50,478 bases of DNA from Candidatus Cloacimonadota bacterium. GTDB lineage: Bacteria; Cloacimonadota; Cloacimonadia; JGIOTU-2. The stretch lies in contig JAFGDR010000064.1 of the NCBI GenBank assembly GCA_016932035.1, positions 1 through 50,478 on the forward strand, read 5' to 3'. Numbering within the stretch: the first letter of the stretch is position 1; every line of letters begins with the position of its first letter. Position numbers and translations under genes: made by a program. Below the pieces are notes generated by a model. The model was not told where the DNA came from. It did not search any database and saw only the letters and a program-made list of their open reading frames with translations. Positions 1 through 50,478 of the stretch are shown in pieces.

Positions 1-14
1 CTTCATGACTATAT

Positions 15-1115
15 TTAATTATTCATCGCGATAAGTTTTTTATAATGTGCTGCGATCCTTTTAATTATTTGTTGGCTTGAATATTGCTTAACTAAGTTTA
101 ATGATGCATAGGAGAATTTTTCTTGTATATCAGGATTATTTTTGAGATATACTATCTTCTCAGCAAGCATTTTGGGATCATCAACTGATACCAATAAACC
201 AGTTTTACCATCCTTAACAAGCTCAGGAAGTCCCCCTGTCTTAGATGCAATGACTGGTAATCCTTCAGCATATGCCTCTAATATTGATCCGCCGAATCCT
301 TCTTTCTGAGAAACGAGAATAAATACGTTAGAAGATCGTAAATAGGATCTTACATTTGGTTTGAATCCTAAAAAAAAGATATGTGAAGTTAAGTCTAGAT
401 CTTTAATCTTTCTTTCAAAGTATTCTTTGTATTTTCCTTTTCCTAAACAAACAAAGAAGATATCCGGGTGTTTATCTTTTAAAAGATGAGCAGCTTTAAT
501 AATTGTCTCATACCCTTTGCCGGGTTCAAGTGCAGCAGCTGTTATGACGACAAATGAATTTTCAGGTATATGCAGTTCATCTCTTAACTGAATATTTTCT
601 CCATCATTTATGTGTAATCTTATACTGCTCGGAATCGTTTTCAATATACTTACACTTACTCCATCAGCGTGCAATGATTCCTTAATATACTCTGAATTGC
701 ATAAGATCAGATCGATGATTCTGTTCCTGTACTTTAAAATACTAAAAAGATTCTTCTTGATCGGAAATGGAACTCTCTTCGTAAAAATAAGGATCAAGTT
801 TGGATTGAATAATTTCATTAAAAGACCAAGTGACAGTGCATGAGCTGTATGTGTATGAAGAATGTTGATTTGCAGTTTTCGTGCCAGTCTGACCAATTTA
901 TACACTGCAAAAATGTCCATTTCATTTTTCATAACAATTGGAATACAGTTCAGCTCTTGTTCTTTGCATTTCTTTTGCAGCTCAGAATTGAGCTGACAGA
1001 TTAGGATGGAGAAAATATTGAGTTGTTTCAAACCTTTCTGCAAAAGATAGACCTGGTTCTGTCCTCCCCTCCAGGAAAATGAAGTATCGATATGTAGCGT
1101 TCGAACGTTCTTCAT
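15..1115 (-). CDS. Glycosyltransferase family 4 (GT-B fold)
   Basis: This 366-residue protein is predicted to move a sugar from a nucleotide-sugar donor onto an envelope glycan or lipid acceptor at the inner face of the cytoplasmic membrane. The N-terminus has the GT4 acceptor-domain look, with a glycine-rich WRGGQNQ loop at residues 16-22. The C-terminal half has the donor-binding Rossmann features: AAALEPGKGYE near residue 195, FFLGFKPNV near 248, and the E-x7-E region SQKEGFGGSILEAYAEGLPV near 269-288, followed by GGLPELV. There is no signal peptide. It is the last gene of a minus-strand run after a GT2-type transferase, a TagD-like enzyme and butyrate kinase, 27 bases after the GT2 stop. 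No clear Shine-Dalgarno (SD) sequence precedes its ATG. The sugar specificity cannot be read from the sequence. Confidence 0.9.
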   Translation of the reverse strand: MKNVRTLHIDTSFSWRGGQNQVYLLQKGLKQLNIFSILICQLNSELQKKCKEQELNCIPIVMKNEMDIFAVYKLVRLARKLQINILHTHTAHALSLGLLMKLFNPNLILIFTKRVPFPIKKNLFSILKYRNRIIDLILCNSEYIKESLHADGVSVSILKTIPSSIRLHINDGENIQLRDELHIPENSFVVITAAALEPGKGYETIIKAAHLLKDKHPDIFFVCLGKGKYKEYFERKIKDLDLTSHIFFLGFKPNVRSYLRSSNVFILVSQKEGFGGSILEAYAEGLPVIASKTGGLPELVKDGKTGLLVSVDDPKMLAEKIVYLKNNPDIQEKFSYASLNLVKQYSSQQIIKRIAAHYKKLIAMNN

Positions 1116-1142
1116 GTTAGAATCATATTATCAAAATGCAGC

Positions 1143-2093
1143 CTATTCATCGAGTAAAATATAATTTTTGAATGTTGCTACCTGCTTACCTCTATTTAAA
1201 TTATTCTCAAACCAGGTAAGGATTTTATTCTTCGTTTTTTCATGTTTGTATTTTTTTCGCAAAGGATTTGGCTTACCTGTGTACTGAAGTTTATCCCGCC
1301 AGTCGAATTCAGATAATTTTTTCTCCATTACTGGTGGATGAGTTCCAGGGAATCTTGCTAATTTATTCAACGGTCCATAATCAAAATAGTTTTCTAGCTT
1401 GTCGTAGTGTTCTTTTGCCCTTTTTGTGCCCCAGTGATTTGTGTGGAAGTATCTTCTTTTATTTTGCATGAGATGAGGAGGTCGCACCCAGCCATAATGA
1501 TATATATGTGCATCGATTAATGCTACATGAAGTTTGTGCGTTCCCTCTTGCTGGCGATAGTGCAGACCATCAAAATGTGGAATTCTTCGGAATGACTGAG
1601 CAGATTCCCATGAATGAATGTCTGGATCGTTTCTTATTATACGAATCTCATACGGGTACCAGCCGTGGCTTTTATGATAATGATCATAGTCACCCCAGAA
1701 ATGATAATATTTAAAGAGCAAGCCTTCTACTTTTTGATTATTTATCATATCTTCACACCGTTTTTGAATTGTAGGTAAATCTTTTTCATGAATAACTTCA
1801 TCACCTTGCAGATAGAAAAGCCAATCTCCCTTGCAGGCATTCTTTGCAATATCCGTCTGATGTGCATGTTCCATTCCGCGTGGATATTTCTCAATATCCC
1901 ATTTTGTGTCGATAATTTTTACCTTTTGTGAACCAATTGCTTCTATCTCTTTTCTCGTTGTATCGTCTTCATCACCTTTGCCAACTGCAATCACAAACTC
2001 ATCGACAATCGGAAGAATGGATTGTATTGATTCAACAATTGGATAGTAAAGTTTGATGCCATTACGAACAAAAGAGAAGCCGCTAATTTTCAT
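1143..2093 (-). CDS. Glycosyltransferase family 2-like protein
   Basis: About 316 residues from the chosen start. A longer reading adds seven residues, but the inner ATG at 2091-2093 follows AGGA at good spacing and begins MKISGFSFVRNG, a typical GT2 opening, so it is preferred. The GT-A nucleotide-binding beginning is clear (SFVRNG, then PIVDEFVIAVGKGDEDDT). The metal-binding DxD position appears as WLFYLQGDEVIH near residue 100, with Gly before Asp, as in some GT2 branches. The C-terminal part is rich in aromatic residues and histidines and I do not recognise it. It lies between the TagD-like gene (46 bases upstream) and a GT4 gene, so a shared role in making a surface glycan is likely. The product glycan is unknown. 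Confidence 0.8.
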   Translation of the reverse strand: MKISGFSFVRNGIKLYYPIVESIQSILPIVDEFVIAVGKGDEDDTTRKEIEAIGSQKVKIIDTKWDIEKYPRGMEHAHQTDIAKNACKGDWLFYLQGDEVIHEKDLPTIQKRCEDMINNQKVEGLLFKYYHFWGDYDHYHKSHGWYPYEIRIIRNDPDIHSWESAQSFRRIPHFDGLHYRQQEGTHKLHVALIDAHIYHYGWVRPPHLMQNKRRYFHTNHWGTKRAKEHYDKLENYFDYGPLNKLARFPGTHPPVMEKKLSEFDWRDKLQYTGKPNPLRKKYKHEKTKNKILTWFENNLNRGKQVATFKNYILLDE

Positions 2094-2139
2094 ATTGGTT
2101 CCTAAATCATACAAAATATTATGATGGTAAATAGATGCA

Positions 2140-2547
2140 TTATTTGATATTTTTATTTTGCATTGTTTTCATATGCATTTTAAGGGCAGTTGTTGATATA
2201 TCAGCAGTTCTATCCAAATACATTACTGTGCAATATTCTTTAAGAAAATCGAATTTCCCTTTCCAATCACTTCCCATCACAAAGATATTAACATTGTGTT
2301 TGATAATATCGTCGATTTTCTGCTCCCAGTTATTTTCCGGTATTACTTCATCGACGTATCTAATAGCGCGAAGGATTTCTGCTCTATGCTCATAGGGCTG
2401 TACGCATTTTTTGCCCTTAATAAGATTGAATTCATCAGTGGAAACACCAACGATAAGATAGTCACCAAATTCTTTTGCTCGTTTCAATAACCTGAAATGA
2501 CCATAATGGAAAAGGTCATAGGTGCCGTATGTTATAACTTTAATCAT
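2140..2547 (-). CDS. Glycerol-3-phosphate cytidylyltransferase-like (TagD family)
   Basis: A 135-residue nucleotidyltransferase of the cytidylyltransferase fold. Members join CTP with a phosphorylated alcohol (glycerol-3-phosphate in TagD) to give the CDP-activated donor for a surface polymer. The class signature HxGH is present (GTYDLFHYGHFRL, His14 and His17). The second signature reads RTADISTT near residue 114, where TagD normally has RTxGISTT, so a Gly is Asp here. The length matches TagD (about 130 residues). It lies 17 bases after butyrate kinase and just before two glycosyltransferases, so a CDP-glycerol or related donor for a decorated glycan fits. Other family members activate ethanolamine or heptose phosphates, so the substrate is inferred. 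Confidence 0.85.
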   Translation of the reverse strand: MIKVITYGTYDLFHYGHFRLLKRAKEFGDYLIVGVSTDEFNLIKGKKCVQPYEHRAEILRAIRYVDEVIPENNWEQKIDDIIKHNVNIFVMGSDWKGKFDFLKEYCTVMYLDRTADISTTALKMHMKTMQNKNIK

Positions 2548-2564
2548 GAGTACTCTTACAATGA

Positions 2565-3641
2565 CTAATAATTTTTAAGTTCTTCGTGTCCATTTAAAAC
2601 ACGGAGACCAGCTTCAGCGAGTGCTTCCATTTCTCCTTCCCCTGGGAATAAATAGATGGGAGCGATAAAGCTGACGCGCTCTTCTATCCATTTTGGAAGG
2701 AATTTATCATAAGCAAGACCGCCAGTGATAAAAATTGTATCTACTTTTCCTTTCAGGACCGTTGCGCATGCCCCGATCTCTTTGGCAATCTGGTATGCCA
2801 TTGCTTCTACGATTTCTCTAAATTTTGTATTTCCCTTTTCGATTTCTTTTTCAATTTCAATACCATTATCTGTTCCAAGATAGCCGATCAAACCACTTCG
2901 TTTTGTGAGTATCTTTTCAACTTCACCTTTTGTATATTTACCGGAAAAACACATGTCAACAATTCCTCCAAGTGGAAGTGCACCAGCACGTTGCGGGGAG
3001 AATGGTCCCATACCGAGAAGAGCGTTATTTACATCAACGACTTTTCCTTTTTTTATTGCTGCAACACTCACACCTCCTCCCATATGAACACCGATCAAGT
3101 TGCACTTCTCAAGAGGTTTCCGGAGTCTTTTTGCTGTCTTTCGCGCAATAGATTTAATATTCAGTGCGTGGAACAAACTTTGACGGGTAATTGATGGCAC
3201 TCCTGAGATCCGAGCAATATCTTCCATTTCATCAACAGTTATGGGGTCAGCGATCATTGATGGAATAAGAAGCTCATCAGCTAATGATCTTGCAATGAAT
3301 GCCCCAAGATTTGATGCATGGACCCTTCCCCATATTGATGGATCTTTCAGGTCATTCAACATATTATCGTTTATCTTATATACTCCGCTCGAGACAGGTT
3401 TTAAAAGACCTCCTCGTCCCACAACTGCACCAAGAGTATCGAGTTGTATTTTGTTTTCTTCCAAAGCTTTTTCAACAATATTTTTTCTGAACTCGAACTG
3501 ATCGATTAGGCTTGGGAAAGGTGAGAGTTCTTCAGGTGTATGGTTCAGGGTCTTTTTGAAGACTTCATTTTCATTGTCAAATACTGCTATTTTGGTTGAT
3601 GTAGAACCAGGATTAACAACCAGAATACGGCAATTAGGCAT
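2565..3641 (-). CDS. buk: Butyrate kinase
   Basis: A 358-residue member of the acetate/butyrate kinase family (ASKHA fold). It interconverts butyryl-phosphate plus ADP with butyrate plus ATP, giving substrate-level ATP in fermentation. Other members act on isobutyrate or branched-chain acids. The N-terminal phosphate-binding motif NPGSTSTK lies at residues 10-17. VGRGG lies near residue 94, and the family motif GVHMGGGVSVAA near 184-195, followed by the DVNNALLGMGPFSP stretch. The length matches the family (about 355). The start ATG follows GGAGG by four bases. There is no phosphotransbutyrylase gene beside it, and it heads a run with glycosyltransferases, so its context is odd. Branched-chain acyl phosphates from amino-acid fermentation are an alternative substrate. 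Confidence 0.93.
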   Translation of the reverse strand: MPNCRILVVNPGSTSTKIAVFDNENEVFKKTLNHTPEELSPFPSLIDQFEFRKNIVEKALEENKIQLDTLGAVVGRGGLLKPVSSGVYKINDNMLNDLKDPSIWGRVHASNLGAFIARSLADELLIPSMIADPITVDEMEDIARISGVPSITRQSLFHALNIKSIARKTAKRLRKPLEKCNLIGVHMGGGVSVAAIKKGKVVDVNNALLGMGPFSPQRAGALPLGGIVDMCFSGKYTKGEVEKILTKRSGLIGYLGTDNGIEIEKEIEKGNTKFREIVEAMAYQIAKEIGACATVLKGKVDTIFITGGLAYDKFLPKWIEERVSFIAPIYLFPGEGEMEALAEAGLRVLNGHEELKNY

Positions 3642-3696
3642 GCAGCCTCCATTGAAAATTTTTCCACAATTTTAAGATGAGATTGAAGTGGTCAAT

Positions 3697-3721
3697 AAAA
3701 AAACCCCGCACTTTGGCGGGG
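3697..3721 (-). terminator. Intrinsic terminator of the outer-membrane paralog pair
   Basis: A GC-rich stem CCCCGC (3704-3709) pairs with GCGGGG (3716-3721) around a six-base loop. Read on the minus strand it is followed by seven T (3703 to 3697). It lies 23 bases past the stop of the gene ending at 3745, so it ends transcription of that gene just before the butyrate kinase promoter region. Confidence 0.9.
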
Positions 3722-3744
3722 TAAAATATTGGTAGTGAATTTAT

Positions 3745-4713
3745 TTAGAATATGAATCCGAACTCCAGGGTAATAGCGTTTCCGAACGGGAAATCATAAT
3801 TTGGATCTGTCTTTTTATCACCCAAAGAATCATAATTATATTCTAATTTTACAAATGCACTCTCCATTGGTTTCATATTGAGACCGGCAATAACATTGAA
3901 GTCTTTCATCTCGTTCTTAGAGAAGTAACCAATATATGGTTTGATAAGCTTCACATATGGAGCCATGAAACCTTTTTCATAGGTTACAATACTCCAAAGG
4001 TAGATGTCGTCAGTAAATTTGTCATTGTCATCAAGAGTATATGCTTGAATATCAAATTTTACCATATTATCCAACAAATAACATACATCTAAACCATAGT
4101 CCCACTTGTAGTTTTTATCCTTCCAAGATTTCCATTTATTACCAAAAGCTTCTCTAACTCGAATAGATGCACCAAGTCGCAGGTTTTCAACATAGGTTGT
4201 CATTGCTCGAAATCCTACTGTGGAAGGCCAATCAGCAGTTCCATTATTAATACCCATATCAGCCCAATAGAAGCTGAAATAATGCGCTGAACACCAATCA
4301 ACTGACAGCTTGACCATCAGATCGCTTGCAAACTTATCCTGAAAATATTGGTATGGGGTATGTATACTGATTTGTTTTGATGGAGTTTTGGGGAATGCTC
4401 CGAAATCATAATACATCTTACCAAATGAAATTTTTCCAATGATCCAGGGATATTTTTGGAAGTAGGAATAAAAAGTTTCAAAGAGATCGATCGATGCCCA
4501 GGCTTGGTTGATAACAAGTTGAGGATTGGGATCAGTAAGATTTTTTAAACCAAAAGAAGTAACATAATTATCACCCTTCCAGCATAGTCTCATATCATTG
4601 AAGTGCCAATAACGCTGGTGGGCTTGTGAAGTATAATAAAAACTTACTTCATGCGCCATCAAATATGAACCTACTACAAGGAGAGTGATAAGAATCACGA
4701 TAAATTTTTTCAT
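3745..4713 (-). CDS. Predicted outer-membrane beta-barrel protein, paralog A
   Basis: About 322 residues from the ATG at 4711-4713, chosen because GAGGAG precedes it and a signal peptide begins there (MKKFIVILIT to LMA-HE). The rest alternates short aromatic-rich strands and ends in Gly-Phe-Ile-Phe, as expected for a barrel inserted by BamA. The mature N-terminus carries EVSFYYTSQAHQRYWH. The C-terminal third has YEKGF, GYFSKNEMKDFNVIAGLNMKPM and KLEYNYDS. All of these recur in the next gene upstream (4768-5670), so the two are tandem paralogs. I do not recognise the family. It could be a porin or a surface-binding barrel. Followed by a strong terminator. Confidence 0.7.
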   Translation of the reverse strand: MKKFIVILITLLVVGSYLMAHEVSFYYTSQAHQRYWHFNDMRLCWKGDNYVTSFGLKNLTDPNPQLVINQAWASIDLFETFYSYFQKYPWIIGKISFGKMYYDFGAFPKTPSKQISIHTPYQYFQDKFASDLMVKLSVDWCSAHYFSFYWADMGINNGTADWPSTVGFRAMTTYVENLRLGASIRVREAFGNKWKSWKDKNYKWDYGLDVCYLLDNMVKFDIQAYTLDDNDKFTDDIYLWSIVTYEKGFMAPYVKLIKPYIGYFSKNEMKDFNVIAGLNMKPMESAFVKLEYNYDSLGDKKTDPNYDFPFGNAITLEFGFIF

Positions 4714-4767
4714 AAATGTCTCCTCATCTTTCATATATTATGAAGATTGGATTATCAGTAATCATAA

Positions 4768-5670
4768 CTAAAACACATATCCTGCTTGAAGGGTAAGTTT
4801 ATCACCTACTCCATCTATTGAGTCGTGGTTGTATTCTAGTTTCATAAATACGTTTTTCATAGGTTTCATATTTAAACCAGCCACAAAGTTATATTCTTTA
4901 TAACCTTCTTTTGAGAAGTAACCTGAATAAGGTATAGTCTGTTTAACAACTGGAAGATCAAATCCTTTTTCATATGAAAGGATTCCAAAGAAGTGTATTC
5001 TTGTATCCTTTTTAGTGGGATCAAACTGGATTTTGAATGCCTGTACGTTAATTTTAACCATTTTAGATATAAGCCAACATACATCAGCACCATACTCGTA
5101 GATCTTACCAACATTGGGATAGTCCGTATCACCACTTGGATTAATACCTGACAAAAGGTTCTTCCCACGGAAAGAAGCACCTACTTTCAGGTCATCCATA
5201 GTGTAGCTCAAACGGGTACCAATATAAGATGGAGCATCATAGTGCCTATTCCAATTAACAAATCCAGCATCAGCCCAATATGCCTGCCATTTAAGTTCTC
5301 CAAACATACCACAGAAGTTAAGCATAACCGCAGAATCAAAATTCATGGGTTGGAAAACACTTACATTCTTTGAAGGAAGAGTTTCAACGTTGCCAAATGG
5401 ATACCACATCATACCAGCTTTTATGCCAAAAGATTTTCCGCCGAATTTAATCCAGCCTTCATTGATCTGCATAGCTTGCTGAACAAGAAGTGGTGTCAAG
5501 TTCAGGTCGATACCATAATTTTTTCCATACCAGTCGAACCGAATACCATTGTCAGTGTAATGCCACATACGTTGGTGGGCTTGACTCGTATAGAAGAAAC
5601 TTACTTCGCTTGAAATCAGTGCTGAAGTAAGCATAAACATCAAAACAACAAACACTGCAATTTTTTTCAT
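4768..5670 (-). CDS. Predicted outer-membrane beta-barrel protein, paralog B
   Basis: A 300-residue protein with a clear signal peptide (MKKIAVFVVLMFMLTSALIS, cleavage near SS-EV) and a barrel-like C-terminus ending Gly-Tyr-Val-Phe. It shares the mature N-terminal motif EVSFFYTSQAHQRMWH, the YWAD segment near residue 130, GADVCWL, YEKGF, GYFSKEG, AGLNMKPM and KLEYNHDS with the downstream paralog at 3745-4713. Divergence between the copies is substantial in the middle, which suggests an old duplication. GGAG precedes the ATG. It is probably first in a two-gene unit with paralog A, 54 bases apart. Function is unknown; a channel or receptor role is possible. Confidence 0.7.
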   Translation of the reverse strand: MKKIAVFVVLMFMLTSALISSEVSFFYTSQAHQRMWHYTDNGIRFDWYGKNYGIDLNLTPLLVQQAMQINEGWIKFGGKSFGIKAGMMWYPFGNVETLPSKNVSVFQPMNFDSAVMLNFCGMFGELKWQAYWADAGFVNWNRHYDAPSYIGTRLSYTMDDLKVGASFRGKNLLSGINPSGDTDYPNVGKIYEYGADVCWLISKMVKINVQAFKIQFDPTKKDTRIHFFGILSYEKGFDLPVVKQTIPYSGYFSKEGYKEYNFVAGLNMKPMKNVFMKLEYNHDSIDGVGDKLTLQAGYVF

Positions 5671-5785
5671 TCATTTCTCCTTTCATTTTTATACATAGAG
5701 AATGATTGAATAATCATAATCCCATGTCTTATGATGATTTTCTCTAATTTCTGAATAAATGAATTCTCTTTAATTAGCCAATTTG

Positions 5786-5806
5786 TGACAAATCAAATAT
5801 TTGTCA
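5786..5806. repeat. Inverted repeat upstream of the barrel paralogs
   Basis: Eight-base arms TGACAAAT (5786-5793) and ATTTGTCA (5799-5806) are separated by five bases, in the 150-base gap between the PorV-like gene and barrel paralog B. On the minus strand one arm overlaps a TTGACA hexamer. It may be an operator or a weak transcript end; the sequence does not decide. Confidence 0.45.
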
Positions 5807-5820
5807 AATTTTTTATATAT

Positions 5821-6780
5821 TTACTTAAAAAAAGCAACCCCTATCGAGAGACGGTGAATATTGTTCAGGTCTGGATTGTTCTCAAAAGCATATTGGAGTG
5901 TGTAGTTTCTATATGTGATAAATGCACCAGCAGTAAGATATTCTCTATCTAATCCGCATGCAATTGATAGGAATGGGGCAATATCGAATAAAAGTCCAGC
6001 ATGTAGATCAAAACTAACCTTTCCCACAGAGAGTTGTGCAGCTTCTTTTCTACCTTCAAAATAAATGTCAGTTTGACAGGAAAGCCGGGATGGAACACCA
6101 ATAATTGGGAATATAAAGCCGGCACTTGCCCCAGCATAAATATTCGGAGTGACTGTCTCTGTCTCACCATTTTTCCACCAGATTGTCGTGCCGATCGCAT
6201 CTCGGATATTAATACCAGCTTGAATTGCTTCGCTGAATTTATACAGAATTCCAACATCTAATCCTAAGCCAGTAGCTTTAATATCGCCTATTGTTCGATA
6301 AATAAATTTGGATGTTATTCCAAAAGATAGATTATGATAGAGCTTCGATGAAAATGCAAGATATCCTGTGTAGTCTGCATCACTTACATATTTGTAAACA
6401 TGTGGAGGATTATGCACAGAAATGGTATCATTCGGATCATCCAATTCGGTTAAGGGAATACCTGATATACCTGTTCGTGTGAGAAGAAAGCCAATTTTTT
6501 TTGTGTTATCAACAGGATAGACTGCACTAAGAGCATCATACTTTAAATTGCCGGAATATTCTTCCGAATGCATAACATTAAAAGAGAGATTATTGCACCA
6601 GTAGATACCTGCTGAATTCCAATATGTTGCAGTTGGATCGTCAGCTACTGCGACAAATGCGTTTCCTATAGCACGAGATTTAACACCAACACCTATATTC
6701 AAAAATTCACCCGCATACTTATCCGCAATTAGATTACATGCAATGACAAGCATGCTCATTAGTAGAATAATTTTTTTCAT
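5821..6780 (-). CDS. PorV/UPF0164-like outer-membrane protein
   Basis: A 319-residue protein with a signal peptide (MKKIILLMSMLVIACNLIA). The mature N-terminus has the hallmark of the PorV/PorQ/UPF0164 group, a glycine-rich region reading SRAIGNAFVAVADDPTATYWNSAG at about residues 36-58. The rest fits a FadL-like outer-membrane barrel. In Bacteroidota, PorV carries T9SS cargo to the surface attachment complex. Three proteins later in this window carry T9SS-like sorting domains, so a related role is possible, but UPF0164 proteins without that role also exist. Its ATG overlaps the pcrA stop by four bases (ATGA), so the two are translationally coupled. Confidence 0.8.
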   Translation of the reverse strand: MKKIILLMSMLVIACNLIADKYAGEFLNIGVGVKSRAIGNAFVAVADDPTATYWNSAGIYWCNNLSFNVMHSEEYSGNLKYDALSAVYPVDNTKKIGFLLTRTGISGIPLTELDDPNDTISVHNPPHVYKYVSDADYTGYLAFSSKLYHNLSFGITSKFIYRTIGDIKATGLGLDVGILYKFSEAIQAGINIRDAIGTTIWWKNGETETVTPNIYAGASAGFIFPIIGVPSRLSCQTDIYFEGRKEAAQLSVGKVSFDLHAGLLFDIAPFLSIACGLDREYLTAGAFITYRNYTLQYAFENNPDLNNIHRLSIGVAFFK

Positions 6781-8954
6781 AATACTTTAATATAATCCGA
6801 TATTATTTTTTTTAATTCACCAGAATCGAAAGATATTGTCAACTTAATTAACTCACCATCTTTCCTGATTGATAGAATTCTTCCCTTGCCGAAGCTGGTG
6901 TGTTCGACTCTCTGTCCTACCCTGAACGTATCATCTTTTGTTCCTAAATCAAAGGTCTTTTTTTGTTTTCGATGATTGGACACGGAGCTTGCATCTATCT
7001 GAAAATGAGTTAAATCATACATTTGAAAATGAAGAGTATTCATTTCATTTAAAAATCTGGAAGGGAATGAAGACATAGTCGAATCATAATATCTTCGTGA
7101 TTGGGCATAGGAGATAGATAATTCCTTAATAGTACGGGTCATTGCCACATAAAACAACCGTCTCTCTTCTTCAATATCACCTGAGGATTCCATTGAGTTC
7201 CTGTGTGGAATCAACCCATCTTCAGCTCCTACGATAAAAACATAGGGGAATTCAAGTCCTTTGGCATTATGCATAGTCATCAGTGATACAACATCTCTAT
7301 CAGTATCTGAATAATCGATGTCAGAAACCAGTGAAAGGTTCTGCATGTACTCCTGCAAAGAGGGTTCTTTATCATGAATAGTAATAAAATTTTCGGCAAA
7401 TTCATCAGTTGATGCAACAAATTCTCTGATGTTATCTGCTTTACTTTCACTTTCAATCGTGTCCTGATGTGTATAAAAATCCAAAATCTCAGTCACATCA
7501 ACAACTTTCTTCACCAGATTATTGATTGGTTCATTTTGAGACAAATCGACAAAATCATCGATCATCTTTTTGAATAATACAAGATGCTCTTTTGCAGGAG
7601 TTGTAAGACTTTCACAGCCTTCAATATTATCTATTACTTCAAGTAATGATTGTTGTCTTTCAACGGCGAAATCCAGAAGGTGAGAAACGGTTGTCTGTCC
7701 GATTCCACGTTTTGGGAAATTCACAATTCTCATGAAACTCTCATTATCTTTAGTATTGGCAATTAGTCGAAGATAGGCAACGATATCTTTTATCTCTTTG
7801 CGCTGAAAAAAGTTCACCCCGCCAACGATCCTATAATCTATATGATCTTTTATGAACTGAGTTTCAAAAACTCTTGACTGTGCGTTTGACCGATAAAATA
7901 CTGCAATATCTTTTAATGAGACATTGCGGGTATTTTGTAGTTCCTGGATCTTTTGGGAAACAGTAGCTGCTTCTTGCCTCTCATTTTGAACATTATATAA
8001 GGAAATCTGTTTGCCTTCTTCTTTATCTGTCCACAGTTCCTTTTCGTGTCTGGACTGATTATGCGAAATTAACTCATTTGATGCAGAAAGCACACGTTTG
8101 GTAGATCTGTAATTCTGTGTCATGCGAATGATGTGTGGTTTGTCATAGTCATCTTCAAATGAAAGAATATTCCCAACATTCGCACCGCGCCAACTATAAA
8201 TCGATTGATCATCATCACCGACAACACATAGGTTCTTATGTTTTTTTGCGAGCAAGTATGCAAATCTATATTGTGCAAAGTTGGTGTCCTGGTATTCATC
8301 GATCATAACATATTTGAATCGATCCTGGTAACGAGCAAGCACTTCTTTATGATTTTCGAATAACTTAACTATATATAGAAGAAGGTCATCAAAATCCACG
8401 CCATTATTTTTTATAATATACTTTTGATATGCTTCATAAATTTCAGCCAGGTATTTTCCATAATAGGAATCGTCCATAGAGAATTCATCATATTCAATGA
8501 GATTATTTTTTTGGTTTGATATGATATTAAGGATTTTCTTTACCGGGAAATTAGCTTCAGCGAGGTTGATTTCTTTTAACACATTTTTCATAATACGCTG
8601 CTGATCAATTTCATCATATATAGTAAAATTCTGTGTAACGGGTAAGTACTGTGATTCACTTCGGAGGATTCGTGCACACATAGAATGAAATGTGCCTACC
8701 CATAATGATCGAATATGAATGCCAAACTGATTCTCAAGACGTTCTTTCATTTCATTAGCAGCTTTATTTGTAAATGTTACCGCAAGAATGTTGTATGGAC
8801 TCACCTTCTTTTCAGAGATAAGATATGCGATCCTATGTACAATACAGCGTGTTTTTCCGCTTCCAGCACCAGCCAGGATCAGAACCGGTCCTTCAGTAGA
8901 TATAACAGCTTCGCGTTGCTTATCATTAAGCATATCGAGTATTGTTGATGACAT
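6777..8954 (-). CDS. pcrA: ATP-dependent DNA helicase, UvrD/PcrA type
   Basis: A 725-residue superfamily 1A 3'-to-5' helicase that unwinds DNA in repair and removes stalled complexes. Motifs in order: Q motif near LNDKQREAV (residues 9-17), Walker A GAGSGKT (30-36), motif Ia AVTFTNKAANEM, motif II DEYQDT, motif III VGDDDQSIYSWRGA, motif IV QNYRSTKRVL, motif V TMHNAKGLEFPYVF, motif VI EEERRLFYVAMTR. The C-terminus has a small Tudor-like module (VGQRVEHTSFGKGRI) like that which binds RNA polymerase in PcrA, and the length fits that group. It is co-directional with small lipoprotein genes on one side and a PorV-like barrel on the other, an unusual context for a repair enzyme. Confidence 0.95.
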   Translation of the reverse strand: MSSTILDMLNDKQREAVISTEGPVLILAGAGSGKTRCIVHRIAYLISEKKVSPYNILAVTFTNKAANEMKERLENQFGIHIRSLWVGTFHSMCARILRSESQYLPVTQNFTIYDEIDQQRIMKNVLKEINLAEANFPVKKILNIISNQKNNLIEYDEFSMDDSYYGKYLAEIYEAYQKYIIKNNGVDFDDLLLYIVKLFENHKEVLARYQDRFKYVMIDEYQDTNFAQYRFAYLLAKKHKNLCVVGDDDQSIYSWRGANVGNILSFEDDYDKPHIIRMTQNYRSTKRVLSASNELISHNQSRHEKELWTDKEEGKQISLYNVQNERQEAATVSQKIQELQNTRNVSLKDIAVFYRSNAQSRVFETQFIKDHIDYRIVGGVNFFQRKEIKDIVAYLRLIANTKDNESFMRIVNFPKRGIGQTTVSHLLDFAVERQQSLLEVIDNIEGCESLTTPAKEHLVLFKKMIDDFVDLSQNEPINNLVKKVVDVTEILDFYTHQDTIESESKADNIREFVASTDEFAENFITIHDKEPSLQEYMQNLSLVSDIDYSDTDRDVVSLMTMHNAKGLEFPYVFIVGAEDGLIPHRNSMESSGDIEEERRLFYVAMTRTIKELSISYAQSRRYYDSTMSSFPSRFLNEMNTLHFQMYDLTHFQIDASSVSNHRKQKKTFDLGTKDDTFRVGQRVEHTSFGKGRILSIRKDGELIKLTISFDSGELKKIISDYIKVL

Positions 8955-8962
8955 ATGGTTAC

Positions 8963-9367
8963 TTATTGAGTAATTTGCGAAAATTTCCCTTCCAGGGTAT
9001 CGTTTTCAAAAACATTGTAAGATGTTATCTTGAACCATACATATTCATGACTTACATCATTCTTGTTAAACGTAGTGTCATTTGGGCTGATGTTTCTTCC
9101 CACCCGATCAAACGTGCCAAAATAATTCTCCTGAAAAGCTGCATATATATTGTATCCATCTGAGAGACTATCTTCTTCGGTTCTAGCAATGAACCATTTT
9201 ACCAAATTGGGATTTACGTTTAATGTATCAATGTGAACAATTGGTGGGGCAAAAACATCAGGGTTTCCTAGAGGATCGAGTGGATTGTTCCGACTCAGAG
9301 AGCATGAAATAATAAGGATTCCAGTAATTGTAACTAAAACAAAAAAGAATATATGTCTCTTCATCAT
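8963..9367 (-). CDS. Small predicted lipoprotein
   Basis: A 134-residue protein with a lipoprotein signal: Met-Met-Lys-Arg, a hydrophobic stretch, then ILIISC with the lipobox Cys near residue 22. After it comes SLSRNNPLDP, a motif often seen at the start of surface lipoproteins in this type of genome. The remainder could form one fibronectin III-like beta sandwich (VKWFIARTEEDSLSDGYNIYA). The first ATG shares one base with the upstream gene's stop (TAATG), so translation is coupled. Eight bases separate it from pcrA. I do not recognise a specific function. Confidence 0.75.
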   Translation of the reverse strand: MMKRHIFFFVLVTITGILIISCSLSRNNPLDPLGNPDVFAPPIVHIDTLNVNPNLVKWFIARTEEDSLSDGYNIYAAFQENYFGTFDRVGRNISPNDTTFNKNDVSHEYVWFKITSYNVFENDTLEGKFSQITQ

Positions 9368-9960
9368 TAAAACCTGATTTGTATGCCCTGTGCAGTGACG
9401 GTAATTTTTTGGTTCATATATTCGTCATATAATGAGTACCAGAGGTCTCGATTATAATTTTCAGTAGCCTGTATCGTATCGAGGACTGTATAACCCCAGG
9501 CGATGATCCATAATCCCATAAGAATACCCGAAGTTCTATATGAAGAATTCGCATCGATATAATATTGATTGATCTCGTCTATTTGATGCGCATTTCTGTA
9601 TTTTTCATAATAGTCCTGGGATTGATCGTAGTAATAATATGCACTTCCAGCAAGGAGAATTTGAACACCGAGTAAAATTTCACCTTTCAGATAGTTATGT
9701 GTAGAAAAGTGTCCCCATCCTGGTGCGATCATAGACTTCAGACAATTTACCAGATGTGATTGCTTCTTATGATTCCACTGATCATATACAACCATGTTCT
9801 CCTTGAGTTCATCCCTGAAATCTTTCCAGTTAGATGCACTATTCCATCCGTACTTTATATTCTTTTGCAGGATTGAATCGATAGAGAATCCGTTCTCTTC
9901 TTCAGCAAGAAGAGGTACTAAGATCATGCAAAGTCCAACGAAGATCAATATTTTTTTCAT
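9367..9960 (-). CDS. Predicted membrane protein, DUF5683-like
   Basis: A 197-residue protein with a signal peptide (MKKILIFVGLCMILVPLLA) and a segment KSMIAPGWGHFSTHNYLKGE near residues 70-90, followed by two likely membrane segments (ILLGVQILLAGSAYYYY and GILMGLWIIAWGYTVLD). The proline-glycine-rich pattern 'PGWGQ...YxKGxxxxG' is shared by DUF5683-type proteins of Bacteroidota-like genomes, whose role is unknown. Its start overlaps the stop of the TPR lipoprotein by four bases and its stop overlaps the next gene by one base. It probably works with these envelope neighbours. Confidence 0.7.
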   Translation of the reverse strand: MKKILIFVGLCMILVPLLAEEENGFSIDSILQKNIKYGWNSASNWKDFRDELKENMVVYDQWNHKKQSHLVNCLKSMIAPGWGHFSTHNYLKGEILLGVQILLAGSAYYYYDQSQDYYEKYRNAHQIDEINQYYIDANSSYRTSGILMGLWIIAWGYTVLDTIQATENYNRDLWYSLYDEYMNQKITVTAQGIQIRF

Positions 9961-11369
9961 GATGATAACAATTCTTCCGATACATCATTGAGAGGAACGA
10001 CCTTTCCGGTTTCCAATCGCACAAGCCATCGTAAAAAGTAATTTTTTTCTGGAATAACAATTGTATATCGAACTTCATAACTGTTTCGAGTTGCAGTCCT
10101 GAATACCTGCCATGGTGTTACCCGGACATCCTGTCGGGAATAGTTTTTTTGTGCATTACTTTCGATCTGTGAAATTTTATCAACAATCATTCCATCTTGA
10201 TATTGTTTAACAATCTCAATAGCATAATTTTCAGGGTCAGTAGAAATCCTTGTCCAGACATAAGCTTGGTTTATCAGTTCATAAATTTCAGAAATACTGT
10301 CTAGTTTATAGGCTTCTGAGTACGAGTCATAAGCAGCAGTATATTCTTCGTTCTCAAATTGAGTATTGCCCTGTTCGACAAGTTGTGCTGCCTGTGCTAT
10401 TTTTCTTGCGAATTCTTCTGCGCGTGCAATACGGTTTAGTGCTATCTGGTATCCATCAATAATATCAAGGCTTTTTCGATATACTGAAATAGCCTCAACG
10501 GTCTGCCTGTCTTCCAGAAGATCATCTCCACGATCGATATAGATCAACGCTAATTCTTCAAGGCGATCATTCACTTTTTCTAATAATGAAGAATTGTAGT
10601 TCTCAGCTTGCAGAAGATATGATTGAACGTTATCAAGATCCATGCTTTGCAGGAGTGAAACAGCCCATGTATAATATACATTCCCAATCATGTCTTTGAT
10701 CTCATTTATGAAATCAGCAGGATAATCGATGTAGATAAAAAGAAGGTCTAACACCTCTGAATAGTATTGATCATCCCAAAGCATTCTGGCTTCATCGATC
10801 AGTGTAGGCATAAATACATTTACTATTGTTGTAGCTTGGTTGAAAGCCTCAGATTGAGGAAACCGATCCTGCAGCATTTGATATGTTTCATAAGCAGCAT
10901 GTATATCTCCGGAAAAATCTGTTTGAATAATGATCTCATCATAGAGAACTTTCGACATCTTATCAGAATTTTGGAGATGATATATAATAAATGAGAGGTA
11001 ATCTGAAGCTCTTAAAAAATCCTGACCATCAATCGCTTTTTGTGCGACTTTGAAATAACAATTATCAAGTAGGGAATCTGCTCTATCAGAATTAGATAGG
11101 AAAAAATATTCAGCTGCTTCGAGATAGTTGTTCTTTTCATATTCCTGCAGCCCAAGCTGATAATAAGCTTGTGACCGAAGGTGCTTTGCCTTTTCTTTGA
11201 AAGCAGGATGTTTCGTTGTTAGGATATATTCATCCAATTCTTTAATAGCCTGCGTGTAATTACCTTCCTTGAGAACTTTAACTGATTTCTTATATGATAC
11301 GTTTGTGCAGGATATCATAAGAAATCCTACAAGTGCGGATAGGAGAAACAATTTAGCGTGTAGTATCAT
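9957..11369 (-). CDS. TPR-repeat lipoprotein
   Basis: A 470-residue predicted lipoprotein: a hydrophobic segment followed by GFLMISC, with the lipid-attachment Cys near residue 21. The rest is helical and built of tetratricopeptide-like repeats, for example KVLKEGNYTQAIKELDEYI, YEKNNYLEAAEYFFLS and QFENEEYTAAYDSYSEAYKL. Such proteins act as scaffolds in the outer membrane or periplasm; no catalytic motif is visible. The start lies 17 bases inside the end of the upstream sugar-phosphate transferase gene, and the stop overlaps the next gene by four bases. The C-terminal 80 residues do not look like TPRs and may form a small beta domain. Confidence 0.8.
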   Translation of the reverse strand: MILHAKLFLLSALVGFLMISCTNVSYKKSVKVLKEGNYTQAIKELDEYILTTKHPAFKEKAKHLRSQAYYQLGLQEYEKNNYLEAAEYFFLSNSDRADSLLDNCYFKVAQKAIDGQDFLRASDYLSFIIYHLQNSDKMSKVLYDEIIIQTDFSGDIHAAYETYQMLQDRFPQSEAFNQATTIVNVFMPTLIDEARMLWDDQYYSEVLDLLFIYIDYPADFINEIKDMIGNVYYTWAVSLLQSMDLDNVQSYLLQAENYNSSLLEKVNDRLEELALIYIDRGDDLLEDRQTVEAISVYRKSLDIIDGYQIALNRIARAEEFARKIAQAAQLVEQGNTQFENEEYTAAYDSYSEAYKLDSISEIYELINQAYVWTRISTDPENYAIEIVKQYQDGMIVDKISQIESNAQKNYSRQDVRVTPWQVFRTATRNSYEVRYTIVIPEKNYFLRWLVRLETGKVVPLNDVSEELLSS

Positions 11370-12408
11370 GTGAAGTATTGGTTTTCAGTTGATTACGAGA
11401 GATCAAAATTGGAATTTCGTCCAGTTTTCCTCCAAAGAAGATAAACACAAATGCGAAAAGGATCGTTGTAATAAGTACGACCCATTGACTAAAAGTTTCA
11501 TAAACAATAACTGTTATTAGGACCATGAGTATATTGATGAGATAAACCATTACAGCTGTCATCTTAACAGAACCTGTAGCAGTGCCGATCCTATGAGTCG
11601 AATGGTCTTTACCTCCCTGCAGAACACGGCGTCCGTCTCTTCTTCGTGTAATACTGACTAAAGATATATCAAATATAGCATAAGAGAGCAATAACACAGG
11701 TAGAAGAAGTGCAAAGTTTTTTGGTAGTTCTGTCAGGAGTACGATACCGAGGACTGATAGGGTATAGCCAATAAGCATACTTCCAGCATCTCCAAGAAAG
11801 ATCTTTGCAGGATGAAAATTGTGAGGGAGAAATCCAAAAGTAGCACCAATGAAGATCGCTGAAATAAGAGAGATGAAGTGATTGCCGGTAAGAATTCCAA
11901 GTGCAAAAAAACCCAATCCAAGTATTGATGCCAGACCAGTGGTAATACCGTCCATGTTATCGAGAAAATTCAGCGCATTCATGAGACCAGCCATCCAGAA
12001 AAGGAGTATAGGAACGGTAACAAACCATGGTCCAATTACGTTAATGTATCTACCTCCAACAATGAATATGAGAGCAATTATGAACTGAATAGAAAATTTA
12101 ATTTGGGGGCTCATACCATACCGATCGTCGAATAAGCCCAGGAAACAAACAAGAATAAGTCCGATAAAATAAAAAAGCGAGCTTGTAAGTAAGGGAACTA
12201 GTTTTATACAGATAAAGAAACTAAGGAAGAAAGTAAATATCATTCCGAGAAGAATTCCCAAACCTCCCATAAGAGCAGTAGGATTTTTATGAAATTTTCG
12301 TTCCTCCGGTTTATCAATAAAATTCAGTTCTATCGCTACCTTCCGAACAAGGAAAGTAAGCAAGAAGACCACTCCAAAGGATATAGCAAATATAATAAAA
12401 TGATTCAT
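11353..12408 (-). CDS. Undecaprenyl-phosphate sugar-1-phosphate transferase (WecA/MraY family)
   Basis: A 351-residue polytopic inner-membrane enzyme of glycosyltransferase family 4 in the MraY/WecA sense. It transfers a sugar-1-phosphate (typically GlcNAc-1-P) from a UDP-sugar to undecaprenyl phosphate, starting a surface glycan. Signatures are in order: DD at residues 94-95 (GLFDDRYGMSP), the NALNFLDNMDG segment at 144-154, the catalytic-loop Asp in FLGDAGS (204-210), and KDHSTHRI (267-274), typical of WecA rather than MraY. About ten membrane helices are visible. It heads a six-gene minus-strand unit and is divergent from cmk. No SD is visible before its ATG. The exact sugar is inferred. 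Confidence 0.88.
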   Translation of the reverse strand: MNHFIIFAISFGVVFLLTFLVRKVAIELNFIDKPEERKFHKNPTALMGGLGILLGMIFTFFLSFFICIKLVPLLTSSLFYFIGLILVCFLGLFDDRYGMSPQIKFSIQFIIALIFIVGGRYINVIGPWFVTVPILLFWMAGLMNALNFLDNMDGITTGLASILGLGFFALGILTGNHFISLISAIFIGATFGFLPHNFHPAKIFLGDAGSMLIGYTLSVLGIVLLTELPKNFALLLPVLLLSYAIFDISLVSITRRRDGRRVLQGGKDHSTHRIGTATGSVKMTAVMVYLINILMVLITVIVYETFSQWVVLITTILFAFVFIFFGGKLDEIPILISRNQLKTNTSHDTTR

Positions 12409-12437
12409 AATATATAATAAAAAATTAATTGTTTTGA

Positions 12438-12524
12438 TTTACCAGCCCCTACTGATTTTATGTCAATTATTTTGAACCCGATCCTCTATAAAAATTGACG
12501 AAATAGTCCTTTTTTTAATTTTAT
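12438..12524. promoter_or_regulatory. Divergent promoter region, wecA-like unit and cmk
   Basis: The 128-base gap between two divergent units has a TTGACA hexamer for the minus strand (12461-12466) and a TTGACG hexamer for the plus strand (12495-12500). The plus one is followed, 18 bases on, by TTTTAT (12519-12524), a 4-of-6 match to the -10 box. The minus -10 box is weak. Transcription from the plus box would begin only a few bases before the cmk ATG. Confidence 0.4.
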
Positions 12525-12536
12525 GCCAAACTTAAT

Positions 12537-13211
12537 ATGAAGAAAAAAATAATCGTAGCAATCGATGGACCAGCAAGCTCGGGCAAGAGTACAACAGCAA
12601 AATTGCTTGCAAAAAAGCTACACTGTATATATGTTGATTCGGGGGCAATGTATCGCGCTGTAGCTCTCTACTTACTCAATCATAATATTAACTTTGATAA
12701 TAAAGAGAATCTTAAGAAAATCGTTCATCAAATAAACATTGAAATCAAACCTGGTCACAGTTCCGATGAAAACATAATTATACTCAATGGAGAAGATGTT
12801 TCCAAGAAAATCCGAGAACCGAAGATCACCAAATATTCATCGACCTTTGCAACAGATGGAATTATCAGGAAAAGAATGGTTGAACTTCAACGAAAAATGG
12901 CTGAAACACGATCGATTGTTATGGATGGTAGAGATATCGGCACCGTTGTATTTCCAGATGCTGATTATAAGTTTTTTTTGAATGCTTCACTTGATAAAAG
13001 AGCTAAACGTCGATGGTTAGAAGATAAAGCAAGGGGGCATGAACGTAAATCTTTTGAGCAAATAAAGAATGAACTTGCATTTCGTGATAAAACCGATAGC
13101 ACAAGAGAAATCGCTCCTCTGAGAAAAGCAGATGATGCAATCGAAATAGATACAACAAACCTATCAATTCAAGATCAGGTTGATCTGATCTATAACATCA
13201 TAAAAAAATGA
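12537..13211 (+). CDS. cmk: Cytidylate kinase
   Basis: A 224-residue cytosolic nucleoside monophosphate kinase that phosphorylates CMP/dCMP to the diphosphates with ATP. The P-loop is AIDGPASSGKST (residues 8-19). VDSGAMYRAVALYLL (35-49) is the CMP-kinase-specific segment, MDGRDIGTVVFPDAD is the NMP-binding region, and RAKRRWLEDKARG leads into the LID. The length is standard. It begins the widespread cmk-plsC-ispH-rpsA cluster, and the stop overlaps the plsC start by four bases. No SD precedes the ATG, which may be nearly leaderless. Confidence 0.96.
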   Translation: MKKKIIVAIDGPASSGKSTTAKLLAKKLHCIYVDSGAMYRAVALYLLNHNINFDNKENLKKIVHQINIEIKPGHSSDENIIILNGEDVSKKIREPKITKYSSTFATDGIIRKRMVELQRKMAETRSIVMDGRDIGTVVFPDADYKFFLNASLDKRAKRRWLEDKARGHERKSFEQIKNELAFRDKTDSTREIAPLRKADDAIEIDTTNLSIQDQVDLIYNIIKK

Positions 13212-13810
13212 AATTTCTTTATCGAGCAAGTATCACATTTATCAAAACCCTGATGCATTTTGTGTGGAATATGCGGATCATCGGAATGAATGATATTCAT
13301 TTTAAAAGTGGATGCATTGTCTGCGCAAATCATCAAAGTGCGTTTGATCCGCCTTTTCTCGGCTCAATTCTTCCGTTTGAGTGTTATTTCATGGCAAAAG
13401 CTGAGTTATTTAAAAATAAAGCATTTGGTGCGCTTATTGCATATTTCAATGCAATTCCTGTTCATCGAATGGGTTTTACCCGTGGAACGATCCAAAAATT
13501 TGTTTCATTATTGAACAATAAGAAAAATATCATGATCTTTCCCGAAGGAAGTAGAAAATCTTTTTCTGCAAAACCGGGTATTGCAAAGATTGCCTGGGAG
13601 ACGGATGCTCCCATTTATCCAGTTAAGATTGAAAATGTTGATGACCTGTGGGCTTGTTTCTTTAGAAAAAAACAGCTGCGCTTTATTTTTAGAGAACCAT
13701 TCTATGCAAAAGAATATAAAGCATTGGTTGCAGAAAGCGAATATAAAAAACTTGCTACAATGATTCTGGATAGGATTAACGGAATTGAAAATGAACATAG
13801 AAACAGCTAA
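13208..13810 (+). CDS. plsC: 1-acyl-sn-glycerol-3-phosphate acyltransferase
   Basis: A 200-residue membrane-associated acyltransferase that adds the second acyl chain to lysophosphatidic acid, giving phosphatidic acid for phospholipid synthesis. The HX4D motif is NHQSAFDPP (His42, Asp47), and block III reads MIFPEGSRKS near residue 113. An Arg-containing block II (NAIPVHRMGF) lies between them, and block IV is seen as APIYPVKI. A short hydrophobic N-terminus fits membrane contact. It overlaps cmk by four bases and the ispH start by about 20, so the three are probably translated together. Confidence 0.93.
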   Translation: MKFLYRASITFIKTLMHFVWNMRIIGMNDIHFKSGCIVCANHQSAFDPPFLGSILPFECYFMAKAELFKNKAFGALIAYFNAIPVHRMGFTRGTIQKFVSLLNNKKNIMIFPEGSRKSFSAKPGIAKIAWETDAPIYPVKIENVDDLWACFFRKKQLRFIFREPFYAKEYKALVAESEYKKLATMILDRINGIENEHRNS

Positions 13811-14633
13811 ACATTCAGGATTTTGTTTTGGTGTCAAAAGGGCAATTCAGATAGCTACAGAAACAGCACAAAGCCATGAAAAAACGGTTACGTTGGGTCC
13901 GATCATTCACAATCCTCAGATGGTCGAATATCTTCAGAAGAAGGGTCTTCACTCGATTGATGACATTAATGATATCCAAGATGAGACTATCATAATACGT
14001 TCTCATGGCATTACGGCGGATAATTACAAGAAATTAAAAGAGCAAGACAAGAAGATTGTTGATGCCACCTGTCCCTTCGTGAAAAAAGCACAGGAATTTG
14101 CGCAAAAATTAATAGAGGATGGTTATCAATTATATATCTTAGGAGAAAAAAATCATCCTGAGGTTGAAGCCTTGCTCAGCTATATTGATGACACTGCTGT
14201 CGTTGTATCTAATCCCGATATCGAGTTTCCCAAACCAAGAAAAGGTAGGGTGGCGCTCATTGCACAAACAACACAAAGTGAAGATAAATTTGAACGCCTT
14301 GCTTCAAGGCTTTTATCGTATTGTGAAGAACTCCAAATCGTAAAAACTATCTGCAATGCAACCATACTTCGGCAGGAAGCAACAAGAAATTTATCTCAAA
14401 AAGTTGACATCATGATCGTCATAGGCGGAAAAAATAGCGCAAATACGACACGTCTTGCTGAAATAGCTCGTGCTGAGGGTTGTAAGACCTATCATATCGA
14501 GACCCAGGAAGAGCTAAAAGACGAGTGGTTCGAGGATGTTGAAACTGTTGGGATTACTGCTGGTGCTTCAACTCCAAACTGGATAATACATAGTGTGAAA
14601 GAAAAAATAAAAGAAATGAATGAAACGAAATAA
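13791..14633 (+). CDS. ispH: 4-hydroxy-3-methylbut-2-enyl diphosphate reductase
   Basis: A 280-residue iron-sulfur enzyme for the last step of the MEP isoprenoid pathway, reducing HMBPP to IPP and DMAPP. The three cluster cysteines are visible: HSGFCFGVKRA (Cys12), DATCPFVKKA (near 95) and TICNATILRQEAT (near 189). Other hallmarks are TLGPIIHNPQMV, RSHGI, GEKNHPEVEAL, AQTTQS, GGKNSANTTRLAE and GITAGASTPNWII. The ATG at 13791 is preferred; an in-frame TTG two codons earlier is also possible. The first 20 bases lie inside plsC. IspH next to rpsA is common, and fused in some clostridia. The proteins are separate here. Confidence 0.96.
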   Translation: MNIETAKHSGFCFGVKRAIQIATETAQSHEKTVTLGPIIHNPQMVEYLQKKGLHSIDDINDIQDETIIIRSHGITADNYKKLKEQDKKIVDATCPFVKKAQEFAQKLIEDGYQLYILGEKNHPEVEALLSYIDDTAVVVSNPDIEFPKPRKGRVALIAQTTQSEDKFERLASRLLSYCEELQIVKTICNATILRQEATRNLSQKVDIMIVIGGKNSANTTRLAEIARAEGCKTYHIETQEELKDEWFEDVETVGITAGASTPNWIIHSVKEKIKEMNETK

Positions 14634-14666
14634 GAGGTCTATTTGTTGAGAACTTACAAATTAGGC

Positions 14667-14684
14667 TTCCTCATCGTGGAGGAA
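14667..14684 (+). promoter_or_regulatory. Hairpin covering the rpsA ribosome-binding site
   Basis: TTCCTC (14667-14672) can pair perfectly with GAGGAA (14679-14684), leaving a six-base loop. The second arm is the rpsA SD core, two bases before the ATG at 14687. When formed, the hairpin would hide the ribosome-binding site. Translational self-control of rpsA is known in enterobacteria; this site is inferred. Confidence 0.5.
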
Positions 14685-14686
14685 CA

Positions 14687-16975
14687 ATGGCTGATAACGT
14701 ACAAGCTAGAAACAAAGAAAAAGAAATTTCTAAGGTAGAAAAAAAAGAAGAAGTTAAAACAAAGGCAGTGGAAGAGGTTGTTGGGGTTGAAGAAGTGAAG
14801 GAAGATAATATTGAGGAAATAAAAAAGGAAATTGTTAAAGGAAAAGATGAAGAGGTTCTTGAAACTCCAGAAGAAGTAGTTGAAGAAGAAAAAGAGGAAA
14901 TTGTTGTAGAAGAAGAGGAACCTCAGGAAGAAGTTCAACAGGAAGAGAAACCATCCGAAGACGATTCAAACAAAGAAGTTCTGGATGAAGTCAAAGATGA
15001 AACTGAAGAAGAAGTCCCGGAACCTGTCGAAGAAAAGGATGAAGAAGAGAAAGAAGTACTTGAAGAAAAAGAGGAAGAAGTTGAAGCAGAACCTGAACCT
15101 GAACTAGAAGAAAAGGTTGAAGATACAGTTGAGGAAGACAAAGAAGAACAAGTTAAAGAAAAAACGGAAACTCCAAAACCTGAAGCTCCAAAGAAAAGGG
15201 CTACAAAAGCCAAAAAGGAAAAGGAAGATAAAAATGAGGAGATGACCTCACTTGAGAATCAAATCAAGATGTATGAGGAAACCATGGAAACAGTCCGCTC
15301 GGGCAATATTGTTGAAGGAAATATTATTCGAGTTGATCAGACCGAGGTTCTTGTTGACATTGGCTTTAAAGCCGAAGGTGTGGTTCCGCTTACAGAATTT
15401 GAACCAGACGAGGAAATCAATGTTGGTGATAAAGTATCAGTTTACATCGTCAATAGAGAAGGTAAGAACGGACGTCCGTTCCTTTCAAAGAAAAGGGCTG
15501 ACATCCAAAAAACCTGGGCAGAGCTAGAAGAGAAATCCTCGAGTAATGATGTTGTCCAAGGAACGGTTTTGAAGCGAGTCAAGGGTGGTCTCATCGTTGA
15601 TGTGAGTGGTATCAATACATTTCTTCCCGCATCACAAGTTTCCACGAAAACCCTCCCCAATTTAGACCATTTTGTTGGAAAAGAGCTGGATTTCAGGATC
15701 ATTAATTATAACCGCGATAAAGAAAATATTGTCATCTCCCGCAAGATCGTGATCGAAGAAGAGGTGGAGAAGAAAAAAGAAGACCTGATGGAAAAACTCC
15801 AGGTTGATGCTGAAATTGATGGTGTTGTTAAGAATATTATGGAATATGGTGTTTTTGTAGATCTTGGTGGTATTGACGGTCTCCTTCATATTTCCGACAT
15901 GTCCTGGGGTCATATTACTCATCCTTCTGAAATGCTGAATATTGGCGACAAAATAAAAGTTAAAGTCCTTGATTTCAACAAGGATAACGAAAAAGTATCT
16001 CTTGGTCTGAAACAGCTTGTACCTCATCCCTGGAAGAATATTGAGATCAAGTATCCCGAAGGATCCAAGGTCGAAGGCAAGGTTACGAATATTACAAATT
16101 ATGGCGCATTCGTTGAACTTGAGAAAGGTGTCGAAGGACTTATCCATGTGTCTGAAATGTCATGGACAAAGCAGATTACACACCCCAAGCAAATGTTAAA
16201 GGTTGAAGATGCGGTCAATGCAATCGTCCTTAATGTCGATAAAGATGAGCATCGAATTTCTCTTGGTCTAAAGCAGGTTGAACCGAATCCGTGGCTCACG
16301 ATCGGCGTTACACATCCAGTAGGTTCAACAGTTACCGGAAAAATTAAGAATATTACTAATTTCGGTGCTTTTATGGAAGTTGAAAAAGATATCGATGGGC
16401 TTATCCACATATCTGACCTCTCATGGACCAAACGAATCATGCATCCGAGTGAAGTTCTTAAAAAAGGTCAGGAAGTTACCGCAGTAGTTCTTTCCATTGA
16501 CAAAGTGATGCAAAGGATTGCTCTTGGATTGAAGCAGCTTCAAGATGATCCCTGGGAGAACATCGAAGAGAAATTTCCAATAAACTCAGAGCATGAGATA
16601 GAAGTTATTAAGATCATCCCCAAAGGTGCGTTGGTATTAGCTGATAAGGAATCAGAAATCGAGGGATTCATTCCTACTTCTCATCTCGGTATACCGGGAT
16701 TGGAAGAACCTGAACTTGCTTTCGATCATAATGAAATCATTCCTGTAAAGGTCATTGAGGCTGATAAAGAGAATAGAAGATTGATCTTCAGCGTAAAAAC
16801 ATATTTCTTTGGAAGAGATGAAGAAGAAGTAAATACCTTTGTGCAAGATCATTTAGAGAAGATTAAAGATCGCAGGAAAAAAAGAGAAGAAGCTGCAGTC
16901 AAACCTCAGAAAAAAGAAGAAGCACCTATTGAAGATACACCAACCGAAGAAGAGGTGCCTTTACCTGAAGAATAA
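14687..16975 (+). CDS. rpsA: 30S ribosomal protein S1 with long acidic N-terminal extension
   Basis: A 762-residue S1 that binds mRNA on the 30S subunit. Six S1/OB domains begin at about residue 205. Their cores read VVEGNIIR-type strands followed by G(A/V)FV..GG(I/V)(D/E)GL(L/I)H(I/V)S(D/E)(M/L)SW; the clearest four start near residues 372, 458, 543 and 630. The first 190 residues are extremely charged, with about 69 Glu by my count plus Lys, Pro and Val, and no globular look. A second acidic tail ends the protein. Ordinary S1 is about 550-600 residues, so the extension accounts for the extra length. The gene closes the cmk-plsC-ispH-rpsA cluster and is followed by a terminator. A strong SD (GGAGGAA) precedes it, inside a possible hairpin. 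Confidence 0.95.
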   Translation: MADNVQARNKEKEISKVEKKEEVKTKAVEEVVGVEEVKEDNIEEIKKEIVKGKDEEVLETPEEVVEEEKEEIVVEEEEPQEEVQQEEKPSEDDSNKEVLDEVKDETEEEVPEPVEEKDEEEKEVLEEKEEEVEAEPEPELEEKVEDTVEEDKEEQVKEKTETPKPEAPKKRATKAKKEKEDKNEEMTSLENQIKMYEETMETVRSGNIVEGNIIRVDQTEVLVDIGFKAEGVVPLTEFEPDEEINVGDKVSVYIVNREGKNGRPFLSKKRADIQKTWAELEEKSSSNDVVQGTVLKRVKGGLIVDVSGINTFLPASQVSTKTLPNLDHFVGKELDFRIINYNRDKENIVISRKIVIEEEVEKKKEDLMEKLQVDAEIDGVVKNIMEYGVFVDLGGIDGLLHISDMSWGHITHPSEMLNIGDKIKVKVLDFNKDNEKVSLGLKQLVPHPWKNIEIKYPEGSKVEGKVTNITNYGAFVELEKGVEGLIHVSEMSWTKQITHPKQMLKVEDAVNAIVLNVDKDEHRISLGLKQVEPNPWLTIGVTHPVGSTVTGKIKNITNFGAFMEVEKDIDGLIHISDLSWTKRIMHPSEVLKKGQEVTAVVLSIDKVMQRIALGLKQLQDDPWENIEEKFPINSEHEIEVIKIIPKGALVLADKESEIEGFIPTSHLGIPGLEEPELAFDHNEIIPVKVIEADKENRRLIFSVKTYFFGRDEEEVNTFVQDHLEKIKDRRKKREEAAVKPQKKEEAPIEDTPTEEEVPLPEE

Positions 16976-16995
16976 AGTTATTAGTTAAATAACGC

Positions 16996-17030
16996 AAAGG
17001 GAAGAATCTCATGTTTCTTCCCTTTTTTTT
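16996..17030 (+). terminator. Intrinsic terminator after rpsA
   Basis: The arm AAAGGGAAGAA (16996-17006) pairs with TTCTTCCCTTT (17015-17025), followed by a run of T to 17030. It lies 20 bases past the rpsA stop and touches the end of the convergent gene at 17029, so the two transcripts meet here. Confidence 0.9.
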
Positions 17031-17943
17031 ATTGTGAAAAGTCAATTCTGGTAGCTACAGGAATATGGTCCGAAATGTATCCCTCATATTCATTCCACCC
17101 ACCATCAAAAGCATCTTGCAACCGCAATGAACTTACATCCTGGATATGTGAAAATAATTCACTTGTTACAAGAATATGATCAATATGGCTATACCCATCT
17201 CCCCATGACCACCAATAGTTCGAACCAACTGCAATTCCCATATCTATAAATTCATACTCAAGATCATCTTCGATAAAATTCCAAAAAACATTCTGGCTTT
17301 GCGGATCGTTGATTTTATCGTTCAGATCTCCGAGTACAATAACGGCATCATTGGGATAAGTTCCTTCGATAAATACCTGTAAACTTTCACTGGCTGCTTG
17401 TCGCCTCTTTTCTTCATCCCATTCGTCTCCATCAAAGATCCCATTGCCACAGCATTTCAAATGGTTATTTATTACAACCACAGAATGTCCATTCCACGTA
17501 CACTCAATAATGAAGGGTGCTCGTGGAAAAGCATAAGAATCATTTTCGAAAATTTCATAACTGTTCTGAACTGATACTGTTGACATATTATATATGTAGG
17601 CGACAAGTAGGTCTTCAGCTCCATGTGCAGTCGTTGAACGCAGCCCATTCCATCCGAGAAGGCTATCCAACAAAAGCTGGAAATAGCTGTTTGATTCAAT
17701 TTCCTGGAGAGCTATCAGGTCAACCTTAAGTGATGTAATGATATCAACAATCAGAGAATTTGTCGTATGTCCTGACTTAGGATAATTTTCAATGTTCCAT
17801 GTCATGATATCAAAAGTGCCGTCTGTTCCATATGATACACTGTCAACTGAGGGATCTTCAGGCGTGGGATGATAGGTATTATTTTCTCCACATCCTATAA
17901 CAATAAGGAGTGAAACAATAGAAATAACAAAAATATTTTTCAT
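17029..17943 (-). CDS. Lipoprotein of the endonuclease/exonuclease/phosphatase family
   Basis: A 304-residue predicted lipoprotein (LLIVIGC lipobox, Cys near 18) with a full EEP hydrolase domain. Visible catalytic segments are MTWNIENY near residue 48, LIALQEIES (metal-binding Glu) near 76, NNHLKC near 158, VLGDLND near 199, SHIDHILV near 253 and SDHIPVATR near the end. Members cut DNA, RNA, sphingomyelin or phosphoinositides with divalent metal. A lipid-anchored extracytoplasmic copy suggests nucleic-acid scavenging or phosphodiester cleavage outside the cytoplasm, but the substrate cannot be read. It lies nine bases after the lptD stop on the same strand. Confidence 0.88.
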   Translation of the reverse strand: MKNIFVISIVSLLIVIGCGENNTYHPTPEDPSVDSVSYGTDGTFDIMTWNIENYPKSGHTTNSLIVDIITSLKVDLIALQEIESNSYFQLLLDSLLGWNGLRSTTAHGAEDLLVAYIYNMSTVSVQNSYEIFENDSYAFPRAPFIIECTWNGHSVVVINNHLKCCGNGIFDGDEWDEEKRRQAASESLQVFIEGTYPNDAVIVLGDLNDKINDPQSQNVFWNFIEDDLEYEFIDMGIAVGSNYWWSWGDGYSHIDHILVTSELFSHIQDVSSLRLQDAFDGGWNEYEGYISDHIPVATRIDFSQ

Positions 17944-17951
17944 AACAATTC

Positions 17952-20357
17952 CTAATAATATGATTTACTGTCTGTTTGAAGGAAACGCAGATCGGGTAGT
18001 TTCTTTGCCTGAATTTCAAGCCGGTATGACCAGTAATCTCCAGACTTATCCCAGCTGAATTTCAATTGCCAGCAATGAAGATTTCTATAGATGTTAATGC
18101 TTTGACTTATCAGCTCTTTTTCCTTGAAGTTATAATAATTTGAGTAGCCGATGCTCCAATTCTTTGTCAGGTTAACATGAAGATTATTGTGTAAGCTGGA
18201 GCTGTAATAACCTGTTTCTGTATTCTTGCTGTATGAAAACGATGAAGAGATATCCCATGGCTTGGTTTCACTCTTCCGAGAACCATTACAGCACTCTTCA
18301 TCAGAACTAATGCCTTTTATATTAAACGTCGGCTTCACAGGATAATAATTCAAATAATCTAAATTTCCTTTCAAAGATAATGTAGCAGAAAGTGAGTAAT
18401 TTGTCACTATCAATGTGTAGAAATCTTGAACTCCTTTGAAACTATTCGATATATTCAAAGTCGTTGGACCGAAGATCATATTAAAGGGCATCGTAGTAAT
18501 TGTATGGGATAATGTACTAAATCCCTTGGGCTTTTTTTGAAAGTCGTAACTTAAAGATGTTTTCCAGGTGAAAAGATCATTAAGTTTCTTTTCTTTTCCT
18601 TCTTTGTCTATAACTTTAGCTTGAAGTTTGTTTGTTAAACCAATGGAAATTTTTTCGGATCGTTTTGCTGTTGAGATCGATATTAAAGAAAAATTGTAAA
18701 AACGATCATTAGAAGAAAAATCAGGATGCATTGTATATGTTATACTCGGTGTTATGATATGACGAAGTGCTCTCAATCTTCCTTTTGGAAAAGTGAATAC
18801 GCCATAAATATCTGTAGTGAGTTTTGTTGTACTATTATAATCGTAACCTCTCACAAGTTTTTTGTTATTTTTGTCCTTATCTTCCAAAATTTCATTGTAG
18901 TTGAGTGATTGGGTGAAGTCGAAATATTTAAAGATATTATCTGTATAACTAAGAGAAAGCGAGTGCTTGATTCCCTCACGATGCTCTGAAATATAGTTAC
19001 CTAAAGAATCATAGGTATCCTTATATAACAGCTGGGCAATAGTAGGATGGTTTGTGTTCAACTCAGCATAATGAAGTAAAGTGCTGTTATATGAAAAATT
19101 CAGCTTGCGCAAGATCGATGATTCAGGGGCAGATTTATCAAATATTTTTGCAAGATTCATTTGGTAGAGACGGAAAGAGAGCGAGGGTAATTTAAGCGTC
19201 ATTTGGTCAGTTTGCTTCGGGTAAGTATATGCCCTGAAATCGCAGTATCCCGAAAGATTGAATTGCGTTCCTTTTGTCGAATAATAAACCTTCGAATAAT
19301 AAGTTTGATCGAGATCAACGAGATCTTTTTTGTAATCTAAGGTTGTGTTAAAATTATCTTTGTCTTTTCGATATGAATAGAAAATATAGGAATGAAGAGA
19401 TTGATCCATTCGTGTTTCCTGATCATCACTTGTTTTTCGAATATCTGCATCACTTACAAAATCTGCTTTAAGTTGGAGATCACTATATGGAGATAAAACA
19501 TGCTTATGATATGCATCGATCGACCAGCGCAGCCGGTAATCATCCTTCAATTGTTCATGATAATAAAGAAACCGCGAATCGATCCTGCCATCTAAAATAT
19601 ATCTTCTAATATATCGTGTTCTATATCTAAACTCAACCCCAGTGTATTCCATCAGGTCAAGTGAGAAGAGCATGTCTGCATAGTCACCAAGGGAAAGGAA
19701 ATATGCGATATCTTTCAGGAATTTTCCTTCTGTATTGTTCCAACCTGGTTCAGGAATAAGAAATCCAGATCGTCTTTCCTGGTTGATTGGAAATGTTGCA
19801 AAAGGAAGAACGAAAACTGGAAAATAATTTATATATAAAATAATTGGTTTGGCGACGATCTTCTCGTTGAGAAAAATTCTGAATTTCGGACTGAATATAA
19901 AGTACTGAGATTCATCTTCACATGTTGTGAATTTTGCGTTATCAACGTCGAGAACATCATCACCCACTTTTATCATCTTTGATCCTGCATAATACCCGTC
20001 TTCGAATTTAGTTCTTCCATCCAAAAGAAGACCTTGTTCGGAGTCTATGTTGTAGTAGATCGTTGAACCATAAATGGTTTGCTCGCCATCGTAGAGCTCT
20101 GATTCTCCATAGGAAAGGGCAATCTTCTTATCAAGATCGATAAGCATTGAATCTGAACTGATATGGGAATTGTGATAACGTATATAAGCTTTCTGAATAA
20201 GTTTGATCTGCTCTTTATCAATATGATATATGATCTTTTTTGCAGTATAATCAAGTGAATCAAGCTGTGTTGCTGTTGTATCGGGATTCTCTTGTGCACT
20301 TGAGATAACAGGCATCAAGATGAATATGAGCAAGAACAGACCCCACAGTTTTTTCAT
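17952..20357 (-). CDS. lptD: LPS-assembly outer-membrane protein
   Basis: About 801 residues from the ATG at 20355-20357, where a signal peptide starts (MKKLWGLFLLIFILMPVISSA). A longer reading adds 43 residues with no signal and overlaps the promoter region, so it is rejected. The N-terminal OstA/LptA-like beta-jellyroll is visible (YHNSHISSDSMLIDLDKKIA, GRTKFEDGYYAGSKM), with a Cys in TTCEDES. Then comes ILYINYFPVFVLPFATFPINQERRSGFLIPE-type sequence that marks the start of the LptD barrel, and a long strand-rich C-terminus ending at Tyr. With LptE it inserts LPS into the outer leaflet. LpxA, LpxC, LpxD and KdsD elsewhere in the window fit this. Confidence 0.88.
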   Translation of the reverse strand: MKKLWGLFLLIFILMPVISSAQENPDTTATQLDSLDYTAKKIIYHIDKEQIKLIQKAYIRYHNSHISSDSMLIDLDKKIALSYGESELYDGEQTIYGSTIYYNIDSEQGLLLDGRTKFEDGYYAGSKMIKVGDDVLDVDNAKFTTCEDESQYFIFSPKFRIFLNEKIVAKPIILYINYFPVFVLPFATFPINQERRSGFLIPEPGWNNTEGKFLKDIAYFLSLGDYADMLFSLDLMEYTGVEFRYRTRYIRRYILDGRIDSRFLYYHEQLKDDYRLRWSIDAYHKHVLSPYSDLQLKADFVSDADIRKTSDDQETRMDQSLHSYIFYSYRKDKDNFNTTLDYKKDLVDLDQTYYSKVYYSTKGTQFNLSGYCDFRAYTYPKQTDQMTLKLPSLSFRLYQMNLAKIFDKSAPESSILRKLNFSYNSTLLHYAELNTNHPTIAQLLYKDTYDSLGNYISEHREGIKHSLSLSYTDNIFKYFDFTQSLNYNEILEDKDKNNKKLVRGYDYNSTTKLTTDIYGVFTFPKGRLRALRHIITPSITYTMHPDFSSNDRFYNFSLISISTAKRSEKISIGLTNKLQAKVIDKEGKEKKLNDLFTWKTSLSYDFQKKPKGFSTLSHTITTMPFNMIFGPTTLNISNSFKGVQDFYTLIVTNYSLSATLSLKGNLDYLNYYPVKPTFNIKGISSDEECCNGSRKSETKPWDISSSFSYSKNTETGYYSSSLHNNLHVNLTKNWSIGYSNYYNFKEKELISQSINIYRNLHCWQLKFSWDKSGDYWSYRLEIQAKKLPDLRFLQTDSKSYY

Positions 20358-20420
20358 ATATTTCTTTCCCGATATTGTGCAATTGGTGTCAAGTATTCTC
20401 AAACATGAAAAATGAATACA

Positions 20421-20432
20421 TATAAGCTTATA
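20421..20432. promoter_or_regulatory. Palindrome in the lptD / GH13 divergent region
   Basis: A perfect 12-base palindrome, TATAAGCTTATA, sits just upstream of a TTGACA hexamer (20437-20442) that could drive the GH13 unit, with A-rich -10-like sequence at 20459-20464 (AAAAAT). It is placed where a regulator could act on both strands. Operator status is inference. Confidence 0.35.
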
Positions 20433-20514
20433 ACAGTTGACAACATAAATACTTAAATAAAAATGATTCAAAATTTTGAGATTCATCAGCCTTAAAAAAT
20501 AAATTGGAGATTCT

Positions 20515-23500
20515 ATGAAGGGTTTATCATTGAGTAAATCGATAAGAGGTCTTGTAAAAGAGATGCCGCATTTACAATCAATCGACCGTCTGACAACGAA
20601 TGATCTACCGATAATCCGATCTATTATTTATGAACAAAATCGCATAAAAAGCAAAGATGCCCCTTCTCAAAAATATTTAAAAACCGGTGAATTATTCAGC
20701 ATGATTCTGCTTGGAGATATTTATCAGAATATTTTTGAAAAACATCATGTAAAAAGAAGGAAACATACGCATTCTAAAACACATGAAATTGCTAAACAGA
20801 AATTTAAGTATTACCTCTTCTCAAAAAATCCGTCACTAGAAAAATACCTTCATTTATTTGTTGATGATGCAGGTAACTCCGATAAACGGGAAGGGGAGTT
20901 AGGACTAAGGGAAAACTTTTTTAAAGAAGAAGATAACGAGTTAATAGATTTTTTACTCAAACCCATAAAACTCAATCCGTATTCCCTGAAAAACCAGCTT
21001 GAATATATGTATGATAATTGGAAAGAATATCTTGGTGATGAAGAACTGCTTTTATTGAAAGCTCTGGACCTCCTCAAAGAAGAAGAGAAATGGGGACTTG
21101 CCGGTCCAGGAGAATTCGGTATAACAGCTTTTTTTTCAGAATGGAATGAACCCCAGAATTTTTCACCGGATAAAGACTGGATGCCCTCACTGGTACTTCT
21201 GGCAAAGAACATTTTTGTATGGCTTGATCAACTGACTGAACGATATAAACGTGAAATAAAAACACTAGATCAAATCCCAGATGAGGAGTTCGAACTCCTT
21301 GCGCAAAGTGGTTTTACGGGACTTTGGCTTATCGGTATATGGGAAAGAAGTAATGCGTCTAAAAGAATAAAGCATCTAACCGGAAATTTCGATGCACTTG
21401 CTTCGGCTTATTCATTGAAACGATACAATGTATCAGCTTCACTTGGAGGAGAAGAATCATTGCGGAGGATGACGGAAAAAGCTTGGAAATACGGCATAAG
21501 GATTGGATGTGACATGGTTCCAAACCACATGGCAATTGATTCCGATTGGGTATATGACCATCCCGAATGGTTCATCCAAACCGACAATTCACCCTTCCCG
21601 TCATACAGCTTCAGCGGTGAGAATTTATCTGATCATCCTGATGTAGAAATCTATATCGAAGATCATTATTACGACCACAAAGATGCTGCAGTCGTTTTCA
21701 AATATGTCGATCATCGTGATGGAAGAACACGATACATTTATCATGGTAACGATGGAACCTGCTTTCCATGGAATGATACAGCTCAATTAAACTACCTTTT
21801 ACCTCATGTACGTGAGGCAGTGATCAATGAAATAGTTCATATTGCTAAGAAATTTCCAATTATTCGATTTGATGCTGCCATGACACTATCAAAGAAACAT
21901 TTTCAAAGATTATGGTATCCTGAACCCGGGACAGGCGGGGACATTCCAAGCAGGTCTGAATTCAGCATGTCAAAGGAAGAATTCAATAAACGTATGCCTA
22001 AGGAATTTTGGAGAGAAGTTGTAGATAGAACAGCGTTCGAAGCACCGGATACACTCCTGCTTGCAGAGGCATTCTGGCTCATGGAAGGATATTTTGTACG
22101 GACACTTGGAATGCATAGGGTTTATAACAGTGCATTCATGAACATGATGAAAAATGAAGAGAACAGCAAATATCGTCAGTCTATTAAAAATGTACTGGAA
22201 TTTGATCCCCAGATACTCAAACGCTTTGTGAACTTCATGAGCAATCCGGACGAAGATACAGCGGTTGAGCAGTTTGGATTTGATGATAAGTATTTTGGAA
22301 CCTGTGTTTTGATGAGCACACTTCCTGGTCTTCCAATGTTTGCACATGGTCAGGTGCAGGGTTTTAGAGAACGTTACGGAATGGAATTTCATAAACCGAG
22401 ATGGAGTGAAAAGGAGAATATCGGATTGATTGAAAGGCATAAAAAAGAAATATTCCCACTCCTCCGCAGACGGCATTTCTTCTCAGATGTTAGAAATTTT
22501 TATTTATATGATTTTACAGCCAATAATGGTACGACCAATGAAAATGTATTCGTTTATTCAAATGAATATTATAATGTTAGAACACTGGTGATCTTCAATA
22601 ATAAATACGAAGAGACAACCGGTCATATCAAATGGTCTTATTTTGCTGAGAGAAACCAGAATGGTGAATCTGTTTGGAAAAAAAAATCAATCGCTGATAT
22701 TTTTTCGATACCTGATAATGGAAATACGTATGTTGTTTTTCGGGATGTGATAAAGGATTGGGAATATATTAGACATGCAAAAGATATATTGAATCATGGA
22801 CTCTTTCAGGAACTCAGTGCATTCGCGTATGCTGTCTTTTCTGACTTTCGTATTTACTATGATGAAGATGGGGTCTATTCAAAGATTGCTTCTACATTAG
22901 AAAATAGAGGTGTTCGAAATATCGAACAGGAAAGAAAGAAAATTACAAATAAAGAAATGTATGATGCCTTAGATTTACTGTTATCGGATGAGACTTTTCA
23001 ACAGATGTTCAATTTTTCGAGGGATGAATCGCTCATGGAGAACATTATGCTCAAGGTGCGCGCTTTCCTGCAAAGTATAGAACCAAAAGATGATGATCTG
23101 TATGATTTGAATATACTTATTCAATTATATGAAAAGGACATCCGGGAAACGATCTCTCTGTTCGAGGAGAGATTTACGATCAGTCATGACCAGTTCTATG
23201 TACTTTTTATATGGCTTATGCTGAGAAGAACTGGTATGACCTACAAGAAAAGTTCATATCCTCATTCTACAAAAGATTTTATCGAAGACTTTGATCTGGA
23301 GAATTTTCTGAGAGAAAAAATAAATGTGTATACCCAATCTGACCTTGGAAAATTTTATACAAAACTAATCAAAATCATTGCATCAGAGCATAAGTTGTGG
23401 AAATATTTTGAAACTGAAACTTGTTATGATTTTCTTAAACAGCTTTTTGATATAGAGGAGATTAAGGTACTTCTGGAATTCAATTGGTTTGACAATATTC

Positions 23501-23697
23501 TGTGGTTCAGAAAAGAAGCATTTGATGAGTTTTTCATCCTTCTTGAAATTACTCAGACTATTCGGCTTATTACCACTACGCAAGATATTGACAGAGAATT
23601 CCTGTTGGAAAAAAATCAGAATTGTTTCAATAAGATACGGAAAGCATATGCCTTTTCCGACTTTAAAGTGGAACAGTTATTAGAAGGTTTAAAATAG
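20515..23697 (+). CDS. GH13 alpha-amylase superfamily protein, very large
   Basis: A 1060-residue protein without a signal peptide, so probably cytosolic. The central part is a GH13 TIM barrel. Region I is GCDMVPNHMA (Asp333, Asn337, His338). Region II is IIRFDAAM (Arg451, nucleophile Asp453). Region III is LLLAEAFW (acid/base Glu518). Region IV reads FMSNPDEDTA (Asp579), where most members have Asn-His-Asp; Pro here replaces His. About 250 helical residues precede the barrel, and about 400 helical residues follow it with no domain I know. It may hydrolyse or transfer alpha-glucans such as glycogen; the subfamily cannot be named. The ATG follows GGAG. Its stop shares one base with the next gene's GTG start. 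Confidence 0.85.
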   Translation: MKGLSLSKSIRGLVKEMPHLQSIDRLTTNDLPIIRSIIYEQNRIKSKDAPSQKYLKTGELFSMILLGDIYQNIFEKHHVKRRKHTHSKTHEIAKQKFKYYLFSKNPSLEKYLHLFVDDAGNSDKREGELGLRENFFKEEDNELIDFLLKPIKLNPYSLKNQLEYMYDNWKEYLGDEELLLLKALDLLKEEEKWGLAGPGEFGITAFFSEWNEPQNFSPDKDWMPSLVLLAKNIFVWLDQLTERYKREIKTLDQIPDEEFELLAQSGFTGLWLIGIWERSNASKRIKHLTGNFDALASAYSLKRYNVSASLGGEESLRRMTEKAWKYGIRIGCDMVPNHMAIDSDWVYDHPEWFIQTDNSPFPSYSFSGENLSDHPDVEIYIEDHYYDHKDAAVVFKYVDHRDGRTRYIYHGNDGTCFPWNDTAQLNYLLPHVREAVINEIVHIAKKFPIIRFDAAMTLSKKHFQRLWYPEPGTGGDIPSRSEFSMSKEEFNKRMPKEFWREVVDRTAFEAPDTLLLAEAFWLMEGYFVRTLGMHRVYNSAFMNMMKNEENSKYRQSIKNVLEFDPQILKRFVNFMSNPDEDTAVEQFGFDDKYFGTCVLMSTLPGLPMFAHGQVQGFRERYGMEFHKPRWSEKENIGLIERHKKEIFPLLRRRHFFSDVRNFYLYDFTANNGTTNENVFVYSNEYYNVRTLVIFNNKYEETTGHIKWSYFAERNQNGESVWKKKSIADIFSIPDNGNTYVVFRDVIKDWEYIRHAKDILNHGLFQELSAFAYAVFSDFRIYYDEDGVYSKIASTLENRGVRNIEQERKKITNKEMYDALDLLLSDETFQQMFNFSRDESLMENIMLKVRAFLQSIEPKDDDLYDLNILIQLYEKDIRETISLFEERFTISHDQFYVLFIWLMLRRTGMTYKKSSYPHSTKDFIEDFDLENFLREKINVYTQSDLGKFYTKLIKIIASEHKLWKYFETETCYDFLKQLFDIEEIKVLLEFNWFDNILWFRKEAFDEFFILLEITQTIRLITTTQDIDREFLLEKNQNCFNKIRKAYAFSDFKVEQLLEGLK

Positions 23698-24920
23698 TGA
23701 AAAATTTTTTGTTAATCCTTTTCATTTCATTTATTGTGATAAGTTGCTCGACCAAGCAGAAGCGAGTGAACATTACAAGCAGTGATGAATTGGAAGAACT
23801 CTTTTCAGTCCCCCAACAGAATTTATTTGTAGAACTTGAACCTGGTGAATATTATCTTGAACCGGAATATTTCATTGATTCAACCTGCGGAAATTGTCAG
23901 GAAGCTAACCAGCAAGTTACAGCCACTAAAGGAATAACAATTTCGGGAGAAAATGTCACGATTTCCGGGCACAAAAATAATCCAGTAACTATCTATACGA
24001 ACGCAGGATATGGGTTATATGTCAGGGATCTTAAAAATGGAATAATCGAGAATTTGACCATCACAGGTACGCTTCGTGATACGTCACAAATGGCAACCGA
24101 TGCGGCGATTGTTGTATCGAACAGCATTGTGATCATAAGGAATAATATTATTCGTGATAATGTTGGAGATTCTCTAATGATTGCAAAACATATATCTGGC
24201 GTCATGGGGATTTGCGGTCGAGAGAATTCCTATATTAAGATTATTAATAATGAGATCATTGGGAATTCCTGGGATGGTATCGCTCTTTACCGAGATGCAC
24301 GAGCTGAGATTATTGGCAATAGAATAGATGGAATGGATAAAGCGACCGGACGTGTTCCAAAGGGAGGAAGAGGAGTTGCAATCGGTGTTACATGGAATGC
24401 AAGTGCTTCGATCAAATATAACTACATTACCCGATACTGGAAAGGAATTGGAATCTTCGTGGATGCGGATTGTCGCATAGAAAATAATATCATAGAAGAT
24501 ATGATTACCTGGGGAATAGCATTCTGGGATGCGGGAAAGGGTAAACCGAAAGCAATAATAAAAGATAATGTTGTATACGATGTTGGTGCATGTGGTATTT
24601 CTGTAACTAAGTCCGACGAAGAAACAGAATCAGGATCACTCACCGGAAATATTATTGTACGATCCGGTCAGGATGAAAGATATGATTCACCTGATTACTA
24701 TTGCTACCAGACATCTCTTGCAATGCATGCTCTACCCCAAAATTTTGAAATTAAAGAAAATCTCTTTTATGATAACAGGAGGGCATCAGATGATCTCCCT
24801 GATTATGACATACCAGAAGATCAATTCTTAAAGAAATTACAAAGACTAAAATCAGTTTTTTATCAAAATCCGTTTTTCATTCAATCTGGATTTTACCGAA
24901 GATTCTTTATCAATCAATGA
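23697..24920 (+). CDS. Right-handed beta-helix lipoprotein
   Basis: A 407-residue predicted lipoprotein starting at GTG, with lipobox FIVISC (Cys near 17). From about residue 80 it is made of repeating short strands of the parallel beta-helix kind, with N-N-I-I ladders such as IIRNNIIRDN, IKIINNEIIGNS, AEIIGNRIDG, IKYNYITRY, IENNIIEDM and IIKDNVVYDV. This architecture binds or cleaves polysaccharides in many families (pectate lyase-like, NosD-like). Catalytic residues cannot be assigned. The start G is the last base of the preceding TAG, and the stop overlaps the next gene by four bases, so it is coupled to both the GH13 protein and the methyltransferase. Confidence 0.82.
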   Translation: MKNFLLILFISFIVISCSTKQKRVNITSSDELEELFSVPQQNLFVELEPGEYYLEPEYFIDSTCGNCQEANQQVTATKGITISGENVTISGHKNNPVTIYTNAGYGLYVRDLKNGIIENLTITGTLRDTSQMATDAAIVVSNSIVIIRNNIIRDNVGDSLMIAKHISGVMGICGRENSYIKIINNEIIGNSWDGIALYRDARAEIIGNRIDGMDKATGRVPKGGRGVAIGVTWNASASIKYNYITRYWKGIGIFVDADCRIENNIIEDMITWGIAFWDAGKGKPKAIIKDNVVYDVGACGISVTKSDEETESGSLTGNIIVRSGQDERYDSPDYYCYQTSLAMHALPQNFEIKENLFYDNRRASDDLPDYDIPEDQFLKKLQRLKSVFYQNPFFIQSGFYRRFFINQ

Positions 24921-25525
24921 CCATCCAACAACTTGAAAGAAAAGCATTCTTTGAAGATCATGCTCATATCTGGGATGACATATGCAATCATGACGAACAA
25001 AAAATCGATGAGATCATGAATATTATCGATATTCAGCACGGTGACAATGTGCTTGATGTGGGCACCGGAACCGGTATTCTTATTCCGCATATTATGAAAA
25101 GAGTAACTCATAAAGGAAATATTATTGCGCTTGATTATTCAGAAAACATGATCAGGAAGGCTCAGGAAAAATATCCAGGCAGTGAATACTGTAATGTTAG
25201 TTTTATCATTGACGATTTTTTTGAACTGGAATTTGAAAACCGCTTCGATGCGGTCATTTGCTATTCTTGCTTTCCACATTTTGATGATAAACGGTCATTT
25301 TTTCATAAAGCTTTTGAAATATTGAATCAGAACGGTTATGTTTTGATCGCTCATTCGGAATCCAGAGAAAAAACTAATGCTATGCATGTTAGAAAACATC
25401 AAGCAGTTCGTGGTGACTATCTTCCATCTGCAGAAAAAATCATTACATTTGCAGAAGAGGTGGGATTTATCATAAAAGAAAAAATTGACGATGATGAACT
25501 GTTTTGCTTGCTGTTTGAAAAATGA
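24917..25525 (+). CDS. Class I SAM-dependent methyltransferase
   Basis: A 202-residue cytosolic Rossmann-fold methyltransferase. Motif I reads VLDVGTGTGILIPHI (about residues 44-58), the acidic residue ending strand 2 is in IIALDYSENMI, motif II/III is near FIIDDFFELEFENRFDAVICYSC, and a post-motif strand is GYVLIAHSES. The C-terminal segment EKTNAMHVRKHQAVRGDYLPS is distinctive but I cannot tie it to a substrate. Translation begins at ATGA, overlapping the beta-helix lipoprotein's stop. It closes a three-gene unit whose members live in different compartments. Small-molecule, cofactor or sugar methylation are all possible. Confidence 0.85.
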   Translation: MTIQQLERKAFFEDHAHIWDDICNHDEQKIDEIMNIIDIQHGDNVLDVGTGTGILIPHIMKRVTHKGNIIALDYSENMIRKAQEKYPGSEYCNVSFIIDDFFELEFENRFDAVICYSCFPHFDDKRSFFHKAFEILNQNGYVLIAHSESREKTNAMHVRKHQAVRGDYLPSAEKIITFAEEVGFIIKEKIDDDELFCLLFEK

Positions 25526-25550
25526 AATTAATATAAACTTATATATATTA

Positions 25551-25580
25551 TTGACAAAATATACAGAAGCTTGTGATTTG
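25551..25580 (+). promoter_or_regulatory. Probable promoter for the PEGA-like protein
   Basis: TTGACA at 25551-25556 is followed 17 bases later by TGATTTG (25574-25580), a poor sigma70 -10 box whose TTTG end resembles the Bacteroidota-type box. The gene start is 28 bases further and has a strong GGAG. Confidence 0.35.
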
Positions 25581-25607
25581 AAAACGTAAATTTGAAAGGA
25601 GTTTTTA

Positions 25608-26618
25608 ATGAAAAAAATCGGTAAGTTATTTTTGATTTTTTTGTTTTCTCTGATCTTAACGACCTCTCTCTATGCATTGAGGTTCGAGCTTGATGAGTTC
25701 AGAAAATTACCCGCTGATTTCAAAGCAGAAATGGAACCAATTACTGATATGGATATGAATTATTGTTCTGTTTTGAAAGTCGAGGTGGACCGACCCATCG
25801 ATATTTCGTTGAAACAGAAAGTATATAAAAAGGAAAATATCGATGAGGATGAGTTCTATTTCTATGTTTCCTCAGGGGAAGATGAAATAACATTTCAAGC
25901 ACCTCGTTTTGTTGCATTAAACGTTGAAGCTCCCAAGGGTGGATTGAAGATCGGAACAACCTATTATGTCCGGCTCTCAACCTACGAGGATGTTGATGTT
26001 ACCATTAATGTCGAGCCAAAAGATGCCCAGATCATGGTCAATGGTTTGGAATGGGAACAACCTCAGGGAAAGCTGATGCCCGATGAGTATGTATTATTTC
26101 TCGTTGCAGATGGATATGACGCAATCCTGGATACAGTCTTCGTGTCTCCTTCTAATACGGTTTTCAACTATGTAATGGTCGAAGAAAATGCTGCACCCGT
26201 CTTGCAGCAAGCGACTCTTGATATCCCTCAACCAGATGAAGATGATCCATTTACAATCGAGTTCAATGACTACAGAATACAAGTAACAGCTTGTGATTAT
26301 ACCCAGCAAACGCTTACGATAACGCTGATTGTTACCAATCTGATAGCAGAAAGAGAGCTTACGATCATACGAGGAAATACAAAGGCATATGATACTGAAG
26401 GTAATGAATATACCCCGATGACTTTGGAATTTGCGAACAAGAACAGGAACTGGAATCTGACTCACAACCTTGTGCAGGATGTGCCGACAAAAGCTCAGTT
26501 AATCTTCAAAGAAGTTATGAAACCGGTAAGTATGATCACGCTCCTTAATCTCGGACTCTGGGATGATCTTAATCGAGATTTCAAGATTTCTTATAAAAAT
26601 ATTCCTGTTACTCAATAA
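25608..26618 (+). CDS. Secreted PEGA-like domain protein
   Basis: A 336-residue protein with a signal peptide (MKKIGKLFLIFLFSLILTTSLYA). The middle has a PEGA-like beta module: VTINVEPKDAQIMVNGLEW, then GKLMPDEYVLFLVADGYDA at about residues 128-170. PEGA modules occur in surface and periplasmic proteins and may bind cell-wall polymers or proteins. The last 150 residues form a beta-rich domain (FNDYRIQVTACDYTQQTLTITLIVTN) that resembles a substrate-free Ig-like fold but is not assigned. A good SD (AAAGGAG) precedes it. It has its own promoter-like sequence and a terminator right after, so it is likely a single-gene transcript. Function unknown. Confidence 0.75.
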   Translation: MKKIGKLFLIFLFSLILTTSLYALRFELDEFRKLPADFKAEMEPITDMDMNYCSVLKVEVDRPIDISLKQKVYKKENIDEDEFYFYVSSGEDEITFQAPRFVALNVEAPKGGLKIGTTYYVRLSTYEDVDVTINVEPKDAQIMVNGLEWEQPQGKLMPDEYVLFLVADGYDAILDTVFVSPSNTVFNYVMVEENAAPVLQQATLDIPQPDEDDPFTIEFNDYRIQVTACDYTQQTLTITLIVTNLIAERELTIIRGNTKAYDTEGNEYTPMTLEFANKNRNWNLTHNLVQDVPTKAQLIFKEVMKPVSMITLLNLGLWDDLNRDFKISYKNIPVTQ

Positions 26619-26640
26619 AACAACTTAAAAGTAAAAATAT

Positions 26641-26669
26641 AAAAGAGGAAGCCTGGTCTTCCTCTTTTT
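26641..26669 (+). terminator. Intrinsic terminator between the PEGA-like gene and lolC
   Basis: The arm AAAAGAGGAAG (26641-26651) pairs with CTTCCTCTTTT (26658-26668) around a six-base loop, with the T run in the second arm. The lolC start codon is only nine bases past it, so the stem may also act as an attenuator for the lol genes. Confidence 0.85.
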
Positions 26670-26677
26670 AAGGCTTC

Positions 26678-27910
26678 ATGAAGTTCCAAGAATTTTTCCT
26701 CAAGAAATTTTTCCTCGTAAAGGGCAAGCGGGACTTTTTTTCTTTCAATTCGCTCATTTCAATCATAGGAATTATGATCGGAGTGATCGCTCTAACGGTC
26801 TCACTTGCACTTTTCAGTGGATATTATGATACGATGAAAGAAATAATCCTTGGGGTGAACTCACATATCTATATCCTCAAATTCGGCAATGAGCAAGTCT
26901 CCGAAGAGGAGTATCAGCACATATCTACAATTTTGGATACTCTTGAATCCGTTCATGCTTATGCTCCGTTTTTATATACAGAAGGTATGGCAATTAAAGA
27001 TGATGACATTGCAGGTGTGATCATACGTGGCTTGGATTTCGAGAAAGAATTGCAAACGTCAGATGTTGGTTCATTTATTGTTGAAGGAAGTTTTGAACAC
27101 AACGGCAAAAACGCAGTTATTGGTAAAAACATTGCTGAGAGACTGCACGTCCAGGTTGGAGATTCTATAAAATTGATAACACCGATGAATGCTGATTTCA
27201 CTATAGCAGGAATGATGCCTTCCTCAATTATTGTTAAGATTTCCGGAATTCTCTCTTCAGGAATGTTTGAGTTTGATAATTCACTTGTATTACTGCCGGT
27301 AGAAAATGCACAGAGCTTTCTTTCCGTTGGAGATCAGTATACTGGAATTTCTATCAAACTAATAAGTGATTATATCGAAGAAGCTGATCGTATTGCTTTG
27401 CAGATCCAACAAGAATTATCTTATCCGTTTAATGTTAGCAATTGGATTGATCTGAATAAAAATCTCTTCAGTCTGCTCAAGCTTGAAAAATGGGTGATCT
27501 TCATCATCATCGCACTTATCGTTCTAGTAGCGGGATTCGGTTTGACAAGCGTTCTCTCGATGCATATTCTGGACAAGAGGAAAGAGATCGGTATCCTCAA
27601 AGCGCTTGGTACTACGAATAGAGATCTCAGAAAGATCTTTTTTGCTCGGAATCTGATTATTGGTTTCAGCGGAATCTTGCTTGGAATAATGTTTGGCTTC
27701 ATCATTTCATTGTTATTGACCCATACCAATATCATTACAATAGAGAGTGATGTCTACTTGATCGAGCATCTGGTTGTTAAGAACCAACCCATCGACTATA
27801 TCTTCATTATACTTGTTGCAGGTCTTATCATAGTATTTTCATCTTTTTTTCCGTTACGAAAGATTTCACAGATGCAGGCAGTTTCAATTATTCGAGTCTC
27901 AAAAAAATAG
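26678..27910 (+). CDS. lolC: Lipoprotein-releasing ABC transporter permease (LolC/LolE family)
   Basis: A 410-residue inner-membrane permease. With the LolD ATPase it extracts mature lipoproteins from the inner membrane for delivery to the outer membrane. The topology is that of the MacB/FtsX superfamily: one helix near the N-terminus (LISIIGIMIGVIALTVSLALF), a large periplasmic domain (about residues 50-265), then three helices (VIFIIIALIVLVAGFGLTSV, LIIGFSGILLGIMFGFIISL, YIFIILVAGLIIVFSSF). KRKEIGILKALG-like sequence (DKRKEIGILKALGTT) is the family cytoplasmic motif. Single LolC/E-type (LolF-like) homodimers occur outside gammaproteobacteria, which fits one permease gene here. A weak AAGG precedes the start. 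LolD follows nine bases later. Confidence 0.9.
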   Translation: MKFQEFFLKKFFLVKGKRDFFSFNSLISIIGIMIGVIALTVSLALFSGYYDTMKEIILGVNSHIYILKFGNEQVSEEEYQHISTILDTLESVHAYAPFLYTEGMAIKDDDIAGVIIRGLDFEKELQTSDVGSFIVEGSFEHNGKNAVIGKNIAERLHVQVGDSIKLITPMNADFTIAGMMPSSIIVKISGILSSGMFEFDNSLVLLPVENAQSFLSVGDQYTGISIKLISDYIEEADRIALQIQQELSYPFNVSNWIDLNKNLFSLLKLEKWVIFIIIALIVLVAGFGLTSVLSMHILDKRKEIGILKALGTTNRDLRKIFFARNLIIGFSGILLGIMFGFIISLLLTHTNIITIESDVYLIEHLVVKNQPIDYIFIILVAGLIIVFSSFFPLRKISQMQAVSIIRVSKK

Positions 27911-27919
27911 AGAGGTTCC

Positions 27920-28606
27920 ATGATTTTACAGGCAAAAAATATTACAAAGACATATTTTGAAGGCACACATGAAAAGCGACTGACCGTTCTGGATAATCTT
28001 GATTTCTCGATGAAACAAGGGGAGATCGTTTCGATAACCGGACTTTCAGGGAGCGGAAAAAGCACACTACTTCATATATTAGGAACCCTTGATAAACCCG
28101 ATTCCGGTAGTGTCATATTTTATGATGTAGATATACGATCATATAATGAGGGAGAACTCGCACACTTCAGAAATATGAATATTGGTTTTGTGTTCCAGTT
28201 CCACCACCTATTGCCCGAACTCACTACGGTTGAAAATGTAGCGATGCCTAAGATGATAAGCGGTGCATCCTATAAGGAAAGCATCCAAGCATCCGAAGAG
28301 TTGCTCGCTTCACTCGATCTTGTTGAAAGAAGTTCACATTATCCTCACCAACTAAGTGGAGGAGAGCAGCAACGAGTAGCTGTTGCACGAGCTCTGATCA
28401 ACAATCCGGATATTGTTCTCGCAGATGAACCGACCGGAAACCTCGACTCGATTCATAGCCAGGAACTGACTGATCTTCTCTGGAGTTTAAATCAACGATT
28501 CGACACATCTGTCCTGCTGGTCACGCATAATCAGGAACTTGCAAAATGTGCTGATCATGTATATAATCTTGAGAAGGGTAAACTCCATACATTAAGCAAA
28601 GGATAA
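27920..28606 (+). CDS. lolD: Lipoprotein-releasing ABC transporter ATPase
   Basis: A 228-residue ABC ATPase of the LolD/MacB group that powers lipoprotein release. Walker A is GLSGSGKST (41-49), the Q-loop is [11 protein letters not shown] (Gln93), the ABC signature is LSGGEQQR (145-152), Walker B is [12 protein letters not shown] (166-177), and the H-loop His is in LLVTHNQEL. The HHLLPELT stretch matches LolD. The gene is nine bases after its permease and 15 before tamB, so it belongs to one envelope unit. Confidence 0.93.
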
Positions 28607-28621
28607 AGAGATTTTTATTGA

Positions 28622-31600
28622 ATGAGAAAACGTAAGTGGTTGCTGGTCGTCGTCTTAATTCTGATTGTGATCAATCTTATATTCTGGGGCATGACCTACC
28701 TCTTCGATGTGAACACATATGTGAAGAATAAACTCACAAATACACTTGGGAAACAACTCGAAGCAACCATCTCATTTTCCAATCTGAACATTACGTCAAA
28801 AATTTTACAGATTTCTGATCTTGAGATACATAAGGAGGGTGAGTATACATTCAGAGCATCTCAGCTTTATATACATTATTCTTTTTGGCAGCTAATACTT
28901 CATAATTTCAAAATTGAAAAGGCTTTGAAAGAAATCAGATGTTTCTCTCCCGAAGTCTCATATATTCTGGATTTTAATAAAGAGAGAAAACCATGGCGTA
29001 TCGATCTCGATGCTCTTGAAAAAACACTGACACGTTTCAATTATATCTCTATCATAAATGGACAAGTGTCATTACAATCAGACAGCACCTATCATTTTAC
29101 AGAAAATATTGATAAACTTAATATCAATCTCCAAAAGAAAGCAGAACATGAATGGCACATTTCCTTATCTGCTTACCAGCAAAACAATAATGGAGTTATC
29201 CAGATCGACGGAATGTATGCGAGAAAATCAAATGATTTTACGATCATTATAACAGATTACAGCGTTCCTCACATTTCCTCCCAAAATGCACAACTTCTCA
29301 ATGCAATGGTTAATGCAGATATTGAGACCGATCTGTCGGATTCTCTTAATGGAAGTGTTGTGATCAGCAACATAGCTGGCACATATAGTGATGAGCTTTT
29401 TCAAACAGATACTATAGATTTGTCGATACATCCGGAAACACTGACGATTAAGAAGTTTCCAATCAGATGGAGGAATCATGAAGCAATGTTTGGTGGAGAA
29501 GTACGAGATTATTTGAATGAAGATGCATCACTTGATATTTCATTTGTGCTGGATAATTTTCATGTACATGAAGTTGATCCGATCATGTTAGGAAGAATAG
29601 ATGTAAGCGGAAATATCTCTGACAGTCCCGGTTCTCCGGAAATTTCAATTACAACATCGAGTGAAGAATTGTCATACAAGGATTTTAATATATATGATTT
29701 TATAGCAAATCTGAACTACAAACAAAATGAATTGCACATATTGCAAGGATCATTCATCGCTGATACAAATTTGGTCATATTGTCGGGAAATATTAGTGTC
29801 GATACAAATGAACTTTTTAATAGTAAAGCAAATGTATCTATTACCAGCAAAGACTTTACGTATATTTTTGATAATTATTATTTTAGTTATGATGTAGAAG
29901 CAACCATAAGTGGAAGTTTGAAGGATCCTGAAAGTAATGTAGTTTGTAAAAATCTTTTAATAAAAAATAATACTTTTACTTTTACCGATTTATTATTGAA
30001 AGCATCATTTAAAAAGAAAAGAATTGATTTCCAGATAGATAATGTTACCGGTTCAGTAAACATAAAAGGTTTTGCTGATTTTTCAGCGAAATTACCCATA
30101 ATTGAAACCGATTTTGTTACCAAAAACCTTACATTTACAAACGTACTTAATACTGCAAATCCAATAACCGATCAACTCAATCCAATTATTAGTGCACAGG
30201 TTCGGGCAAAGGTTAAAGATAATCTGGTATATGTGAACGGACTGATCGATCTTGGAAAGGATTTTAATTCAAAACTCGACGGAATTTTAAATCTTTCAGG
30301 AGAGATACCACTTGTACTGAGCGCGTATGATGGTTTTTTCAATATTGGAACCGATTCACTATATGTAAACAACGAACCGATTGGGATAGTGCTGCAGTCA
30401 TCCATCTTTAAAGATGATCGATTCTCAGCACAGCTTGATATAGGAAAAACTGTAACGACAAACATGAGTGGGACAATAGCTCAGGATAGTATCCGGTATG
30501 CAGGAAATATTTCCATAGATTCCTTGGAAATTTTAAAAGTAAATCAAATATTTTCATCCAATGAAGAAGAAATAACAATGGATGGTTTCATTACAGCTTT
30601 TCTCGATTTTGCAGGAACGAATTCTCTCCAGGGAACTGGGCATGTCCATGTGAAAGACCTGTCATTCAGTAAAGCGATTCATCCAGTTGATGTGGACTCT
30701 GATTTAGAAATTCTTTCATCAGAGATAGCGCTCGATAATATTGTGGCAAAGAATTCTCAAACACTGCTGTTTGGGAATGCTCGCTTATCTTTGGATGAGG
30801 GAGTGTTTGAACTCAATGCTGAACAAGACGGCGTCCTCTTAGAAGAGTTATTCTTTGATGACTTCGTTTCCGGCTCAGCAGATTACTCAATTATTGCATC
30901 TGGGCATCTGGATGATCCCCGCATTTTGTGTGATGTCTCTGTTGAAAATGGCCAATTTTTTGATACATCATTTAATACATGCAAAGCACAGGTTTTTCAG
31001 GATAGTACGCTTTTCTACCTCAAACAGCTGGAGGTTCTTGCACCTGATTTCAATCTCACTGGCAATGGATCGTACAGCTATAATTTTCTAAAAGAAGAAT
31101 TTCATGACCATCCAGATATGATGAGGTTCAGCTTTTCCGGTGACTTACTCAAGATTCTTTCACGCTACACTCCCTTAATAAAAAACGCTTCGAGTAAAAC
31201 GGATCTGATGTTTTCGATCAAAACTGAGGATACCAACACGATCATAGATAGTGCGTGCATCTGTATTTCTGATGGCGAGTTCTCGATTAAGTCACAACCT
31301 GAAAAAGTCAGAAACCTTTCATTTGATATGGGTGTGAAAAATAATATAGTCACTAATCTGAATGGTTCATTGATCATGGGAGATGGCAAGCTTTTTATAA
31401 AGAACAAAGTAAATGAATCTGATATGGATATATATGTAGGAGATATTAATATTGGCACAATTCTCCTCAATAATGATGATAAGGGTATAACGATACATAT
31501 TCCTAACTATCAACCAGACAGGGGACTTGTCGACGTCCGGCTAGTTGGCTATAACAGCGAATATTTCTCTATCTTTCACGAGGATGGTGGTTGGGTATTA

Positions 31601-32635
31601 TCCGGGCGAATACTTCTGTCGAATGGCGATGCAATCTACGAAGAAGAGGAAGAACCGGAAGAAGCTGAAGATACCGGGTTACCTCCCATTTATGCAGACT
31701 TCGACCTTGTTTTTGATAAAAATACCTGGTATGTTTCTAATCCGTTTAACTTAAAGATTGATCCGGGTGATTATATGAGTTTCCGATCTGATCGGGAAAC
31801 AGAAGAACTGGAATTGTTTTTCGATCTCCATTCAAGGCAGGGAGAGATGCGTCTTTTTGGGGAATTGTTCAGTGCCGAGGATGTATTTGTAAGAAAAGCA
31901 CGAAAGGATGATAAGGTATTCATCGATGCCACGTTTACAAAAAGAACTCCGGACGGATCGACCATCTATTTGTACGTTCGGTCGACTGAAGATAAACTCA
32001 ATGCTGATGACATCGGCACAGAGACATATGGTGATGTCGAAGTGATACTGAAAAGCGATAATCCCAATGATGTTACTATGTTGAGCATCCTTTCCAAGAT
32101 TCAATATGGTAAGGAAATTGATGAACTTTCCGAAGAAGAGCGCTTCGATCTAGGAACCGAGCAGGCGATCAACCTTGCAAGTGATGAGTTAAGCAATTTA
32201 ATCTTCAGTCCTATCATTAGTCCGGTCGAAGGAGTTATCAGGCAGATACTGGGGTTGGATTTTGTGCGTTTCAAAACAGGTTTTATGAAGAATATTATTC
32301 TCACCAGCGGCATCGTTGAGTCGGATGATTTTATCGTTGATCGTGAATATGATTCCGACCTTGAACTCCTTGGTGAGTTGAGTAAGGATATTCTCCTCGA
32401 GAACTTGGCGATCGATCTGGGAAAATACATCACACCTCAATGGTATCTGAACTACGAAGCACTCATAAAAAAAGAGATGTCCTCTCGTAATGAAACATAT
32501 ATTGGTGTTCAGCATGAGCTCTCCTTTACATGGGATCTGCCGTACAATTTTAGATTCATTTACAGATATCAATTCTATCCTGCGCAGGGTAAAGATAACC
32601 AGGGAATTTCACTCGAAACGGTGTTGCATTTTTAG
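28622..32635 (+). CDS. tamB: TamB/AsmA-like intermembrane lipid-transport protein
   Basis: A 1337-residue protein with one N-terminal membrane anchor (residues 5-27, WLLVVVLILIVINLIFWGM), a long repeat-like beta-rich middle and a TamB-type C-terminal domain. The last region carries ILGLDFVRFKTGF and then strand-rich sequence ending in VLHF. Such proteins form a long groove from inner to outer membrane and carry phospholipids; TamB also works with an Omp85 partner in barrel assembly. The length is near E. coli TamB (1259). No TamA is seen nearby, but bamA begins 318 bases downstream, and pairing of a TamB-like protein with BamA is a known arrangement in such phyla. A short acidic stretch (EEEEEPEEAEDTG) lies near residue 1010. 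Confidence 0.88.
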   Translation: MRKRKWLLVVVLILIVINLIFWGMTYLFDVNTYVKNKLTNTLGKQLEATISFSNLNITSKILQISDLEIHKEGEYTFRASQLYIHYSFWQLILHNFKIEKALKEIRCFSPEVSYILDFNKERKPWRIDLDALEKTLTRFNYISIINGQVSLQSDSTYHFTENIDKLNINLQKKAEHEWHISLSAYQQNNNGVIQIDGMYARKSNDFTIIITDYSVPHISSQNAQLLNAMVNADIETDLSDSLNGSVVISNIAGTYSDELFQTDTIDLSIHPETLTIKKFPIRWRNHEAMFGGEVRDYLNEDASLDISFVLDNFHVHEVDPIMLGRIDVSGNISDSPGSPEISITTSSEELSYKDFNIYDFIANLNYKQNELHILQGSFIADTNLVILSGNISVDTNELFNSKANVSITSKDFTYIFDNYYFSYDVEATISGSLKDPESNVVCKNLLIKNNTFTFTDLLLKASFKKKRIDFQIDNVTGSVNIKGFADFSAKLPIIETDFVTKNLTFTNVLNTANPITDQLNPIISAQVRAKVKDNLVYVNGLIDLGKDFNSKLDGILNLSGEIPLVLSAYDGFFNIGTDSLYVNNEPIGIVLQSSIFKDDRFSAQLDIGKTVTTNMSGTIAQDSIRYAGNISIDSLEILKVNQIFSSNEEEITMDGFITAFLDFAGTNSLQGTGHVHVKDLSFSKAIHPVDVDSDLEILSSEIALDNIVAKNSQTLLFGNARLSLDEGVFELNAEQDGVLLEELFFDDFVSGSADYSIIASGHLDDPRILCDVSVENGQFFDTSFNTCKAQVFQDSTLFYLKQLEVLAPDFNLTGNGSYSYNFLKEEFHDHPDMMRFSFSGDLLKILSRYTPLIKNASSKTDLMFSIKTEDTNTIIDSACICISDGEFSIKSQPEKVRNLSFDMGVKNNIVTNLNGSLIMGDGKLFIKNKVNESDMDIYVGDINIGTILLNNDDKGITIHIPNYQPDRGLVDVRLVGYNSEYFSIFHEDGGWVLSGRILLSNGDAIYEEEEEPEEAEDTGLPPIYADFDLVFDKNTWYVSNPFNLKIDPGDYMSFRSDRETEELELFFDLHSRQGEMRLFGELFSAEDVFVRKARKDDKVFIDATFTKRTPDGSTIYLYVRSTEDKLNADDIGTETYGDVEVILKSDNPNDVTMLSILSKIQYGKEIDELSEEERFDLGTEQAINLASDELSNLIFSPIISPVEGVIRQILGLDFVRFKTGFMKNIILTSGIVESDDFIVDREYDSDLELLGELSKDILLENLAIDLGKYITPQWYLNYEALIKKEMSSRNETYIGVQHELSFTWDLPYNFRFIYRYQFYPAQGKDNQGISLETVLHF

Positions 32636-32953
32636 CTTTGATAGACTACTGTTAGGATTAGATTACGAATTTATCTGGATTTTCACTGAAAAATAATAAA
32701 CGAATTTTATACTATATAGATCATCATCTTTCTTTACAAGTTGGCAGATTGTTATATGTCACCACTTATGCTACAGCTGTTCTTGATAAACCAGAACCCA
32801 TCCAATTTATTTTGTTGAGATAGAAGGTATGTCATTGAAAATATCGGAATATTATAATATTATTACTATATATCACTTCATCCTACTAAAAAACTTTACT
32901 AATTATTTTACTAACGGGAAATATGCCATAAATTATCTTTAATCTCAAAAAAT
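32636..32953. other. Noncoding gap between tamB and bamA
   Basis: A gap of 318 bases. The first 200 bases show no open frame that resembles a known protein, no RNA gene and no clear repeat. The last 120 hold the bamA promoter candidate and a palindrome, reported separately. Confidence 0.6.
32835..32863 (+). promoter_or_regulatory. Probable bamA promoter with overlapping palindrome
   Basis: TTGAAA (32835-32840) and TATTAT (32858-32863) are spaced by 17 bases, a good sigma70-type match. A perfect 14-base palindrome AATATTATAATATT (32848-32861) covers the spacer and half of the -10 box, so a bound protein would block polymerase. The start codon is about 90 bases downstream with no SD. Confidence 0.45.
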
Positions 32954-35209
32954 ATGAAAAAAATTATATTCTCTCTTTTGATTTTTTCGTTTGCGTTTTG
33001 TACTGCATCGGCATTTGCTCAAATCGAGTATAATTATATTTCTAATATCGAGATAACTGGAAATATAAACGTAACCTCTCAACTCATCAAATCTGCTTCA
33101 GGACTTGCTATAGGGCAGATCTATTCACCAGAAAAAATTTCAACAGCTATCAAGAATATCTACAAACTTGGTCTTTTCGACGACATTAATGTAGATAAAG
33201 TCCAGGATGAAAAGGGTGTTAAGGTCATCATACAGGTTTCAGAATATCCCATTGTACAGGACTGGGAAATTACCGGTAATAAAAAGATCAAGCTTGATGA
33301 TATCAAAAAGCAGTTCCGGCTTGTTCGCGGTGATTATTGGTCAGGTGAACGCGAGCTTGAGATCAGGAATAAGATCCTTGATCTGTATTATTCCAAAGGA
33401 TATCGGCTTGCAGCAGTCAATTTCAGTGATGAACCTGCTGTAAAAAACAGGATAGACCTGTCGATCGTTATTAATGAAGGGTATAAGGTCGTCATCAGAG
33501 AGATCAATTTTACCGGGAACGACCAGGTAACCACAAAGAAGCTTCGCAGGGTCATCAAGACCAAGAAGAGCGGTTTTCTTCGTTCAGGTGAATTCGATCA
33601 GCAGAAATTCGATGAGGATCTCGACCGTGTCATTAACTATTATAATTCTAAAGGATACATTGACGCAACGATCATCGGGTGGGAACCAAGATACGATGAA
33701 AAGGGACAGCTTTATCTTACGATAAATCTCTATGAAGGTAACCAATATCGTATTGGCGCTATATCAATCGAGGGCAATACACTGTTCAGCAAAGAGATAC
33801 TCCTTGACCAGCTCAAGTTCGATGATAACCAGATCTTTGACCGGGAAGAGTTTGATGAGAAGCTCAATACCATCCGGTCAATGTATTATGAGGAGGGATA
33901 TATTTATTCAACGGTTTCACCCCAGATCAATCCTAAAGCTGATGAGGTAAACATCAATATCTTTGTACAGGAAAATAACCGTGCAAAGGTCAGGCAGATA
34001 TATATTGAAGGCAACAAAAAGACTAAGGAAAAGATCATCCGGCGTCAGCTGGCAATTGTTCCAGGTGATTACTTCCGGCAGTCACTCCTTATTCAAAGCC
34101 AGAGAAACATCTATAACCTCGGTTTCTTCGAGCCGAATATCGGGCTGGACTATCAGCCGATCAATGATGATGGAGATATTGATCTCATCTTTCAGCTTGA
34201 AGATAAAGAATCCGGTACAGCCAATATGGGTGTGAACTATGACGAAGAAGACAAGCTGACTGGATTTCTCTCATTTTCACATAATAATCTTTTTGGAAAA
34301 GCATGGGGTTTAAAATTAACATGGGAATTCAGTGGTAAAAAGCAAGAATACGACATCAGTTTTACCAATCCATATTTTTATGATACGAATATGCTTCTTG
34401 GTTTGGATGTCTATCACCAGAGAAACAACTGGGATAGTTATAATTATAAAGTGGTTGAATCCGGCGGAGGTTTCCGTATTGGAACAAAAATCCCCTGGGT
34501 AAATTATTCAAAGATCACGACAGGTTATTCTATAACTCAGAAACAGTACAGCATTCTTGATGAAAATGGTGATGTGTCGTCATCATTGCAAGCTCTGGTC
34601 GATAAAGGAAAAATACTCACGAGCACAGCATTTCTTACACTCGAAAGGGATGACAGGGATAATGTGTTCAGACCCAGCGAAGGTTCACTTGTCCGCTCAT
34701 ATACAGGACTGGCTGGCGGTCCCCTTGGGGGAAGCGAAGATTATATTAAAGAGATTATCCAGACAAATTGGTATCTGAAGCTCTTCTGGAAATTTTCTCT
34801 TGGCACACGTTGGCGTGTGGGATATGTCAAAGCATTTGGTGACACGAAAGAAGTACCTCTTGATGAGCTTTTTTACCCGGGCGGAACAGGTGCTGACGGT
34901 ATTCGCGGCTATCCTGATAATAGTGTTGTTCCGGAAGATGAAGATGGTGGTAAAGCTGAATTCATCACTTCAACTGAAATTACCTTCCCGATCTCAGGCG
35001 ACCAGATCATCGGTGTCATGTTCCTGGATGCGGGAAATTCTTATAATTTTCTATCTGAAATAAATGTTCAAAAATTAAAAAAGGGTATAGGAATGGGCGT
35101 GCGCATCATGTCCCCAATGGGACTGCTAGGTTTTGACTATGCCTATGGACTCGACAGAAAAACAAACAACAAGTGGCAGTTCCACTTCCAGTTTGGATCA
35201 ACTTTCTAA
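32954..35209 (+). CDS. bamA: Outer-membrane protein assembly factor BamA
   Basis: A 751-residue Omp85 protein that folds beta-barrels into the outer membrane. The signal peptide ends near ASAFA-Q (residue 23). Five POTRA domains follow, at about residues 25-95, 96-175, 176-265, 266-345 and 346-420, each with the I-x-G-N type strand (IEITGNINVT, WEITGNKKI, INFTGNDQV, ISIEGNTLF, IYIEGNKKTK). The rest is the 16-strand barrel with the Omp85 loop-6 motif VRGYP-like GIRGYPDN near residue 655, and it ends in FGSTF with a C-terminal Phe. The gene order bamA-skp-lpxD-(lpxC)fabZ-lpxA is widely conserved. No SD precedes the ATG; the leader is A-rich. Confidence 0.96.
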   Translation: MKKIIFSLLIFSFAFCTASAFAQIEYNYISNIEITGNINVTSQLIKSASGLAIGQIYSPEKISTAIKNIYKLGLFDDINVDKVQDEKGVKVIIQVSEYPIVQDWEITGNKKIKLDDIKKQFRLVRGDYWSGERELEIRNKILDLYYSKGYRLAAVNFSDEPAVKNRIDLSIVINEGYKVVIREINFTGNDQVTTKKLRRVIKTKKSGFLRSGEFDQQKFDEDLDRVINYYNSKGYIDATIIGWEPRYDEKGQLYLTINLYEGNQYRIGAISIEGNTLFSKEILLDQLKFDDNQIFDREEFDEKLNTIRSMYYEEGYIYSTVSPQINPKADEVNINIFVQENNRAKVRQIYIEGNKKTKEKIIRRQLAIVPGDYFRQSLLIQSQRNIYNLGFFEPNIGLDYQPINDDGDIDLIFQLEDKESGTANMGVNYDEEDKLTGFLSFSHNNLFGKAWGLKLTWEFSGKKQEYDISFTNPYFYDTNMLLGLDVYHQRNNWDSYNYKVVESGGGFRIGTKIPWVNYSKITTGYSITQKQYSILDENGDVSSSLQALVDKGKILTSTAFLTLERDDRDNVFRPSEGSLVRSYTGLAGGPLGGSEDYIKEIIQTNWYLKLFWKFSLGTRWRVGYVKAFGDTKEVPLDELFYPGGTGADGIRGYPDNSVVPEDEDGGKAEFITSTEITFPISGDQIIGVMFLDAGNSYNFLSEINVQKLKKGIGMGVRIMSPMGLLGFDYAYGLDRKTNNKWQFHFQFGSTF

Positions 35210-35239
35210 ATAAATTTTATATTACAAGGAGATGATATC

Positions 35240-35785
35240 ATGAAGTTCAAAGTAATCATCATTGCGATGTTTGTGATTCTGATGCCTGTGTTGGCATCGG
35301 CAGCTCAAAAGATCGGCGTTATCGACGTCGATAAGGTTTATAACGATTTCGAAGAAAAGAATGTTGCTGAACAGCAGTTCTACCAGGAATCAGATCAGTG
35401 GGAAAAGGATCTCGATGAAAAAGAAGCTGAGATCACCCGACTGAAAAATGAATATGAGAATCTTCCCCCAATCGTATCAAAAGAACGTCGCGATCAAAAA
35501 CTTAAAGAAATAGACCAGAAAGAAACAGATTTCTATAATCTTGCAAACGAATATCGTAACAAGGCGATAGAACGACAAATGGAGCTTCTTGCACCTATCA
35601 GTGAAAAGATCGTAACAGCAATTAACGAAGTGGCAGAAGAGAACGGGCTTGATATTGTACTTAATACGATGCAGGGTGAAGTTGTGCTCTATATAAAGAA
35701 CGAGGATATCGACATCACGGCTGCGGTCATTGAGAAACTTAACATCAATACACCTGCACCTGAAGAAAATCTAACCAACGAATGA
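35240..35785 (+). CDS. OmpH/Skp-family periplasmic chaperone
   Basis: A 181-residue periplasmic protein with a signal peptide ([22 protein letters not shown]). After the [14 protein letters not shown] start of Skp-type proteins there is a long helical coiled coil (about residues 40-120) rich in Glu, Lys and Gln, then the C-terminal body strand ([16 protein letters not shown]). Skp trimers hold unfolded barrel proteins with these helical arms until BamA folds them. It sits 30 bases after bamA with a strong AAGGAG, and overlaps lpxD by four bases. Confidence 0.88.
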
Positions 35786-36825
35786 AGCGTTTCTCCATAG
35801 AACTTTCTCTTGAAAAGCTTGCTGAAATTGCTCAAGGGAAGTTGATAAAGGTCAGTGACTGCTTATGCAATGCAGTTGCATCGCTTGATGAAGCAGATGC
35901 TCAGACAGTTGTTTTTTTTCAGGATCCCAAATTTGAGAAAGAATTCCAGTCGTCAGAAGCAGGTGTTTTTATTATTCCCGCTGAACTTGATAGAGAAAAT
36001 TTGCCAGACAGGAATTATATACTCAGCCCAAAACCCTATTTTTCTTTTTTGAGGATTGTCGCATTCTTTCTTCACTCAACCCAAAAACCTATCAAAGGAA
36101 GAGACATTCATCCTTCGGCATATATTGATCCTTCAATCAAAATACCGGACAATATTATTGTCGCTGCAAATGTTGTGATCGGGAAGAATGTTGTGCTGGG
36201 CGAATACAATGCCATACAAGAGAATGTTGTCATTAAAGAAGATGTAACAATCGGTGATAGATGTTCTTTCTTTCCCGGTGTGACGATCTACAAAGAGGTT
36301 GTCATAGGCAGCTATGTGAGAATTCATGCTGGAAGTGTTATTGGATCTGACGGATTTGGGTATATCTGGGACGGTTCAAAGCATCAGAAAATTCCGCAGA
36401 TAGGAAGAGTTGTTATTGAAGATGATGTCGAGATCGGAGCAAATGTAACTGTCGACAGAGGTGCGCTGGGTGATACAGTCATCAAAAAGGGATCGAAGAT
36501 AGACAATCTTGTTCAGATCGCTCATAATGTACAAGTTGGAAATTATTCAATACTTTGCTCTCAAGTCGGTATCGCAGGCAGTTCAAAAGTTGGAGATAAC
36601 TGTATATTTGCCGGACAAGTCGGGATTGCAGATCATGTCAATGTTGGAAATAACGTAAAAATCGGTGCTCAATCCGGTGTACCGAATGACATTCCCGATG
36701 ATAAGATCGTACTCGGCTATCCTGCTATGGATGTTGGACTGCAACGGAGGATACTCGCTTCGCTGAAAGAATTACCAGATATGCGAAAATACTTCCATCA
36801 ATTGAAAAAGAAGGAAGAAAAATAA
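35782..36825 (+). CDS. lpxD: UDP-3-O-acylglucosamine N-acyltransferase
   Basis: A 347-residue trimeric acyltransferase of lipid A synthesis that adds the second hydroxyacyl chain to UDP-3-O-acyl-GlcN. The N-terminal uridine-binding domain (residues 1-100) includes [10 protein letters not shown] and [13 protein letters not shown]. From about 105 to 320 the left-handed beta-helix is built of hexapeptide repeats ([42 protein letters not shown]). The catalytic His is His248 in NLVQIAHNV. Standard length. It overlaps skp-like ompH by four bases and lpxC-fabZ by one. Confidence 0.96.
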
Positions 36826-38258
36826 TGTATATACATGAAAATCAACAGACGATCAATGGTTCAATAAGTTATACGGGCATTGGACTTCATACCGGCACGA
36901 TCAGCACGATCACGTTCAAACCTGCCCCGGAAAATACAGGGATCATCTTTCGAAGAACTGATCTTCCCGGAAATCCTGAAATTCCTGCTGATATGCAGCA
37001 TGTCCAAAGCCTGGACAGAGGAACGAATATCGGCATCAAAGAGGCGACTGTCGCAACGATCGAGCATGTACTTTCAGCGATAAAAGGTCTTGAAATTGAT
37101 AATATTATTGTTGAGGTTGATGGAGAAGAAATACCCGTTGCTGATGGAAGTGCGATTGAATTTGTCAAAGCATTGAAAAAATGCGGCATCGTCGAACAAA
37201 ATGCAGAACGTAAATATCTTGAAATTAAAAAACCCTTATCCTTTTCTGTTCCGGAAAGAAATGTCGATGTCGTTGTAGTTCCCTCCGAGTCTTTGAAGAT
37301 AACCTTCTTTATAGATTTCGATCATCCGAACCTGAAACCTCAATATACTTCAATGGTATCTCTCAAAGATGAATATGAAAAAGGATTTGCATCCGCACGC
37401 ACATTCTGCTTTATAAATGACATCAAACAGCTTCGTGCAGCCGGACTCATCAAAGGCGGTAGTCTGAACAATGCGCTTGTGATCGGTGATGAAAGTCTTT
37501 CAAAGAAAGATCTGGAAGAATTGCAGGTGCTGTTCAATATGAAAGATGAGATCAAGCTGAATGAGTATAAATTGCTTAATGCAACTCCCTTGCGCTATTA
37601 TAATGAATTTGTGAGGCATAAAGTCGTCGATCTGATCGGTGATCTTGCGCTTCTGGGTATATCGGTCAAAGGTCATATTCTTGCAGCACGTTCAGGGCAC
37701 AAAACGAACATCGAGCTGATTAAGAAGATAAAGCAGCAATATGAAAATGAGATATTGCAAGCAAAATATCAGAAGAAAGAAGTAAAAGGTGTTGTATTTG
37801 ACAATGAAGCTATTCAGAGAATTCTTCCTCATCGATATCCATTCCTTCTTGTTGATAAGATCGTAGAGTACAATCCGGGTGATTCAATCGTCGGGATAAA
37901 GAATGTAACAACAAATGAACCCTTTTTCCAGGGACATTTCCCCGGCCATCCCGTTATGCCCGGTGTGCTCATTGTTGAAGCGATGGTTCAAACAGGAGGT
38001 ATTCTCGTTCTTAACGAATGTCCCGATCCACGCGATTTTGTGGCATATTTTCTAGCAATCGATAAGGTGAAGTTTAGGAAACTCGTCCTTCCCGGAGATA
38101 GATTGGAATTCCATATGCGACTTGTTCGGTCACGTTTTGGTGTACATCTTATAGAAGGTAAAGCATATGTTGATGGTCAGTTAGTATGCGAAGGCGAACT
38201 TAAAGCAAAATTAATCAAGAACAATGAGTCAAATAATACATCCAACAGCAATAGTTGA
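36825..38258 (+). CDS. LpxC-FabZ bifunctional fusion
   Basis: A 477-residue fusion. Residues 1-315 are LpxC, the zinc deacetylase that commits UDP-3-O-acyl-GlcNAc to lipid A: catalytic Glu80 with zinc ligand His81 (TIEHVLSAI), then His265 and Asp269 (HKVVDLIGD), and general-acid His292 (RSGHKTN). Residues 325-477 are FabZ, the hydroxyacyl-ACP dehydratase: [12 protein letters not shown], then [11 protein letters not shown] with catalytic His371 and Glu385 ([12 protein letters not shown]). The fusion is typical of Bacteroidota and relatives and ties fatty-acid elongation to lipid A synthesis. The start overlaps the lpxD stop by one base (TAATG), and the last 35 bases overlap lpxA. Confidence 0.96.
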
Positions 38259-39000
38259 TAAAAAAGCTCAACTCGGAAACGATGTTGAGATCGGACCTTT
38301 TTCAATTATCGGCCCCAAAGTCATTCTCTATGATGGGGTCAAAGTAGCATCGAACGTGGTAATAGATGGTCGTACTTTAATCGGAAAAGGGTGCAGAATT
38401 TTTCATTCTGCTGTCATCGGCACCGAACCTCAAGATCTGAAGTATGCAGGTGAAGACACAGCTGTAGAGATCGGTGAGTACACAACAATACGAGAATTTG
38501 CAACAGTGAACAGATCGACAAATGTTGATCATCCAACGAAAGTTGGGAATAACTGCCTTCTTATGACCTATACCCATGTTGCCCATGATTGTCAGATTGG
38601 TGATCGGGTGATCCTTGCAAATAGCGTTAATCTTGCAGGGCATGTTCTTATTGAACATAATGCAACGATCGGTGGTATTACACCTATCCATCAATTTGTG
38701 CATATTGGCTGTTATTCCTTTATTGGAGGGTTTTCGCGCGTAGGTCAGGATATTGCTCCATACACGCGCGGAGCAAGTGTCCCTTACAAAACAGTTGGTT
38801 TGAATTCTATCGGACTGATGCGAAATAATTTCTCTGCTGAGACAAGATCAACGCTTAAGAAATTGTATAAAATTTTCTATAACTCAAATTTGAACACTAC
38901 CCAAGCTTTGGAAAAAATCAGAGCAGAAGTTGAAATGATCACTGAGGTAAAGCATTTCATTGAATTTGTCGAAAATTCTGAACGGGGAGTTGCCAAGTAG
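38224..39000 (+). CDS. lpxA: UDP-N-acetylglucosamine O-acyltransferase
   Basis: A 258-residue trimeric beta-helix enzyme that makes the first lipid A intermediate by adding a hydroxyacyl chain to UDP-GlcNAc. Hexapeptide repeats run from about residues 5 to 190, with the family markers VIGTEPQDLKYAGEDT and IREFATVNRST. The catalytic His is His121 in THVAHDC. GGFSRVGQDIAPY and the C-terminal helices follow. Its ATG lies 35 bases inside lpxC-fabZ in another frame, so the two share DNA. LpxB and other late genes of the pathway are not in this window. Confidence 0.96.
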   Translation: MSQIIHPTAIVDKKAQLGNDVEIGPFSIIGPKVILYDGVKVASNVVIDGRTLIGKGCRIFHSAVIGTEPQDLKYAGEDTAVEIGEYTTIREFATVNRSTNVDHPTKVGNNCLLMTYTHVAHDCQIGDRVILANSVNLAGHVLIEHNATIGGITPIHQFVHIGCYSFIGGFSRVGQDIAPYTRGASVPYKTVGLNSIGLMRNNFSAETRSTLKKLYKIFYNSNLNTTQALEKIRAEVEMITEVKHFIEFVENSERGVAK

Positions 39001-39029
39001 GAATTTTATGGAATTTTTAGTAAAAAAAA

Positions 39030-39057
39030 TTGACAGACTAAGTAATGACAGTAACTT
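39030..39057 (+). promoter_or_regulatory. Probable promoter for the HU gene
   Basis: A perfect TTGACA (39030-39035) is followed after 16 bases by TAACTT (39052-39057), a partial -10 match. The HU start codon is at 39096 with a strong GCGGAGG. This would give a highly expressed protein its own transcript after lpxA. Confidence 0.5.
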
Positions 39058-39095
39058 ATGGCGAGCATATAGCAAAAAATGTTGCGGAGGCACAT

Positions 39096-39368
39096 ATGAC
39101 AAAACAAGAGTTAATTGAGAAAGTTGCTATGGATGCAAACATTTCTAAGAAGAAAGCAGGTGACGCTGTTAATTCTGTATTTGATAGCATCAAATTAGGA
39201 CTTGAAAAGGGTGACAAGATCACCATGGTCGGATTTGGAACATTCAGTGTAGCTAAAAGAGCTGCACGCACCGGTCTTAACCCAGCAACCGGTCAAAAGA
39301 TTCAAATCCCTGCTACTAAAGTTCCCAAATTTAAAGCGGGTAAAAAACTTAAAGAAGCAGTCAAATAA
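39096..39368 (+). CDS. DNA-binding protein HU
   Basis: A 90-residue nucleoid protein that bends and packs DNA as a dimer. The start at 39096 is chosen because GGAGG lies six bases before it; an ATG 51 bases upstream would add residues not found in HU. The sequence MTKQELIEKVAMDANISKKKAGDAV is the dimerisation helices, VGFGTFSVAKRAARTGLNP the signature region with the flexible beta arm, and GQKIQIPATKVPKFKAGKKLK the C-terminus. The length is exactly that of HU/IHF. A terminator follows, so it is likely monocistronic. Confidence 0.96.
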   Translation: MTKQELIEKVAMDANISKKKAGDAVNSVFDSIKLGLEKGDKITMVGFGTFSVAKRAARTGLNPATGQKIQIPATKVPKFKAGKKLKEAVK

Positions 39369-39383
39369 GAACCATTTTATATG

Positions 39384-39412
39384 AGCAAGGGGCTAGCCCC
39401 TTGCTTTTTTTT
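39384..39412 (+). terminator. Intrinsic terminator after the HU gene
   Basis: AGCAAGGGGC (39384-39393) and GCCCCTTGCT (39396-39405) form a perfect ten-base stem with a tight loop, followed by T to 39412. It separates HU from dnaN. Confidence 0.95.
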
Positions 39413-39437
39413 ACTAAAACAATTTTCGGGGTTACAC

Positions 39438-40556
39438 ATGAAGTTTAATGTTCATAGAAATCAAATTTTACAGAAAGTTCAGTTCATCAACAGCATTGTA
39501 CCTGTAAGAAATCCGCTTCAGATACTTACCAATATTTTACTTGAAGCAAATGGTGAAAAGGGAAGCATACGTCTTGCATCAACTGATCTTGAGGTGTCAG
39601 CAGTAACGGAAATTGAATGCAATGTATTGGAATCAGGTAAGATAGCAATTCCAGCTAAGAATTTTACAGATATTATACGTGCACTTCCTGATGATGATAT
39701 CCAATGTGAGCTGGATAATAAAATGCTCAATATTAAGTGTCAGAATAGTGAGTTCAGCTTGATCTTTGCAGATCCTGAAGATTTCCCGGAAATCCCGGAC
39801 AGAGAATGGGAAAATAGTTTTACCATGGATGCAGGACTTTTCTCCAGACTCGTAGAAAAGACATCCTTTGCAGTATCCGAGCACATCGGCAGACCTGCAT
39901 TTTCAGGTATCCTCTGGGAGCTTGATGCAAAGAAACAGAAGATGGTTGCCACAGATGGTAAACGGTTAGGTAAATTTGAAACAGCATTGAATCTTGATAC
40001 GGATAAGATAGATATTATTATGCCCATAAAGGGAGTGAATCTTGTTCGCCGGATCATCCATGCTGACCAACCAAAGATCAAGATATTACCCGAAGAAAGT
40101 GCAATCAGCTTCGAATATGATTCCTATAAAATCTACTCCCGCTTGATCGAAGCGAATTATCCAGACTATGAAGCAGTCATTCCTTACGATAATTCCAAGA
40201 TCATCGAAATAGAAGTGGAGCCCCTCATAAAAGCCATCCAGCGTGTATCCTTGCTCGCATCAGAAGATAATTTCAAGGTTGTGTTCAACTTTACAAAAAA
40301 CCAGCTTAAGATTCATTCTGAAGATATCGACAAAGGATCGGCTGAAGAAGTTCTGGAAATTGGATCCGATTTTGAAAAATTCCAGATTGGCTTTAATTAT
40401 AAATATTTGATTGAAATCCTTCAACTCGTGGACACAAAAACTGTTCAGATCAAATTTGAGAATTCACTCGATCCCTGCATTTTTTATAATATTGAATATC
40501 CTGAAGACCAGAAGAATCTCTTCCTGCTTATGCCTTTGCGGTTAGCGAACGAATAA
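39438..40556 (+). CDS. dnaN: DNA polymerase III sliding clamp (beta subunit)
   Basis: A 372-residue clamp that holds the replicase on DNA. The start MKFNVHRNQILQKV at 39438 matches the family; a frame beginning 57 bases earlier runs through the HU terminator and is rejected. Three repeated clamp domains are recognisable at about 1-120, 130-250 and 255-372. Markers include LTNILLEA, IPAKNFTDIIRALPD, FAVSEHIGRPAFSGILWE, ATDGKRLG and the C-terminal FMLMPLR-type end (LFLLMPLRLAN) that forms the peptide-binding cleft. It is not next to dnaA or recF here. A terminator follows. Confidence 0.95.
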   Translation: MKFNVHRNQILQKVQFINSIVPVRNPLQILTNILLEANGEKGSIRLASTDLEVSAVTEIECNVLESGKIAIPAKNFTDIIRALPDDDIQCELDNKMLNIKCQNSEFSLIFADPEDFPEIPDREWENSFTMDAGLFSRLVEKTSFAVSEHIGRPAFSGILWELDAKKQKMVATDGKRLGKFETALNLDTDKIDIIMPIKGVNLVRRIIHADQPKIKILPEESAISFEYDSYKIYSRLIEANYPDYEAVIPYDNSKIIEIEVEPLIKAIQRVSLLASEDNFKVVFNFTKNQLKIHSEDIDKGSAEEVLEIGSDFEKFQIGFNYKYLIEILQLVDTKTVQIKFENSLDPCIFYNIEYPEDQKNLFLLMPLRLANE

Positions 40557-40579
40557 AAGAATATTTGAAACAAAATTCA

Positions 40580-40610
40580 AAAGCATCTGATTTTTCAGGT
40601 GCTTTTTTTT
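40580..40610 (+). terminator. Terminator after dnaN, probably bidirectional
   Basis: AAAGCATCTGA (40580-40590) pairs with TCAGGTGCTTT (40595-40605), one wobble pair included, followed by T to 40610. The convergent hflX gene ends at 40615 and the minus-strand reading also ends in T, so one stem may serve both. Confidence 0.85.
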
Positions 40611-40614
40611 GAGC

Positions 40615-41931
40615 TCATTTCCTCTTCGCCATCCGTTTATTCTTAATTACATATTTTCTAAGCATGGAAAATTTTTTTGTGTAAATGTCATGAGGAATGC
40701 TGATACGCAATCGAACAGAGTCATTATTATAACGTTTTTCCAGTATTTCAGCATTATCAAACAGAAACGAGATGAATTTTTGATCAGTGTTTGGAATTTT
40801 GAGTACAATTTCTTTCTTGCTATGTGCCAGAACCCTTGAGATAGTCTGTTCGATTTCTTTGAAATTTTCACCGGTTCGAGCAGAAATGAAGAGCGCATCC
40901 GGATATTCGAGTCGGAGTGTCTTTTTAATAAACAAATATTGTTGCTGTGGAAGAAGGTCGATCTTATTGAAGATTATGATCATATTATTTTGATCTGCAT
41001 TGATTTCTTTAAGTGTATGAAAGACCGTTTCCATGTATTCATATAATTTTGGATGTGAGATGTCTATAATGTGGAGAAGGAGGTCAGCATAGACTACTTC
41101 CTGAAGCGTTGCATGAAATGAAGCAATAAGATAGGGAGGGATCTTTCTTATGAAACCGATCGTGTCTGAGATGACAACCTGTTCATTTGTTTGGAGTTTT
41201 TTTGCCCGGGTTGTTGTTTCCAGAGTTGCAAAAAGCTGGTCTGCAGTATAGAGATGCGAAGAGGTAAGTCTATTTAAAACCGTACTTTTACCGGCATTTG
41301 TATAGCCAACCAGACTTACTGAGAACACATCTTTTCGGTTTTTCCTCTTTGTCTCAGTGATCTTTTCGATTCCGATCAGTTTTGCTTTGAGATGTGCAAT
41401 TCTATCATTGATTCGCCTGCGGTCTATCTCAAGCTGCTTCTCACCCGGTCCACGAAAGCCTATGCCACCTTCAATACGTGATAGGTGTGTCCATTGTCCT
41501 TTAAGGTGAGAAAGATTATATTGTAATTGAGCGAGTTCAACTTGCAGCTTACTCTGCCTGGTCTGGGCATGTTGAGCAAAGATGTCGAGGATGAGTTGAG
41601 ATCGGTCGATGATCCTTTTCTTAGTTACTTTTGAGAGATTCCTGTCCTGTGATGGTGTAAGGTTGTCATCAAAAATAATGATGTTTGCATCTTCCTGCTT
41701 TGCACGTTTTCCTATCTGGGTGGCTTTTCCCGATCCGATATAGTAAGCAGGATGTGGTTTCGGGCGTATCTGTGTCTCTTGTGATATGACTGAAACATTT
41801 GCTGTACGCGCGAGATGTGCAAGCTCCTGAAGGGATTCTTCCACATCATAGGACGATTTGTCTTCTGTTTGCAATCCTACTAAGATTGCTTTATCCTTTT
41901 TCTGCTCAATCGTGTGAATAGAGAACCTCAA
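40615..41931 (-). CDS. hflX: Ribosome-associated GTPase HflX
   Basis: A 438-residue GTPase that binds and splits or rescues stalled 50S/70S ribosomes. The N-terminal HflX domain (about 1-180) shows RPKPHPAYYIGSGKA, DRSQLILDIFAQHA, QVELAQLQYNL and IEGGIGFRGPGEKQLEIDRRRI. The G domain has G1 GYTNAGKST (209-217), G3 DTIGFIRKIP, G4 NKID and G5 SARTG. The start is TTG (41929-41931): a stop codon lies directly before it in frame and no ATG is available before the conserved region. The preceding gene stops nine bases upstream, so translation may be coupled. A C-terminal extension of about 85 residues is basic at its end. Confidence 0.94.
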   Translation of the reverse strand: MRFSIHTIEQKKDKAILVGLQTEDKSSYDVEESLQELAHLARTANVSVISQETQIRPKPHPAYYIGSGKATQIGKRAKQEDANIIIFDDNLTPSQDRNLSKVTKKRIIDRSQLILDIFAQHAQTRQSKLQVELAQLQYNLSHLKGQWTHLSRIEGGIGFRGPGEKQLEIDRRRINDRIAHLKAKLIGIEKITETKRKNRKDVFSVSLVGYTNAGKSTVLNRLTSSHLYTADQLFATLETTTRAKKLQTNEQVVISDTIGFIRKIPPYLIASFHATLQEVVYADLLLHIIDISHPKLYEYMETVFHTLKEINADQNNMIIIFNKIDLLPQQQYLFIKKTLRLEYPDALFISARTGENFKEIEQTISRVLAHSKKEIVLKIPNTDQKFISFLFDNAEILEKRYNNDSVRLRISIPHDIYTKKFSMLRKYVIKNKRMAKRK

Positions 41932-41940
41932 CTATCATCA

Positions 41941-43698
41941 TTAACGTATCAATAATATCTTCTTGAACACCTCATCTGTTTGATTTATATTGGCTTTGAG
42001 AATGTAAATTCCTGAGGGCATGTTCGTCCCAGTGCTATTTGTGCCATCCCAGTACACAGTAAAGCCGTAATCAGTTGGTTCATGTGTTTCAATGTTTTTG
42101 ATAAACTCACCTTTTATTGAGTAAATGCCAATGTTATCTGGAATAATAATGTGATGTGAATTTTTTCTAGAAAACTCGATAGAGATTAGTGTTGAACTGA
42201 TAATCTTTGTATCAAAAGGATTGGGGAAGTTTACAACAGTATAACCGAATTTTGCAGCGATCTCAGGCAGATCATTGATTGCTGTAAGATCCAGATCAAG
42301 AAGCACGCAAAGTTCGATAGGCTCGATTTCGCCCTGGTTGGTCGTGCCATCATACACAAATCTTCCATGTGACATGTAATGAAGAGCTATGAAAGGTATT
42401 GTCATCGAAGTGCCCTGCAAAGGATTGTGTATCACAGCCATACCCATATTCTGAGTACGTCCGCAGATGATGCAATCTTCCTGACCCCATACAAGTTGCG
42501 GCTCGATGTAGATCGAATCTGAAGGCGGATTCGAGCCTGATGAAACGACGGGAAGCGAAGATATTCTTTCAATAAGTGCCTGGGCGATCTGATGTCCGTC
42601 ATCAATACCGATATCGTGGGTGTAAGGATTATCAAAATCCATATCAAAGTATGCTTCAGCAGTATCGTTCAATCCATCATTATCGTAGTCATTCGGTGTT
42701 GCAAGGGCATGATGAAGTATGTCGAGGGGAGCAAGGATTTTTGAAAGCAAAGCAATATCGATACGGGTTGTATCATCTTCTATGATATATGAAAAAGAAC
42801 CATGGTCCATAAAATGAAGTGCCATATAGGGAATTTCGATCTGCAGATCATGCATCGGGTTATGAACGGTCACATGACCCATATTATAAGCTTCTCCGCA
42901 TATAGGACAATTGTAATATCCATATGTTGGATGTTCGATCACATACAACGAATTTGGAGTAACACCAATAGGAAGACCGTCAATCAGTGTTTTGTAATGT
43001 TGCGCTATGGTGTTTGACTCACCACTCGGAAAAATACCGGTTATCAGCTCTTCGCAGTTTTTCATGTAATCAAAATCATCATCTTCAGGTACGGGAATCC
43101 AATGGTTATCTGCATGAAGCGTTGAAAGAAAACCGAGAGAAAAAAATGCTGCGGCAGCGTAGGGGAGTGCTTTTCTGATGAATGACCTTATTATTTGCTG
43201 GTTCGCATCACCAGATAATGTTTTGTATAATTCCTGACATTCGTCAAAAATTGACCTATAAACCGGGAATAAGGATGGCGAGATGCGACAATCGGGGCAG
43301 ATCCAGTGGAAAAGGAGCTTTTGCTCTTTATCAATATACTTATTGGGTGTGTATCCATTATGAATAAAATTTTCAACACAGCACGAAGGATATCCAAAAA
43401 GAAATCCTTCAATCTTTCTATGTGCTGGTGAAAGTCTTAAAGAAGTGTTATCAAAAGTGCGCAGATATGCATGAATACGATTTGAATTTCTGCTGAAAAT
43501 AAATTCTCTGATCCTATCTCCATTCTCACAATACCGGGCAACGGATTCTGTCTTAAGATCGAACTTTTTCAATACATCATTTTCTTGAGAACTCAACGGC
43601 TTTTCCCAACGACTCAGAGGTTTAACCTTCCGGTGAGTCAGTAATGCCAGAAAGAGGATCTGGAAAAGACGATCATGCAAAAAGTCATCTTTTTTCAT
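41941..43698 (-). CDS. Secreted protein with duplicated CxxC/NMG/HNP module and T9SS-like sorting domain
   Basis: A 585-residue protein of unusual build. Residues 1-175 look cytosolic, with FGYPSCC (101-107, reminiscent of DUF483-type proteins, weak) and HWICPDC (131-137). Residues 172-196 look like a signal peptide placed in mid-protein (basic start, ALPYAAAAFFSLGF core, TLHA-D end). Two copies of one module follow, at about 250-323 and 395-469: C-x2-CG, NMG, HNP, IPxxALHxMxHGxFxY. Between them is a thrombospondin-3-like calcium loop (DYDNDGLND, 337-345). Residues 487-585 are a T9SS type A-like sorting domain (FPNPF, YWDGTN, PSGIYILK, KKILLIR). AGGAGG precedes the ATG. It lies between the M23 peptidase and hflX. 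I do not know the module's function; metal binding by Cys and His is likely. Confidence 0.75.
   Translation of the reverse strand: MKKDDFLHDRLFQILFLALLTHRKVKPLSRWEKPLSSQENDVLKKFDLKTESVARYCENGDRIREFIFSRNSNRIHAYLRTFDNTSLRLSPAHRKIEGFLFGYPSCCVENFIHNGYTPNKYIDKEQKLLFHWICPDCRISPSLFPVYRSIFDECQELYKTLSGDANQQIIRSFIRKALPYAAAAFFSLGFLSTLHADNHWIPVPEDDDFDYMKNCEELITGIFPSGESNTIAQHYKTLIDGLPIGVTPNSLYVIEHPTYGYYNCPICGEAYNMGHVTVHNPMHDLQIEIPYMALHFMDHGSFSYIIEDDTTRIDIALLSKILAPLDILHHALATPNDYDNDGLNDTAEAYFDMDFDNPYTHDIGIDDGHQIAQALIERISSLPVVSSGSNPPSDSIYIEPQLVWGQEDCIICGRTQNMGMAVIHNPLQGTSMTIPFIALHYMSHGRFVYDGTTNQGEIEPIELCVLLDLDLTAINDLPEIAAKFGYTVVNFPNPFDTKIISSTLISIEFSRKNSHHIIIPDNIGIYSIKGEFIKNIETHEPTDYGFTVYWDGTNSTGTNMPSGIYILKANINQTDEVFKKILLIR
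42292..42516 (-). repeat. Second copy of the CxxC/NMG/HNP module
   Basis: Encodes residues 395-469. It shares with the first copy C-x-ICG (Cys409, Cys412), NMG, HNP, IP, ALHxM, HG-x-F-x-Y and an I-x-LxxLL end. The spacing between these positions is identical in both, which shows internal duplication. Confidence 0.8.
42730..42951 (-). repeat. First copy of the CxxC/NMG/HNP module
   Basis: Encodes residues 250-323, with CPICG (Cys264, Cys267), NMG (272-274), HNP (279-281) and IPYMALHFMDHGSFSY (289-304). Conserved Cys and His in both copies are candidate metal ligands. Confidence 0.8.
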
Positions 43699-43776
43699 GT
43701 TACCTCCTGTTTTTGGAGAGTAGTTTTATGACTGTTAAAATTCAAAGTGACCTATTTAAGAAACTCACAACTATCA

Positions 43777-45843
43777 TTATCGTAAAATAATGACCTTTCT
43801 TAAATCTGTGATGTTCTGGCCTTGAACAACTGCAATGAAGTATATGCCGCTTTGTACAGGTGTTCCTTGTTCATCATAACCATTCCAAAAAATTTCTACG
43901 AATCCGTCAAGTGCTTCTTGAAATGATATTTTTCTTACATACTGACCCTTTGAATTATAGATCATTACATATTGTGATTGAGATATTTTTTTACTGGTAA
44001 ATGAAATGCATATATCATCATTGGCAGCAAGATGACACGGATTGGGATGTATTGTTAGTTTTTGATTCTCATGTTGTTCTTCGTCATCGATAGAAACATT
44101 ATCAATTGTGATGCTCATATATGCTGAAGTTTCGTTTAAGGAGCAGTCTCGAGTAATTACTTCGAGAATATACTGTCCGTCAGGGAACTGACTTGTATCA
44201 AGATTTTCATACTGGTCTTGCTCAGTGATCACCGAATCTCCATTTGAGTTTGTGATGATATGATAATACTCCCGGTTGGTATAATCACCGATCGAATAGC
44301 AATATGGATCTCTGGAATATATCGTATATAAGACCATATTATCATACATGCCACTGATATAGGTATCCAAAGGCATATCATAAGCAAATGAGAAACGTTC
44401 ATAGATCGTTGCATTTGGATTTGAGGCTGGGTGGAGTTTGAACATGATATCCCATACATCGACTCGCCAGTTTGCATTTATGATGTCATGACATTTTGCG
44501 ATAATATCTATTTCTCCAATGAGTTCGTCAGGATCAAGATAGGTGCCGCTCTCGGTTCGGAAAGCAAACAGGTCTGATCCATAAGCATTTTCAAAAACAG
44601 GAGGAATTGTATCGAGGACATTCGGCATATCAACGAGAGGATTGTCAGTGGTCCACCAATTACCATACCACGTTGCGCCAGAGCAGGTAATGCGCCCAAA
44701 GTGAATATGAGTAAAATCATAGACAGCCCATGGATAAAGAGTACCAAGAACATCACCAGCTTGAACTGAATCACCTACAATATAAGGGATCGAATTCTGG
44801 TTGAGATGTGCATAGAGATAACCCTCAGACTCTGCTGCAGTATTTTCATTGGAGATACCTATGCGCCAGTATGCTGAACCACCTGTTGTTAAAATTGCTT
44901 TAATGTACCCCGATTTTACTGCATATACGTTTTCATAGTCACTTCCTAAAAAATCAACCCCGGGATGAAGATAGGGAGAGCCGCCATACTGCTGGATCTC
45001 ACCATAGCTGTTGCCGATCGGGAACGGATATGATATCGTTGGATGATTGAGTGGTGCAATGATCGTTTCATGGCTCTTTGTTCGGGATAAAGGAAAATCG
45101 ATGCCATCTAAAGTAACTATCGACGCATTATCGTTGAATCTCTTGAGCGAAAAGTGAAATCCTTCTGCAATTTCTGATCTTTCAACAAAATATAACTCTC
45201 CATCTTGTATATGGATTTCAAACAACGTATTGGTCGTAGAATACATTGATACAAGATATTTTTCACGTATAGTGTAGATATGATGTCTTGTTCTAATGAG
45301 AGGTTTATCATTTAAGAAGTGTGTAGAAAGTGGATACTCATCCATCTGTATAGAAATGTCTTTGTAGTTGAAACAATCATCAGCATCATCAAAATAAGCT
45401 GGGTTACCCTCATTGTCTATGGCAAAAACAACTGAACCTGCAAAGCGTTCAGCCTGGGAAGCATTGTCATCAAAAACAACAAGATCTTTTCCATCAAAGA
45501 AAGCAAAATACTGCTTATTTTCTGAAAGTATTAGATTAATGATTTTCTTATAAGATTCCTTGAACAGAAGCATGCCATCATTTTTATAGAGTCTCAGAAC
45601 TGAGGGCACGTTATCCTCAAGAGTTATCATTGTGAGGTAACCGGAAGCTGTTCTGAACAATGAATTCCCTTCGCATGTATGACTGTCACACCTGACCATA
45701 TATATTCCATTATCTAAATAATAATTTTCAATCTCTGAATCATCATCCTGAACAATGTGTTCGAATTCATTGAGATGCAATGACCAACAAAAAGATGTTA
45801 TCATAAGAAGAATGAATAAAATAAAGAAAATCTTTTCTTTCAT
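43777..45843 (-). CDS. Secreted M23 metallopeptidase with T9SS-like sorting domain
   Basis: About 688 residues from the ATG at 45841-45843, chosen for its GGAG and signal peptide (MKEKIFFILFILLMITSFCWS); an upstream in-frame ATG would add 42 unlike residues and overlap kdsD. The N-terminal 240 residues are beta-rich, perhaps a propeller. The LytM/M23 peptidase domain follows with its full zinc site: HPGVD (His293, Asp297), YAHLN (His346) and HIHFG (His379, His381). So it should cut peptidoglycan cross-bridges or other Gly-rich peptides. A beta domain then leads to a C-terminal sorting domain (HPNPCHL, FWNGYDEQGTPVQSGIYF, RKVIILR). It is divergent from kdsD and upstream of the Cys/His-rich secreted protein. 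Confidence 0.88.
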   Translation of the reverse strand: MKEKIFFILFILLMITSFCWSLHLNEFEHIVQDDDSEIENYYLDNGIYMVRCDSHTCEGNSLFRTASGYLTMITLEDNVPSVLRLYKNDGMLLFKESYKKIINLILSENKQYFAFFDGKDLVVFDDNASQAERFAGSVVFAIDNEGNPAYFDDADDCFNYKDISIQMDEYPLSTHFLNDKPLIRTRHHIYTIREKYLVSMYSTTNTLFEIHIQDGELYFVERSEIAEGFHFSLKRFNDNASIVTLDGIDFPLSRTKSHETIIAPLNHPTISYPFPIGNSYGEIQQYGGSPYLHPGVDFLGSDYENVYAVKSGYIKAILTTGGSAYWRIGISNENTAAESEGYLYAHLNQNSIPYIVGDSVQAGDVLGTLYPWAVYDFTHIHFGRITCSGATWYGNWWTTDNPLVDMPNVLDTIPPVFENAYGSDLFAFRTESGTYLDPDELIGEIDIIAKCHDIINANWRVDVWDIMFKLHPASNPNATIYERFSFAYDMPLDTYISGMYDNMVLYTIYSRDPYCYSIGDYTNREYYHIITNSNGDSVITEQDQYENLDTSQFPDGQYILEVITRDCSLNETSAYMSITIDNVSIDDEEQHENQKLTIHPNPCHLAANDDICISFTSKKISQSQYVMIYNSKGQYVRKISFQEALDGFVEIFWNGYDEQGTPVQSGIYFIAVVQGQNITDLRKVIILR

Positions 45844-45918
45844 CAATAAACTCCAATAGATTATGCATTGAATCGGTATGCCGTCGTGATGTGTGTCAAG
45901 AGAAAAGTGCTGCAAAAT

Positions 45919-45949
45919 TTGACGTTTAAATTCATGTGGAATAGCTCTG
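45919..45949 (+). promoter_or_regulatory. Possible kdsD promoter
   Basis: TTGACG (45919-45924) is followed 17 bases later by TAGCTCTG (45942-45949), which is one base off the Bacteroidota-type TAnnTTTG box and weak as a sigma70 -10 box. The kdsD ATG is at 45968 with AGAGG. Confidence 0.35.
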
Positions 45950-45967
45950 AACAAATAAGAGGTTCTC

Positions 45968-46939
45968 ATGAAAAAACAGCAAGAGATTAAAGATATTTTA
46001 CATAAAGAAGCTCAGGCAGTAAGAGTCATAGCTGATAAGGTTGATTATACTGCCGACAGAGCACTGGAACTGATCCTTCATTGTAAAGGAAAGATTGTCA
46101 TTACTGGAATGGGTAAAACAGGTATAATTGGAAGAAAGATCTCTGCCACGTTTGCAAGTACCGGAACACCATCCATCTTTCTCCATCCGGCAGAAGCAAT
46201 TCATGGCGATCTTGGTATGGTTGATGAAAAAGATGTTGTCATGATCATTTCAAATAGCGGTGAAACGTCTGAACTAGTCGAGATCATACCTTATTTTAAG
46301 AACAAAAATATACCTGTGATCTCACTAACGGGCAATACTCATTCGACAACTGCGAAGATGAGTGATGTGGTCATTGATATCGGTGTGCCAAAGGAATTCG
46401 AACCTCTAGGACTCGTCCCTATGGCAAGTACGACAACTGCATTGGCAATGGGAAATGCGCTTGCAACGATCATTTTGCAGGAGAAGAAATTCTGTCAGGA
46501 GGATTATGCATTGCTTCACCCGGGCGGTTCGATCGGAAAACGTCTTCTGCTTGCAGTAAATGATCTTATGCATACAGGAGGAGAGAACCCGGTCATTCAA
46601 GAAAGTGCAACACTCAAAGAAGCCATACTTATTATGACATCGAAGGGATTGGGTTGCGTAAGTATTATTGATAAGTATGGAAAACTGACTGGAATTATTA
46701 CTGATGGTGATCTGCGTAGGATCTTTCAGAACTTTGAAAGCCCGTTTCATGAAAAAGTTCAGCTTCTCATGACCAAAAATCCAAAATCGATTACACCTGA
46801 AACATCGGGCATCAAAGCTCTTGAGACTATGGAAACTTATTCTATAACCATGATACCTGTGGTTGACGAAGAACATAAACCAATCGCTATGCTTCACATG
46901 CACGATCTTGTTCGGGCAGGCATTGTAACAGAACATTAG
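45968..46939 (+). CDS. kdsD: Arabinose-5-phosphate isomerase (KdsD/KpsF)
   Basis: A 323-residue cytosolic isomerase that turns ribulose-5-phosphate into arabinose-5-phosphate, the precursor of Kdo in the LPS core. The SIS domain (residues 30-180) has GMGKTGIIGRKISATFASTGTPS, HPAEAIHGDLGMV and ISNSGETSEL; catalytic-region His80 is in the HGDLG motif. LHPGGSIGKRLL (near 183) precedes two CBS domains (about 205-260 and 270-323). The length matches E. coli KdsD (328). It begins a plus-strand pair with argF; a TTGACG-based promoter may serve both. Confidence 0.95.
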   Translation: MKKQQEIKDILHKEAQAVRVIADKVDYTADRALELILHCKGKIVITGMGKTGIIGRKISATFASTGTPSIFLHPAEAIHGDLGMVDEKDVVMIISNSGETSELVEIIPYFKNKNIPVISLTGNTHSTTAKMSDVVIDIGVPKEFEPLGLVPMASTTTALAMGNALATIILQEKKFCQEDYALLHPGGSIGKRLLLAVNDLMHTGGENPVIQESATLKEAILIMTSKGLGCVSIIDKYGKLTGIITDGDLRRIFQNFESPFHEKVQLLMTKNPKSITPETSGIKALETMETYSITMIPVVDEEHKPIAMLHMHDLVRAGIVTEH

Positions 46940-46953
46940 AAAGCGGAGGATAC

Positions 46954-47931
46954 ATGACTGTAAATTTGAAAGGAAGAAGTCTGTTAACATTGAAGGATTA
47001 TTCAAAACAGGAGATCCTTCATCTTATTAATTATGCACTTGAACTCAAGGAACATAAAGCACATGGCACATTAAAGAAAAAACTCGAAGGGAAGAATATA
47101 GCACTTCTTTTTGAGAAAAGCTCCACAAGAACACGCTGTGCATTTGTAACCGCTGCGGTCAATGAAGGGGCTCACACGGAATATTTGGGAAAGAATGATA
47201 TTCAACTTGGCGGTAAAGAGACGATCGAGGATACAGCAAGAGTACTCGGAAGAATGTTCGATGCGATCGAATTCCGTGGATTCAAACAGAAAAGTGTTGA
47301 ATTACTTGCAGAATATTCTGGTGTACCTGTATGGAATGGATTGACCGATCTTTACCATCCAACACAAATTTTAGCTGATTTCATGACCGTGAAAGAGGAG
47401 CTTGGTTCTCTTGAAGATATAACATTTGCCTATGTTGGCGATGGCAGGAATAATGTTGCAAATTCTCTCATGATCGGCGCTGCAAAGATCGGGATGGATT
47501 TTCGTATTGTTGCACCAAAAGTCCTTTTTCCGGATCCTAAACTCGTGGATGAATGTAAAAAATATGCTGAAGCAAGCGGTGCTCGTATTACGGTCACGGA
47601 CTCAATTGAAAAGGGTGTAACAAAGTGTGATGTTATCTACACCGATATCTGGGCTTCGATGGGAGAAGAAGATAAGATACCCGAGCGAATCAATGTACTG
47701 AAGCCCTATAAAATAACCATGAATATGTTGAAAATGACGAAGAAGGAGAATGTGATATTCCTGCATTGCCTTCCATCATTTCATAACCTGAAAACAGGTG
47801 TTGCACAAAAATATCCTGATATTTGTGAGGTCGAAGACGATGTATTCGAAAGCAGGTTCTCAAAAGTCTTTGACCAGGCAGAAAATCGATTGTGGACGAT
47901 CGAAGCTTTGATGGTGGCTACATTAACATAG
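46954..47931 (+). CDS. argF: Ornithine carbamoyltransferase
   Basis: A 325-residue trimeric enzyme joining carbamoyl phosphate and ornithine into citrulline, for arginine synthesis or, in reverse, for arginine or citrulline fermentation. The carbamoyl-phosphate motif is SSTRTR (56-61), with HPTQILADF (135-143), the ornithine-loop region WASMGEE and the catalytic Cys motif HCLPSFH. The HCLP motif marks ornithine rather than aspartate carbamoyltransferase. Standard length. GCGGAGG precedes the ATG, 14 bases after kdsD. No other arg gene is in the window. A terminator-like stem follows. Confidence 0.95.
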   Translation: MTVNLKGRSLLTLKDYSKQEILHLINYALELKEHKAHGTLKKKLEGKNIALLFEKSSTRTRCAFVTAAVNEGAHTEYLGKNDIQLGGKETIEDTARVLGRMFDAIEFRGFKQKSVELLAEYSGVPVWNGLTDLYHPTQILADFMTVKEELGSLEDITFAYVGDGRNNVANSLMIGAAKIGMDFRIVAPKVLFPDPKLVDECKKYAEASGARITVTDSIEKGVTKCDVIYTDIWASMGEEDKIPERINVLKPYKITMNMLKMTKKENVIFLHCLPSFHNLKTGVAQKYPDICEVEDDVFESRFSKVFDQAENRLWTIEALMVATLT

Positions 47932-47960
47932 TTTTACGTAGAGCACTCAAGACAATGCTT

Positions 47961-48000
47961 CCACGCAGAGATCGCTGAGAAGACGCAAAATACCCAAAGT
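47961..48000. repeat. Short degenerate repeat island of CGCnnAG-like units
   Basis: Three 7-base units CGCAGAG (47964-47970), CGCTGAG (47973-47979) and CGCAAAA (47984-47990) sit at close spacing after argF. They resemble the 'ACGCAGAGA' type of intergenic repeats seen in unrelated bacterial genomes. Only three units are present, so this is suggestive. Confidence 0.4.
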
Positions 48001-48009
48001 AAAATTAAG

Positions 48010-48046
48010 AACCGTCAGAGACCACCCCCTGACGGTTGTTTAATTT
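48010..48046 (+). terminator. Terminator-like stem after argF
   Basis: AACCGTCAG (48010-48018) pairs with CTGACGGTT (48029-48037) around a ten-base loop, followed by the T-rich TGTTTAATTT. It lies about 80 bases after the argF stop and probably ends the kdsD-argF transcript. Confidence 0.75.
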
Positions 48047-48054
48047 CTGATGGA

Positions 48055-48089
48055 CTGGACTTCATCGCCATTTGGCAGATGGAGTTCAG
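48055..48089. repeat. Strong imperfect hairpin without a T tract
   Basis: The arm 48055-48069 pairs with 48074-48089 through 15 base pairs (two G-T wobbles) with one bulged A and a four-base loop. No U run follows on either strand, so it is not a simple terminator. Possible roles are an RNA element or a REP-like unit. Confidence 0.65.
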
Positions 48090-48096
48090 AACATGG

Positions 48097-48138
48097 TGAA
48101 TAGGGAATAATGAATATTGATTGAAGATTGGATAATTC
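48097..48138. repeat. Degenerate 7-base periodic repeat
   Basis: Six consecutive 7-base units of the form (t/g/a)(g/t)A(A/T)T(a/g/t)n run without a break: TGAATAG, GGAATAA, TGAATAT, TGATTGA, AGATTGG, ATAATTC. It lies just after the hairpin. Confidence 0.45.
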
Positions 48139-48178
48139 AACCAGCTTACGATTTGATCGACTGGGGCAATTCCCAGAA

Positions 48179-48209
48179 TTGACCATGATATATTTAAAAC
48201 ATAATTTTG
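48179..48209 (+). promoter_or_regulatory. Orphan promoter-like sequence
   Basis: TTGACC (48179-48184) and TAATTT (48202-48207) are spaced by 17 bases, and the second box reads TAATTTTG, matching the Bacteroidota-type TAnnTTTG. No plus-strand gene lies downstream. It could start a small or antisense RNA, or be chance in AT-rich DNA. Confidence 0.3.
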
Positions 48210-48250
48210 TGAAATAAACAGCGAATATCTGCCTGATTAGAGTGCTTTAA

Positions 48251-48289
48251 TAAAAAAAATCCTGGCAACCATTTCGGTCACCAGGATTT
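48251..48289 (-). terminator. Intrinsic terminator of the large secreted protein gene
   Basis: AAATCCTGG (48257-48265) pairs with CCAGGATTT (48281-48289), with an inner ACC/GGT step. On the minus strand it ends in eight T (48259 to 48252). It lies 22 bases past the stop at 48311. Confidence 0.92.
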
Positions 48290-48310
48290 GTATTCGTTGT
48301 GCGATTATGT

Positions 48311-50368
48311 TTATTGAATAACGAGTTTCTTTGTTTCCTGATAGTTTTCGGTCTTAAGCTGATAGAAATATACACCATTGGCAAGATCGTTCACATGCCA
48401 ATTTCTGGAATAATCATGAACCATCATATCTTCATTAATGACTTCCTGTACCAGCTTACCCGTGATATCATAGATCTTCAGAGAAACAGGACGCAGTGTT
48501 CCTTCAAGTCCACCGATCATGAAGTCGAAGGTCACATTCTGACCAACGCTCACAGGATTCGGGAAGACATCATTGAGGAATGAATGAACAACGGTGTTAA
48601 GCTGTCCGTCACCATCGACGTCAACCGGATCGTACTGAATTGAACCGTATACGTCGGTTGTGCCACCATAATTTACTGATTCGAGCCAGTAGTAATATGT
48701 TGTATATAATGCATCAGCTGTTTCGTCAATGAATGAATATTCATGGGGCTGAGTTGTCGTTCCATGTCCTGGAATCAATGAAATATTTACTCTCTCAGAG
48801 TTATCGATATTATTATCGTAGGAACGATAAATATTGAAACCGATAACGTCTGTTTCTGAGGCAGTTGCCCACTGGATAGTAACGTAGTCGTTTGCATAAA
48901 CAGCAGTGAAAGAAGAAAGTTCGACTGGAAGTGTGCCATCAGGATAGAAATCTGAAAATGCACGTGGGAAGATTTGATAACCAGAATCATAAGGAGAAGA
49001 ATAATCATATTGCGAAGCGATTGCAACTACATCTTGTGGCCATGTGGGTTCAGGGTTTTCATCAATGTCCGTATCGCCATCGATTCTAAGAGTAAGATCA
49101 TCAATCCCCCCATCATTCATTGTAAGGTTCTCATTACCTCCCCATGTTCCATCTACTTTGTCAAGATGTTGTATGCCGATTAGCATTCCTTCATAATACT
49201 CAGGATTTGCTAAGAATTGAGCTATAGTAATTATTGCTGGAGCTGGCATTGTTCCTGCACCGTTATCAGTTATATCTGAAGCGCCACCAGGGATTAATTC
49301 TGCTTTACCATTATATTGGTCTAAATAACCTACAGCAGTGTAACTGTTTCCTGCAGTTATTGATTCTATGCCATACTTAAATAGATTTATACCGCCATAA
49401 GAATCTTGAAGATAAACATCCAGATTAGAGGTAGAAAAAACACCACTAGCAACTGTTGCGATACCAGTAATTCTAGCATAATAATCATTATATACTAATA
49501 CACCACTACCATCAACTTCACGAATATCACCAGCTGCATTAGAAATTGGACTTGTTCCCCAGAATAGGCCATATGTAGAACTTGTGACATTTGCTTTTGC
49601 ATTATCAGTAACATCGATGTAATATGAGACACATTCACCATCGTTTTGAGCTACAATTGTACCACTATATGAATCATCACCAGCAGAAGACATAGATATA
49701 TCTGACTGAGCTGCACCTTCCCAGAACCATTTTATAACAGCATTATAAGGAGGTGTGCCACCAGTGATATCACATGTAATGTCACAAGACTGGGCAGCTG
49801 TTGGAACAGTATATTCACGACCAACATTGCTTATTGCGAGGGCACTAGTGCTTTGAGGTTCAAAAGAAACATCGTCAACAAGTACTGTTGCAGATCCTGG
49901 GAATGGAGATACATCATAAAATCTAATTTGCATATATGCTGTTGTATAGTCAGGACCAACATTACCGCTGTAAGATATTTCCTGCCAAGAATCTTGGTCT
50001 ACACTGTAACTACCATAATAATTATATCCACCTGAAGGACCGTTATAACAGATACTCAATCTAGCTCGTCCACCTGCATCATTATCATAAATCCAAACAG
50101 AAGCATTAATTGCAGCTCCACCCGTTACCGAAAAAGTATTTGAACGTAAGTCTTGGTTAGAAGTTGATGTCCAGGTTACTTCACAACTTGATGAACCACT
50201 ATGAACGTTTGTTGTATTTTGAGTTAATGTTATACTTCCTCCTGAAGTGGTCCAATCGTCAGGTGAGCCAGCAGTCCAATTTTCGAAACCAGGATTATCA
50301 ACCATATTGTCACCAAAACAAAGTGATGCAATGAATAGAAATGAAACAAATATTATTACTTTTTTCAT
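48311..50368 (-). CDS. Multidomain secreted protein with T9SS-like sorting domain
   Basis: About 685 residues from the ATG at 50366-50368 (AAAGGA before it; signal peptide MKKVIIFVSFLFIASLCFG). Domains in order, numbered from that start: a carbohydrate-binding-like jellyroll (about 22-172, NPGFENWTAGSPDDW and VLVDDVSFEP); an Ig-like segment (about 176-270); an OB-fold-like region (about 280-475, DYYARITGIATV and YLQDSYGGINLF), like DUF5689/nuclease-associated OB domains; a fibronectin-like unit beginning LPVELSSFTA (480-575); and a sorting domain (VFPNPVSVGQN to KKLVIQ). No catalytic motif is seen. It is likely a surface or released glycan-binding protein. It is transcribed alone and ends at a strong terminator. 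The promoter lies at the window edge. Confidence 0.82.
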   Translation of the reverse strand: MKKVIIFVSFLFIASLCFGDNMVDNPGFENWTAGSPDDWTTSGGSITLTQNTTNVHSGSSSCEVTWTSTSNQDLRSNTFSVTGGAAINASVWIYDNDAGGRARLSICYNGPSGGYNYYGSYSVDQDSWQEISYSGNVGPDYTTAYMQIRFYDVSPFPGSATVLVDDVSFEPQSTSALAISNVGREYTVPTAAQSCDITCDITGGTPPYNAVIKWFWEGAAQSDISMSSAGDDSYSGTIVAQNDGECVSYYIDVTDNAKANVTSSTYGLFWGTSPISNAAGDIREVDGSGVLVYNDYYARITGIATVASGVFSTSNLDVYLQDSYGGINLFKYGIESITAGNSYTAVGYLDQYNGKAELIPGGASDITDNGAGTMPAPAIITIAQFLANPEYYEGMLIGIQHLDKVDGTWGGNENLTMNDGGIDDLTLRIDGDTDIDENPEPTWPQDVVAIASQYDYSSPYDSGYQIFPRAFSDFYPDGTLPVELSSFTAVYANDYVTIQWATASETDVIGFNIYRSYDNNIDNSERVNISLIPGHGTTTQPHEYSFIDETADALYTTYYYWLESVNYGGTTDVYGSIQYDPVDVDGDGQLNTVVHSFLNDVFPNPVSVGQNVTFDFMIGGLEGTLRPVSLKIYDITGKLVQEVINEDMMVHDYSRNWHVNDLANGVYFYQLKTENYQETKKLVIQ

Positions 50369-50478
50369 TCTTTTTCCTTTCATATCTTTTTTTTTAGTTA
50401 TCATATTTATATATTGCCCATTATTATTTACTTTTTTAAAATTCTGTTAATTTAAAAGAAAAATAAATTACTTTGTCA

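Follow-up and report, generated by a model that had tools for sequence, protein, structure and literature searches.

What kind of protein carries two copies of a Cys- and His-containing module, and what do the module and the rest of the protein do? This question is raised by an ORF of 585 aa (41941-43698, minus strand) in the window, by which we mean the whole stretch of 50,478 nucleotides analysed here. The host is an uncultured sediment bacterium of Cloacimonadota. A sequence-only reading of this DNA had suggested a possible new extracellular module for metal binding or redox chemistry, matched to no named family, with a calcium-loop-like linker between its two copies. Beyond the features noted there, the protein possesses a 160-aa N-terminal cytosolic-type domain (hereafter, N-domain) and an internal signal sequence. 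Because AGGAGG precedes its ATG, the start codon that includes the N-domain is supported. Orthologues are full length with both copies in 13 Cloacimonadota genomes; in a 14th, the gene is split over two contigs. The features are as follows.

41941..43698, minus strand: whole gene, encoding N-domain, internal signal peptide, two repeats and a C-terminal secretion-type domain (full-length orthologues and alignment)
43703..43708, minus strand: Shine-Dalgarno sequence AGGAGG, 4 nt before the ATG (sequence)
43225..43680, minus strand: N-terminal DUF483-like domain, aa 7-158; a gene of its own in Planctomycetota (profile matches and model)
43378..43383, minus strand: Cys106-Cys107 (GYPxCC), invariant (N-domain alignment)
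43288..43299, minus strand: Cys134-x2-Cys137 (FHWxCxxC), invariant (N-domain alignment)
43111..43176, minus strand: internal signal peptide RKALPYAAAAFFSLGFLSTLHA, aa 175-196, predicted to be cleaved immediately before repeat 1 (sequence; in Zixibacteria L074, a lipobox occupies this position)
42733..43104, minus strand: repeat 1, aa 199-322, shortened calcium-loop half and Cys/His module (repeat profile)
42898..42909, minus strand: C264-x2-C267 of repeat 1 (alignment)
42802..42816, minus strand: H295-x3-H299 of repeat 1 (alignment)
42298..42711, minus strand: repeat 2, aa 330-467, TSP3/EF-hand-like loop DYDNDGLNDTAE and Cys/His module (repeat profile; model pLDDT 96.1)
42463..42474, minus strand: C409-x2-C412 of repeat 2 (alignment)
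42367..42381, minus strand: H440-x3-H444 of repeat 2 (alignment)
41944..42237, minus strand: C-terminal FlgD_ig / type IX sorting-like domain, aa 488-585 (family scores below cut-off; weak structural matches)
43777-45969, minus strand: M23 peptidase-like protein that carries a type IX sorting tail; its gene lies 78 bp upstream of the target

The duplication itself is confirmed. Residues 250-323 and 395-469 align over 63 aa with 41% identity (pairwise E 2e-18), far beyond chance, and both copies contain Cys-x2-Cys-Gly, Asn-Met-Gly, Asn-Pro and LHxMxHGxF at equal spacing. The calcium-loop-like stretch had been taken as a linker; however, it belongs to the repeat because the true unit is larger (~135 aa) and includes the loop. 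The unit starts at an invariant His, and the supposed linker makes up the first half of repeat 2. A shortened calcium loop is present in repeat 1 as well (DDDFDYMKNCEE, from aa 205 on).

With a pattern scan of a single genome for each prokaryotic species, we obtained 53 loci, distributed among Cloacimonadota, WOR-3/Stahlbacteria, Zixibacteria, KSB1, Latescibacterota, Krumholzibacteriota, Poribacteria, Verrucomicrobiota, Planctomycetota and Hydrogenedentes. The record titles of all 53 loci are metagenome assemblies, and the repeat family was seen only in uncultured genomes. By iterated profile search in the scan loci and orthologues, we collected 147 repeats (1-5 per protein), and conservation was computed on the 118 distinct repeats with at least 110 residues. 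From its N-terminus, the unit consists of the invariant His and DxDxDxLxxxEE; most copies then have another Asp-rich stretch, and the Cys/His module follows. H1, D10, C79, C82, H110, G115 and L137 are present in 100% of the distinct repeats; thus, the invariance of H1 equals that of the Cys pair. D8, D12 and E19 are conserved at 97-99%, and H114 at 98% (it is once Cys and once Tyr). The HNP motif of the sequence-only reading survived in part: N (92%) and P (86%) are conserved, whereas the His is found in only 21% of the wider family and is ruled out as a metal ligand. A 1294-aa Hydrogenedentes protein (L082:3625-7506) possesses two divergent repeats and a Big_2 domain in a genome with no N-domain.

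The repeat is a new domain family, which is absent as such from Pfam and NCBIfam, and our literature search found no paper on it. Its calcium half is probably related to bacterial TSP3 repeats. TSP3_bac (PF18884) matches 16 of 79 members (best E 5e-8), with no match for copy 2 of the window, and the TSP3-rich CglD and MtsD models match 39 and 10 members, respectively. Since the Asp/Glu ligands are kept at 97-100%, this half may well bind calcium. CglD and MtsD of myxobacteria and TSP3_bac proteins likewise carry DxDxDGLxxxEE calcium-type loops in secreted proteins; in our family, however, every loop comes with a Cys2His2 module that lies outside those models. For this module half, no significant family was found in Pfam or NCBIfam. 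Comparison of the repeat with PDB sequence profiles gave no significant match; the best ones, ribosomal L43/L37ae zinc ribbons, were at chance level (E 0.025) and were rejected.

The fold was modelled from a single repeat with AlphaFold2 (79 alignment rows; pLDDT 96.1). In the model, strands surround the CxxC, followed by a hairpin and a helix with H-x3-H, the last His being located just past the helix. This order of knuckle, hairpin and helix is presumably that of a treble-clef zinc site, and the conserved residues C79, C82, H110 and H114 form a Cys2His2 set in the treble-clef order. Foldseek against the PDB returned nothing below E 0.16, and the best match in a viral structure library was to uncharacterised giant-virus proteins (E 0.02, TM 0.34). 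Treble-clef and zinc-knuckle families share the element order, and a few members match zf-Tbcl_FmdE marginally (E 0.02-0.03); they differ from our repeat, which has no significant sequence or fold match to them and is extracellular and tandem. Thus, the description of an unnamed extracellular module holds, and the conservation of both Cys and both His argues well for metal binding. From the sequence pattern, each repeat probably binds one structural zinc via C-x2-C and H-x3-H.

Two other uses of these residues were considered. A CxxC in an exported protein might be a redox-active pair, and the sequence-only reading had offered a redox function as its second option. However, the C-x-I-C-G knuckle is always accompanied by the invariant and the 98% conserved His (C-x2-C...H-x3-H), this arrangement is kept in tandem in every copy, and no thioredoxin-like match was obtained in Pfam, NCBIfam or the fold search. 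Because there is no redox-family match and two His are paired with the Cys, we reject the redox reading, which we regard as very unlikely. Alternatively, the repeats might act as extracellular scavengers or buffers of zinc or a different metal, while the N-domain senses or regulates metal inside. The full Cys2His2 set in every repeat, the variable copy number and the four invariant Cys of the N-domain are in line with this idea. On the other hand, the spacing of the ligands is typical of structural zinc, and no metal transporters or regulators were recognised by eye beside the gene in unrelated loci. We consider metal buffering to be improbable.

The N-domain (aa 7-158) is well modelled by structure prediction, and its Cys pairs at 106, 107 and at 134, 137 are invariant. 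DUF483 (PF04467) is matched by 20 of the 28 N-domains (best E 1.2e-4); the N-domain of the window scores 16.7 bits (E 0.0075), which does not reach the gathering cut-off of 25 bits. The two families are joined by a standalone DUF483 protein (L131:2178-2795; genome G683, of the same class as G128): our N-domain profile matches it with E 3e-5, and it scores 29.2 bits to DUF483, above the cut-off. Judged from these profile matches through an accepted member, the N-domain is a distant relative of DUF483, and it is absent as such from Pfam and NCBIfam. The shared part is the GxLFGYPxCC core. In contrast to DUF483, the N-domain has FHWxCxxC and KPLSRWE motifs of its own, and its association is with an exported repeat protein, not with radical SAM genes. 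We know of no function for DUF483.

DUF483 has been tied to radical SAM and methyltransferase proteins: rSAM-DUF483 loci were described in Thermus phages, and fusions with rSAM or methyltransferase are listed in InterPro (PMC11437467). Accordingly, the N-domain could be a post-translational modification domain or a modification adaptor that acts on the repeats before export. In keeping with this reading, Cloacimonadota genome G117 encodes a radical SAM protein whose C-terminus is a DUF483-like domain. However, no radical SAM or methyltransferase gene is shared beside the pair across the loci that we read by eye, and the N-domain itself gave no enzyme-like match. We consider a modification role of this kind to be improbable. 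The G117 protein is encoded at L130:543-2291, and no repeat was found in that genome.

How are the N-domain and the repeats arranged relative to the membrane? The N-domain and repeat 1 of the fused proteins are connected by a basic, hydrophobic segment, which mostly ends with A/D-x-H, where the slash marks the cleavage-like site; in the window, the end of the segment is STLHA/DNHW. A Zixibacteria protein with one repeat (L074:1491-2486) has a lipobox, LLLTGC, after the N-domain, at the segment end, implying that this form would be a lipoprotein made with a cytosolic head. When repeats and N-domain are encoded separately, the repeat gene opens with a ~50-aa leader, MRRLRRAxxR...RRAVAAGTAAAITLGAG...KALA, which ends at the same place. 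From these features, we infer that the segment is a cleavable signal peptide which parts the N-domain from the exported repeats, so that the products would be those of the two-gene form. An n-region of ~170 residues ahead of a cleaved signal peptide is unusual.

The C-terminal tail of the window protein scores 12.4 of 23 bits and 13.7 of 27 bits against the sorting-domain models TIGR04183 and PF18962, respectively, both below the cut-offs. Its fold matches PorZ, T9SS translocon and RemA-CTD entries with probabilities of 0.99-1.00 and weak E values (0.02-0.13), and also FlgD. Thus, the Ig-like tail resembles known type IX tails (Por_Secre_tail, FlgD_ig) through weak structural matches and differs from them in falling below the curated cut-offs. 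The genome of the window contains 103 matches to the tail model TIGR04183. Type IX secretion of the repeat protein in the window host is probable. Known type IX cargo with such tails loses its signal peptide before export.

The relation between the fused and the split form was examined on a tree of N-domains. The N-domain is fused ahead of the repeats in 28 rows of the tree, which come from loci outside Planctomycetota, and is separate in 17. These states are parted by one change (SH-aLRT 95). In Planctomycetota, the N-domain has a gene of its own with ~165 codons. In each of the 18 paired loci, this gene immediately follows the repeat gene on the same strand, with 50-84 bp between the repeat stop codon and the point where the N-domain profile match begins. 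Other neighbours of the pair vary among the loci read. Because the N-domain of Planctomycetota is separate and the tree has a single change, physical linkage of the N-domain and the repeats is not required.

These results bear on a further alternative, in which the fused protein is a one-piece membrane receptor: the anchor would stay uncleaved, the repeats would sense a metal or ligand outside, and the cytosolic Cys4 domain would relay the signal. Such a protein would look like the fused form of several phyla, with its cytosolic-type head, one hydrophobic segment and repeats outside. However, the hydrophobic segment ends in a lipobox or A/D cleavage-like sites, the C-terminal sorting-like domain is of the type IX cargo kind, and the separate Planctomycetota N-domain has a product of only ~165 aa, with one change on the tree accounting for both states. 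We consider the receptor to be unlikely.

The N-domain and the repeats also occur together across genomes, almost without exception. In Cloacimonadota, 17 of 17 repeat genomes possess the N-domain; one further genome, G117, has only the weak match of the radical SAM protein. For Planctomycetota, we used a module-only profile because the full repeat profile gave ~100 extra genomes, in which the listed matches cover the TSP3 half only. Among 298 genomes of the class of G128, eight have repeats and all eight have the N-domain; conversely, repeats were found in 8 of 9 genomes with a strong N-domain match. Across phyla, 16 of 17 repeat genomes contain exactly one N-domain. The hypergeometric p values for co-occurrence are ~6e-15 and ~6e-20, as naive estimates that ignore shared ancestry. 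There are exceptions. G672 (Planctomycetota) has an N-domain gene (G672:C117:34338-34808), no repeat protein in the surrounding 6.5 kb and no module match genome-wide; its repeat partner was possibly lost or unassembled. G133 (Hydrogenedentes) has repeats without an N-domain. G128 encodes a second repeat protein (L132, ORF of 438 aa) with the same basic leader and no adjoining N-domain gene, and one N-domain may serve two repeat proteins in this genome. In the N-domain tree, the copies of L034, L035 and L044, whose label is WOR-3/Stahlbacteria, fall within the Cloacimonadota clade; this placement may reflect gene transfer or misbinned contigs.

Because Planctomycetota make the same two products from adjacent genes, we regard the N-domain as a dedicated cytosolic partner of the repeats. 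The reading that we favour, with a confidence just short of even, is that the gene encodes a calcium- and zinc-stabilised secreted repeat protein together with this partner, the two being fused in most phyla and freed from each other by signal peptidase. In each ~135-aa repeat, calcium would be bound by the TSP3/EF-hand-like Asp loop, while C-x2-C and H-x3-H would hold one structural zinc, and the repeats would form a rigid, protease-resistant surface or extracellular element. The repeat protein would be made with the 160-aa DUF483-like Cys4 domain ahead of its signal sequence. Signal peptidase would split the product: the repeats would exit by Sec (in the window host, probably on to type IX export), and the N-domain would stay inside. 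In Planctomycetota, two adjacent genes would yield the same pair. The N-domain would most likely handle, pilot or modify the repeat protein before export. An export role is one of several partner roles compatible with co-occurrence, and it fits the position of the N-domain right before the signal sequence. More tentatively, we propose that the DUF483-like metal domain is an intracellular maturation or export factor for the calcium/zinc repeats, mostly made as a cleavable 170-residue head, so that one gene gives both cargo and partner.

The repeat family defined here was previously unnamed. It extends across about ten phyla, and all the genomes in which we saw it are uncultured. Known kinds include the calcium half, zinc knuckles and type IX tails; the combination of repeat and N-domain was not found in our literature search, and the two-part organisation is moderately novel. 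Fusion and gene neighbourhood both point to one exported partner and give a DUF483-like domain a first strong link to a function. If the proposed cleavage occurs, placing a signal peptide after a cytosolic domain of 170 residues would yield a protein and its helper in equal amounts, by an uncommon route. In Planctomycetota, where the two genes are split, the role of the N-domain is directly testable.

Inference of an operon function from the genes flanking the target was dropped. Same-genus loci that we read (L045, L046 and L048) preserve the order M23 peptidase-like gene, target and HflX, and loci elsewhere do not; therefore, these neighbours are uninformative on function. Elsewhere in the window, the product of 36825-38258 (plus strand) resembles, by its sequence, a fused LpxC/FabZ protein in an lpxD-lpxC/fabZ-lpxA cluster.
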